A stretch of DNA of 64,000 nucleotides from Ridgeia piscesae (Eukaryota; Annelida; Polychaeta; Sabellida; Siboglinidae): positions 92,501-156,500 of the forward strand of contig JAODUO010000565.1 of the NCBI GenBank assembly GCA_025642075.2, given 5' to 3'. Every line of letters begins with the position of its first letter. Position 1 is the first letter of the stretch. The notes beneath the pieces are model-generated. The model was not told where the DNA came from. It saw only the letters and a program-made list of their open reading frames with translations, and did no database searches. Positions 1 through 64,000 of the stretch are shown piece by piece. A program made the position numbers and the translations under genes.

Positions 1-640
<640 letters not shown>

Positions 641-2385
641 TAATATTTCCAATACTGCTACTTCAACTGAAATTACAACAACAACTACAACAAGTAAAAC
701 ACCTTCGCCACCATCGACAGCAACAACAACATACATTCGGCGACTAGCCAACCGTAAAATGCAAGCGTCCTGATTTAAGGAATCTCAACCATTATATTGT
801 CTATAATATTTATCACAGTCGCCTCGAGTAGACGATAAATCTCGCCCTCCGCCCAACCAACAGACAACAGAATAGTGTGGTACAAAATACCACTGTCACT
901 GCTGTAAGAGCCAAGCATTTTCACTGGTACACAACAGTAATAAATAAGGTTGAACAAAAACGGTGCGAAACAGGGGCGTGACATTTACACAACAACCTCA
1001 TCATTATTAAAATACAAATCACATGTATAACTAGAGACTGCATTGCAACAAAAGCAACAAATTATTTAATAATTTGCAATAAAATTATTAACATATTTAT
1101 TTTCGCAACTTTCGGCAAGCAAACACAAACCAATATATCTAACAAAAACAATGATGCTGACAAAACTGGCTGACATTTATTTATTTAGGTGAGTTCATCT
1201 TTCTAGATAATTAAGCAATATTCACCTCAACGGAAAGAAATAAGATATTTCGTAGATATTTTTTTATTCAAATGCTATTTACCCATTAGTCCCCAATACA
1301 GCTAACTTGTGCTAAAGTATGCTTATATTAGCACGTTCATAACTTTGTCTGTGAGCGTATGATGTTGCCGACAACGCGTTTATTTTCATTCCTTTGAGAT
1401 GCGAAGGCTGACAGGACGTGCATACTCATTACTGGAGAAGGATCTAGGCTAGCACCGCACGCGTTATTAAACCTGAAAAGGTCTGTGCTTACAGACACGT
1501 AATTTCTTCCCATCGATCAATTTGTCTTTTGTGACGTCACTCAAGCAACGTACACACTGGAGAGTTACACGTAGCTGACGTTATTGTGAGTTGGCCTGCA
1601 GGCAAAGCAACAAACACCTCCAATGGACCCGTAACCAGTATCATAAATTAGAATGAAAATAAACCTACTTAAATATAAGCTGGTGATGGCACTTGGCCTA
1701 GATAACACGTTCCTACCTTTCCATAGATAAGATTTCAATTTCATTCACACTGTTGTTTGTGTGTTGGTTCTAACTAATCTTGCTCATCGCCAACCAATGA
1801 CATGCTTCGGATCCAAAACATAATTATAGTTGCCTTAAGCTATACTGAGTGCACTCGAGATGAACTCTTAACAAAAAACGATCTTTAGATCTCGTGCCTA
1901 GACAGCCTCACTCGTACACTGAGACACAAGGAACATCGGATATTTGGAACATTAGGACGCGTCACAACGAGTACAATAATTGATGTGCAGCCGAAGTCAC
2001 TTATCTATCCTTATGCGAACTAAATGGCAACACACTAATGCTGCCATCTGGCGAACGACCTACACACGTCAGAAAACGCAATTTATTTTTCGTCGCCGTT
2101 TGCTAATACATGCAATATTAACTAAGTAAACCAGATTTACTCCTGTTTATTATCGTTTTTATCGCCAAAACACATGCCCAAATAAAAATGTGGTATTTTA
2201 AAGTTTCTTTTGTGCCCCGACAAAAGAACAGTCACGCTAAACTGTTCCCGTTAACTACTCGCTTCCTAGATCCAGAGTGTCTCATTTGTCGGTAAAAATA
2301 TACGTAGGCGGCCGAGCCACAATGCAGCTCAGCATCTATGGCATCTTACAAAGAAAATATGATCCTTTCTCCTTCTTCTTCTCTG
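641..2385. other. AT-rich sequence, no gene recognised
   Basis: Only short frames occur here and none shows a recognisable motif or credible splice-site context. I see no RNA gene or tandem repeat. Confidence 0.6.
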
Positions 2386-3095
2386 GTTTTCCCTGTCTAT
2401 GTGAGGTCGTCGGTGCGGCTGGTGATCTTCTTCCTCCGTGTCGCTCGGTTTATCGCCTCGACTGTGTTGAGACCGACGGTGTTCATGTCTCTTCCAGTTA
2501 ACTAGCCTAAATTATGAAGGCCTTTTCAAAACGGTTTTACGAACTTTTATGATTTGTATGTGTTCGGAATGTCATTCTACATCATCTCCGATACAAAGAA
2601 ATAAGATGTTATTTTTTTATTGTGTTTCAGATCAATTTAGTGCCGTCGAGTCGACGTAAATAGGCCGATATCACAGGGCGGGAGCCGTTGGCGCATCAGA
2701 GCCGCAAAGGCGATGTCTTGTGTGTGCTTTGCGAAGTCGAAATAAAAAGCAATTAACCGCTCACGCCTCTGGCTTGTTTACGTCGACTCGACGGCATTAA
2801 ATTGCTCTAAAACTCAATTTAAAAAACGAATATATGACTTCTTTGTACCGTAAGTGATGTAGAATGACACTCCGAACACATACACATCGAAAAAGTGATA
2901 GAAACGTTTTGAAAAGGCCCTAATAATTTAGGCCAGTTAACTGGATGATTACCTTTAGTTTTACAGGCATCTTTCCGCCTGTCCTTTGGTCGCTCTTTAT
3001 TTCTTTTTCCTCGTATATATGTCATCAGAACTCTTTTCACGATGTTCCTTTCGTCCATTCTCATCACATGTCCGCACCATTTGAGTCGTTTCACT
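2386..3095 (-). mobile_element. LINE 3'-end ORF remnant split by a foldback insertion
   Basis: The minus strand of 2943-3095 encodes the basic RLKWCGHVMRMD / KRNKERPKDRRKD segment typical of the extreme C-terminus of endonuclease-type LINE polyproteins (family knowledge). Past the insertion at 2502-2936, the minus strand of 2386-2497 encodes a continuation including NTVEAINRATRRKK and then a stop codon. A +1 frame change near the junction and loss of everything upstream make this a dead fragment. Clade assignment is uncertain; it could equally be an RTE-like or related element. Confidence 0.6.
2502..2936. mobile_element. Foldback/MITE-like element with TTAA target duplication
   Basis: A 435-bp element has long inverted arms: roughly 2502-2667 pairs with 2777-2936. 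Outer arms begin CTAGCCTAAATTAT and, on the other side, CTGGCCTAAATTAT; inner arms carry GCCGTCGAGTCGACG. It is flanked by TTAA at 2498-2501 and 2937-2940. TTAA duplication is the habit of piggyBac- and Kolobok-type transposases. There is no coding capacity, so this is a non-autonomous element. Confidence 0.75.
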
Positions 3096-4807
3096 GTTAT
3101 CCGACCATTCTAAATCAATACATGCACAATTCCGGTGATAACACGTACACCAAATCGGCCAATGACACAGACTAAAGCACTGTTTTCGTGCATCTAAGTT
3201 AAAGTAGTAACCTGCAAAATAATCAATATATATTGTTTGGGTGCAAGATACTCTTAGCGTTGATAAGTGTATCCAAAATGTAGCGTACGAAGCTGCTATT
3301 ACAATTTATCATCAAATATGTAATATCTAAACAGTAACTGAGAACTACCAATACATTTTTCTCGCATCTGTGTTTTTACTCACTGGATAATGTTTGTTAA
3401 ATAAAAGGCGTGTTTTAACATGCGAAAATAACCAAATCTAATTACGAATTAATACCCCGGCATACCGTCTTCATAAATCTGAAATTAAGCTGAACCAATC
3501 TACACAACCGCTGCTGTTTAAGATTCATCTAGTTATGTTATCTTATTTCTTTATTATATGTTCCTATTCGACGGGGCGCACGGATCATAATTTTGTCGGT
3601 TGTGGACACCTTGTACTAATGTTGGTTGTCCTGTTTTTAAGATTCAAACCTTTCCGAATAATATACCCGAGGGCAACCGTCTCAGATCGGTGTAGCTCAC
3701 TCTGAAAATTACATCTACACACATATATACTCGGTATGTGAGTGGTGGCGTTGTTGGAGCTATATCCATATTTTAATAGCAACTTTAGCGCAACAAAGCT
3801 ATATTTAGTAGCAATATAACAGGATAAGGATACATTTATTTTATCACCAGGAATAGTGAGGACTATTATATATAGCAATATATTATTGACATGTTTATGT
3901 TTCAGGAAGCCAGCGACAAAACATTGAAATATATCGAAACAATCAGTTCCATTTAGCAGTAGACATCACACAGCAGTCATAGTTGCATTAACGCTTAAAT
4001 ATTATCTATACGTATTATACTATGATAATTGCCATCATTTCCATATGAAGACTGTGCCTTCCTGTGGTGACTCTTTACAACTCTGGTTTACCCAATAGCA
4101 CATATTAAGTTAGTATAATTCCTTTAGGTATAAGTCTTTCCATTGAAAATTAGCAACTGTAAATAAACGATCTTATAGGCCAGAATTTAAGAAAACATTT
4201 CAGAGTGAGTAAACCGATTTGAGACGGTTGCCATCTGGATTATTATTAAGGAAGGTTTGAAATTTAAAAGTTAACAGAGCAACCAAAAATAACACGAGGT
4301 GTCCATTTCGACTATGAAGAAGACGTATTTATTTACACGTTCAGCCACCCCGCAGTTGACAATGGTGGTCGAATGTGTCATTATATTGGGACTTTTTATA
4401 CAGGTTGTCTTTGATGTGAAACGCAGGCGTTGTGCTATTTTTATGGTTTCCACAGACACAGATAGTGATTTAGATACTGTTCAAACTAGGTATATGAAGT
4501 TCCGAGTTTTGTGTATCGTGTTCGCTAAATGTAGGTGAAGTTAACTACCATTCTTACTTTGTGAGGTTGGAAAACGTTTATCTCAGTAATGTTTAATCTA
4601 CGGAACTGCTAATTCTCTATTATCAACAGTTTTGCTAAACAAACCCGACTAACTCCCAACGACAGAAATAAAAACAGTTTATAAAAACAATATTTTATCA
4701 TCACTGCGGGAAATACGTTAGGGGAAATGACCCAGAACACAAACTAGCGTACAGTCAAGTAAACACATCTCTGTGTGTCGAAATTCTGGATGACTAAAGA
4801 CACGTTT
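3096..4807. other. Unassigned AT-rich sequence
   Basis: Short open frames are present (for example minus 3585-3878) but none has a known motif or a convincing splice context. No structural RNA or tandem repeat was seen. Confidence 0.5.
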
Positions 4808-4897
4808 TCCCGCGAGACGGAGTCGAACCGCCGACCTAAGGATGTCTGGTGATTGCCCGACTACAGTCCTCCGCTCTACCAACTGAGCTATCACGGG
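4808..4897 (-). tRNA. tRNA-Tyr(GTA), intron-containing, copy 1
   Basis: Read on the minus strand, the 5' acceptor strand CCCGTGA pairs with TCGCGGG and is followed by discriminator A73. The D arm GCTC..GAGC, anticodon stem GAGGA/TCCTT, loop CTGTAGA (anticodon GTA) and T arm GGCGG-TTCGACT-CCGTC are all intact. A 17-nt intron lies 3' to position 37, the standard eukaryotic site. The mature form would be 72 nt plus A73. Unlike most copies there is no clean T4 run just downstream; TCTTT is the nearest. The 5' flank (starting TGGACCCG boundary) is shared with copies 5, 7 and 9. Confidence 0.93.
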
Positions 4898-4969
4898 TCC
4901 ACAGTTTACGTGCAATTGTCATAAACCACCAGCAGCGTGACACACGTCATGGAGTGACAGCGTGACATT

Positions 4970-5220
4970 TATTAGGGGGGGGAAAAAGCCCCTCTAAGCC
5001 CGGAAAAATTTTTCCCGGTGATATGGCTGAAGCCTTCACTGACCCTTTCCCCTCGGGAAAGAAATGTGGGACTCCTCGTAAGCCCATTCGATCCCACCCG
5101 ATCTCTCCCATCCCACCCGATCCCTCTCTACCCCAACCCACCCCACCCCACCTCACCCCACCCGACTGACATCCTCTTATACACCCAACTACATCCTCCG
5201 TGATACACCGGCGACCTGCA
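4970..5220. other. C-rich lead-in to the minisatellite
   Basis: The stretch has CCCACCCGATC-type low-complexity repeats (5090-5165) and then passes into the 30-bp minisatellite. Frames running through it are not credible genes. Confidence 0.5.
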
Positions 5221-5221
5221 C

Positions 5222-7284
5222 CCTGAACACCCCGACTGACATCCTCCTGTTGATACACTGGCCAACTGACATCCTCATGTTGATACACCGGCCGACTGAC
5301 ATCCTCCTGTTGATACACCGGCCGACTGACATCCTCCTGTTGATACACTGACCGACTGACATGCTCTGTTGATACACCGGCCGACTGACATCCTCCTGTT
5401 GATACACTGGCCAACTGACCTCCTCCATGTTGATAACTGGCCGACTGACATCCTCCTGTTGAAACACTGGCCGACTGACATCTTCCTGTTGAACACCGGG
5501 CGACTGACATCCTTCCTGTTGATACACCGGCCGACTGACATCCTCCTGTTGATACACCGGCCGACTGACATCCTCCTGTTGATACACCGGCCGACTGACA
5601 TCCTCCTGTTGATACACCGGCCGACTGACATCTCTCCTGTTGATACACCGGCCGACTGACATCTCCTGTTGAAACACCGGCCGACTGACATCCTCCTGTT
5701 GATACACCGGCCGACTGACATCCTCCTGTTGATACACTGGCCGACTGACATCCTCCTGTTGATACACCGGCCGACTGACATCCTCCTGTTGATACCCTGG
5801 CCGACTGACATCCTCCTGTTGATACCCCTGGCCGACTGACATCCTCCTGTTGATACCCTGGCCGACTGACATCTCCTGTTGATACCCCTGGCCGACTGAC
5901 ATCTCCTGTTGATACCCCTGGCCGACTGACATCCCCTGTTGATACCCCTGGCCGACTGACATCCTCCTGTTGATACACCGGCCGACTGACATCCTCCTGT
6001 TGATACACCGGCCGACTGACATCCTCCTGTTGATACCCCTGGCCGACTGACATCCTCCTGTTGATACACCGGCCGACTGACATCCTCCTGTTGATACACC
6101 GGCCGACTGACATCCTCCTGTTGATACACCGGCCGACTGACATCCTCCTGTTGATACACCGGCCGACTGACATCCTCCTGTTGATACACTGACCGACTGA
6201 CATCCTCCTGTTGATACACCGGCCGACTGACATCCTCCTGTTGATACACCGGCCGACTGACATCCTCCTGTTGATACACCGGCCGACTGACATCCTCCTG
6301 TTGATACACCGGCCGACTGACATCCTCCTGTTGATACACTGACCGACTGACATCCTCCTGTTGATACACTGACCGACTGACATCCTCCTTTGATACCCCT
6401 GACCGACTGACATCCTCCTTTGATACACTGGCCGACTGACACCCTTCCTTTGATACACTGACCGACTGACATCCTCCTTTGATACCCCTGGCCGACTGAC
6501 ATCCTCCTTTGATACACTGGCCGACTGACATCCTCCTTTGATACACTGGCCGACTGACATCCTCCTGTTGATACACTGGACCGACTGACATCCTCCTGTT
6601 GATACACTGGCCGACTGACATCCTCCTTTCGATACACTGGCCGACTGACATCCTCCTTTGATACACTGGCCGACTGACATCCTCCTTTGATACCCCTGGC
6701 CGACTGACATCCTCCTTTGATACCCCTGGCCGACTGACATCCTCCTTTGATACACTGGCCGACTGACATCCTCCTGTTGATACACTGGCCGACTGACATC
6801 CTCCTGTTGATACACTGACCGACTGACATCCTCCTTTCGATACACTGGCCGACTGACATCCTCCTGTTGATACACTGCCGACTGACATCCTCCTGTTGAT
6901 ACACCGGCCGACTGACATCCTCCTGTTCGATACACTGACCGACTGACATCCTCCTTTCGATACACTGACCGACTGACATCCTCCTTTCGATACACTGGCC
7001 GACTGACATCCTCCTGTTGATACACCGGCCGACTGACATCCTCCTTTCGATATACTGACCGACTGACATCCTCCTTTCGATACACTGGCCGACTGACATC
7101 CTCCTGTTGATACGCTTGCCGACTGACATCCTCCTGTTGATACACCGGCCGACTGACATCCTCCTTTCGATATACTGACCGACTGACATCCTCCTTTCGA
7201 TACACTGGCCGACTGACATCCTCCTGTTGATACGCTTGCCGACTGACATCCTCCTGTTGATACACCGGCCGACTGACATCCTCT
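5222..7284. repeat. 30-bp minisatellite, about 68 copies
   Basis: The monomer has the key motif GATACACCGGCCGACTGACA followed by TCCTCCTGTT; variants carry CACTGACC, CCCCTGGCC or CTTTC. Thirty is divisible by three, so several frames stay open on the minus strand and produce 700-residue repeat ORFs that are artefacts. A higher-order repeat is present: a four-monomer, 120-bp block at about 7019-7138 is repeated at 7139-7258. Confidence 0.97.
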
Positions 7285-7853
7285 CGACCCGACTATACTA
7301 ACTCCGACTGTTCGGTCGTGTCGAGCTGAAAACGTCTGCGTATCTCGATCTAGATGCCTCAAAAACAAATTGTAGAATTGTCGAAAATACATACTACCCT
7401 TTAAGCTTTCGCATTTGCGAGGATGTATTTCATATTGTTAATAACACCAAACGAAAATCAATACATCAATCACCAATGCAGTGAAATGCTACTTATCAAG
7501 AAATTTTTTCGACAGAGAAACTTACTAATCTAACAAGTAAATTCTTCAGATTGATTTCCACATAGAAATAGAATGTCATCAACAGCATTTTGTATAGCTC
7601 ATGTTTTTGCGGAAACGAATATGCCGTCGGCGAAGTGAAGATTACTGAGACAGTTATTTTAAACAGCTTGTGCGTTCTGATATCTCCCTCTCAAATATAC
7701 CAAATAGAAATTATAACAGAACAGACTTAATTTAACATCACTGATTGTTTACTTTGTCGGAATAATTCGGAAAGCAAACTAATTTTTAGTTTCATATGCA
7801 GTAAAATGTCGCATTGCTGCATTAAAAGTCTTAGGAGTTTACAAAAAAGGTTT
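7285..7853. repeat. Left flank of tRNA-Tyr unit I
   Basis: This stretch is diverged but collinear with 11570-12751 and 13970-15220. Shared landmarks include CGACCCGACTA, ACCCTTT.AGCTTTCGC, the segment reading ATATGCCGTCGGCGAAGTG (against GTATGCTGTCGTCGAAGTG) and TTAGGAGTTTACAAAA next to the tRNA. No protein-coding signal was seen. Confidence 0.6.
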
Positions 7854-7943
7854 TCCCGCGAGACGGAGTCGAACCGCCGACCTAAGGATGTCTGGTGATT
7901 GCCCGACTACAGTCCTCCGCTCTACCAACTGAGCTATCACGGG
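7854..7943 (-). tRNA. tRNA-Tyr(GTA), intron-containing, copy 2
   Basis: It is identical in all arms to copy 1: acceptor CCCGTGA/TCGCGGG, anticodon GTA, 17-nt intron and T-loop TTCGACT. The minus strand has a T6 run about 8 nt past A73 (GGGAAAACCTTTTTT), a clear Pol III terminator. An AT-rich TATA-like stretch lies about 25-40 nt upstream of the 5' end. It should be functional by sequence. Confidence 0.96.
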
Positions 7944-8690
7944 TAGACGTTAAACAAAAAGAGTAATTATCATAAAATATGGTTGTTTGCCTTTGAAAAG
8001 CGTTTAGTTGCGTGCAACTCTACCATCAAACATTCCCGGTAACGTTTTTAACGTGGCGACAAAGTTGTCATTGCAATGCCCTGTAGATGGCGTTACTGTC
8101 TTGACTGGCATTCGGCAATATTCTTTAATTGAGGGTCAACTGTTGACAAGTTTATTTGTTAGCAATAACACATTAACACGTTCGACTGACATATGTTGAA
8201 TCATGTCACGTTTATTTGTATGCAATAACATGTTCGATTGGCATACACTTAAATGACCAATTAGTGTAGGCTAAATGTCGAAATATGTCACGTGTAACTA
8301 CGTCACATGTTAGAAAAGAGTCCCTTTGGGACTGTGCAAAAGTAACCTAATTAGCGATCTGATCATAACAGCTGTACTAATTTCCTATGCTTTACTCTAT
8401 GTGGAAGTAATATGGGACAACCGTTTGGTGACCTTAACAGCGAAGTGTCTGTATTTCCGAGTGACCTATAAAGGCAGGTAAAGAGACACCTCTAAGACCG
8501 GCGCCAGCTAGTCGCTGTCGAGAAGTCACCAGTAAATAAACCGCAATTGTTTACTCACATGAGATTAACTCACTCACTGGGGCCCTGTCCACTCAGCCGT
8601 AAGACAAATGCGCTCATGCGTGACGCCTACATAAAGTTACCCAGACACCTATACGTTATGATGTCATGGAGCGTCACCAGAAATGTAGCC
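7944..8690. repeat. Type-A right flank of tRNA-Tyr unit (copy 1 of 3)
   Basis: It is homologous to 12842-13648 and 19616-20345. Landmarks are TAGACGTTAAAC next to the tRNA, a CACGTGTAACTACGTCACATG block, GTGACCTATAAAGGCAGGT near 8461-8480 and AGTAAATAAACCGCAATTG near 8530. The TATAAAGG and AATAAA spacing looks LTR-like or Pol II promoter-like, but I could not define element ends. A diverged form of the core (GTGACC..TAATAGAGACATTT) is in the type-B flanks. Confidence 0.7.
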
Positions 8691-8952
8691 AGCCCAGCCC
8701 AGCCCAGCCCAGCCCAGCCCAGCCCAGCCCAGCCCAGCCCAGCCCAGCCCAGCCCAGCCCAGCCCAGCCCAGCCCAGCCCAGCCCAGCCCAGCCCCAGCC
8801 CAGCCCGCCCAGCCAGCTGCAGCGCAGCGCAGCAGCAGCGCAGCGCAGCCGCCAGCGCAGCGCAGCCCAGCCCAGCCCAGCCCAGCCCAGCCCAGCCCAG
8901 CCCAGCCCAGCCCAGCCCAGCGCAGCCCAGCGCAGCGCAGCGCAGCCAGGCA

Positions 8953-9005
<53 letters not shown>

Positions 9006-9074
9006 GCGCAGCCAGTCAGCCAGTCAGCCAGTCAGCCAGTCAGCCAGTCAGCCAGTCAGCCAGTCAGCCAGTCA

Positions 9075-9110
<36 letters not shown>

Positions 9111-9111
9111 C
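8690..9111. repeat. (AGCCC)n, (AGC..)n and (CAGCCAGT)n compound tract
   Basis: It opens with a pure AGCCC pentamer array to about 8790, then an AGCGC/AGCCC mosaic, then AGCC tetramers and CAGTCAGC. It follows the type-A flank directly, as the AGCC tract does at 13649. The Ser/Gln/Pro/Ala repeat frames are artefacts. Confidence 0.95.
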
Positions 9112-9356
9112 AATGTTGCTAAATTCCCGCGGTAAATATAACGGGCGAACAGACAGCGTCAACAATTCAAAGTTCGGTGAACAGAGTGTGGTGTGTATTT
9201 TAACGTTGGAACACCACCGATTGTTTATGTAAATGCACACACTTGGTCGGCTGCGACACACGACTCACTGATCTCCAGCTGTTTTCTAATGTTTATTTAC
9301 ATATTTACAAACTCGTTCTACAAATCTTAATGCGACATTGACTTCGTTAGTGCAGC

Positions 9357-9626
9357 ATGCCTTCAATGGTAAAGGTATTGTGTATATTTTTATGCTTGTT
9401 CGTGCTCTTGAGCGACTTATGTTCTGGTCTTCGACCCGAAGACCACACCCAACAACATGGCGGGTTCGTTTACACGCGGAATGAACTGCTTCGGCTACGC
9501 CCGCCTCCACATCCGCCGTCTTCACGGCCGCTGATGCCGACTGTCAACACCACACAAGATGCGTCCAAGAAACGCAAACGAGGTAGGCGTGGTGGTGTAA
9601 AGAACAGACTTCGTAGACGAAGTTGA
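9357..9626 (+). pseudogene. 5' remnant of the LINE ORF2
   Basis: An 89-codon frame has a hydrophobic start (residues 5-23) followed by SGLRPEDHTQQHGG, a YTRNELLRLRP motif near residue 40 and a C-terminal KKRKRGRRGGVKNRLRRR basic stretch. In related fish and invertebrate LINEs this arrangement lies just before the AP endonuclease domain. The frame stops at the internal deletion (TGA at 9624-9626). The hydrophobic start could mimic a signal peptide, but the downstream match makes a host secreted protein unlikely. Confidence 0.6.
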
Positions 9627-9707
9627 GTGTGAGTCGCTCCTATTGAGTGTGAGTCGCTCCTAGCTGCTGGCCCTTTACCCGAACCAGGTGATATTGACAT
9701 TTCTACC

Positions 9708-11081
9708 GTGGATGTCACAAATCAATTCAAACAGTGTAAGGCTAATAAAGCTCCTGGTCCAGATGGCATTCCAGGCCGCTTACTTAAAGAGTGTGCAATT
9801 GAGTTAGGTCCGGTATTTCAGCCACTGTTTAAACAGTCTGTGGATATAGGTGTGATTCCAACCATCTGGAAAACGTCTGTAGTGATACCCGTCCCTAAAA
9901 TGTCATCACCGCCAGAGTTAAACCACTTCAGACCTGTGGCCCTAACGTCCATCGTCATGAAATGTTTTGAAAGACTGATTTTGTCTCACATTCTCCCACA
10001 TGTTCAATCTCAACTGGACCCATATCAATTCGCTTACCGTTCCAGAAGAGGCACTGACGATGCAATAGCTTGCCTTCTACACAAACTATTTGAACACATG
10101 GAGTCAGCTGGTAACTATGCTCGAATCTTATTTATAGATTTCAGTTCAGCATTTAACACAATACAAAGGCATGTCATGATTGATAAACTACAGAAACTAG
10201 AAGTTCCAGCCGCACTTGTTCACTGGGTTTTCAATTTCTTAAGTAATCGCCCGCAGTGTGTTCGAGTGGGTGACATAAAGTCACCAGTGCTTGTTAGCAA
10301 CACAGGTGCGCCTCAGGGTTGTGTTCTGAGTCCATTTTTGTACACATTGTATACAAATGACTGTCGTATTTTTGAATCATCTACCCAATTTGTGAGGTTT
10401 TCTGATGATACAGCCATGCTCGCTCTTTTGAATGATTTTGCCTCATACCAGTCATATCTTTCTTCAATGGTACGTTTCCCTAGTTGGTGCAGTAACGATT
10501 TTCTGCATCTGCATGTTTCCAAAACGAAAGAAATGTGCATCGACTTCCGTCGTAATAGAACTGTCATTAGTCCTATTGTCATCAACGGTGAACCTGTGGA
10601 AGAGGTTGATTCATTCAAATACCTCGGTGTTATATTAGATGAAAAATTGTCATTTACAGAGCATGTTACAGCCGTGCAAAAGAAGTCTCAGCAGCGACTG
10701 CACGTTCTTCGAAAGTTACGAGCTTTCTATGTTGATCCACTACTTCTTCTACGCCTTTACCGTAGCATAATTGAGCCTCTCTTAACCTACTGCAGCATTT
10801 GTTACTACCCTGCTCTTTCTGTGAAAAACCGTAACAGGCCTCTGAAAATCTCACATGTTTCTGCCAAGATCATTGGTTTACCTACACCAAAGCTCACCGA
10901 AATAATCGACCATGCAATTTTGAAGAAAGCTCGTGCTGTCGCTACTGAGTCTGATCACCCGCTCTCTACGTTCTTCCATGTACTTCCGTCTGAAAGGAGA
11001 TACCGTTGTATAAAATGTAAAACATGTCGCTATAGCAGGAGTTTTGTGCCGGTGGCCATTAGAATGTTGAATGCTAAATGA
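9708..11081 (+). CDS. Reverse transcriptase (Rex1/Babar-like LINE, truncated)
   Basis: The product copies element RNA into DNA at the target site. The frame is open from about 9633; the first ATG at 9708 falls inside the RT fold and is not a natural start. Ordered motifs are NKAPGPDGIPGRLLKEC (RT motif 1-2 area), FRPVALTSIVMKCFERLI, DFSSAFNTI (first catalytic Asp), GAPQGCVLSPFLYTLYTND and FSDDTAML, which is the FxDD variant of the catalytic YxDD box. The YLGVILD motif and a Cys-rich C-terminus (CIKCKTCRYSR) follow. No frameshift is visible within the 457 codons. With no endonuclease it could not act alone. Confidence 0.8.
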   Translation: MDVTNQFKQCKANKAPGPDGIPGRLLKECAIELGPVFQPLFKQSVDIGVIPTIWKTSVVIPVPKMSSPPELNHFRPVALTSIVMKCFERLILSHILPHVQSQLDPYQFAYRSRRGTDDAIACLLHKLFEHMESAGNYARILFIDFSSAFNTIQRHVMIDKLQKLEVPAALVHWVFNFLSNRPQCVRVGDIKSPVLVSNTGAPQGCVLSPFLYTLYTNDCRIFESSTQFVRFSDDTAMLALLNDFASYQSYLSSMVRFPSWCSNDFLHLHVSKTKEMCIDFRRNRTVISPIVINGEPVEEVDSFKYLGVILDEKLSFTEHVTAVQKKSQQRLHVLRKLRAFYVDPLLLLRLYRSIIEPLLTYCSICYYPALSVKNRNRPLKISHVSAKIIGLPTPKLTEIIDHAILKKARAVATESDHPLSTFFHVLPSERRYRCIKCKTCRYSRSFVPVAIRMLNAK

Positions 11082-11248
11082 GTCGTATTGATGTCACCCG
11101 GTTGAATTGTTCTTGTAGTGTATACATCTGGAAATTCATTTGCATTTTTTTGAGACCATCCCATATATTTTAGATGTGATCATGAGTTGTAAAATGCATA
11201 TCCTTTTTAAGGACAATAAAGTAAAGTAAAAGTGAAAGTGAAAGTGAA

Positions 11249-11327
<79 letters not shown>

Positions 11328-11349
11328 AACCAACCAGCCAACCAGCCAA

Positions 11350-11394
<45 letters not shown>

Positions 11395-11428
11395 CAGCCA
11401 GCCAGCCAACTAACCAGCCAACCAACCA
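11249..11428. repeat. (AGCC)n microsatellite
   Basis: A tetranucleotide tract immediately follows the LINE tail, with a few CAACC and CAGTC interruptions near its 3' end. SQPASQPA and GWLAGWLA frames are artefacts. Confidence 0.95.
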
Positions 11429-11429
11429 A

Positions 11430-12751
11430 ATGAAACAAACAAGTCATCCAACTAGCAAACCAACTAAATCTATCTAAATAACGAAGATAGTTTAAACATT
11501 ACGAATGCGGCCTACAGATACAAAATAGCCACGATTGAAACCGGACCTGTGGGTACCCCGGCCGAAAGACATCCGCTCGACCGGACTAAGCTAACAGCGG
11601 ATCTGTCGGTTTTATTCGGATCGAAATAAAAACGTCAGCGTAGATAGATACCACAAAAGGCACGGTAAATCGCCGTTGAGCCGCTTTCCATACAACCCTT
11701 TGAGCTTTCGCTAGAACTCAACCAGTTAGCGAGGACGAAGGTTATAGTGTTTATCAGACCAAACTAAAACGCAAGAAGTCTAAGATCTATTTTGCAAATG
11801 CAGCGACATGCTGCTTTGCTTGTTTTCCTTATTTTATCTCATCAACAGGCGTATACAATCATAAGATTTATCTTCGGTATACTCTTTTCTAACACTTTTC
11901 TAATAAGTATGTTATGAATTAAACAATATCATTATCTTATATTGTTATGTTGACATGTCATAAATAGTATAATTATCATTATCAGTAAAACCTATCGACA
12001 AGGAAACTTACTTTACGTACAAATACATTTAAACATGTCCTCCGCCATTTCGGTGATCGAGCGTTCTGCATCGCTGCGCCTCACTTATGGAACGATCTAC
12101 CACGCAATATGCGATCATGTGATTCATTATACCAGTTCAAAAGACTCCTTAAAACTTATTTATTCAAAAAAGCTTGTGTTACTATTATTATTGTTATAAG
12201 TATGTTTTAATTATTATAAGTATGTGTATTTTTATGAAAATTTATTTCGATATTTGATGCCATGTTTTTATGATTTTTTACTTTTAGGTTATTTCTATGA
12301 TTTGTTGTAACAGCGCCTTCGTACAAGGTAACTTGAATTTATGGCGCTATATAAATGTTATTATTATTATTAGTTATTACTATTGATCTCAGCATTGAAC
12401 ATGAATACGATCTGGCGTTTTCTAGCTTCATTTTATGTTCCAATCAGTGGTTTTCCTTTTCATCAGAAGCATTTTACAGGTCATTTTTATTAGCGGTAAT
12501 GAGTATGCTGTCGTCGAAGTGCAGATAACTGAGATATTTTCCCTTTATTACCAGGACTCTGGTATATCCGGCAACCTTCAGAATATGCTGTCGATATCAA
12601 ATGTATCGAATACAAAATATAGTAAAACATACTAAATTGTTAACATAACTGCGGAGGGATTACTCAATTGGCCTTTTGTCAGAATAATTAAGAAAGCAGA
12701 CAAATGTCTCAATGCAGTAAACACATTCGTAGGAGTTTACAAAACATGCTT
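11430..12751. repeat. Left flank of tRNA-Tyr unit II
   Basis: It is strongly similar to 13850-15230 over its whole length, including an embedded LINE 3' end. At 11551-11582 it holds GGTACCCCGGCCGAAAGACA, which matches the monomer of the 30-bp minisatellite but occurs only once here. Confidence 0.8.
12035..12383 (+). mobile_element. L2-like LINE 3' end
   Basis: A short coding remnant (FGDRAFCIAAPHLWNDLP near 12051) is typical of the terminal ORF segment of L2/CR1-group LINEs. It is followed by the classic 3' tail TTATGGCGCTATATAAATG and an ATT repeat. It is heavily 5' truncated. The same insertion is in the paralogous unit at 14431-14852, so it predates that duplication. Confidence 0.8.
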
Positions 12752-12841
12752 TCCCGCGAGACGGAGTCGAACCGCCGACCTAAGGATGTCTGGTGATTGC
12801 CCAACTACAGTCCTCCGCTCTACCAACTGAGCTATCACGGG
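12752..12841 (-). tRNA. tRNA-Tyr(GTA), intron-containing, copy 3
   Basis: All mature-tRNA positions match copy 2. The only change is in the 17-nt intron (TTGGG instead of TCGGG at its start). A T4 run lies in the 3' flank (GGGAAAGCATGTTTTG on the minus strand). The upstream flank is type A with an AT-rich TATA-like segment. Confidence 0.96.
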
Positions 12842-13648
12842 TAGACGTTAAACGGAAAGAGTAATTATCATAAAATATGGTTGTTTGCCTTTGAAAAGCG
12901 CTTCGTTGCGTGCAACTCTACCATAAAACATTCCCGGAAGCAACGTTTTTAACATGGCGACAAAGTTGTCATAACAGTGCCCTGTAGGTGGCGTTACTGT
13001 CTTGACTGGCATTCGACAATATTCTTTAATTGACGAATCAAGTATTGACAAGTTTATTTGTTAGAAATAACACATTAACACGTTCGACTGACATATATTG
13101 AATCATGTCACGTTTATTTGTATGCAATAACATGTTCGACTGATATATATATATATTGAATCTTGTCATGTTTATTTGTATGCAATAACATGTTCGATTG
13201 ACATACACTTAAATGACCAATTAGTGTAGGCTAAATGTCGAAATATGTCACGTGTAACTACGTCACATGTTAGAAAAGAGTCCCTTTGGGACCGTGCAAA
13301 AGTAACCTAATTAGCGATCTGATCATAACAGCTGTACTAATTTCCTATGCTTTACTCTATGTGTAACAAATCTGGGACAACCGTTTGGTGACCCTAATAG
13401 CGAAGTGTCTGTATTACCGAGTGACCTATAAAGGCAGGTCAAGAGACACCTCTAAGACCGGCGCCAGCTAGTCGCTGTCGAGAACTCACCAGTAAATAAA
13501 CCGCAATTGTTTACTCACATGAGATTAACTCGCTCACTGGGGCCCTGTCCACTCAGCCGTAAGACAAATGCGCTCATGCGTGACGCCTACACAAAGTAAC
13601 CCAGACACCTACATGTTATGACGTCATGGAGGGTCGCCAGAAATGTAC
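12842..13648. repeat. Type-A right flank of tRNA-Tyr unit (copy 2 of 3)
   Basis: It is homologous to 7944-8690, with the same TATAAAGGCAGGT and AGTAAATAAACCG landmarks, plus an extra internal duplication around 13080-13200 (CACGTTTATTTGTATGCAATAACATGTTCGA occurs in more than one register). It ends at an AGCC tract exactly as copy 1 does. Confidence 0.75.
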
Positions 13649-13840
<192 letters not shown>

Positions 13841-14430
13841 CCAAACGAAATAAACAAGTCATCCAACTAGCAAATCAACTAAATCGATCTAAATAACGAA
13901 ATGCGGCCAACAGATACAAAATAGCCACGATTGAAACCGGACCTGTGGGTACACCGGCCGAAAGACATCCGCTCGACCCGACTAAGCTAACAGCGGATCT
14001 GTCGGTTTTAGTCCGGTCAAAATAAAAACGTTAGCGTACAGAGATACCACAAAAACCACGGTAAATCGTCGTTGAGTCGCTTTCCATACAACCCTTTGAG
14101 CTTTCGCTTGAACTCAACCAGTTAGCGAGGACGAATGTTATAGTGTTTATCAGACCAAACTAAAACGCAAGAAGTCTAAGATCTATTTTGCAAATGCAGC
14201 GACAAGTTTCTTTGCTTGTTTTCCTTATTTGATCTCATATACAGGGGTATATAATCATAAGATTTATCTCTAGTGTACTCTTTTCTAACACAATAAGTAT
14301 ATTATGAATTAAGCAATATTATCTTGAATTGTTATGTTGACATGTCATAAATAGTATTATTATCATTATCAGTAAAACCTATCGACAAGGAAACTTACTT
14401 TACGTACAAATACACTCAAACACATGTCCT

Positions 14431-14852
14431 CCGCCAGTTCGGTGATCGAGCGTTCTGCATCGTTGTTCCTCACTTATGGAACGATCTACCACGCAATATG
14501 CGAACATGTGATTCATTCTACCAGTTCAAAAGACTCCTTAAAACTTATTTATTCAAAAGAGCTTTTTACTCATGAACATTGACGGACGTTTTAAGTTTTT
14601 AGGATTTACTTATTTATTAATTATTCTGAGCTGGTCTTAGTACTTTAACATTCATAATATGCATTACTATTATTATTATTATAAGTATTTTTTATTATTA
14701 TAAGTATGTTTGTTTTCGATATTTGATGCCATGTTTTTATGATTTTTAACTTTTAGTTTCTTTCTATGATTTGTTGTAACAGCGCCTTCGTACAAGGTAA
14801 CTTGGATTTATGGCGCTATATAAATGTTTATTATTATTATTATTATTATTTA
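14431..14852 (+). mobile_element. L2-like LINE 3' end (paralogous copy)
   Basis: It has the same coding remnant and GGCGCTATATAAATG tail followed by an ATT repeat as 12035-12383, plus about 70 bp (14569-14640) missing from the other copy. It was inherited by duplication rather than inserted independently, since the flanks match too. Confidence 0.8.
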
Positions 14853-15220
14853 TTGATCTCAGCATTGAACGTGAATACGATCTGGTGTTTTCTAGCTTCA
14901 TTTTATGTTCCAATCAGTGGTTTTCCTTTTCATCAGCAGCATTTTACAGGTCATTCGTATTATCGGAAGTAAGTATGCTGTCGTCGAAGTGCAGATAACT
15001 GAGATATATTCCCTTTATTCTCAGGACTCTGCTATCTCCGGCAACCTTCAGAATATGCTGTCAATGTCAAATGTATCGAATACAAAAATATAGTAAAACA
15101 TACTTAATTGTTTACATAACTGCGGGTTTACTTAGTTTGCCTTTTGTCAGAATAATTAAGAAAGCAGACAAATGTCTCAATGCAGTAAACACATTCGTAG
15201 GAGTTTACAAAAAATGCTTT

Positions 15221-15230
15221 CCCGCGAGAC
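15221..15230 (-). pseudogene. tRNA-Tyr relic (3' acceptor end only)
   Basis: CCCGCGAGAC is the reverse complement of the last ten bases of the tRNA-Tyr gene, preceded by the same GTTTACAAAAAATGCTTT flank as intact copies. The rest is lost at a sharp breakpoint. Confidence 0.8.
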
Positions 15231-15653
15231 CAGATTGTGAATTTTTCAAGGAAAGCAAAATGCTAACGTTGTGGAAATGCATACCTAGCCCAGTTAATTC
15301 TAATTAACCATGTACATGTACTATCAACATTTTCACGTCAGTGTTTAATTCAAAAGTTGGTTTCGTGGTGATCTATTACAATAAATTGTCCGGTATACTG
15401 GAGGTTGTTACGTTGCTCAAGGCGTTGATGCTTGAACAATAATCGCCAAGCTATCAATCGGATATGACGTATCATGTTCGTTGTTCTTTTTCCATTTGAG
15501 TCACGAACGTTTCTATGCATGTGACGAATACATTGACATATCGTGCATTACACAATCGTAACAGTTTCACTTACAATTGTACAGTAATAAAGGTTAATAA
15601 GCTATTATAGACGTCGCTAACTAATATACCGACTGTAAATGCAACCTGTCTAA

Positions 15654-15736
<83 letters not shown>

Positions 15737-17095
15737 TTGTTATAGTGATTTTTGCATTTCTTGGAGAAGTGTATTGTTCATATTGTGTGATCTATATTGA
15801 GATATATTAGGATTTCAGTATACCAGATTGTTGTTTGTTAAACCATGTTACAAATGCTATGTACGTGTCTTGCATATTCATTTATTAAATAAATTGGTAA
15901 TATTTGTCTACCGAATCATGTGTGGTTATGATTGAGCATAAGCCACTTGTGTCCTTAAAGTCAATGCTCGCTTTACACCATCTGCTTTTACGGGCATGCG
16001 CTTTTCGAACGGAAGAGAAGATCACGGACAAGTTTATACCCAACAGTTTCACAAACATATGGAAAAGTCGCACAAAGTGGGCCCCCTAATAATAATAGCA
16101 TGGATATGTGATAGTGGCGCCTCATTAATTGTGTGGCTAGGTTGTACAACGTCGATGGTCGCTTTACACCATCTGCTTTTATGGGCATGCGCTTTTCGAA
16201 CGGAAGAGAAGATCACGGACAATACTAGCAAGTTTATACCCAACATTTTCACAAACATATAATTATATAATTGTTTTTACAACGTCAAAATAACACTTAT
16301 ATTTGTGACTCACTGTGTCCGCAGTAGAACCTCAGCGGGTGTGTTATGGGATGTAAAGGGACTGAGTTGGAATGATCCCGGGTGTTGAATTCCGTAACCT
16401 TGGATGATAAAGCTTTGTGGACTGTCGGTCACGTATGTTATTTACAAGTGAGTCGGATTCTCTTAAGTTACCAAACTTATTTCCAACTATGTCGTCTACG
16501 AGGTTTCTTTCACAGTCTGTCTGCTGTAATAGTTGCGCTTTTTGCTGTCTGTTTCGTTGACGGCGATGTCTGTGACTTGTTTTGGCGCCGACGCTGTAAT
16601 TACTTTGACCTGTCAGCGACACTGACACGACACCCAGTCAGTGCAGGCGTCGATCAGGCAGGCGCGCACGCAGGCCGGTGGGCGGGCGGCGGGCGGGCAG
16701 ACATATAGCCAGGGAGGCATTCAAGCAAACAGACAGTATGTCGGAAAGCCTAAGTATAATACTTATGGATGATTCAAAATATGTTTTAGTATTGCCCTTT
16801 GGCGATGTAATATATCGTAAGGATTACCGGCTTTTCAAAGCAATCACAATACCGTTGTAACGGTATTCCGGTAATTGGCACATAGCTCGAATACATGGTG
16901 TTATTTATGGCGGCTTGGGTAAATAAACATCCCACCACAGACCATCCGACAGATCATGACGTAGACGATCATGTTCAGTTTTGTTTACTTTAACTTACGA
17001 TTATATGAACAATTATATACTAAATACACACTGTCTTGTTTGGCATATTGTTTGTTATATAACTGTGTCGTGAATTTACTTTACAAAAATGTTAT
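15231..17095. other. Intergenic sequence with (AT)n and a local duplication
   Basis: It holds an (AT)n tract at 15657-15734 and two direct repeats of about 100 bp (from ~15966 and from ~16157) sharing CGCTTTACACCATCTGC and GGGCATGCGCTTTTCGAACG. At 16330-16460 a stretch ending TTTACAAGTGAGTCGG also resembles 52990-53150. A GC-rich GGCGGGCGGCGGGCGGG patch lies at 16680-16700. No gene was recognised. Confidence 0.5.
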
Positions 17096-17184
17096 TCCCG
17101 CGAGACGGAGTCGAACCGCCGACCTAAGGATGTCTGGTGATTCCCGACTACAGTCCTCCGCTCTACCAACTGAGCTATCACGGG
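17096..17184 (-). tRNA. tRNA-Tyr(GTA), intron-containing, copy 4
   Basis: All arms match the canonical copy. The intron is 16 nt because one base of the GGGC segment is missing. A T5 terminator lies 3' (GGGAATAACATTTTTG). The 5' flank is type B, with CTATATAATAATA about 25-37 nt upstream. This is the first intact gene of a 1,215-bp tandem duplication. Confidence 0.95.
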
Positions 17185-17768
17185 TAGACACTGAACGGAA
17201 AAGGACGTATTATTATATAGCGTTGTTTGACTGTAACAAATCGTCTACCTGCGTGTAACACCACCATAAAGCAATTCAGTTAACAACGGTTTTAACTTGG
17301 CGACAAAGTTGCCATTGCAATACCCCCTAGGTGGCGTAACTGTTATCACTCATCTACGCCAGTCATTCGTTAATTGGCGGATACAAATATTGACAAGTTT
17401 AGTTGTGTGCAGCAACACATTAACTCGTTCGATTGACTGCCATTGGAAGGACTTCCATGCTTGTGTGTATATAATAACTTGCTTGATTGATACACATATA
17501 AATGTATGGCTATATCTTGTGGTAATGTAAAACTTACAATAAAGATTATATGCTAGAACAGAGAATCTACCTTGGGACTGTGTAAACGTGACCTGATCAA
17601 CAAGGTGACCGTAATAGAGACATTTCCTTATATTATAGTCTTCATGGAACACATTTTGAGCAATCATTTGGTAGCCCTAATTGGGAAGTGACTGTATTGC
17701 AGAGTATATAAAGGAAGGTTCGAGATGGTTTATAACATTCGAGAGAGGTTACAACAAAACGTCTGTTT

Positions 17769-17858
17769 TCTCGCGAGACGAAGTCGAACAGCCGACCTAA
17801 GGATGTCTGGCGATTGCCCGAATACAGTCCTCCGCTCTACCAACTGAGCTATCACGGG
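17769..17858 (-). tRNA. tRNA-Tyr-like, degenerate, copy 5
   Basis: The anticodon stem and GTA remain, but acceptor pair 2-71 is mismatched (CTCGCGAG end). The T stem reads GGCTG against TCGTC with one mismatch and a wobble, and base 37 is T instead of G. A T4 run is downstream. The weakened B box and acceptor suggest a pseudogene or a poorly expressed gene. Confidence 0.65.
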
Positions 17859-18310
17859 ACCACAGTTTACCTGCGATAATATTGATTGTCATAATGCGTC
17901 AACAGTGTACCGTTTGTCATGGCCTGACAGCGTAGCGTTTGTTTCCGATGCAAAAAAGGTATGTTCTTCATAATACAGTATCTTGTATGTAGCATTGTCC
18001 AAATTGTGTTCAGTTTATTCCTGGGCAAACCTTTTCAACTGAAGAACGCATTGTGTCGTTTCCGAAGCATTCAGCCACACTTAAAAAAATGCGCAAAGCA
18101 TATAGTCATATCCTTGATTCGTGAATTGTGAAAGATATATGCGTAATAGAAGTATTACAATTATTATTATTACATGGAAACAATATATTTATCATTACAA
18201 CAGAGGCAGTAAGTTTAGGTTTTTGTGGGAACGATTCAGGAAGCATATTAGGTCATGGTCAAGCAAATGCTGCCCTGTGCGTTGACATTCTGGATGATCG
18301 AAAAATGCTT

Positions 18311-18399
18311 TCCCGCGAGATGGAGTCGAACCGCCGACCTAAGGATGTCTGGTGATTCCCGACTACAGTCCTCCGCTCTACCAACTGAGCTATCACGGG
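18311..18399 (-). tRNA. tRNA-Tyr(GTA), intron-containing, copy 6
   Basis: It is a tandem paralogue of copy 4 with the same 16-nt intron. One substitution in the T stem (CCATC for CCGTC) breaks pair 50-64. A T5 terminator follows (GGGAAAGCATTTTTCG). It is probably still functional, though less certain than copies 1-4. Confidence 0.88.
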
Positions 18400-18983
18400 T
18401 AGACACTGAACGGAAAAGGACGTATTATTATATAGCGTTGTTTGACGATAACAAATCGTTTACCTGCGTGTAACACCACCATAAAGCATTTCAGTTAACA
18501 ACGGTTTTAACTTGGCGAAAAAGTTGCCATTGCAATACCCCCTAGGTGGCGTAACTGTCGTAACTCATATACGCCAGTCATTCGTTAATTGGCGGATACA
18601 AATATTGACAAGTTTAGTTGTGTGCAGCAACACATTATCTCGTTCGATTAACTGCCATTGGAAGGACTTCCATGCTTGTGTGTATATAATAACTTGCTTG
18701 ATTGATACACATATAAATGTATGGCTATATCTTGTTGTAATGTAAAACTTACAATAAAGATTATATGCTAGAACAGAGAATCTACCTTGGGACTGTGTAA
18801 ACGTGACCTGATGAACAAGGTGACCGTAATAGAGACATTTCCTTATATTATACTCTACATGGAACACATTTTGAGCAATCCATTTGTGGCCCTAATTGCG
18901 AAGTGACTATATTGCGGAGTTTATAAAGGAAGGTTCGAGATGGTTTATATAATTCGAGAGAGGTTACAACAAAACGTCTGTTT

Positions 18984-19073
18984 TCCCGCGAGACGGAGTT
19001 GAACAGCCGACCTAAGGATGTCTGGCGATTGCCCGAATACAGTCCTCCGCTCTACCAACTGAGCTATCACGGG
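18984..19073 (-). tRNA. tRNA-Tyr-like, mildly degenerate, copy 7
   Basis: It is a tandem paralogue of copy 5. The acceptor stem is intact here. The T arm reads GGCTG-TTCAACT-CCGTC, with one mismatch (52-62) and an R57 swap, and base 37 is T. The intron is 17 nt. A T4 run is downstream. Confidence 0.75.
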
Positions 19074-19525
19074 TCCACAGTTTACGTGCAATAATATTAA
19101 TTGTCATAATGCGTCAACAGTGTACCGTTTGTCATGGCGTGACAGCGTAGCGTTTGTCTCCGATGCAAAAAAGGTATGTTCTTCGTAATGCAGTATCTTG
19201 TATGTAGCCTTGCCAAAATTGTGTTCAGTTTATTCCTGGGCAAACCTGTTCACTCGAAACAACGCATTGTGTCGTTTCCGAAGCATTCAGCCACACTTCA
19301 AATAATGCGCAAACATATAGTCATATCGTTCATTCGTGAATTGTGAAAGATATATGCGTAATAGAAGTATTACAATTATTATTATTACATGGAAACAATA
19401 TATTTATCATTACAACAGAGGCAGTAAGTTTAGGTTTTTGTTGCAACGATTCAGGAAGCATATTAGGTCATGGTCAAGCAAATGCTGCCCTGTGCGTTGA
19501 CATTCTGGATGATCGAAAAAGGTTT

Positions 19526-19615
19526 TCCCGCGAGACGGAGTCGAACCGCCGACCTAAGGATGTCTGGTGATTGCCCGACTACAGTCCTCCGCTCTACCAA
19601 CTGAGCTATCACGGG
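19526..19615 (-). tRNA. tRNA-Tyr(GTA), intron-containing, copy 8
   Basis: The sequence is canonical, identical in all arms to copies 1 and 2, with a 17-nt intron and a T5 terminator (GGGAAAACCTTTTTCG). Its 3' side belongs to the 1,215-bp unit and its 5' side to the type-A flank, so it sits at a junction between the two sub-families. Confidence 0.96.
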
Positions 19616-20345
19616 TAGACGTTAAACGGAAAGAGTAATTATCATAAAATATAGTTGTTTGCCTTTGAAAAGCGCTTCGTTGCGTGCAACTCTACCATAA
19701 AACATTCCCGGAAGCAACGTTTTTAACATGGCGACAAAGTTGTCATAACAATGCCCTGTAGGTGGCGTTACTGTCTTGACTGACATTCGGCAATATCCTT
19801 TCATTGACGAATCACGTATTGACAAGTTTATTTGTTTGCAGCAATACATTAACACGTCGATTGACATATATGTCATGTCACGTTTATTTGTATGCAATAA
19901 CATCTTCGATTGACATACACTTAAATGACCAATTAGTGTATGGCTAAATGTCGAACTATATTATGTGTAACAACGATACATGTTGGAACAGTGGGACTGT
20001 GCAAACGTAATGTCATTAGTGAAATTACCATAACAGCGGTACTAATTTCGTATGCCTTATTCTACGTGTAACAAATCTGGGACAACCGTTTGGTGACCCT
20101 AATAGCGAAGTGTCTGTATTGCCGAGTGACCTATAAAGGCATGGTCAAGAGACCCCCCTAAGACCGTGCTAGTCGCTGTCGTGAAGTCACCAGTAAATAA
20201 ACCGTAATTGTTTACTCACATGAGATTAACTCACTAGCTCCCTGTTCACTCAGCCGTAAGACAAATGCGCTCATGCGTGACGCCTACACAAAGTTACCCA
20301 GACACCTACACGTTATGACGTCATTGAGCGTCACCAGGAATGTTG
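19616..20345. repeat. Type-A right flank of tRNA-Tyr unit (copy 3 of 3)
   Basis: It is homologous to 7944-8690 and 12842-13648 up to GTCATTGAGCGTCACCAGGAATGT, where the other two copies enter an AGCC tract. No such tract follows here. This copy has small deletions (for example in the CTCACTAGCTCCCTG area). Confidence 0.75.
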
Positions 20346-20897
20346 CAGGGGTTTTCTTAAGCCAACAATCAGGACAGAACAGATATAACATGTACTCATG
20401 TTATGGCCACGTAAAAAACTTGCTACTTAGTTGTTTGCAGTAAATTGCCCGCTAAAACAGCTTTTGGTTGTGTATCTGGTAACAATGTTTTTAATGTAAT
20501 GCAGATCTTTTGTTGTAAAATAAATGGTTAGTTTCGTTTAAAATATCCTTTTTTATTAAGGTCTATTTTTTATGAAACATTATGTGTAAAACATTATTGT
20601 CACACATTGAAATGCAAACAAAATCATACATGCTTCAGTTGCATTTATCAAATCTACAAAATGCACAGTCTTTTCACCCTGATAATCTAAAACAATGTAT
20701 CCAGTAAGTTGTTAAAATGCTATGCCGTAAATACAGTTTTGCTATGCTGGTCAAAGTTTCTCTTACAAAATGCATACATTAGCCGTCGAATTGTTATTAA
20801 ATTGTGTGTTTCAATTCTATTCTACAAGTCGTGAGGTGCAGCGATCATGTTTCATGTTTAAACAAAACAGGTGCAACGTGTGACATTGGGAGTAGTT

Positions 20898-20900
<3 letters not shown>
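20346..20900. other. Unassigned AT-rich spacer
   Basis: No gene, RNA or repeat was recognised between the end of the tRNA array and the CA tract. Confidence 0.5.
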
Positions 20901-21355
<455 letters not shown>

Positions 21356-21440
21356 GAGAGATACAAACTAGTCGTCAGTGACACAGTGCATGTCGATAAT
21401 ATAACATAAGTGAGAGCAACCTCTTCGGGGATAAAATGTT

Positions 21441-21456
21441 GGCTCTAAAAAGAGCC
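21441..21456 (-). terminator. Histone mRNA-type 3' stem-loop
   Basis: The minus strand reads GGCTCTTTTTAGAGCC, a 6-bp stem with a TTTT loop, and matches the SLBP-binding consensus for replication-dependent histone mRNAs at every position. It starts 14 bases after the stop codon. A purine-rich CCGAAGAGG about 15-20 bases further on could serve as the U7 downstream element. Identical sequences lie at 25925-25940 and 35995-36010. Confidence 0.9.
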
Positions 21457-21470
21457 ATTTGTTTATAGCT

Positions 21471-21776
21471 TCACTCGCGGCCGTAGAGACGGTCGTCTTC
21501 AGCGGTCACTCGTTGGTCAACGCGCTGGTGGAGCTGCATCAGCTGCCCGGCCTTCATCGCCCCATACTCGTAGTACGCCGAATAGATGCCTTCGACCACC
21601 CGCAACTCCATCTCTACACAGTGACCACCACGAGGTTGCTTAGCAACACGACGACGACGCACGCGCAGTTCCTCCATACGGCGGTGCAGTACCTGCAGTT
21701 GACCACACGTGCGGTCAAGCTGCCTCTCGATGACCGACCAAGATATCGCTGACCGACGCTGGACTAGAACTTTCAT
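21471..21776 (-). CDS. 101-residue basic protein of unknown function with histone-type 3' end, copy 1
   Basis: I do not recognise the family; it is not an obvious H1, H2A, H2B, H3 or H4. The product has about 16 Arg against few Lys, a probable amphipathic helix (about residues 16-42, including QLQVLHRRMEELRVRRRR), a middle VAKQPRGGHC segment and a second helical half with YSAYYEYG near residue 68. There is no signal peptide or membrane segment. The start is fixed by a TATA box (TTATATAA, 21821-21828) about 45-52 bases upstream; CCAAT-type boxes lie near 21920 and 21945. Residues 3, 4 and 7 (V, L, R) differ from copies 2 and 3; residues 8-101 are identical in all three. A chromatin or S-phase role is inference from the mRNA end alone. 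Confidence 0.8.
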   Translation of the reverse strand: MKVLVQRRSAISWSVIERQLDRTCGQLQVLHRRMEELRVRRRRVAKQPRGGHCVEMELRVVEGIYSAYYEYGAMKAGQLMQLHQRVDQRVTAEDDRLYGRE

Positions 21777-21820
21777 TACGACGGTTGGGAGATTTGTGAT
21801 TCCATCTGCGAAGTTGACGC

Positions 21821-21828
21821 TTATATAA
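21821..21828 (-). promoter_or_regulatory. TATA box of the 101-residue gene, copy 1
   Basis: TTATATAA on the minus strand lies about 45-52 bases before the ATG, implying a 5' UTR of roughly 20 bases, as in many histone genes. It is conserved at 26305-26312 and 36375-36382. Confidence 0.75.
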
Positions 21829-23389
21829 CGACAGAGCGAATTCTGAGATTAACTCACTCGACAGCACTCGCCACCCGAACAAGAGTAACGTCTCAACCAA
21901 CATTGACTCACTTTCACCTCCAATCGGTATTTAATCCCCTTTGCATTGGAACAAAACAAAGCCTGCGCGGTCATCCGTGACGGAAAACAATTGTCCCACA
22001 AAGCAGGCGCCGAGCATAGGGCGTGCAAGTCTCGCGCGCGAAAACGAGGCTGGGGGCAGTTGGGGGCAGGAGGTCCATATACTCCATGTTAACATATAGG
22101 ACTTTGTTTTGTTTTCGTCGTAATAATCGAACTGTCCCTAAATAGCGTATTTCAGTTATATTGTCCGAAGGATTATTACAAGCAGAAGCAGTGGAACATT
22201 TTGCCTGTGACAAATGATTACGGAAATCATGAATTTTAATCCATTATTGTGGTGGTTGCCATGGCAATAGCGGCAAGTACTTGTGTTTGGCGATCTTGAC
22301 TAATAATGAAGAGTGCCAGTTTTCGCGCAGTACTACCTGTTTGGGCCAAATGTATACATGGTTATGATTATGTGCATTTAGACAACTTGTCAGATATAAG
22401 TGCTTATCGAAACCACAACGTACAGCAATGTAAAACGCAAATCCCGTAAAAGACACATACAGCCTAGCATCGTGTCGATTATCTGCACTACGTAAATCGT
22501 TGTGTCTATGATCTAGTGTGATAAACTCAACATTAAATCGGACATTTAAGATAAAAAAACGTCTAACACAAGATATTTATGAACTGATTTTCCTACTATT
22601 CATCAGTCGGAAGCTACAATTGTCATCCATCGTTAGAATATTATTCTTGTGTCCAGTCCCAATTAGTCTCGCTTAGTCCCCAATAAGCTCCAGTCGCGCG
22701 GAGTCACGCCATGTATCGTGACCCACTTGCAGGCCCTATTGTCCCGACACACCAATGCATTAGCCATATAGAGAAACTATTCATGCGTGGCGTAATGCTG
22801 TTGGAAGAAATATGATTTGGATGAGTTCGGCGGTTTGTTGTTTTATCGTTACTGACACGTCAGTCACCAGATGCTCCGTTAAATGCACCACCCACAGTCC
22901 AATATGTATTAAAGGCAGCTATAATAAATCGGCACTAGCTATTTTCATTCGTATTTTGTATTTTAATGTATCAATCAGTTTATAAATACGCATGATCGGT
23001 ATAGCCGAGTTATCCGTGTTAACGTCAAACTGTTATCGGATCGCACCACACCAAAACACGACAGGGAGAACTTTGTTGTGGGTACTTGGATAACTGGAAT
23101 TCTGTATCGGCTCAATTTATTGACACTAAGAACACATACGACCTTGCACAACGGCGGTCAGATAACCCGTCGCTACAGGGATAAAGGGGAAGTTGCCCGA
23201 TCCTCTCCCCCAAAAAGGCAGACCGGTAATTTGTAAGCGTGAAGACGTTTGTCTAGAACGTGGCTAAACATAAAAGGGTATTTCTCATTGCGGCATTATT
23301 GCTAATCACTTTTGTTTTGAAAGCGGATGTTATGTTTACCATACTGTTTCAAATTGCGAACATTGTTCCGAGCTTAATAAAGTAATTAG

Positions 23390-24882
23390 CTCTGCCTAAA
23401 GAAGAATTAAACAATTACAGACCTATTTCCAACCTAAGTTTCATCTCAAAAATATTTGAAAAGGTTGTAGTTGATCGTCTCAGATCTCACATCTACAAAA
23501 ATGGCCTATCCAATGTGTCGCAGACTGCATATAAACAATTTCATTCTGCAGAAACCGCTCTTTTAAAAGTACACAATGACATTAACCTCAACATCGACAA
23601 TTACCGCCCTGGCCCTGCTTGACGTATCCGCCGCTTTCGACACCATCGACCACAATATTCTCATTACACGTCTGTCAACATGGTACGGCATATCTGGCAC
23701 AGCCCTGAGCTGGTTCACTTCATATCTTACTGACAGACAGCAAGCCATTAAAATAGGTAACTGCTTTTCAGACATGTTGCCCACGTTATGTGGTGTCCAA
23801 CAGGGGTCTGCTTTGGGGCCTTTGCTTTTCACTTTATACACAACACCTTTAAGCTCTGTTATCCAAGGTCACAACTTGGATCATCACCTTTATGCCGATG
23901 ACACCCAAATCTACATTTCGTTGACTACACCAGATACTTGCCGCTCCTTAAACCAGCTCAGGGATTGTCTACAAGATGTCTCCCTTTGGATGAAAAATAG
24001 TAAACTAAAGTTAAATGCAAACAAGACCGAATTTATTATAATTGGTACCGTAACGCAGCGTGCAAAACTCGACGGCTTTTTCCCGACACATATCCTAAAT
24101 CAGAGTGTAACACCAGCCCCCTCCGTTTCAAATCTCGGATTTAACTTGGACGAAAGCTTCAATTTCAAACAGCACATATGAAAAACATACCGTTGCTGTT
24201 TCTACCATATCCGTGATCTTCGTCGTATTCGCAGATTTTTATCACTTTATGTTGCTAAAACCACCGCGACAGCTCTAGTAAGCAGCATACTTGACTACTG
24301 CAATTCCCTCCTTTATAATACTGCAAACAAGGATATTGCAAGACTTCAACGTGTCCAGAACTGCTTGGAAAGGGTAGTTACGCGTTCTCCTCGTTTTTCT
24401 AGCTCGGTGCCGCTTCTAAAATCATTGCACTGGCTCCCTGTGCATTATCGCATTATTTTCAAGATTTGCACAATATCCTATCAAGCACACGCATCTAAAC
24501 AACCGACATATCTAAACTCAATGCTAACTCCAGCAAGGAATTCCAGAGAGCTACGCTCAACCAGTAGTAACCCACTTTACATCCCTCGGGTTAAGACGAA
24601 AGCTGGGACCCGACCTTTCTCGGTTGCTGCACCAACTCTGTGGAATTTGCTTCCTGTCAGTGTCAAGTCGGAAGGTAATATAGTTTCCTTCCGCCGACGT
24701 CTAAAACATATCTCTTTAATGCTGCCTGTCCTCCTTAGCTTCCTAGAACCTTCGTCCATCCATCAACGACTCACGCACTGTTCTACGTTTACGCAATTGC
24801 TTAACCCCTTGGTTTTGTCGCGCCACTGAGCTTGATCTTCGAGGGTATTGGCGCATAAGAAGTTATTATTATTATTATTATT
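23390..24882 (+). mobile_element. L2-like non-LTR retrotransposon, 5' truncated
   Basis: The element starts inside the RT (LPKEELNNYRPISNLSF) and ends with GCGCATAAGAAG plus an ATT repeat, an L2-type tail. The empty site survives in R3 (37222-37270, GTAATTAAGCGCAAATTGGC), which gives both ends. One frameshift near 23600 and one in-frame TGA at 24179-24181 make it inactive. R2 carries the first 250 bp of the same insertion. Confidence 0.9.
23576..24829 (+). pseudogene. L2-like reverse transcriptase, frameshifted and interrupted
   Basis: Motifs in order are LALLDVSAAFDTIDHN (first catalytic Asp), GVQQGSALGPLLFTLYT, YADDTQIY (the catalytic YxDD), LKLNANKTEF, and after the internal stop at 24179 the C-terminal LDYCNSLLY, LQRVQN and LHWLPV motifs. 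SVAAPTLWNLLPVSVK lies near 24633. Both halves share one frame; the part before 23576 is in another frame. It is a dead copy. Confidence 0.85.
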
Positions 24883-25019
24883 AAATTGGCAGCCAGTGAA
24901 CCTTCAACAAGCCTATTGTAGTAATATGAACGCAATGTTAAATGAGTAAAATATAAAAGATAGGAGGTGGTGATCTCGCTTTAGCGGACCAATATCCCTA
25001 AATCAACAGCCACCATCCT

Positions 25020-25110
25020 CGTTTTAATCATTAATGATAATAGTAATGATAATAATAATAATGATAATAATGATGATACTCATACTAATAATATTATAAT
25101 CACGGAAAAT
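25020..25110. repeat. (AAT/GAT)n short microsatellite
   Basis: This interrupted tract occupies the place that is a pure (AAT)n at 37411-37520 in R3 and a 530-bp ATT/ATC array in R4. Confidence 0.85.
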
Positions 25111-25715
25111 CTGCAAATTAATTATGACATCAAACGTGAACTACATTCTCATGCACTGGTCCGTTGTGTTGTCTGTGTAAAAGGTGGCACGTGACCGGTA
25201 GTTTTAAGGCTATAGGGCCGAGTAGATGTTGTAGCAGTGTCTAGACTGTGACGTGACACGGAGTGCCTTGAGCGAAGCCAGCTCGGCCCGCGCGTGAAGT
25301 GTCACAATGATTGACATTATAATTTAGTGAGATTGTATTGAGTTCACTCAATTAAGTGGGATATGGCTATTAAGTCTAGAACATGTCGCATTATTTTTTT
25401 ACCAGAACTGCACACATTATAATGTCATCTTTCAATATTCAGTAAACCTCTTACGACAAGTTATCCGAAATCTATCAAAATACATGTTTAAACGAACCCA
25501 CAAATAAAATATCAATACAAATTACCTCGTTCCTAACAAAAACAATAAAGATTGATTACATTTTAATAATTTCTCTCAAACTACGGATTGTATTTCAGCA
25601 AATAAAATACCACTTTATAGATAATTATATGTAGAATAAAAAAGTATACAATATTCCATTACCTAATTTAGAGTTTTCAGATCCGTTTTATTGTAGCAAG
25701 TAACATTTTATAACC

Positions 25716-25798
25716 ATGCGCGCACGCACGTACGTACGCACGTACGCACGTACGCACGCACGTACGTACGTACGTACGCACGCACGCTCGCACGCACG

Positions 25799-25837
<39 letters not shown>
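25716..25837. repeat. (ACGC/ACGT)n(CA)n tract
   Basis: An alternating purine-pyrimidine tract lies directly downstream of the 101-residue gene; R3 has a shorter one at 35826-35907 and R1 a much longer CA-only version. Confidence 0.95.
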
Positions 25838-25839
<2 letters not shown>

Positions 25840-25924
25840 GAGAGATACAAACTAGTCGTCAGTGACACAGTGCATGTCGATAATATAACATAAGTGAGAG
25901 CAACCTCTTCGGGGATAAAATGTT

Positions 25925-25940
25925 GGCTCTAAAAAGAGCC
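25925..25940 (-). terminator. Histone mRNA-type 3' stem-loop, copy 2
   Basis: It is identical to copy 1 (GGCTCTTTTTAGAGCC on the minus strand), 14 bases past the stop, with the same purine-rich downstream sequence. Confidence 0.9.
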
Positions 25941-25954
25941 ATTTGTTTATAGCT

Positions 25955-26260
25955 TCACTCGCGGCCGTAGAGACGGTCGTCTTCAGCGGTCACTCGTTGG
26001 TCAACGCGTTGGTGGAGCTGCATCAGCTGCCCGGCCTTCATCGCCCCATACTCGTAGTACGCCGAGTAGATGCCTTCGACCACCCGCAACTCCATCTCTA
26101 CGCAGTGACCACCACGAGGTTGCTTAGCAACACGACGACGACGCACGCGCAGTTCCTCCATACGGCGGTGTAGAACCTGCAGTTGACCACACGTGCGGTC
26201 AAGCTGCCTCTCGATGACCGACCAAGATATCGCTGACCGACACTGGACTTGGGCTTTCAT
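25955..26260 (-). CDS. 101-residue basic protein of unknown function, copy 2
   Basis: The protein begins MKAQVQCRSAISW and is identical to copy 3. The upstream in-frame ATG at 26323 is rejected because its codons run through the TATA box (26305-26312). Against copy 1 the last 94 residues are unchanged although several third-position differences exist (for example GTT/GTA, CTA/CTG, TGC/TGT, TAC/TAT, CAA/CAG). The arrangement of TATA, CCAAT boxes, short 5' leader and stem-loop is intact, so this copy looks expressible. Confidence 0.8.
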   Translation of the reverse strand: MKAQVQCRSAISWSVIERQLDRTCGQLQVLHRRMEELRVRRRRVAKQPRGGHCVEMELRVVEGIYSAYYEYGAMKAGQLMQLHQRVDQRVTAEDDRLYGRE

Positions 26261-26304
26261 TGCGACGGATGGGAGATTTGTGATTCCATCTGCGAAGTTG
26301 ACGC

Positions 26305-26312
26305 TTATATAA
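26305..26312 (-). promoter_or_regulatory. TATA box of the 101-residue gene, copy 2
   Basis: TTATATAA on the minus strand, same spacing to the ATG as in copies 1 and 3. Confidence 0.75.
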
Positions 26313-26749
26313 CGACAGAGCAAATTCTGAGATTAACTCACTCGACAGCACTCACCACCCGAACAAGAGTAACGTCTCAACCAACATTGACTCACTTTCA
26401 CCTCCAATCGGTATTTAATCCCCTTTGCATTGGAACAAAACAAAGCCTGCGCGGTCATCCGTGACGGAAAACAATTGTCCCAGAAAGCAGGCGCCGAGCA
26501 TAGGGCGTGCAAGTCTCGCGCGCGAAAACGAGGCAGTTGGGGGCAGGAGGTCCATATACTCCATGTTAACATATAGGACTTTGATTGTTTTCGTCGTAAT
26601 AATCGAACTGTCCCTAAATAGCGTATTTCAGTTATATTGTCCGAAGGATTATTACAAGCAGAAGCAGTGGAACATTTTGCCTGTGACAAATGATTACGGA
26701 AATCATGAATTTTAATCCATTATTGTGGTGGTTGCCATGGCAATAGCGG

Positions 26750-26840
26750 TGTGGTGGTCCCAGATTCGACCAGTCCAGGATTCGACCGAATCTGGGACCG
26801 CGACGGTAGCGGTCCCAGATTCGACCCGGGCCAGGATTCG
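26750..26840. repeat. Left terminal repeats of the Ginger-like element
   Basis: The motif GGTCCCAGATTCGACC..GTCCAGGATTCG occurs twice (from 26757 and from ~26811) with an inverted CGAATCTGGGACC between them. The right end also has two diverged copies (about 34264-34290 and 34365-34408). Confidence 0.75.
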
Positions 26841-27329
26841 CCTTTGTTACTAACGTAGTTTCCGTTAGTAATACATGAAGTATTGAAATCATATTGTTAT
26901 TACGCACATCTTTAACAAAAAAGGATTAACTTAGGTGATCATTTTCACTCACTCGAACGTGTTGTGTTATTTAGAGCGTTGTTTTTCGCCAGTCGAGGTT
27001 ATAATTAGTATCGAGGCTACAGCAATAGGTGACGCGTGGCGCTGTCTATATGCACAGCCGCGGTGTCCTGCTTATTTTTATTGGGAGATGGCTATTTGTT
27101 ACCCCTCCACGAACAAATGCATGTAAAACGCCTGATATCAATCTTGTCAAAAGTACCTTCATTTCAGTGGAGTAGCCAGGATTTTGCATTGGAGGGGCCA
27201 TCCGACAATCAAACAAACTCGGTGTGTGGGGAATATTTTAAAAATTTTAAATTAATTTATTTATTTACTTTAATTTAATTAAAAAAATTTTTTTAAAAAA
27301 TTTATTTATTAATAAGAAATAATTACGGT

Positions 27330-28186
27330 GTGTATATATATATAATATAAAATGTATATATATATATATATATATGTGTGTAATAGGTATATGTACGGGT
27401 GTATATATATATATATATATATACATAAAAAAAATATATATATAATGTTATACTTACTTTATGAAACAATAATTAAACATTCCTAATTAAACATTTATTA
27501 CAACATGTTATGTTGTTGTTTATTAAAATGAATAAATTAAGTTTATGAAATTTCAATTACCCAGTGCAAAATCGATAGGTAATTTGCTTTGGTTATAAGA
27601 GGGTTACAGCAGGGGCAAATTTAACGCTTGGGGGGGAAAGTTGCAGAGATGGTGGGAGACAGGCGCAACTAATGGAACTTAAAGAAAATGTGTGTCAGCT
27701 CATGTGTTACCCCTGGGATACATGAATGCACCAGAGACGGATGAGACTAACAGAGAAACAAGAGGAGAAGGTCCAGGTTTGCGAAACCAACCTGGTAGAA
27801 GAATCATTGGAGTTAAGAGAACTGATAAGCGAAGAACGGGTGAACTGAATAGGTTATAGGAAAAAAATTTAAAAAAAAATTGCAATATTTACATGGGTGG
27901 TCATCAATTAAAACCAAACTTTAAAAATTAAATTTATTAAATTTATATATATATATAAAAATATATATAAAAATATATATATATAAAATTTTAAAATTAT
28001 AAATATCTTTTTTTATATAAATCACACAAATGTAGAAATATTAGCAACTGCGTTTATGTAAATGCTTCATATAACGATGAGTTTATATTTGCAAAAAGTT
28101 TCATACCGTTATATTATGTATTAAATGCGGAATTAAAACCAAACGATATGTATAATAATTATATATGTATATATATATATATATAT

Positions 28187-28243
<57 letters not shown>
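27330..28243. other. AT-rich interior of the transposon with (TA)n tracts
   Basis: TA tracts lie at about 27340-27425, 27940-27990 and 28160-28243. A plus-strand open stretch at 27735-27845 (MRLTEKQEEKV...) has no recognisable match. A 100-bp segment at 28021-28122 recurs almost unchanged at 30059-30160. Confidence 0.5.
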
Positions 28244-28249
<6 letters not shown>

Positions 28250-28869
28250 ACATATGGGGCACAAGACATACAGCAGTTGTGTAGGAGTTTAATATGTCCA
28301 ATACTGGGTTTTTAATGTATTCTGATAACCTGCCTTTAATTATAACACATGTATGATATACATAATCTGTATTGTAAAATCTAACAAATTTATGTAACTT
28401 ACTTTGTATTGTTTGTAAACTTCCCTGAATGTAATTTAAGAGATATGTAGTGTAGATTATCGATTGATATGAGATGCATTAATGAATAGTGGCCAGCTTT
28501 GCTGTTTCAAGTTTAGGAAAATTGGTAAACTTGTTTTAGAAGTAGATTGATACATACTAATTTTCATGTAATTAAACGACTGTTTTTAAATGCATTCAAT
28601 TATTATTTATTTAATATTTACATATACTTTGTTACAATTAAACCATCCTATTTTATTACAGTCTTAAACATGATGTTCTTCAGAAAACCCTTATCAAATG
28701 TGTAAACTAGTGATACATTAAATATATCAGTTGTTTTAATAATGTCATTTATGTGGAAGACAAACGTTGTGTAACAAAACCCCGGGTATGTAATTTATAA
28801 CAACTGTTGGCAGTCACCATTGGATAAAAAATTTGGGTTTATTGTAAAGTGCATACAAATCAAATGCAC

Positions 28870-29560
28870 TAGTCATGCAATGCAACCCCCGCCGACCCCC
28901 CCACCAAACCCGAATGACGATTTTGGAAAAGAGAGAAAAAACGACGACGATCGACGACGACGATGATCGACGATCGACGACGACGAGCCCCGACCGACCC
29001 CCCCGACCGCCCCGACGACCACCCCGACGCCCAAAGATTGCCCGGAAAATGACGCCCCAAACCCGCCCATCGACCGACCGACCGCCCGGGGATCGACCGG
29101 AGACCGAAGGTGCCACCGCCGACCAACGCCCGACCCCGACCGCCCGACCGACGAGACATGACGACGCCCATCGCCCACCGCCCGACGACGACCGCCCGAC
29201 GAGAGAAAACCCGACACCGCCCACGCCCGACCGACACCGCCCCACGATGATCGCCCACCGAGACCGAGACCGCCCGACGACCACCCCGACCGACCGCCCG
29301 ACGACCGATCATCTTTGACGACCCGACGACACCGCCCGCCCGCCCTTCCGACCGACCATCGACCGCCCATTTGACGCCCGACGACCGACCACCGATGATT
29401 TTGACACCGACCGCCCGACCGACCGACCGCCCACCGACATCTTTACGAGACGCCCATCAAATTTGAGACGAGACAAAAGCCGACGACCCGACAACCCGAG
29501 ACCGACGAGAGAGAGACCGCCCCGAGAGACCAAGACCGACCACCGGAGACCGGACACAGG
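28870..29560. repeat. Cryptically simple CCGACC/GACGAC-rich block
   Basis: A 700-bp GC-rich stretch inside an AT-rich element is built of scrambled CGACC, CGCCC and GACGA words. All frames are open and none looks like a protein. It abuts the zinc-finger-like exon. Confidence 0.8.
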
Positions 29561-29569
29561 AATGACATG

Positions 29570-29845
29570 CATCTGTCATTGCCATTCTACGGGATTCTAT
29601 GTGAACAGCTGTCACAACAGAAATGAGTTGACTCTTGTGACACATGTGCCATTCAATGTGCCACCAACCAAAACAGTTCTCACACGCCACGTAGTGGACT
29701 GATTTCTGGGATTGGCAGTTGGGACACGAGCAGGAATTCCTGTTGCCAACTTGCTTAAGTCTCTCTTCAACATAGTTCCTGTAGCCGGACGCCTGGGCTT
29801 GACCCATGATACCAACTGGCACCCCCTCACCAAAGCCTCGGCATT
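29570..29845 (-). pseudogene. Possible zinc-finger exon of the Ginger-like transposase
   Basis: After an acceptor (TTTATTACTGCAG) the minus strand encodes YRNYVEERLKQVGN followed by a C-x-C-x2-C cluster, twelve residues, C-x2-C, four residues and HIEWHMC. That resembles a PHD-type finger in which one expected Cys is Trp. PHD fingers are known in some Ginger proteins. The phase does not follow directly from the exon at 30671-30763, so an intermediate exon or decay is likely. Confidence 0.4.
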
Positions 29846-30185
29846 CTGCAGTAATAAAAAAATATTTACTAGTACTGTGTAATATTATTATAGTAAACTA
29901 TAGCTTTGTGTCTAATCTGAAATGTAAAAACATTTCTTTCACTAAGCCTCAGCACTAGCAGATACATTAATTTGAAGGCAGGTGGCACGTTTCCCAATCA
30001 GCTAGTCCATGCTCTCCTTTCTGTGAACGCATTGTCATGTAGGTCCTGCCATGATGAAATCACACAAATGTAGAAATATTAGCAACTGCGTTTATGTAAA
30101 TACTTCATATAACGATGAGTTTATATTTGCAAAAAGTTCCATACCGTTATATTATGTATTCATTAGTATTTCATTAAGAAAAGTG

Positions 30186-30218
30186 TACATACACACACAT
30201 GCGCGCACGCACATACAC

Positions 30219-30264
<46 letters not shown>

Positions 30265-30285
30265 CGCACACACACACAATGTAGT
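30186..30285. repeat. (CA)n microsatellite
   Basis: A dinucleotide tract inside the transposon. Confidence 0.95.
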
Positions 30286-30670
30286 ATACTAGCCGAGTTA
30301 CCCAGGTATGCCTGTGGAACATGGAATCCCAGTGGGACTGTTAGATCAAAAGCATAAGTTAAGTTAGATCCAGGCAAAACTGATGAGAAAGAAGAACCTG
30401 TTCTACAATCTATATTATCCAATTATGCACAATGTATGAATAGGTTTCATGCATTAATTGAAACATGGCTGAATGTTTATTAGATAAATCGACATGATTG
30501 TTAGAATGAACAACTTTCTAATTAAATGAGTAGTATAGCATTTTGAGCAGTCATATGTACCGAATACTATATAACACAAAGAACTACACTGTGCTCTATT
30601 CATAGCAAGGGTGATTACAAACATCGCAACAATTATTATATCAGGACAGTTGTTGAGAAGTTGTACCTAC

Positions 30671-30763
30671 CTTCTCGTGCACCATTTGGATTTGTTGCAC
30701 AAGAACCTCCTGGTATGTGTCCACCTCCTCTTCAGTATACCTAGGAATGTCAACAACGTCCAT
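30671..30763 (-). CDS. Ginger-like integrase, C-terminal exon
   Basis: Exactly 31 codons (MDVVDIPRYTEEEVDTYQEV...) are bounded by a TTTCCTAG acceptor and an AAG|GTAGGT donor on the minus strand. It joins in phase 0 to the exon at 31100-31271. In gypsy/Ginger integrases a charged linker of this kind follows the PRLP motif. The ATG is internal, not a start. It is probably part of a decayed gene. Confidence 0.6.
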
Positions 30764-31099
30764 CTAGGAAATAGAATGGTCAGTTGTGAATATAAGCTTA
30801 CCCTTTCATCTGTAATTAAATAACTAAACAACACTATCAGTATTTTAATACATCCCCATTTGGTATAAGGTCGTTTGGTAGATTAGATTTCACTGATTAA
30901 TCAAAGGAAGAGAAGGAACACAGCAATGAACACAGTTGACAATATAAGGCACTATACTAACAGTAATGCCATCCTAAAGCATATTAACACCTAAACAAAT
31001 ATGCAAAATGTGTAGAAGGAAAGTTCTCAACATACACACCATCTTTACATTAGAACCATCATAACTAGCTACACTAAAGGTGAGTTATGTTATAATCAC

Positions 31100-31271
31100 C
31101 TCCATAGGTAGACGTGGATGTCGGTTGAACATTAAGAAGAATGGTGTACATTTTGTGGAGCGTTGTCTCTGTGTGCGGATACTGAAGGCTACTTCCTCCA
31201 GGTACTCGTCCCAGTCCACCTGGTGCTCACTCGCGAGCTTGCTTAGTCTCGTCTTGAGTGTCTGGTTGGTC
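31100..31271 (-). CDS. Ginger-like integrase, end of the catalytic domain
   Basis: The minus strand encodes NQTLKTRLSKLASEHQVDWD, then the EYLEEVAFSIRTQ..STK..PFFLMFNR and HPRLP motifs, the hallmark C-terminal part of retrovirus/gypsy-type integrase cores. These contribute to strand transfer of element ends. It has an acceptor (CTGTTTTAG|G) and a donor (GAG|GTGATT). A spliced integrase inside inverted repeats distinguishes a Ginger-type DNA transposon or a domesticated relative from an LTR element. The DDE residues would lie upstream; I found no exon for them. Confidence 0.7.
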
Positions 31272-31289
31272 CTAAAACAGGTTTAACTT

Positions 31290-34000
31290 GTTATATGATC
31301 AAAACAGTTTCCCGGTATGTACAAAACGGACTGTATTAGTATGCCGATATGCAATTCTAGCAATTGCATACAATGGAAACATAGAGAAAAAAATTATGGA
31401 CTTTATAAAAGTCTTTCACTTTCACATGAATATTAGCATAATTACAAGGGTAAATGCAATGTTTCGGTCAATAAGCCCATACCAGGGGTATTTGTGCACA
31501 AAGGCATACCAGTTGGAATTGAACCAACAACTGAAACCGAGACATTAGTATTTACCCTTAATTACAAAGCAAATTTATAAAATAAATTGATAAATCCACA
31601 TGACAAGTTAATTTTCTTTAAAAACTACATAAATTTTGGGGAATGCATGTCAACTTCTCTCTTGGATCCCCTATGTCCAGGCTGGTGAAACAGTACTGGT
31701 GACTTACAACAGGTAGAAGATATAATGAAGAAACAAGTTAACAACTACATATGTTCTCATAAGGAAGTCCAACAGACAAGGAAACAACAAGTTGTTAAAA
31801 TAAGAACATTCACAACATAGCATTTTCATTCCTTTATTATTAAAGGCAATAAAGCATCAACACACTTATTTTTCACAACACAATTACCAATAAGTTTCCT
31901 GTTTTTAATAGGTGAAACATACACCCAGACAAAGAAGACAAAATTATGAATCTGTTCAGGGCATTTAATTTAATAAAGTATTTACTAATACAGTGTCTGG
32001 TTTTGAATAGGGTTGGTGGGGAGGGGCCAAGTACTTGTTAGTACTACTAGTACTTGTAGTTAACCGAGAACAAGCTATTGTTGTCCAGCTGCTCAAGGTC
32101 AGCCTGCCTTGGCGCTGTTCATCCTGTTGAAGCTTTGCCTTGTCCACCCTTGCCTGGAGAAACATACATTTAATTTTTAAATACAAGAAGCCACATTGTT
32201 AAGCCTCCTAAGCATACTAATCTGCAAATGATGTTATGTAAAGTCGACATCAAATAATATGATGAAATGCAATTGTCTGTTATACAATGTACTGACTATA
32301 TATTTTGTTTGCACCCTTTTACAAAACTAGCAATGTTAGGGATAATATGAACTACAGCAACAAAATAAGACAGCTAGCAATTATAAACATTGTTGTGTTG
32401 GTATGGTAGGGCTTATTATAAATTATCAGGTTAGGAATTAATTAGGGGTAGGTGTTTAGACCAGAGATGAGCTAAGTAGTGGTAGAGGAACCAGAAACCA
32501 CATGTCAATATTTACCAGTAGTCTAGTAATGTCGTTATCATTAAGTATGCTTGATGGAAATATGAAGACCCCCAAATCACATGTTAAAAATTACCAGTAG
32601 CCTAGTTGATGTCTTTGTCTTTGTGTATGCTTGGGGGGAATTTTTGGTTAATTTGAATGTGTAGTCAGGCTAGCTTAGAATAGAAGATTGTGAGAATAAA
32701 GTTGAGGGAGTTGGTCAGCAGGAGCTGGTCGGGTGTTGTTGTGTGTGGTCACACTAAAAAATATTGTGTTGTAACTGGTGGACATCTATGTAGATGTGAT
32801 TAGTGCAGTGGGTCGTTATTTGAGAATGTAATAAAGTGGATTGTAGTATTTAATCTTGTTTGGACTTCTTTTAATTGGTACCTCCCCTCTTGGCACTGTA
32901 TGTCTAGGTCATTAACATGGCTGTGCATCTCTATTACTACCCTATAGTGGACATGTGTTTTCTATTAACCCAAGTGAAACCCAGCAGGCCAGTTGATCAT
33001 TAATATTATTTTGTCTGGCCCAGTGGGGCATGCACTAGATAGTGGATAAATCCAGTTCATACTTTGTCACAGTTTGTTAACCCTAAGTTACTTATACAAT
33101 GTCAATGTAATGTTATGCTAACATGGTACATCGTGAATACTTAACTAACTACAAAATACAATTAATTAATGGTTACAGATAAAGTCATACCTACATCCAT
33201 GAGCTGAGAGTGAAAAAAACTTGTCATAATACTAAATATTAACTAACACTAGTTTTCAGAATGTTGACACTATCCGAAATTTCCCTTTTTAGGACATTAT
33301 CATAGTACGATGATAGCAAGAACACAATTTTGGGTAATAATTTGTTGGGCACTCACCAGTTAAGCTTAAAGGGATCTTGCTCAAGTCACATGAAACTTTC
33401 AAAGCAACATAGACATATATATCAGCATCTCATATAACCACTGTGTACTGCAGCCTTGTGATGAAAAATAGTCCTGTCACTTTCATTCACTAACGTTATG
33501 AGGATGACTAAATTATGCAAATAAGTTTAAAGTGGTAAACTGGAAAGTAGTTTCGACAATAAAATTTCATCAAGGTAGGCATATAAATACATGACTTTTT
33601 CCTGGTTACACAGTGTAGACAAGATACACGATTTTTGAGAGCAATACTGGTTTATATTACTATAAGATTTAAAAAAAAAGTTTTAACCACAATAATGGAA
33701 TTTAAGATTTAGCACACTGATACAATGTGAAAGACGGTTCTTTTTTTTTTTTTTTGGTAGTAGCAATGAAGTGGTTTAGCCAAGGTATAGCGAATATTAG
33801 TCCTACCAGTATGCGCTGAGCATCTGTGTGAATAGCCTCTGCCCCTTTGGGGAAATGTCATTTCCAACAATTCCCCAATTAAATTTAATGGGACAACATA
33901 AAAAAAGTTTAGTTGTACTCGAGTATCTACTGAATTACTACTTATAGGCTATGCTGGCAAAAATTTGGCTAATAACTGAAACTTATTTTACTTACCCATT
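31290..34000. other. Transposon interior without a confident exon
   Basis: Weak candidates exist on the minus strand: 31965-32162 (acceptor CTCCAG then ARVDKAKLQQDEQRQG) and about 33813-33855 (open segment ending at GTAGGA). At 33998-34003 an ATGG precedes a perfect GTAAGT donor, which could be the original 5' exon. None can be joined in phase, so I leave them unassigned. Confidence 0.35.
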
Positions 34001-35507
34001 CTTTTGATCCCTCGTCGCTTTGCCGACCGCGTCTCTCAGACGTCTGCTGATTCCACGGCGATGCGATCCGTGAATAAAAAAAATTTCCCTTTACGCATGA
34101 CATATATTCCTATATTCGTCCTCCATTTCAAAAAATTTACACACTTCTCGTGGAACAAGTTACAATATTAAACGGAGTGACTGCTGGCTGGGCTGTCACC
34201 AAGACCAACACAAACTCGGATCATGGCGTGCTCTGACGTTTACATGCGCATGCGCAATGTCCGTTTAGTCGAATCTCGGCCCGGGCATGACGTATGCCGT
34301 TGCGTCACAGCGCGTCAGAAAAGCTAAACACGATCATTGCGCATGCGCGCGCATGCGCGATATGCGTTTAGACGAATCCTGGACTGGGTCGAATCTGGGA
34401 CCACGACAGTACTTGTACTTGTGTTTGGCGATCTTGACTAATAATGAAGAGTGCCAGTTTTCGCGCAGTACAACCTGTTTGGGCCAAATGTATACATGTG
34501 TTATGATTATGTGCATTTAGACAACTTGTCAGATATAAGTGCTTATCGAAACCACAACGTACAGCAATGTAAAACGCAAATCCCGTAAAAGATACATACA
34601 GCCTAGCATCGTGTCGATTATCTGCACTACGTAAATCGTTGTGTCTATGATCTAGTGTGATAAACTCAACATTAAATCGGACATTTAAGATAACAAACGT
34701 CTAACACAAGATATTTATGAACTGATTTTCCTACTATTCATCAGTCGGAAGCTACAATTTTCATCCATCGTTAGAATATTATTCTTGTGTCCAGTCCCAA
34801 TTAGTCTCGCTTAGCCCCAATAAGCTCCAGTCGCGCGGAGTCACGCCATGTATCGTGACCTACTTGCAGGCCCTATTGTCCCGACACACCAATGCATTAG
34901 CCATATAGAGAAACTATTCATGCGTGGCGTAATGTTGTTGGAAGAAATATGATTTGGATGAGTTCGGCGGTTTGTTGTTTTATCGTTACTGACACGTCAG
35001 TCACCAGATGCTCCGTTAAATGCACCACCCACAGTCCAATATGTATTAAAGGGAGCTATAATAAATGGCACTAGTATTTTCATTCGTATTTTGTATTTTA
35101 ATGTATCAATCAGTTTATAAATACGCATGATCGGTATAGCCGAGTTATCCGTGTTAACGTCAAACTGTTATCGGATCGCACCACACCAAAACACGACAGG
35201 GAGAACTTTGTTGTGGGTACTTGGATAACTGGAATTCTGTATCGGCTCAATTTATTGACACTAAGAACACATACGCCTTGCACAACCCGGGCAGATAACC
35301 CGTCGCTACAGGGATAAAGGGGAAGTTTCCCCATCCTCTCCCCCAAAAAGGCAGACCGGTAATTTGTAAGCGTGAAGACGTTTGTCTAGAACGTGGCTAA
35401 CATAAAGGGTATTTCTCATTGCGGCATTATTGCTAATCACTTTTGTTTTGAAAGCGGATGTTATGTTTACCAATTTTAAATTGCGCTTTTCCAGTTTAAA
35501 AAAAATC

Positions 35508-35757
35508 TGCCTAAAGAAGAATTAAACAGTTACAGACCTATTTCCAACCTAAGTTTCATCTCAAAAATATTTGAAAAGGTTGTAGTTGATCGTCTCAGAT
35601 CTCACATCTACAAAAATGGTCTATCCAATGTGTCGCAGACTGCATATAAACAATTTCATTCTACAGAAACCGCTCTTTTAAAAGTACACAATGACATTAA
35701 CCTCAACATCGACAATTACCGCCCTGGCCCTGCTTGACCTATCCGCCGCTTTCGACA
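35508..35757 (+). mobile_element. Truncated L2-like remnant in R2
   Basis: It is nearly identical to 23392-23640 of R1, so it derives from the same insertion before the units duplicated. It is cut off at the R2/R3 boundary after a TTCGACACC motif. Confidence 0.9.
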
Positions 35758-35850
35758 CCAATATTCCATTACCTAATTTAGAGTTTTCAGATCCGTTTTA
35801 TTGTAGCAAGTAACATTTTATAACCATGCGCGCACGCACGTACGCACGTA

Positions 35851-35894
<44 letters not shown>

Positions 35895-35994
35895 CACACA
35901 CACACAGAAGAGAGATACAAACTAGTCGTCAGTGACACAGTGCATGTCGATAATATAACATAAGTGAGAGCAACCTCTTCGGGGATAAAATGTT

Positions 35995-36010
35995 GGCTCT
36001 AAAAAGAGCC
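35995..36010 (-). terminator. Histone mRNA-type 3' stem-loop, copy 3
   Basis: GGCTCTTTTTAGAGCC on the minus strand, identical in sequence and position to copies 1 and 2. Confidence 0.9.
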
Positions 36011-36024
36011 ATTTGTTTATAGCT

Positions 36025-36330
36025 TCACTCGCGGCCGTAGAGACGGTCGTCTTCAGCGGTCACTCGTTGGTCAACGCGTTGGTGGAGCTGCATCAGCTGC
36101 CCGGCCTTCATCGCCCCATACTCGTAGTACGCCGAGTAGATGCCTTCGACCACCCGCAACTCCATCTCTACACAGTGACCACCACGAGGTTGCTTAGCAA
36201 CACGACGACGACGCACGCGCAGTTCCTCCATACGGCGGTGTAGAACCTGCAGTTGACCACACGTGCGGTCAAGCTGCCTCTCGATGACCGACCAAGATAT
36301 CGCTGACCGACACTGGACTTGGGCTTTCAT
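36025..36330 (-). CDS. 101-residue basic protein of unknown function, copy 3
   Basis: The protein equals that of copy 2; the nucleotide sequences differ at one synonymous site in the coding region (TGT against TGC). TATA box (36375-36382), inverted CCAAT area and stem-loop are retained. The gene survives although much of R3 downstream has been deleted, which fits a retained function but could also reflect recent duplication. Confidence 0.8.
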   Translation of the reverse strand: MKAQVQCRSAISWSVIERQLDRTCGQLQVLHRRMEELRVRRRRVAKQPRGGHCVEMELRVVEGIYSAYYEYGAMKAGQLMQLHQRVDQRVTAEDDRLYGRE

Positions 36331-36374
36331 TGCGACGGATGGGAGATTTGTGATTCCATCTGCGAAGTTGACGC

Positions 36375-36382
36375 TTATATAA
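36375..36382 (-). promoter_or_regulatory. TATA box of the 101-residue gene, copy 3
   Basis: TTATATAA on the minus strand at the same spacing as in the other two copies. Confidence 0.75.
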
Positions 36383-37410
36383 CGACAGAGCGAGTTCTGA
36401 GATTAACTCACTCGACAGCACTCACCACCCGAACAAGAGTAACGTCTCAACCAACATTGACTCACTTTCACCTCCAATCGTTATTTAATCCCCTTTGCGT
36501 TGGAACAAAACAAAGCCTGCGCGGTCATCCGTGACGGGAAACAATTGTCCCACAAAGCAGGCGCCGAGCATTGTCCCGACACACCAATGAGGTGGCCATG
36601 TAGAGAAACTATTCATGCGTGGCGTAATGCTGACTCTACGTTGGAAGAAATGTGATTTGGATGAGTTCGGCGGTTTGTTGTTTTATCGTTACTGACACGT
36701 CAGTCACCAGATGCTCCGTTAAATACACCACCCACAGTCCAATATGTATTAAATGCAGCTATAATAAGTTGGCACTAGATATTTTCATTCGTATTTTGTA
36801 TTTTAATGTATCAATCAGTTTATAAATGCGCATATTCTGTATAGCCGAGTTATCCGTGTTAACGTGAAACTGTTATCGGGTCGCACCACACCAAAACACG
36901 ACAGGGGGAACTTTGTTGTGGGTACTTGGAAAACTGGAATTCTGTATCGGCTCAATTTATTGATACTAAGAACACATACGACCTTGCACAACGGCGGTCA
37001 GATAACCCGTCGCTACAGGGATAAAGGGGAAGATGCCCGATCCTCTCCCCAAAAAGGCACACCGGTAATTTGTAAGCGTGAAGACGTTTGTCTAGATCGT
37101 GGCTAAACATAAAAGGGTATTTCTCATTGCGGCATTATTGCTAATCACTTTTGTTTTGAAAGTGGATGTTATGTTTACCATTTGAACATGTTGCAGGCGG
37201 TACTTTTTCAAATTGCGAACATTGTTCCGAGCTTAATAAAGTAATTAAGCGCAAATTGGCAGCCTTCAACAAGCCTATTGTAGTTATATGAACGCAATGT
37301 TAAATGAATAAAATATAAAAGCTAGGAGGTGGCAATCTCGCTTTAGCGGACCCATATCCCTAAACCAACAGTCACCATCCTCGTTTTAATCATTAATGAA
37401 AACAGTAATG

Positions 37411-37522
<112 letters not shown>

Positions 37523-37770
37523 TATTCATACTAATAATATTATAATCACGGCACGTCTGTAAATTAATTATGACAACAAGCGTGAACAACATTCTCATGC
37601 ACCGTTGTGTTGTCTGTGCAAAAGGTGGCACGTGACCGGTAATTTTAGGACTATAGGGCCGAGTAGATGTTGTTGCAGTGTCTAGACTGTCACGTGACGC
37701 GGCGTGCCTTGAGCGAAGCCAGCTCGCCGCGCGCGTGAAGTGTCACAATGATTGACATTGTAATCTAGTG

Positions 37771-38495
37771 ATGAACAAGACTTAACAAGATTTAACAAGA
37801 TTGTCACCTAGAGATTCAACTCTAGATGGCAAGTGGACTATGGAGCCATTTGGCTTATCGATAGTCCAACATATCTATCTAAGTATACCCCGCCCGTCTT
37901 AGGTATATGTCGATTTTATTTTTAAATATATTAACACTACTAGCACCTACACAATCAGCTGATAATCTGTTCCATTCGTTTATTGTTCTTTGTGAAAATG
38001 ATAATTTTCTATATCTAGTCTACGCTGCTTCTTTGCTAATGTAACTCCATGTCCTCTAGTCCTTGTCTTCCTTGACCGTAAAAAATTATTTCTGTCAATA
38101 TGTTCATACCCATTCAATATTTTAAACACCTCAATCTTACCCCCTCTCAATCTTCTGGTTTCTAGTGTTGTTAAAACACATTCTTTTAGACGCATTTCAT
38201 AACTAATATTCCTGAGTTTTTGTATAATTTTTGTTGCTCTCCTTTGTACTCTTTCTAGCATATCAATATCCTTCTTGCGATATGGCCTCCATGCTTGTAT
38301 ACAATATTCTAAGTGAGGCCTGACTATTGTTTTATACAGCGGTATTATTAGTTCTTTTTCTTTGTACACTATATTTCGCCTAATTAATCCAAGAATTTGG
38401 TTTCCCTTCGCTGCTGCAATTCCACACTGCTCTGATACCTTCATATCAGCACTAATAGTTAACCCTAAGTCTTTTAAATTGTGTTTACGCAATTA
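37771..38495 (-). mobile_element. CR1-like LINE 3' end
   Basis: This minus-strand insertion is absent from the same place in R1 (near 25330-25350). Its 3' end is a short tandem tail of AATCTTGTTA units (37775-37803), in the manner of CR1 elements. About 18 bp of the target seem to have been lost. Confidence 0.85.
37980..38492 (-). pseudogene. C-terminal part of CR1-like ORF2
   Basis: 170 codons without interruption contain DLGLTISADMKVSEQC, the GNQILGLIRRN motif, LYKTIVRPHLEYCIQAWRP, DIDMLERVQRRATK and LTTLETRRLRGG, all standard for the connection/thumb region after the CR1 RT core. The catalytic RT motifs are missing through 5' truncation, so it cannot be functional. Confidence 0.85.
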
Positions 38496-38661
38496 AGTGG
38501 GATATGGCTATTAAGTCTAGAACATGTCGCATTATTTTTTTACCAGAACTCCACACATTATAATGTCATCTCTCAATATTCAGTATACCTCTTATGTCAA
38601 GTTATGCGAAATCTATCAACATACACGTTTACACGAACCCACACGTAAAATATGAATAAAA

Positions 38662-39650
38662 AACGCGCACGCGCACGCGCACGCGCACGCGCACGCGCAC
38701 GCGCACGCGCACGCGCACGCGCACGCGCACACACGCACACACGCACACACGCACACACGCACGCACACGCACACAGCACGCACGCACGCACGCACGCACG
38801 CACACACGCACACACGCACACACGCACACACGCACACACGCACACACGCACACACGCACACACGCACACACGCACACACGCACACACGCACACACGCACA
38901 CACGCACACACGCACACACGCACACGCGACACGCGCACACGCGCACACGCGCACACGCGCACACGCGCACACGCGCACACGCGCACACGCGCACACGCGC
39001 ACACGCGCACACGCGCACACGCGCACACGCGCACACGCCACACGCACACACGCGACGCACCACGCACGCCACACGCACGCACGCACGACACGCCGCACCG
39101 CACCACGCACACCGCACCACGCAGCCACGACGCACGCCACGCCACCGCACCCCACACGCACACACGCACACACGCAGCACGCACGCACGCACGCACCACG
39201 CACACGCACACACGCACACACGCACACACGCACACACGCACACACGCACACACGCACACACGCACACACGCACACACGCACACACGCACACACGCACACA
39301 CGCACACACGCACACACGCACACACGCACACACGCCACACGCGCACACGCGCACACGCGCACACGCGCACACGCGCACACGCGCACACGCGCACACGCGC
39401 ACACGCGCACACGCGCACGCGCACACGCGCACACGCGCACACGCGCACACGCGCACACGCGCACACGCGCACACGCGCACACGCGCACACGCGCACACGC
39501 CCACGCGCACGCGCCACGCGCACGCGCACGCACACGCGCACCGCGCACGCGCAGCGCACGCGCACGCGCACGCGCACGCACGCGCACGCGCACGCAGCGC
39601 CACGCGCACGCGCACGCGCACGCGCACGCGCACGCACACACATACACATA
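38662..39650. repeat. 990-bp (CACGCG/CACACG/CACG)n tract
   Basis: Alternating purine-pyrimidine repeat occurs in blocks: CACGCG at both ends, then CACACG, CACACGCG, a scrambled centre around 39040-39200, and then the same block order again. The open frames in all registers are artefacts. Confidence 0.97.
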
Positions 39651-39659
39651 CACACGTAC

Positions 39660-42425
39660 ATATGTAAATTGTTTTGAAACAATGTTCTAAATTGATTATA
39701 ATAATACACCATGACATAAATAAACAGCAAACCTCCCAATGACATATATACAAATGACGCTACTTGGATATAGTGTAAGTAAATTACCTTCTAAGGGCCG
39801 ACGTCCATACCCTCGTTTCTATATCTAAGCACGTTTTCGGATCACCAGCAACTCATATGTGAGGTATAGTAACGATTCATAATAATGATATCAAAAAAAA
39901 TACGATAGTTATGTATAGTTATTTGCATATTTACTGGAAAAAATACGATGTCAGCCATTATCCAAGTGTCGGCAATTTTTCGTGTTCCAATTGTCAAGAA
40001 ATCGTCATCAGCCGCAGACAATACCCTGACTAGCGACAGTAGAAATTAACCCGAAAATTAATAATTGGTGGGACTTTTCTAAGTTCAAAATGCTACTATA
40101 ATGGTGATAGTTGCACGCAGACGAGACTTTTCTGGAAAGCGTTCAGCAAACACTATGTGAATACTATTCCTACAATATAGCCATTAATTTTATATAATTA
40201 CCCATTCATATAGCGGAGGAAATTGGAACAACGTACAGTATTCTTTTCTAAAATTCGTCACGATAGCACAGGACATATTTCCATCGACTGTCGGGTGCTG
40301 TTTTCTACGCTTCTTCACTCAACAATGACGTAACTGTACATTACAACAATTGATAACGTCAGTGTGGACGAAAATTCATGACAACAAAATATGAATATTT
40401 TTACAAACCTGTCAAAATAGTATCAATTTCACATCACATTGGATAAATACTATTTTGACAGGTTTGTAAAAATAGTATTTATCCAATGTGATGTGAAATT
40501 GATCTGTTTATTAATATGTGTTAGACAACACTGTAATCCGGAGGCCGAGTAACGCATGGTGAATTTGCAGGGGTGACCCCGTAGCTTCACAAGCGTCATC
40601 CCTTTGTGTTGGATCTCTGAGCTGCAGCGAGTGTTTTGTAAACAGAGCCAACACAGAGGTTAATTTTCTTCCCCACCATCCTCCCCTTTCTGCCCCCTTA
40701 ATTTGGATGTTGTGTTGTTTCTTTGGGATACCTGTGGGGTATAACATTGCCCCCACCTTTGCTACTTTTACATTGTCATTTGATAATTGTTTACCTAAGC
40801 TATGAGCACCATTGTATAGGCAGTTAGCAGCTATGCATATATGTTGTATTTTTCTGTTGAAAATCTGGCTGCTAACCTGTTACATTATCATGGTTTTATA
40901 TTTTGTTAGTACAATTATTAAATGACCTTTATCGACAATTACTCTTTGTATGTTCTGTAGCAAACTAGCTCAGGGTTCTGCCAGTATGTATTATATTCAC
41001 ATTGAACATCAGCAGGGAATAAATAGTATTTTGTTTTTAACAGATTCATGTCAGGAGTTCACTGCACTATATTTATATTTTTGTTCTTGAATCAGACCCA
41101 CCTGAACTCGGTCAATTAGTTTATTACGCAGACATACGTTGTTACACTCTGGTATTCTTTTTCCCATTATGATTCTGAAAAAATATCTGGTCGCACAACT
41201 TTATGGAAATTTAAGTATGTAGAATGACACGAGATAATGGGCTTATCTGTGGCGGCAGACCCCGCTGGCTGGCTGCACAACTCGCCGCCGAAAATGCGAT
41301 GCTCCGCGATTGTTTTGCGAAGCTACTTGGCTTCTTGCCGTCGCCGGAACAGCGGCGCAAGCGTCTGGGTTATAACCCCATTTGCGTTACATAGTCGAGG
41401 GTTGCAGTGACCCACGGGAGAGAGTAGAGCAACAGTTCATATTGCCCAGACGTGGTCAGTGTTGCACGGACAACGACTTGATCCGCTCCTGATTGTGCTG
41501 CGAAAGAGTGGAGACTGTCATAGAAACAGAAGTGCTGAATACTGAAAGAGAAGGCCGAACTGTGCAAGGGTAAGACGTCTGCAAGTCACGTGTGATAATA
41601 ATGACAGTAACAACATGTTTCGTGATATTGTTTGGCTACCAGCGTAGGTTTAACGTGCGCCTATATCACATTTCATCTAACGACATTTGGTCTACTGCGA
41701 AAATCCTTCTAATATGTTGCATATAATACACGATATATTGCAACATGTATAAGCGTAAAATATAATACAACTGTAAATATTAAAACATTACATATTAAAA
41801 GCATATTTAATATAGAAATGGAGTTGATGTACATTCTTGGAATATTTACAATTTCCCCAAAAAATTAACAAGGCGAAATAATTGTAGGTTGCTTACACTA
41901 AAACTAGTTACAAGTGCTGTCCTTCGATTTCCCTCCCAAATGACATCGCAAAAGCCAGAGTTCACACCAAAAGACAGCGGATACACGGTGGTCGTAGGTT
42001 ACACAACGATCGAGAATCAATGTCGGACACATTCACGCACGCTTGTTTGATATAATGCTCGCTTGTTCACACGCACATACGCCCTTACATAAGTTGCATA
42101 CACCCGCGTATGCGCGTAGGCACGCAAACGTGTGAATAAAAACAGCAAAAGGCAAAGATTCTGTCAATTACACTTGGGATATGGACTGGCCGGGATATGT
42201 ATGAGACCAGATATGCAAATACAATAACGGTATCCCGTTTCGTACACGCTTGATTTTACACGGAGATGTTATTGTTATTTTCATTGAAAAGTGCAACGTA
42301 TAATAACGAAACATTGCAACCTTTCATATGTGCCATGAGGAAAAATCAAAACTAAATTTTGAAAATTATAACCACCATAATACGCATGAGCAGGATGCTT
42401 ACTAGGATGTTATTATATGATTCTG
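39660..42425. other. Intergenic region; GC-rich patch at 41240-41420
   Basis: It is mostly AT-rich with no recognised gene. At 41240-41395 two plus-strand frames stay open through a CpG-rich patch (one reads RPRWLAAQLAAENAMLRD); it may be a promoter CpG island or a gene remnant. An interleaved palindrome lies at 40397-40502. Confidence 0.4.
40397..40502. repeat. Two interleaved perfect inverted repeats
   Basis: Arm A (40397-40422, 26 nt) is complementary to 40448-40473; arm B (40423-40455, 33 nt) is complementary to 40470-40502. The arms alternate A-B-A'-B', so only one hairpin can form at a time. Confidence 0.95.
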
Positions 42426-42429
42426 AACG

Positions 42430-44074
42430 TCGTATTTGGAACATTGTGACCGTGTGGTTTGAACATTGCGACTATGTGGTTGGAACATTCGACTGTGTGG
42501 TTGGAACATTGCGACTATGTGGTTGGAACACTGTGACTGTGTGGTTAGAACATTGCGACTGTTTGGTTGGAACATTCGACTGTGTGGTTGGAACATTGCG
42601 ACTATGTGGTTGGAACACTGCGACTGTGTGGTTTGAACATTGCGACTGTGTGGTTGGAACATTCGACTGTGTGGTTGGAACATTGCGACTATGTGGTTGG
42701 AACACTGTGACTGTGTGGTTAGAACATTGCGACTGTTTGGTTGGAACACTGCGACTGTGTGGTTGGAACATTGCGACTATGTGGTTGGAACACTGTGACT
42801 GTGTGGTTAGAACATTGCGACTGTTTGGTTGGAACATTGCGACTATGTGGTTCGAACATTGCGGCTATGTGGTTGGAACGTTGCGACTGTGTGGTTGGAA
42901 CACTGCGACTGTGTGGTTGGAACGTTGCGACTGTGTGGTTGGAACGTTGCGACTGTGTGGTTGGAACGTTGCGACTGTGTGGATGGAACGTTGCGACTGT
43001 GTGGTTGGAACGTTGCGACTGTGTGGTTGGAACGTTGCGACTGTGTGGTTGGAACGTTGCGACTGTGTGGTTGAAACACTGCGACTGTGTGGTTGGAACG
43101 TTGCGACTGTGTGGTTGGAACGTTGCGACTGTGTGGTTGGAACGTTGCGACTATGTGGTTGGAACACTGTGACTGTGTGGTTAGAACATTGCGACTGTTT
43201 GGTTGGAACATTCGACTGTGTGGTTGGAACATTGCGACTATGTGGTTGGAACACTGCGACTGTGTGGTTTGAACATTGCGACTGTGTGGTTGGAACATTC
43301 GACTGTGTGGTTGGAACATTGCGACTATGTGGTTGGAACATTCGACTGTGTGGTTGGAACATTGCGACTATGTGGTTGGAACACTGTGACTGTGTGGTTA
43401 GAACATTGCGACTGTGTGGTTGGAACATTCGACTGTGTGGTTGGAACATTGCGACTATGTGGTTGGAACACTGTGACTGTGTGGTTAGAACATTGCGACT
43501 GTTTGGTTGGAACACTGCGACTGTGTGGTTGGAACATTGCGACTATGTGGTTGGAACACTGTGACTGTGTGGTTAGAACATTGCGACTGTTTGGTTGGAA
43601 CATTGCGACTATGTGGTTCGAACATTGCGGCTATGTGGTTGGAACGTTGCGACTGTGTGGTTGGAACACTGCGACTGTGTGGTTGGAACGTTGCGACTGT
43701 GTGGTTGGAACGTTGCGACTGTGTGGTTGGAACGTTGCGACTGTGTGGTTGGAACGTTGCGACTGTGTGGTTGGAACGTTGCGACTGTGTGGTTGGAACG
43801 TTGCGACTGTGTGGTTGGAACTTGCGACTGTGTGGTTGGAACGTTGCGACTGTGTGGTTGGAACGTTGCGACTGTGTGGTTGGAACGTTGCGACTGTTGT
43901 GGTTGGAACATTGCGACTATGTGGTTGGAACATTGCGACTGTGTGGTTCGAATATTGCGACTGTGTGGTTGGAACGTTGCGACTATGTGGTTGGAACATT
44001 GCGACTATGTGGTTGGAACATTGCGACTGTGTGGTTCGAATATTGCGACTGTGTGGTTGGAACGTTGCGACTAG
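42430..44074. repeat. 22-bp minisatellite, about 74 copies
   Basis: Monomer core GACTGTGTGGTTGGAACATT with a leading GC; variants have CGTT, CACT, CTATG or GTTTG. Shortened 20-21 bp monomers occur. A 766-bp higher-order repeat links about 42741-42900 to 43507-43666. Open frames such as plus 42359-43564 are repeat artefacts. Confidence 0.97.
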
Positions 44075-44298
44075 GTTTCGTTCATTCAGGTAGTGGTGCA
44101 TTCAGGCACTGGGACATTCCAACTATAATTCCTATCATAATGTCGCCGTATACGTCAAAGAGCAAATTTATATGGGTACACATATTTAAGAAAGCAAGCA
44201 AACGCGTTGTTACCACACATATGAATGTAAGTATTCACTTATTTAATACTCATTTTAAATGTGTCACCATCTTGTATTCGCCGTCCGACCCTACACAG

Positions 44299-44505
44299 AT
44301 GACAGACTGTGCATTTGACATTTCGACACCGCTCGCGAGGTTCTGTGAAAACAGGAATTACAGAAAGGTTGATCCGTCATCCGTCGAGGCCATGGCCTAC
44401 CTCTCGCCCTTACACGCCATGAGGGAGACAGACAGTTCTCGTAGCGAGTCGACTGGTCGATGTGGCACAACTCCGAGGTCGCCTGATCTCAGGCCAAGCC
44501 CACTC
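44299..44505 (+). CDS. Candidate first coding exon of the homeobox gene
   Basis: An acceptor (CCGACCCTACACAG) is followed directly by ATG, 69 codons without a stop (MTDCAFDISTPLARFCENRN...), and a GTGAGT donor, ending in phase 0. The C-terminal half is rich in Ser, Arg and Pro (RCGTTPRSPDLRPSPL), plausible as a disordered region in front of a DNA-binding domain. It lies on the same strand 3.3 kb before the homeodomain exon. No homology is recognised; the link to the homeobox gene is inferred from strand and phase. Confidence 0.45.
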
Positions 44506-44594
44506 GTGAGTTAATGTGACATTGTTATAATAGTATGTTCACATTGCATAGTCTTAGCACGTATCATATAAACTTACTATTACTCTATATACTG

Positions 44595-45000
<406 letters not shown>

Positions 45001-45041
45001 ATGTTTACATATGAAGGTGTACAGTAGTAGTAATGGTAGAA

Positions 45042-45215
<174 letters not shown>

Positions 45216-45336
45216 ATAGTATTGATATAATTGCCGTAGTCATATTTATTTCTCCTTCATTGTAAGTGTTTGCCGACTTATTGTTTGAACCTACAGTATA
45301 AAAAGCGTAATATTTGACTGCTGCTCTGTCACACAG

Positions 45337-45414
45337 TGGGCATCCCCGTCTAGTCACTGGCGGACGCCTCGTATTCACCACGCCCGCAGAGTGTCGCTCC
45401 AAGCGACGCCATTG
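45337..45414 (+). CDS. Candidate exon 2 of the homeobox gene
   Basis: Pyrimidine-rich acceptor (CTGCTGCTCTGTCACACAG), 26 open codons (WASPSSHWRTPRIHHARR...) and a GTGACG donor. It begins and ends in phase 0, matching the exons on either side. It is short and unsupported by homology. Confidence 0.35.
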
Positions 45415-45882
45415 GTGACGTTATTTGCCGACGATTCCGGATATTTGTAAGAGTTTCTGTGTTTTACGGAAATAAAATCGAAAGTGCTAATAACATTATC
45501 ATGATCTCATTTATTTAGTGAGTAAAGAGTAGTTTATAAATGAAAAATGCCATATTATTGAACATAACGATAACTGTATTAGTAGTAATTAATTTAAGTT
45601 ATTATGCTCTTCTATTGATATGATGTTTGACGATCAAGTGCGTCAAAAGTTACTTTTTTTTAATTGCAGTGAAATAGTTCAATAAATAAACAAACACAAT
45701 GTCTTGTAGTTCGGTTATTTCTCTATCATCGTTTTCACGTTATTTCTACACAACGAACCACCACAGTATTGTAAAAAAATCACTTTAGCTCTTATTTATA
45801 TAAAGCAATATTATTATAGATTCAGTATAAAGCCATGCATTGTGAATTAACATTTACTTTTCTTCATTATTTACATGTGAAG

Positions 45883-46048
45883 CTCTCCTCAAGCATCGAT
45901 GCCAGACAGCAGCAACTGCGACTCAGAAAACCAAAATGCGAGTTTCTCACAAACGACGGTAGACCATTTGAAATACAGCGCGCCGTCTCACGTGGGTCGG
46001 TTTTTCGCCAACCAGACGCAAGAACGACATGGTTGTCATCGAGAACAC
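45883..46048 (+). CDS. Candidate exon 3 of the homeobox gene
   Basis: The exon would start after CATGTGAAG in phase 0 (LSSSIDARQQQLRLRKPK...) and end at GAGAACAC|GTGGGT in phase 1, which is what the homeodomain exon requires. A second GTGGGT donor at 46007 is also phase 1. A different frame (ATG at 45899, open to 46174) is equally long, so either the gene uses this frame or the segment is a separate small ORF. Confidence 0.35.
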
Positions 46049-46383
46049 GTGGGTTTTCATATTTTACACATGGAAGATATCAATTTGTGGGATAACATGT
46101 ATTCCGTTTTCCACGATCCCGCCAACGCATTCTATCATAAAGCACTCCATCACACAACGTCGTACCTGAACTGAATTAATTGATAGTTTTAGTAACTATC
46201 TAAACGTTGCGACTTGGGCACTGCTATTTTGGAAACGTTTGCTTGCGGATATATTTCAAGAATAATGTGCATGTTATATTACTGTACCTATATACGAACA
46301 ATCGTACATAATACTAGTATACTACGCATATACAATACATATAATACACGCATCACATAGAAGTAGCCAATTAAATATATAAA

Positions 46384-46784
<401 letters not shown>

Positions 46785-47176
46785 TTGTACATTTTCTTTC
46801 CCACGCTGACCAACATGTTGTAGCGGCATATATCACAGGCAGACACGAGATATCGTCCTAACCAGATCGCAGCCTCCAATGAGACCAAAGTGACCATCTG
46901 TGCACCGGGTGACAACAAGCCAGGTAGGCCGTGAAGCTGCCTGAAACACGCGCCTTCTTTAAACAAGACGCTGGCTCGGTGCTGGTCCGACCGCTTTATT
47001 GACATTTGAACAATTTCGTTGAACCTATGTTAGCAGACATTGCAGCAAAATATGGGCTAACACATATGCTGCAAACATTAGGTGTATTACTGTGTTGCAG
47101 AAAGTGTAGTTAGTCTGATCTGTGGCGTAAATCATCTAGGCCATATCGGCGCCCAGTACAAGCAACTGAGCACGTC

Positions 47177-47389
47177 TTGACATTTGTTGATGTGTACAAG
47201 ACATATCATAATGAACTACCAAAAAGTCAGCAAATTATGTTTAAACGATATGATCCAACACATGGTACTAGACAGAAAGAAACCTTTGATAGTCATCATG
47301 TACGTACTATAACAAACTCACTGTGTATTTCTGTTTACGGAATAAGACTTTGGAATGTATTAGAACACAATCACAACAAGTATGTATAG
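47177..47389 (+). mobile_element. LINE C-terminal fragment
   Basis: The 70-codon frame contains HNELPKSQQIMFKRYDPTHG, then TRQ and, near its end, ISVYGIRLWNVLEHN. The TRQ...GxxLWN pattern is typical of the extreme C-terminus of invertebrate LINE RT proteins. It is a short truncated relic inside the homeobox gene's intron. Confidence 0.6.
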
Positions 47390-47825
47390 ACACGATGTCG
47401 TGTAGGCAATGCTTAACGCATCTTTCGTTGGAATTATAATTGATTTTATTTATTATTGTTGTAGTTATTCTACACGTATCTATACTGGTTGGGGGTGAAC
47501 CATATAACACATTAGAAGTAACAGACTTCTGTTCACATCCGTTCCACCAAACCCATGGCTACTTATTTATATGTTGAAAATATTGTATTTAGAATAAGCG
47601 ATTGCATCATTCTTAATTGTTCTGGTTGGAAATAAACAAATTGCTTATTTAGGCCCTTCCAATTCGTGTCTAGGCTATATGAAGTAAACAGTCTCGTGCA
47701 GAGAAATTGAAACAAAACCTGTCGTAGAGATGTAGACATTCAGTATATAAACTTCCAAAGCCAGAATAAGCAATCTAATGGTGGTGGGCATTTACTGGAA
47801 CTAGAATTGTTCTGACATGTCGCAG

Positions 47826-47962
47826 ATAGTCTGCTGCTCCCGATCCTGACGAATGACCAGACGGTGGCGCTCCAAGCGGCGTTTGAAAAGAGCATGTATC
47901 TGAGTGCGTTGGTAAAAGAGGAGCTGTCGAAACAGCTGCTTCTGGACCAGCTGATCATAACG
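47826..47962 (+). CDS. Divergent homeobox gene, homeodomain residues 1-46
   Basis: The exon lies between TTCTGACATGTCGCAG and ACG|GTGGGA and gives 45 full codons ending in phase 0. Aligned to the 60-residue homeodomain it shows Leu8, Leu16, Phe20, Tyr25, Leu26, Leu34, Leu38, Leu40 and Ile45 at the core positions (segment TVALQAAFEKSMYLSALVKE is helix 1 and the first turn of helix 2). There is no three-residue TALE insertion. Homeodomain proteins bind DNA as nuclear transcription regulators. The usual basic N-terminal arm is absent (SLLLPIL), which is odd. Helix 3 is in the exon at 50667. Its class could not be assigned. Confidence 0.8.
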
Positions 47963-47995
47963 GTGGGATATATAAAACATTCATAGAATTATTAT

Positions 47996-48533
<538 letters not shown>

Positions 48534-49130
48534 ATGATTAAAACGAGGAAGGTGACTTTTGGTTTAGGGATATGGGTCCCCAAAGCGAGATTACCACCTC
48601 CTTCTTAGCTTTTACATTTTATTCATTTAACATTGCGTTCATATAACTACAATAGGCTTGTTGAAGATTCACTGGCTGCCAATTTGCGCTTAATTACTTT
48701 ATTAAGCTCGGAACAATGTTCGCAATTTGAAAAAGTACCGCCTGCAACATGTTCAAATGGTAAACATAACATCCACTTTCAAAACAAAAGTGATTAGCAA
48801 TAATGCCGCAATGAGAAATACCCTTTTATGTTTAGCCACGATCTAGACAAACGTCTTCACGCTTACAAATTACCGGTGTGCCTTTTTGGGGAGAGGATCG
48901 GGCAACTTCCCCTTAATCCCTGTAGCGGTGGGTTATCTGACGGCCGTTGTGCAAGGTCGAATGTCTTCTTAGTATCAATAAATTGAGCCGATACAGAATT
49001 CCAGTTATCCAAGTACCCACAACAAAGTTCTCCCTGTCGTGTTTTGGTGTGGTGCGATCCGATAACAGTTTGACGTTAACACGGATAACTCGGCTATACC
49101 GATCATGCGTATTTATAAACTGATTGATAT
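48534..49130 (-). repeat. Compound unit R4: inverted partial copy
   Basis: The minus strand is homologous to 36814-37400. It shares with R3 the absence of the L2 insertion (GCCAATTTGCGCTTAATTAC). The part with the 101-residue gene is not included. It sits in the intron that interrupts the homeodomain. Confidence 0.9.
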
Positions 49131-50666
49131 TATTATTACATATCAATGTGGAATGTGTGTTTGCTGTCAGCCCAGTGTATCTACTTCTATTTATAAGTAC
49201 TTAGGTTTTATTTCCGTTATAACTACACATTAGTGTAACGACCACCCATGACAATCTAAGTACCAATCGTCATGTTTAAAAAAAATGGAAATAATATAAA
49301 CACAATAATTTGCACCCGTTTATAATTGGACCATCGTAGCACTATCTACGTGTACCTTTTACATAAAGCGCCCATGAATGAGTTCATGACTACACGCAGT
49401 GATACACATTCTTATAACGCACACAGACACAGACACGTGCATGTGTATCCAACAACGCACGCACGCACGCACGCACTCGTCCCGTGTACATACATACACA
49501 CGCACACCACGCGCATATGCATGCACACGGACGCACGGACACACACGTGCCCACAGATGCTGAGTGAAAAGGAAATATCAAACGAACTGGGTTCCAAAAT
49601 AAGTCACACAATTCTCGATGTTACTACGTAAGTGTCACCCGTTACTGTACTGTGCTCAGCGACTGAGTTCAAAGGACATTTATTACCTTTGCCACGTCTT
49701 TGATCGCGTTTCTTTGAGGGCGGTGTACGCTGTCACTCACTAACAATTTCCCTGTCCACATAAATCATCTATGTTTTCTAAGAATTTTAAATTATTACTA
49801 TCTCACTGTCTTGGAAGCCATTTGTCTAAAGTGATCGCTGACCTACATTCGGAACATGTACACCGCGAAACCAGCTGGGGACATATACCCCTTGGTGGGT
49901 ATGCCCCTTATGTTCTTTGGAATTTGTATTTTTTCTTAGATTTAGCCATTAGTTGCAGATCCGAAATTGCATCTGAATTTCTGAATTTATGGCGAACAAA
50001 TTCACGAACCTCAAATGGGCGTTTGGAGTTTTTTTTATGTCTTTTATATGAGCCTGATATATGGCACAAATTCGGGGTTTCTTCTAGGTGTAAATGAAAT
50101 CCTTATGCATGGTCATATAAACGCACAGTGTACAGTGAAAGTGTACATCAACGCGTACATGTGTCAAACTCTTCCAAGTCAAACATGTCGCGCACTTGAC
50201 ACAATGTAAAATAGCAGCAACGCAATTAATTTATGCATATCAAGCTAATCGTTTGCGCTTTATATTCCATGTATTTTATGAAATATACACGCGCAAGTAT
50301 GTCAATCTGAACATTTCAGTCTGTACTACTTATCAACTATTTCATTATTATTTATTTATGTTTACCTTGTAATATAAATAACTCGTATTTATTAGTATTA
50401 GTATATTTGAGCTATTATGACTAATATTATTTCTTTACATTGTTCAGTTTATATTGAACAATTTAATTATAAATTCACTTTTAATTTAACCGTTTAACGG
50501 AACTATTTATAGTGCGCCTCTGAATAGTTAATAAGTGATACATTTATGACGCATAAATGTGTTGTATGATGATGATGATTATTAGTAGTAGTATTAGGAG
50601 TAGTATTAGTAGTATTATCGTAAAGGTCCTGTCGAAGATAACCGTCTGTTGTTACTTTGTCCATAG
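49131..50666. other. Rest of the homeobox intron
   Basis: It contains short CA/ACGC-rich sequence (49420-49560) and an open frame at 49771-50097 (108 codons, plus) that I do not recognise and that lacks clear splice sites. The remainder is AT-rich. Confidence 0.45.
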
Positions 50667-50945
50667 CGCTGGTTCCGGAACACACGTCGTCGGTTTGTAA
50701 GACGAGAGTATCGCCGCACGCATCACGTGACGCCAGGCACTCGACGAGACTATCTGCCGATGACGCTGTCACCCGTCACGCCTGAGTTCATCCGCACGTC
50801 GCCCGTCGGCATCCGGCGAGTCCTGCTGGATTCGATGACCAACGACCGACGTGCTCTACTGACCACGCTGACCGCTGGTCAGCCGACTGGTCAACCTCGC
50901 GGTTATCGCTCTGAAGGATGCATGGGAATGGCTACTTGTGCTACA
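50667..50945 (+). CDS. Divergent homeobox gene, homeodomain helix 3 and C-terminal flank
   Basis: After GTTACTTTGTCCATAG, 93 codons are open to ACA|GTAAGT, in phase 0 at both ends. The first residues are RWFRNTRRRFVRREYRRTHH: Trp48, Phe49, Asn51 and Arg53 are the near-invariant recognition-helix residues. The exon therefore completes the homeodomain with the intron between residues 46 and 47, a known conserved homeobox intron site. Residue 50, which sets DNA specificity, is Arg instead of the usual Gln, Lys or Ser; residue 47 is also Arg and 52 is Thr. A region with two SPV motifs (LSPVTPEF, TSPVGIRR) follows. Codon use is more GC-rich than the flanks. Confidence 0.82.
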
Positions 50946-51072
50946 GTAAGTTACCTCAACTCGTTGCGGTAAAGTAGCCACCTTGAGAGACCTAACTAAT
51001 ATCTGTAATCCAAATTAGTTCTACTAATACGGTCACCTCGCCATTTGTGTCACTTTTGTCTTGCTCTCGGAG

Positions 51073-51288
51073 ACATTAAATAAACTGAGACAATGTGTAT
51101 CTTGTCTGTTACCATGTTCCCGACCGCGCGGGGGTCGGGGCGGGCACGCCAATGCAAATCGGTTTTACGGTCAGTGCGACTCGGTTTTGGAGTCACTACC
51201 ACGGGATACGGGTTACCAATTCTGCCAAGCGCTAATCCCTTGCACGCCCCCGGTGGCGTTTGGGACAGTGGGTCTCTCGCATCTGTGA
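51073..51288 (+). CDS. Alternative terminal exon of the homeobox gene
   Basis: A pyrimidine-rich acceptor (TTGCTCTCGGAG) leads in phase 0 into 71 codons ending at TGA (TLNKLRQCVSCLLPCSRPRG...). A GTGGGT site at 51265 could act as a donor to further exons. Other frames here are also open, so confidence is low; the exon at 52170 competes for the same role. Confidence 0.3.
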   Translation, partial: TLNKLRQCVSCLLPCSRPRGGRGGHANANRFYGQCDSVLESLPRDTGYQFCQALIPCTPPVAFGTVGLSHL

Positions 51289-51493
51289 TGATTAAAATGC
51301 CGCGTTGCTAAGTCTGTATTTCATCGGTAGCGTTGGTCGGGCTCCCCCCGATTTTAACTCCGGCCTCGGGTACGGGTTTGTATGACGAAAGCACGGTTCT
51401 AACGGTGACCTTAATATTGTAGATTGTTATATGGAAATTGCCTATATGTCTGTATTCTTATATGTCAGCGGTGACACTTGCCTCCATAGTGGT

Positions 51494-51707
51494 CTTGGAT
51501 CATATCATTCTACAGCCTTCCCTCTCTCCCACAATGCACTGCAGTCTCCACTACCCGAGCCCACTCTCCTCTCCTTTCCCAATCCCTTCATTTGCACAAT
51601 CCTCCTCGGTGTCATCGCCTCATTCTCCCAGCAAATCCCCAAACAGCTGCTTTCAAAGCCAACGATTCTTCTCCCTCAAAGTTATCATAACTGACACTGC
51701 GTTGTAA
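51494..51707 (+). other. Pyrimidine-rich, Ser/Pro-coding stretch
   Basis: After CTTGCCTCCATAG a frame rich in Ser and Pro (SPLSSPFPIPSFAQSSSVSS) runs to a stop at 51705. It could be an exon of the same gene, but at least two frames stay open because the strand is CT-rich. Confidence 0.25.
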
Positions 51708-52169
51708 GATGCTAATGACGTTTGCAACGTGTTAATTTTATTTAGTAAACATTAGCCTATGTTTATTAATGCAAACTATGTTAGTATTAACTGGTACATA
51801 TAATAAATTTACGTTTAGTAGAGGTGACTGACTACATAGTAATAGTTGTCCCCATTTATTAATCTTTAGCTGCTTTCTCGTGTGAACTCAGTTGAGGTAC
51901 CCACAGTTCTTTACTTTGAAGGTCGATTACTCTTCATGTTCATATATAATTAACTACTGCTGTATAAAACATGAACATTTAATTTGTTAGTTTATTAAAC
52001 GACGATAAAGCGATGTATACATTAGGTCTACCTATCACTTTGGCGTATACGTCAGCGATGGTTTAATTCGTAATGCAAATATGTGTGTATAAATCAACTT
52101 TTATTAACAATGATCACGGTAGTTACGACTACTTGTATGTGTAACTTTGCGACGTATTCTGTCTTGTAG

Positions 52170-52325
52170 GTGACGCCGCCGCTCAATACAAGGACACTAA
52201 AAATGGAAGCCATGTTGAATGACGTCACAACACGCGAAAACGAGGTCGCTCACCATGGCTACACGACGTATTGTCCCAAAGTCGTACATCCATGCGGACC
52301 AACAGAAGGAGCACATTATTTGTAA
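52170..52325 (+). CDS. Candidate last exon of the homeobox gene
   Basis: A strong acceptor (TATTCTGTCTTGTAG) is followed in phase 0 by 51 codons (VTPPLNTRTLKMEAMLNDVT..., ending GPTEGAHYL) and TAA. Phase fits directly to the donor at 50945. Balanced amino-acid content and absence of simple repeats favour real coding sequence over the candidates at 51.1-51.7 kb. Confidence 0.45.
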   Translation: MTPPLNTRTLKMEAMLNDVTTRENEVAHHGYTTYCPKVVHPCGPTEGAHYL

Positions 52326-52734
52326 CATCAGTACAAGTAGTACTGCCGTTTATTGTAGATGAATGTCAGCCAATGGCGTAAAAGTTCGGTTGAAGAAGTA
52401 GTGCTTCTAGATTACTCGCAGTAGTTTCTGACTTGGAGTGAATCATTACTATTGCTATTGTAAGCGTATGGTCGAATATTCGCATGATTATCTGTAAAGT
52501 ATGCTATATAATGTAATGTAAATAATTTTTAATTTATTGTTATATGCAACTGTGGCCCGCATAGGAAGAATTTCGAACGTGTACATTATCATTAATTTTC
52601 TAATAAACGTTATCGCTATTTTGAAGCTCTTTGTGTTGTTGCGATTCATATTATCTCTGTCATGTCGTTAGCAGTAGATACTTGTATTCTTTATATCATA
52701 CGTTTCAGGTTTACAAATCTAGTGCGTGCGTGCA

Positions 52735-52791
52735 TGTGCGCGCTCGTGCGCGCGCGCGTGTGTGTGCGTGTGTGTATGCGTGTGTGTATGC

Positions 52792-52869
<78 letters not shown>

Positions 52870-52975
52870 TGCGTGCGTGTGTGTGTGAGTATGCGTGTGT
52901 GTATGCGTGTGTATATACGTGTGTATATGTGGGCGTGCGCGTATACATGTATATCTGTGTTTGTGTTTGTGTGTA
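52735..52975. repeat. (TG)n-(TA)n-(TG)n compound tract
   Basis: A GTGCGTG/TATGCG run is followed by (TA)n at 52795-52834 and (TG)n. All frames are low complexity. Confidence 0.95.
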
Positions 52976-52984
52976 TTGTGTCTG

Positions 52985-53750
52985 CCGTAGTTCTTCAGCG
53001 CTTGAGCGTTGAGATGTATTTGGTCTGAGTTGGAATACACCCGGTCGGTGACCTTAGACGCTATAGTACTATCTTTGACCCATGCAACAAGTCCATGTTG
53101 CAACCACCCCCGTCTTTCAGCAAGTCTATTTACAAGTGAGTCGGGTTCGCTGATCCATCCGTAACGTTGTAAAAAATGGTAACGTATCCAGAACTAATTA
53201 ACAAATTGCATTGTTGCTGTACAACTTGATCTCAACGAGTGTAACTGTATCTACGCTCGTGTGAAACGTTGTTGAACGTGTCTTGTTCACGTCGCTGTAG
53301 ATGTGTTTGGAACCCTAGACCCTGTCTGTCAGGTTAGCACGGAGAATCTATGACGAGCGACCTTTGCATCTCCTAATTTTTTATCTATGTTTTAGCTTCA
53401 GTTGCTGGCACAACTGTTCCATTTTGGACTGTGTCTGTAATGTAAGAAGGTCTCCACGGTTATTCTGGTGTACTATTTTAACATATCCTGGGTAAAGTCG
53501 CTTATCAAACAAATGATTCAAACTGTATATTATACCAGGCAGTTATGCCATGAAACAGCGTGCTGACACGTGACGGTGGCTGGGTAATCGAAGGCAGTCG
53601 AGCACAGAGTAAGAGTGCACTCAACAAAAAGACCTTACGTCGGCAACAAACATCTGTTGCCAAGGTGATCCCCATCTTGCCCCATTTCTTTGTTTACGAT
53701 GTGTGTATAGGCAGATAGGCGATTGCCACATCTCCCCGCCAGGTAGTATC
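52985..53750. other. Intergenic; shares a segment with 16.3 kb
   Basis: The stretch at 53020-53150 (CTGAGTTGGAAT..ACCC then TATTTACAAGTGAGTCGGG) resembles 16358-16460, a dispersed repeat. No gene is recognised. Confidence 0.4.
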
Positions 53751-53752
53751 AG

Positions 53753-53981
<229 letters not shown>

Positions 53982-54039
53982 AATTGTATGCATATCATTG
54001 TCCGCTAAAAATAAAAACAATTGCATATATATTTGCATA

Positions 54040-54055
54040 TATATTTGCATATATG

Positions 54056-54092
<37 letters not shown>

Positions 54093-54122
54093 ATATATTA
54101 TATATATATATATATATATATT

Positions 54123-54197
<75 letters not shown>

Positions 54198-54219
54198 CAG
54201 GCAAATCTTTGTTCTCGAG

Positions 54220-54290
<71 letters not shown>
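54040..54290. repeat. (TA)n tracts
   Basis: Two long TA blocks are separated by AACAGGCAAATCTTTGTTCT (54197-54216); poly-Tyr/Ile frames are artefacts. Confidence 0.95.
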
Positions 54291-54295
<5 letters not shown>

Positions 54296-54651
54296 CACAC
54301 ATCAATGCACTTCGCTTTATAAAGGGAAACAGAGCAGAGACGTATGCCTGTAGAAGAACTGGGACATGTGCCCCACAGTTCTGAACCCCCGGTGTCCAAC
54401 TGAAGTGAAAACAAAATTGCAAAGCTCCCGGACCCCACTCAAAACAGAAAATTAATTCGGCTTAGAGCTCAATTGAGAAAATAATACGAAGGCAACCGTT
54501 CTCAGGGCCGCATTAGTCGGAGAACACCATTCATGAGTTATGGAGGTTCCACTCACGGGAAAGCAAACTTCCCTGGATCATATTGTCGTCATCTTCATTG
54601 TAGTCATCATTGTCGTCGTCGGTATCATTATCGACATCATAGTCAATGGTC

Positions 54652-54744
54652 GTCGTCGTTATAATCATCGTTATCACCATCGTTATCATCATCGTTATCA
54701 TCATCGTTATCATCATCGTTATCATCATCGTTATCATCATCGTT

Positions 54745-54826
<82 letters not shown>

Positions 54827-54827
54827 A
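54652..54827. repeat. (ATCGTT)n/(ATC)n tract
   Basis: ATCATCGTT words pass into pure ATC. Poly-His, poly-Asp and poly-Met frames are artefacts. Confidence 0.95.
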
Positions 54828-54829
54828 TA

Positions 54830-56600
54830 GTGTTGCAACGATAGTTATCGTTGGTATAATTCCCAACAACAATGTCATCATAATTATTACCTTGATAAAT
54901 CATCAGTCTTTGTGTCTGTTGCCCCGATATCTTCATTTAAATATAAACACGGCGCTATCATTTGTTTTTAATATAGAACACCTGCTATATTGTGTGACAT
55001 ATTTCACCACTTACTCCCTCACACCGCTATCGTACTACATATCATCCTAATGCATAATTGTCACACGTTGTCCGGCAGTATATTTAACACACGCCACTAA
55101 TTGTAGCCACGGGACCAACCCCTCGTGACCACACATTCTAAGCCTCAGTAATTATACAAGTATAAAGGCCCATGCAAAACAATAATATTGTTATGAGTTG
55201 AGCATACGGCTTTGTAAATAGGTCGTAATTATGAACAAAAGCAGTAAAATGATGACCATGTATATGGAATAAATATAAGCTCTCATATAAAGTGTATACT
55301 ATAAATATAAGCTATGTTAATACATCTACAAGAACGACGAATCATGTGGGCGGTCACTGGTCACGTGGTGTCGGTCACGGTGCTACAACATTTAGCAGAG
55401 GAGTCACTGTGTCAGACGGACACATCTCTGACGTTGTTCCCAGATATTTTTCGCTGGAGTTCAGTGCATTGTTTTTCGACAGAGATTTTTGGTATCCCCG
55501 CTAGGAAGTCGAATAGTCAGCACATTCTACCTACATTTTTATGCGATTTTGTGCCCGATTAAGCAGCTACTGTGTCGTAGCAAAGCGGTAGTATACGACA
55601 TTTGTCCTTATACTACTATAGTTTACACAACAACAAAAGTGAACTATACTCCAGTGCTGTCACGTGGGCTTACACAGTGACAAAAATAAACGAAACCCTA
55701 CCCCAAACTACTGTAGTGACAAAACTATAAGAAATTGGTATTGTGCGGATACTATCAGTCGCATGTGTTGTACTATTTAACAACCTTAACTTTGTCTAAA
55801 CACTAGTAATTATATTAAACGCCACTATACTAAAACGTCACCAGGTCATTGAGTATACCGTAATAGCAGTGACGAATTCGTAGCAGCCTACTTTGTTTTG
55901 CTTTGCTATGCATCCAGTTAGGCCTACCAACCGCTATGTGCCTTGAGTTAATCCGACGGGACCATGAACGCGCGTTAAGCTACATCGTTAATCCGGCATA
56001 TGCGATTTGGCCATCAGTCAAACAATCCAAAGCCATGTATTAGTTCACGCAATTTTGCAACACGTCACTGTGCGTGGATAATCGACATTAAATAAGCAGA
56101 GACGCCATTACCCGCGCATAGTGCCCAAGCCCCTTACGTCATTGATAACACGTCAGTTGACCCGGTGACCGGGCTGTGGCTGTGGCTTTGTTTACAGTCT
56201 GTGTTTAGGCGGACCGGGGACTGTCACAGATCTGTCGTCAGCTTGCTTCATACACCTCATCATAGACACTCCGGAGGTTCCACACATACAGGTAAATACC
56301 ATTTCGTCCGCTTGAAAACAGAGCCGAATCTCAGGGTCAGTATTGAGCGACTAGCAAGGACGGATATTACTTAGGTTAGTCAAACATGTTCAGGCAGCCA
56401 TTCCAAGTATAAGTGTAAATCGATATCTCGGAAATGCCTGGTCCTAGTTAGCACACTGTCGCCATCTGGTGAACCTACTTGGTATTACGTTTCTATGGTT
56501 TAATTATCGCAGATAGTTGAAGCGTCTAGGTCTTGGTCTGACCATTTGTTTTGGCGCATTACATTCTTTAGATAATAAAAAATACTCAAAATAATGTTGC
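54830..56600. other. Region upstream of the MFSD6-like gene
   Basis: A frame at 55314-55562 (MLIHLQERRIMWAV...) has no known motif. At 56199-56291 a short stretch lies between TTTGTTTACAG and ACATACAG|GTAAAT and could be an untranslated exon of the downstream gene; this is a guess from splice sites only. Confidence 0.35.
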
Positions 56601-56612
56601 TGTGTATGTATG

Positions 56613-56777
<165 letters not shown>

Positions 56778-56779
56778 AT

Positions 56780-57400
<621 letters not shown>

Positions 57401-57479
57401 GCTCTCTTTTTCTCCTCACCGGCGTGTCGTCCTACTCCACCTGTGCCACACTTCTTCATGTGTTTCAGGCAGACGTAGT

Positions 57480-57555
57480 ATGGGTTGTTCTGAGGCCGCG
57501 ACGATCAACCGAAGGCTGCTGCCGGTTAAGAGCACGTACTTCTTCTTTCTGGCTG
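57480..57555 (+). CDS. MFSD6-like, coding exon 1
   Basis: Twenty-five codons (MGCSEAATINRRLLPVKSTY then FFFLA) end with a split Gly codon before GTATGT. It supplies the cytosolic N-terminus and the start of membrane segment 1. Confidence 0.82.
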
Positions 57556-58086
57556 GTATGTAGTACTTTGTCAACATTAATGGTAAACTACCTACTGGAT
57601 AACTATTTAATTTCGCTCGTTTACGACACACATCTCCACTTAGATCAAACACAATGCTTCATGTAATTACATTATGGAAAAGTCTTTCGTTACAATCGCA
57701 CCTTATTTATTTGACGTACCTAATTTAAATTTCTTACATTTAGGAGCTTATCTCGAATTTTCAAGCATACAGGCGCCATAGAAATGTTACAACTACAATT
57801 ATGTTAATGCAATATGCAATGTTCTGAAACAGAATGTGTAACTTATTGTTATAGGGAATACACAAGTAGATATGAATGTCAAAATGTACAACTCAGAATA
57901 GGTCCAAAACACAAACATCTAGGTTGCACACCACCATTATAGCTCAATTGATGTTGAGCTCAATTGATGTTAAGGATACAGAATATTCAAACCTGTTATA
58001 TTTGACACATGTCACCTATTTACCAATTGAGGCGCATCTTTCTAATGTCATGCTACTGTATGATATGTATATATATATATAAATAA

Positions 58087-58123
<37 letters not shown>

Positions 58124-61100
58124 TTTGTATTGACGATCGCCATCTTTAAAAATTAAGGAAATGAATACCGGAGGATATGATTGCAAATACGTGTAAAGTT
58201 TGTAGGAAGTATCTATGGGAAGCCACATATATGCAAGAATAACCGAACGCGTAATACTTCAAAGGTACCAATAATGTGTGGTAAAACATCTCCGTTGACC
58301 CAATGAAAACAGTGGACCGTTAAACCTGATTGTACACACTGAAATTAAATATCATCCTTAAAAGTTAACTTGAATACCTGAAAACTGACAACATCACGAC
58401 GCACCAGCAGGACATTGTCACTGACGTGTCATAGAAATAGCGTCGTTGTAATGCAGCAATGGATACTAGTATTTCTGCTTGAACAAAAACACACACAATT
58501 TTAGTTAAAAGTGAATTTGTTTAATGGCGAATTTTCTTTAAGAGCTTTTTATCTGAGAGAAACTGTCCCAATAAGATTAATCTAATGATACGTGTCCTGT
58601 TTTAGGCTTTGGGAGTCTGATGCCTTACCTGGCTGTCTACATGAAGATGACAGGTCTGTCACCTTCAGAAACATCGCTCGCTTGTGGCGTAGTGTATATC
58701 GTCAATGCATTCAGTCATCCCTTCATCGGAGGCTTAGCAGACAAATTTAACGCACACAAGAAGGGCATGATGCTGCTTTGTCTCCTGTCGGCCACTTTCC
58801 ACGGTTGTATGTTGTTCGTGCCGCAGAGATCGGCGCCGGAAACAAATCATTTGTCCAAAGATGTTCAGCTGCATTGCGGGACAAATGGCGCACATGTCTT
58901 CGCTTGCAGTGGCAGCCCTGCGGATAATCAACCCTTAGAAGTAGCGTTCAATGTAAGCAGCAATATGGAAAACAATTCTTATGCAGATAACGGCGCAAGA
59001 TATTTGTCTTTCAACGCTGCCGCTTGCAAATGGACATGCAGTGTTGGACAGCGAGAGAATGGCGGCCAACGAGGTGAGCAAGTATGCTTTGCGCGGTCTC
59101 TTCACAAACAATGCATAGAGTTGCATGACGCAACGACGTTTGCATTTGGCGTGAACAAATTACAACGCAAACCTGCCGAAAACTGCAGAGCGACGGAAAC
59201 CAGCAACACCGACGAACAGAGCTGTCACTGTTATGCGATGTTGTCATTTGTTATCGACAATGACATCTTCGAACAAATGGATTGTCAGAATCAAACCGCT
59301 CTGACGTGTACAATCGACCACTGTGGTCCGGTCGGTGGCTACGTCGCACGGAACACGGCCAAACGAGCGACCGCTACAGACAGAAAAGGATATCATTTCG
59401 GATGGATATTTTGGGGCATCGCGATATTGTACCTTCTCGGACAGATGACGTTACAACCGGTGTTTGGGCTCACCGACGCCATGACGTACACAGTCCTTGG
59501 GGAAGACCTCCACAAGTGGGGAAGACAGAGACTATGGGGTACGATTGGCTGCGCCGTATTCGGTCTGCTCTCAGGAGTAATGATGGACGCCTACGGCCAC
59601 GGGAAGAACGAATACACCATGGCCTTCCTGCTTTTTGCATTATTCATGATACTGACGTCAATTTCAGCGTGCCAATACAACTTGCGTGATGTTGCCGACA
59701 AACGTTCATCACAAGTGTTCCGTGACGTTCTTAGCCTTGTGAGGAGACCAGATGCATTTGTCCTCTTTTGTGTCGTCCTCATATTCGGCATGTACCAAGG
59801 ACTCATCTATACATTCCTCTTCTGGTACCTGAAACTCCTCGGCGACGTTCCGCAAGTACTACTTGGCCTGTGCCTCGTGCACGGCTGTGTTCCGGAGACC
59901 ATCATGCTGTTCTTCTCCGGTAAGATCATACGCAAGATCGGCCACGTCTTCTCCATGTCACTCGTATTTGTGGCATTCGCCGTTCGCATGGGCAGTTACT
60001 CTTTCTTGCGCAACCCGTGGATGGTGCTGTGTATCGAGCCGCTTCACGCCATCACGTTCGGTTTGATGTACGCAAACGCGTCGACATACGCCAGTCGTAT
60101 TACTCCGCCGGGTACTCACGGATCGGTGCAAAGCATCATTGGGTCGCTCTTCTTTAGCTTCGGTAAGTTGTTTTGTCACGCAGAAGAAAGTGGTGAATAT
60201 GCGCATCTCGTCATAACTAATTTATGTGTGGCGATGATTTCTTTACATGTAAGTATTTGCGTTGCGTGCGGTTTCCTGTAACCGTCCTCCATAGTGATTT
60301 AGTATACGGCACAATTAATTGGATAAGTTAGGACACATTATCAGGATGTATCTACATTATTGTGCCACTACGCCGTTACCTTGTAGAATTGTGTATAAAT
60401 TATAGATATACCCACTTGAATCCATTTGGAAAAAGAGTAATGTGATGTACTAATATAAACATTTCGCATACAATGTACCGCACAGTTCTGTAAACATTTT
60501 AGGAACAAGCCTTGGAGCGTTGCTCGGTGGACCTCTCATTGAAAACTACGGAGGAGCGGCCACATTCCGGATGTTCGCCGTCTCTGCCCTCGTCTTTCTC
60601 GTTCTCTACGTCATCGCTCAGAAGTTCTGGATACGGGACGGAGAAGCTACAGAGGCGATGGAAGTCTCGAAAGGTTGGTATTAGTGCGATTAACATAACT
60701 TTGTATATTTACTTAAACAAATATCAAAACACAAACAACTTCAATATAGTGTACGCACTTTACTTATTTTGAATCTTGCTGTACTCGAACAGCGTGGGTC
60801 ATACATGCTGCATAAAAACAATAAGACTTATATTGCACAAGTTTACAATTTCGCATGCTTGTGCGTTCATTTTATTTTATCAAACAGCGTGCAGCAGTTG
60901 TTTGTTAATATCTATGAGACACCACTTTAACACGAGGCAGTTTGGTCATAGATATTTATTTATTTAAAAAATTAACACAGTGTTCGTAATTTAAAAACAA
61001 TGATCAAGGTATCCAAATTATAATTATCACGACCATGTCAACGTTCGGAACTTGGGTGATGCGACAACAGAACAGCTAAACAAAACACTCAGCTTCCCAG

Positions 61101-61995
61101 ATAGATACTAACGATATTACCGAGGTGGGCTGAGTTGATGTTCAACAATTTCCCACGCTCAACGTCGTATTATAAATTATTATGCTGGCAATTCCGGGAA
61201 GAAAAATATATTTCCTCCTTTTAAAGGAAAGCCCAACCCACCTCATGGGACAATGCTTTGCTTACTCATGGATGTAACGAACAATGGATATGTGGTTTTA
61301 ATCATATCGCAGCGTCGTCCTAATGGCTAGTTCCACTGGAGGTTGCTCAGTTTAGATAGATATATAGATAGTTTATTTTTGAGTCGTACAAATACACAAA
61401 CAGTATATTCAAACAACCAATATAACAACCAGTGATACAGTGTATGGTTCCTTGCAGACAGCGTCAGTTAATTGGTTTAGAAACTAATAATTTCTCATAA
61501 ACTGAACTGGTCGCTGTCATCCCTACCGTAGGTGCATGAACAATATAATAATATGTTCACGTGAAACACATAGCTAAGCGTTTTTCATAACTTACCAGGT
61601 ACGTAAAATGTAACAATAAATATTCAATAATAAATGTTCAATTACCTTGTATAGAAAAACGTGTGGTAATACCAACTACGGACAATGACAGTGATATAAT
61701 TTCACATGTATATGAATAGATGTTTTATATCGAATAAGCAATCGTCATGTTGTAACTTACATTAACCGTTGATCAAGTTCAACAACGTATACATGTCGTT
61801 GAGCAGGCCTAGCGGGGAGCGTTGTGTTCCAATGTTCTCTGAATGCGAATATGTTTCATTTGCTCTGTAGAACAACAAGTGAAGGAAACAGAAGACAAGG
61901 ACGAGGCACACAAGATGCTGGCCGTACAAGATGGCACCAGGAGTGACGACACCGTCAAGAATGAAGGCAGTGACTCTAACGGGCAAGTGGCTTAA
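57480..61995 (+). CDS. MFSD6-like major facilitator superfamily transporter
   Basis: Four exons (57480-57555, 58606-60162, 60503-60673, 61871-61995) join in phase 1 at every junction to 642 codons plus stop. All introns are GT-AG. The N-terminal GFGSLMPYLAVYMKMTGLSP and the C-terminal RITPPGTHGS..GSLFFSFG..LGALLGGPLIENYG motifs match the MFSD6/MFS_1_like family, membrane proteins of the major facilitator fold with unclear substrates. About 12 membrane segments can be traced. Between the third and fourth lies a loop of about 190 residues with 12 cysteines and several N-x-S/T sites, probably outside the cell and disulfide-bonded. The tail is acidic and soluble (KETEDKDEAHK). The ATG is the first after a TTTCAG acceptor at 57468, so an upstream untranslated exon is likely. 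Confidence 0.88.
57556..58605 (+). other. MFSD6-like intron 1
   Basis: It holds a (TA)n tract at 58066-58125; nothing else was recognised. Confidence 0.75.
58606..60162 (+). CDS. MFSD6-like, coding exon 2
   Basis: This exon of 1,557 bp follows TGTTTTAG and ends at TTCG|GTAAGT. It encodes membrane segments 1-3, the Cys-rich loop (protein residues about 98-287) and segments up to the last but two. The MFS-type loop motif after segment 2 reads GGLADKFNAHKKG. Confidence 0.92.
60503..60673 (+). CDS. MFSD6-like, coding exon 3
   Basis: It starts after TAAACATTTTAG and encodes TSLGALLGGPLIENYGG and the final membrane segment (FRMFAVSALVFLVLYVIAQK), ending at AAAG|GTTGGT, a slightly weak donor. Confidence 0.88.
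60674..61870 (+). other. MFSD6-like intron 3
   Basis: No gene or recognisable repeat was seen within it. Confidence 0.7.
61871..61995 (+). CDS. MFSD6-like, coding exon 4
   Basis: After TTTGCTCTGTAG it encodes the hydrophilic tail, with several acidic residues, to TAA at 61993-61995. The phase fit and acceptor are good; tail sequences are poorly conserved in the family, so homology does not help here. Confidence 0.78.
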
Positions 61996-62262
61996 CAGTA
62001 AAGCAGCTGATGTTGTTGACATTGACAATCAAAACAGGAGTCCAAGTGTGCCTTTTCATATGTTGCGATCGGCCAAATGTATATGAATGGTTGAGTTGTG
62101 GACCAAGTTTGAATAACGACTGTATATGTACGAAGGAAGGAAACGTCACTATGTTTAAATAAGTAATATTTTCATGATGACTCACACATATAAATGCAAC
62201 ATTTTATACACTGTTCATACCATATGTTTTATTGTTGACATATGTCATTATTGTATTAGGGT

Positions 62263-62268
62263 AATAAA
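62263..62268 (+). promoter_or_regulatory. Likely poly(A) signal of the MFSD6-like gene
   Basis: The first AATAAA after the stop codon, about 268 bases downstream, shortly before a TA tract. Confidence 0.55.
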
Positions 62269-62280
62269 TAGCAAACATAT

Positions 62281-62287
<7 letters not shown>

Positions 62288-62335
<48 letters not shown>
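62288..62335. repeat. (TA)n tract
   Basis: Forty-eight bases of TA, followed by AT-rich sequence with several ATTATATTA repeats to about 62550. Confidence 0.9.
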
Positions 62336-62339
<4 letters not shown>

Positions 62340-62549
62340 GTATTATTATATTATATTGCATTGCAATATATTATATTACATTATATTTCATTATATATTA
62401 TATAAACTTATAACATTATATAAGAATATTGACTGATATACATATTAAGATATTATATTAACATAGGTTTTTATTATTATAAGGATATTAATTTGTATAC
62501 ACGTTAAGATATTATATTAAGGCGTTATATTATTATTATGACGATTTTT

Positions 62550-63587
62550 TTATATGTATTTTAACATTTGGCGAGTGCTGCAAGTTTATTGCAGTTAACC
62601 ATGGCTTGCTCACCGTGAAGCGGTCGGTTTTGGTAGCATTAATAAAACAAACATCAATTGGTAAAGTGTTTCGGTCATTTCTTCGCAAGCCAGTCTACGT
62701 GCAGTACCCATGGCAGATGTCCTATTGAATGGAAATTGTAACACTTCTATAGTACGTATATCCTAACAACATAATTTCGGGTAATCATAAACGGAAACAG
62801 GAAAGAGTCGTCACTGTACCATGGAGTCGCCGAAAATTCATAATGGAAAAACAATTTAAAACAAATATATTTTAAGTTTGTTACGATGGCTGGCTATAGT
62901 TTCAGAAGATCTAATTGTAATTGGTTGTTGTTTCTAGATTTTTGGCACTTTTGCCAATACTTAACTAATTTTTAGGAACAACCATTTGTTTGGAAACGGA
63001 TGATTTAACTGGCGAAGAGATATCCGTGAAATGTAGCAGATTAACTAAGTATATCGGTTGTTGAGTAAAAACAGTACGGTATGTAACAGTAGCGAATTTA
63101 AATTTAAGTCGCTATTTTAAAATGTAACTGCTTAGCTTTATTTACTTTGCCGGTTGCGCTTGTGTCATTCGTAAGAACAACGCAGACACTGGTCCGTCCA
63201 TCGCTCCTGTTATACGGGGAAATCTGAAATTTAGAATTATCCGATTTGATTAACTGTTCGAATGTTCTCACCAAGATATGAGTCAATTAAATCGAAGTCA
63301 ATCGGACATACGACCTGTATTTTTGCAAATATGTATCACATCGAATTACACGTGGAATTCGTTATGTTGCACGAACGATGAACATGAGTATGCTGTGTCT
63401 ATGTAGGACCAGAGTCTTCCTAAAAACAGATAACAAATCATTAAACACAGAGAGCACAAATAAAGGCAGTGACTAACAGACACGTGTCACACACGGCTGC
63501 ACACTCGGCTGCACAGTCGCCAAAGGTGCACTTTTTCAAAACCAGCTGGTCGTATATTTCGTGACGATTATTTTAGACTGTCGTGGA
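62550..63587. other. Unassigned sequence
   Basis: No gene, RNA or repeat was recognised between the MFSD6-like gene and the last tRNA. Confidence 0.5.
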
Positions 63588-63677
63588 CCCGTGATAGCTC
63601 AGTTGGTAGAGCGGAGGACTGTAGTCGGGCAATCACCAGACATCCTTAGGTCGGCGGTTCGACTCCGTCTCGCGGGA
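63588..63677 (+). tRNA. tRNA-Tyr(GTA), intron-containing, copy 9
   Basis: It matches the canonical copies base for base in all arms, with the same 17-nt intron, but on the plus strand. A T6 terminator follows (GGGAAAACAATTTTTTG). It is 44 kb from the main array. Confidence 0.97.
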
Positions 63678-63890
63678 AAACAATTTTTTGTAAAACCTCA
63701 CGAACTTTTTAAACCATCTCGAACCTTCCTTTATCAACTCCGCATTGCAGCCACTGCGCAATTACAGCCAACAAAGGATTTCCCAAGATGTGTTCCATGT
63801 AGAGCAAAATTTAGGGAAATATCTCTATTACGGTCACCTTGTTTATCAGGTCACATTTACCCAGTCCCAAGGGAGACAATGTTCTAGTAT
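63678..63890. repeat. Inverted tRNA-Tyr unit flank
   Basis: The reverse complement of this stretch aligns with 17565-17768: shared CTTGGGACTG, GTGACCTGAT.AACAAGGTGACC, GTAATAGAGA.ATTTCC, GGAACACAT and AAAGGAAGGTTCGAGATGG. It shows that copy 9 moved with its flank and is not an isolated tRNA. Confidence 0.85.
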
Positions 63891-64000
63891 GTGTGTTTAT
63901 TGTAGATTCTACATTGCAACATGATATAACCAAGCAATGGTCGTATGAAATTCAATCAAACAAGTTTTTCCATACACATAACCATGACAACATTCCATGG

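What the first reader, a model, noticed from the sequence alone, without database searches (positions are those of the whole stretch)
21441..21828. A non-histone-like 101-residue gene with complete histone-type gene architecture
The minus strand carries TATA and CCAAT boxes, a very short 5' leader, a 101-codon Arg-rich frame, a canonical GGCTCTTTTTAGAGCC stem-loop 14 bases after the stop and a purine-rich downstream element. In animals this 3' end is almost confined to replication-dependent histone mRNAs. The protein does not resemble any core or linker histone I know. It may be a very divergent histone, a new S-phase or germline basic protein, or an old histone gene whose frame has changed.
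Basis: partly seen in the sequence, partly recalled or inferred. Interest (0 to 1): 0.88.

Follow-up and report, generated by a model that had tools for sequence, protein, structure and literature searches.

The report
Non-histone gene family with histone-type mRNA ends
A deep-sea tubeworm carries a family of small, unnamed, non-histone genes whose messages appear built to end in the hairpin thought to be special to histone messages, and some of its jumping genes carry the same ending.

Summary
The window comes from Ridgeia piscesae. The 101-codon gene has three tandem copies here, each followed by a perfect GGCTCTTTTTAGAGCC hairpin (0.16 expected). It belongs to a non-histone family without a Pfam name: 20 loci found in this genome, some decayed, and 435 homologues by profile, the named ones in annelids, bivalves and a gastropod. 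An intact histone-type hairpin lies 10-55 nt after the stop at 16 of the 20 loci. Diverged paralogue pairs give dN/dS 0.08-0.20. TATA boxes stand at histone-like distance in 11 of 13 hairpin loci examined. One 151-aa member lacks TATA and hairpin and has poly(A) signals, like a replacement histone variant. The family is not a divergent or frameshifted histone by sequence. Unexpectedly, the same hairpin also follows Merlin/IS1595 transposase ORFs, a Mutator-like ORF and DUF7869-type ORFs. Best reading: a lophotrochozoan small-protein family expressed through the SLBP histone-mRNA pathway, hence probably S-phase or maternal. Genes, hairpin and conservation are shown; processing, timing and protein function are inferred. 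No U7 gene was found and no fold could be run.

The parts
21471..21776 (-). Copy 1: 101-codon ORF (finding); non-histone small protein
   Evidence: ORF list; 97% identical to the copy-3 protein, whose 10 homologues have E 5.7e-55 to 2.4e-13
21441..21456 (-). Copy 1: histone-type stem-loop GGCTCTTTTTAGAGCC, 14 nt after the stop
21415..21428 (-). Copy 1: purine-rich CCGAAGAGG + TTGCT, HDE-like, 12 nt after the stem-loop
   Evidence: own regular expression, not a curated model
21820..21827 (-). Copy 1: TATA box TATATAAG, 51 nt before ATG
21920..21924 (-). Copy 1: inverted CCAAT box (ATTGG)
21945..21949 (-). Copy 1: CCAAT box; also in copy 2 (26433-26429), not in copy 3
25955..26260 (-). Copy 2: same 101-codon gene
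25925..25940 (-). Copy 2: stem-loop
25899..25912 (-). Copy 2: HDE-like element
26304..26311 (-). Copy 2: TATA box
36025..36330 (-). Copy 3: same 101-codon gene, protein identical to copy 2
35995..36010 (-). Copy 3: stem-loop
35969..35982 (-). Copy 3: HDE-like element
36374..36381 (-). Copy 3: TATA box
21292..22273 (.). Segment carrying copy 1, duplicated at 25776-26749 (96.8%) and, from 21296 to 22017, at 35850-36571 (96.8%)

Best explanation
These are members of an old lophotrochozoan family of small non-histone proteins (two conserved, probably helical segments; an acidic tail in many but not in the window copies). The hairpin-bearing genes have an uninterrupted ORF, are mostly TATA-driven, and end in a histone 3' stem-loop with, in some members, a purine-rich downstream element. 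SLBP would bind the hairpin, the pre-mRNA would be cut a few bases after it as for replication-dependent histones, and the non-polyadenylated mRNA would be made in S phase or stored in oocytes and destroyed when replication stops. A 151-aa member (C17) without hairpin or TATA but with poly(A) signals would be the constitutive counterpart, as H3.3 is to H3. The protein most likely acts in chromatin or replication alongside new histones, for example as a helical partner of histones or DNA. Shown: genes, hairpin, conservation, selection. Inferred: processing, timing, role.
For: Intact hairpin at 16 of 20 loci. Stem 60 of 60 cells paired over 10 distinct family sequences with one compensatory C-G to U-A change. 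Hairpin pattern 144 times in 628 Mb against 2 for the reversed control. TATA 51-76 nt before ATG in 11 of 13 hairpin loci examined; histone genes of the same genome 48-86 nt in 6 of 8 examined. dN/dS 0.08-0.20 for diverged pairs. Homologues 10, 45 and 435. Codons of 3 of 148 fetched homologues can spell the flanked hairpin; none in 200 shuffles. SLBP RNA-binding domain over cut-off in this genome. C17 without hairpin, with poly(A) signals.
Against: No transcript, timing or 3'-end data. No U7 found (Rfam best E 2.64; pattern 34 against 42 for the control; 11 candidates without a convincing 3' hairpin). HDE-like element in only 5 of 13 unique family flanks, a number that shuffles also reached (mean 0.59, maximum 5). 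The window hairpin is below Rfam's cut-off; of 9 family hairpin loci sent to only 4 matched at E 1e-3, none over the cut-off; the genome-wide Rfam search listed no family locus among 76 matches, though it scored only 75 of 80145 candidates. Hairpin covariation does not exceed shuffles (259 of 500). C106 has TATA but no hairpin. No fold obtained, so the protein's role is a guess.
Confidence: 0.72

Rival explanations
1. The small genes are passengers or parts of DNA transposons: in this genome transposons carry the same hairpin, so the hairpin marks mobile-element 3' ends and the family was spread or donated by them.
For: Merlin/IS1595 ORFs, a Mutator-like ORF and DUF7869-type ORFs carry the hairpin after their stop; family copies are multiplied locally.
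Against: Family members are much diverged, under purifying selection and have homologues in several animal groups; none of 7 family ORFs sent matched a transposase family over cut-off. Terminal repeats around family genes were not searched for.
Confidence: 0.1
2. The hairpin is kept but the mRNAs are polyadenylated in practice; the hairpin serves only translation or stability, or is a relic.
For: A few public homologues read past the hairpin position, as longer or unprocessed RNAs or gene models would; HDE weak in many members; no U7 found.
Against: Near-invariant hairpin and A-rich 5' flank among much diverged paralogues; the 115 nt after the stop show 0 differences among the three window copies.
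Confidence: 0.15
3. A very divergent histone or histone-derived protein.
For: Histone-type gene architecture; small, Arg-rich in the window copies.
Against: hhalign probability at most 0.3 % against four Ridgeia histones; no PDB sequence match for the profile; no Pfam match over cut-off.
Confidence: 0.03
4. An old histone gene whose frame has changed, keeping promoter and hairpin.
For: Would explain promoter and 3' end at once (no call bears on it directly).
Against: The same frame is conserved in a family of several hundred homologues and under purifying selection.
Confidence: 0.01

Closest known systems
Metazoan replication-dependent histone genes (stem-loop / SLBP / U7 3'-end class; Rfam RF00032)
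   Same: Uninterrupted ORF, TATA box at similar distance, short 3' UTR, same 16-nt hairpin with A-rich 5' flank, purine-rich downstream element in some members, local tandem copies
   Different: Protein unrelated to core histones by sequence; family contigs are not among the histone-bearing contigs seen here; HDE less regular; processing untested
Replacement histone variants such as H3.3 (works-like comparison for the C17 member)
   Same: No stem-loop, no TATA, poly(A) signals, beside hairpin-bearing paralogues
   Different: Not a histone; splicing and polyadenylation not shown
Merlin / IS1595 (ISXO2-like, PF12762) DNA transposons of the same genome (the name Merlin is recalled; Pfam gives IS1595/ISXO2)
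   Same: Same histone-type hairpin after the ORF, in some with an AAAGAGTTGCTA downstream element
   Different: Transposase, not the small family

Membership tests
Histones (core or linker) | Histone-fold or linker-histone sequence | tested here: not met
   (core histones by hhalign; linker histone only through Pfam)
Histones (core or linker) | Histone fold in three dimensions | not tested
Histone-type stem-loop mRNA class | 16-nt stem-loop shortly after the stop | tested here: met
   16 of 20 loci
Histone-type stem-loop mRNA class | Rfam Histone3 model over its gathering score | tested here: not met
   28.8 bits against 34; whole-window scan lists none; best family locus is L018 at 32.0
Histone-type stem-loop mRNA class | Downstream purine-rich element able to pair with U7 | tested here: inconclusive
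   5 of 13 unique flanks by an own pattern, shuffle maximum also 5; no U7 found
Histone-type stem-loop mRNA class | SLBP encoded in the genome | tested here: met
   PF15247, two pieces on C443, both over cut-off
Histone-type stem-loop mRNA class | Non-polyadenylated, replication-coupled mRNA | not testable with these tools
   needs RNA
New small-protein family (this report) | Conserved FRRACDQI..LN and EGVRNMFYEYA segments | tested here: met
   alignment A1 of 38: C24, Q26, R40, E62, G63, Y69, Y71, L82 of the window protein at least 90% conserved

The most novel reading that the evidence does not exclude
In lophotrochozoans the histone 3'-end pathway is a general S-phase or maternal expression programme, used by a dedicated non-histone protein family and hijacked by two or three kinds of DNA transposon to time transposase to replication; the long-held rule that only histone mRNAs end in this stem-loop is wrong.
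Probability: 0.5. Interest if true: 0.95.

Novelty: new variant of a known kind. Interest (0 to 1): 0.87.

Why it matters
[quoted passage not shown] passage seen). A conserved non-histone family with this ending would break that rule, point to an unknown protein made in step with histones, and make the question of what else the pathway controls directly testable. Transposons carrying the ending would be a new way of tying mobile-element expression to the cell cycle.

Tried and rejected
Frameshifted histone: rejected by the conserved frame. Divergent histone: rejected by sequence profile. Chance hairpin: rejected. Viral or prokaryotic origin: no relatives confirmed in viral contigs or genome contigs (one scan each, one peptide pattern each). 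U7 searches by Rfam and by pattern failed. Covariation of the hairpin gives little, because 5 of 6 pairs never vary. The structure prediction of A1 was never accepted, so no fold search followed. NCBIfam gave 8 weak, scattered families, best E 0.0027.

Full report
Where the window lies. The window is G000:C565:92501-156500 of a 628-Mb genome. The protein of a fourth close copy, on contig C228 (450,850 bases), reads the same as P0001, named NP493_229g03068 of Ridgeia piscesae and held on a contig of 450,850 bases. I therefore take the genome to be Ridgeia piscesae, a vestimentiferan tubeworm.

On the minus strand lie a TATA box, CCAAT-type boxes, a 101-codon ORF, a perfect histone-type hairpin 14 nt after the stop, and CCGAAGAGGTTGCT downstream. 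The hairpin occurs three times in the window, each after a copy of the same gene, against 0.16 expected with three mismatches allowed. Rfam's Histone3 model matches with E 1.3e-6 in a short search but stays below its curated score. The three copies lie in local duplications about 97% identical. Copies 2 and 3 encode identical proteins.

A protein family. Three own-genome searches, with one more copy (L091) found through the hairpin pattern, give 20 loci: C565 three, C228, C921, C106, C163 two, C2620, C17, C744, C469 three, C90 four, C827, C1532. The two C90 copies near 79 and 81 kb are weak or indirect members (E 0.0011 and 0.157 for the first; the second matches the first). C2620 encodes the same ORF as one C163 copy and may be a haplotype. 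C827 has stops, and the C469 copy near 116 kb, C1532 and C90 near 81 kb look decayed to me. Public proteins: 10, 45 and, by profile, 435 homologues (E up to 10, 1 and 0.01), the last among the 8,000 best candidates with 120 listed; no listed row shows a Pfam domain. The phylum assignments are my knowledge of these genera. In 7 family proteins no Pfam model passed its cut-off, no PDB sequence matched the profile, and profile comparison with Ridgeia H3, H4, H2A and H2B gave probabilities of 0.0-0.3 %. The first conserved segment has a helical hydrophobic period (peak at 100 degrees); the second is mixed. Eleven pairs were compared for selection: diverged pairs give dN/dS 0.08, 0.13, 0.13 and 0.20, with dS of 0.96-3.47, so partly near saturation; in two more pairs synonymous change was saturated and gave no value; close pairs give 0 to 0.60 on few changes (0.60 for the two C469 copies, 0.40 for C565 against C228). 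By charge, 7 of 15 loci encode acidic proteins (pI 4.4-5.0), the others 7.8-10.0.

The hairpin goes with the family. An intact hairpin (6 of 6 pairs) follows the stop at 16 of the 20 loci, 10-55 nt away. A decayed C469 copy keeps one with 5 of 6 pairs; C17, C106 and C827 have none within the fetched stretch, best windows differing at 5 or 6 positions. Over ten distinct sequences all 60 cells pair, with one compensatory change, but five pairs never vary and shuffles do as well in 259 of 500, so covariation is no evidence by itself. TATA boxes lie 51-76 nt before the ATG in 11 of 13 hairpin loci examined, with the four C565/C228 copies and the two identical C163/C2620 copies counted separately, and are missing in C921 and C744. 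Histone genes of this genome show 48-86 nt in 6 of 8 examined; one of the two misses had only 35 bases of upstream sequence. The 151-aa C17 member has no TATA, no hairpin, downstream poly(A) signals, and an upstream sequence that looks to me like a splice acceptor. A protein of 158 aa (P0011, 97%) and a Lamellibrachia protein (P0012, 77%) match it. Against the reading: the genome-wide Rfam search lists no family locus among its 76 matches, having scored only 75 of 80145 candidates and ringing below cut-off in 14 of 14 control genomes; of 9 family hairpin loci given to (L001, L004, L013, L018) matched at E 1e-3, all below the cut-off.

Other species. I could not fetch flanking DNA outside Ridgeia. 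Of 148 fetched homologues, three (P0004, P0054, P0115) contain peptides whose codons can spell the hairpin with its A-rich flank; 200 shuffles gave none; a second pattern with a shorter flank gave two (P0004, P0054) against a mean of 0.025. P0004 and P0054 resemble siboglinid proteins, so only P0115, of unknown species, speaks beyond them. P0083, which groups with the Littorina protein, reads KQTRLFSEPAILQERIL, compatible by eye with a hairpin followed by CAAGAAAGA, the classical HDE core as I recall it; it did not pass the strict test. P0033 has a looser match. These are hints, not DNA sequence.

The rest of the genome. The pattern AAANGGYTCTNNTNAGARCC occurs 144 times against 2 for the reversed pattern; not all places were listed. 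By tblastn against the hairpin strand in loci L030-L094, which overlap so that some genes count more than once, hairpin occurrences follow H4 (18), H2B (25), H2A (15), H3 (4), Merlin-type ORFs (16 in 15 loci), the Mutator-like ORF (1), an ORF of L089 and L067 that resembles it by eye (4 in 2 loci), a DUF7869-like ORF (5), the small family (1), and nothing recognised (4: L030, L083, L088, L094). Pfam confirmed PF12762 (ISXO2-like transposase) in 3 of 3 ORFs sent and found nothing in the L067 ORF; of four further ORFs one (L085) matched PF20700 Mutator-like transposase, one (L087) PF25273 DUF7869, and two (L089, L081) nothing. That DUF7869 ORFs belong to transposons is recalled, not tested. In eight Merlin loci the hairpin and its downstream AAAGG or AAAGA..TTGCT lie inside the repeated element, similarity running on for about 70 to over 200 bases. 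By a simple HDE-like pattern 15 of 23 histone-set, 5 of 13 family and 10 of 22 transposon-set unique flanks score, against shuffled means of 1.16, 0.59 and 0.99 and a maximum of 5 in each; the sets include a few loci that one search left unassigned. SLBP's RNA-binding domain is present; U7 was not found.

Interpretation. The simplest account is that this family uses the histone 3'-end pathway. Its mRNAs would then be non-polyadenylated and tied to S phase, or stored in oocytes. The C17 member would be the replication-independent form. A role beside new chromatin is a guess from presumed co-regulation and from charge (basic window copies, acidic tails elsewhere). For the transposons, an S-phase-limited transposase would favour jumping during replication; this too is inference.

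Literature. [quoted passage not shown] PMC2642717 (passages seen) uses similar words. PMC3156773 (passages seen) describes orphan histone variants with degenerate or absent hairpins; PMC1924863 (passages seen) describes the HDE and U7. In the held open library, searches for 'histone stem-loop' with 'transposase', for Merlin with transposon, 'histone stem' and S phase, for Ridgeia with histone and stem-loop, and for 'stem-loop binding protein' with 'non-histone mRNA' returned no paper. Other searches showed none describing such a family in the titles and abstract starts listed; one search listed 25 of 91. The library lacks most subscription papers.

Noticed in passing
G000 loci L062, L067, L069-L082, L084-L087, L089, L092, L093: Merlin/IS1595 ORFs, a Mutator-like ORF and DUF7869-like ORFs are followed by histone-type stem-loops, several with HDE-like elements; one locus (L089) has three hairpins in a row.
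   Followed up: partly
L005 (C921): A second, imperfect hairpin (GCTCTCCTCAGAGC) follows the first one; L080-L083 and L093 also carry tandem hairpins.
   Followed up: no
window 4808-4897, 7854-7943, 12752-12841, 17096-17184, 17769-17858, 18311-18399, 18984-19073, 19526-19615 (minus), 63588-63677 (plus): Nine similar tRNA genes by Rfam, six read, apparently intron-containing tRNA-Tyr (anticodon GTA read by eye); ARAGORN listed none.
   Followed up: partly
window 42436-44073: Large minisatellite (spacing of matches suggests units of about 22 nt) kept open in several frames.
   Followed up: no
window 58620-60281: 553-aa ORF on the plus strand that looks like a membrane transporter of the MFS type (by eye).
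   Followed up: no
L030 (C900:88360), L060 (C4588:17484), L088 (C779): Histone-type hairpin sites with no recognised ORF upstream; L030 lies in a histone cluster; L060 scored 37.0 bits with Rfam but does not match the strict pattern.
   Followed up: no
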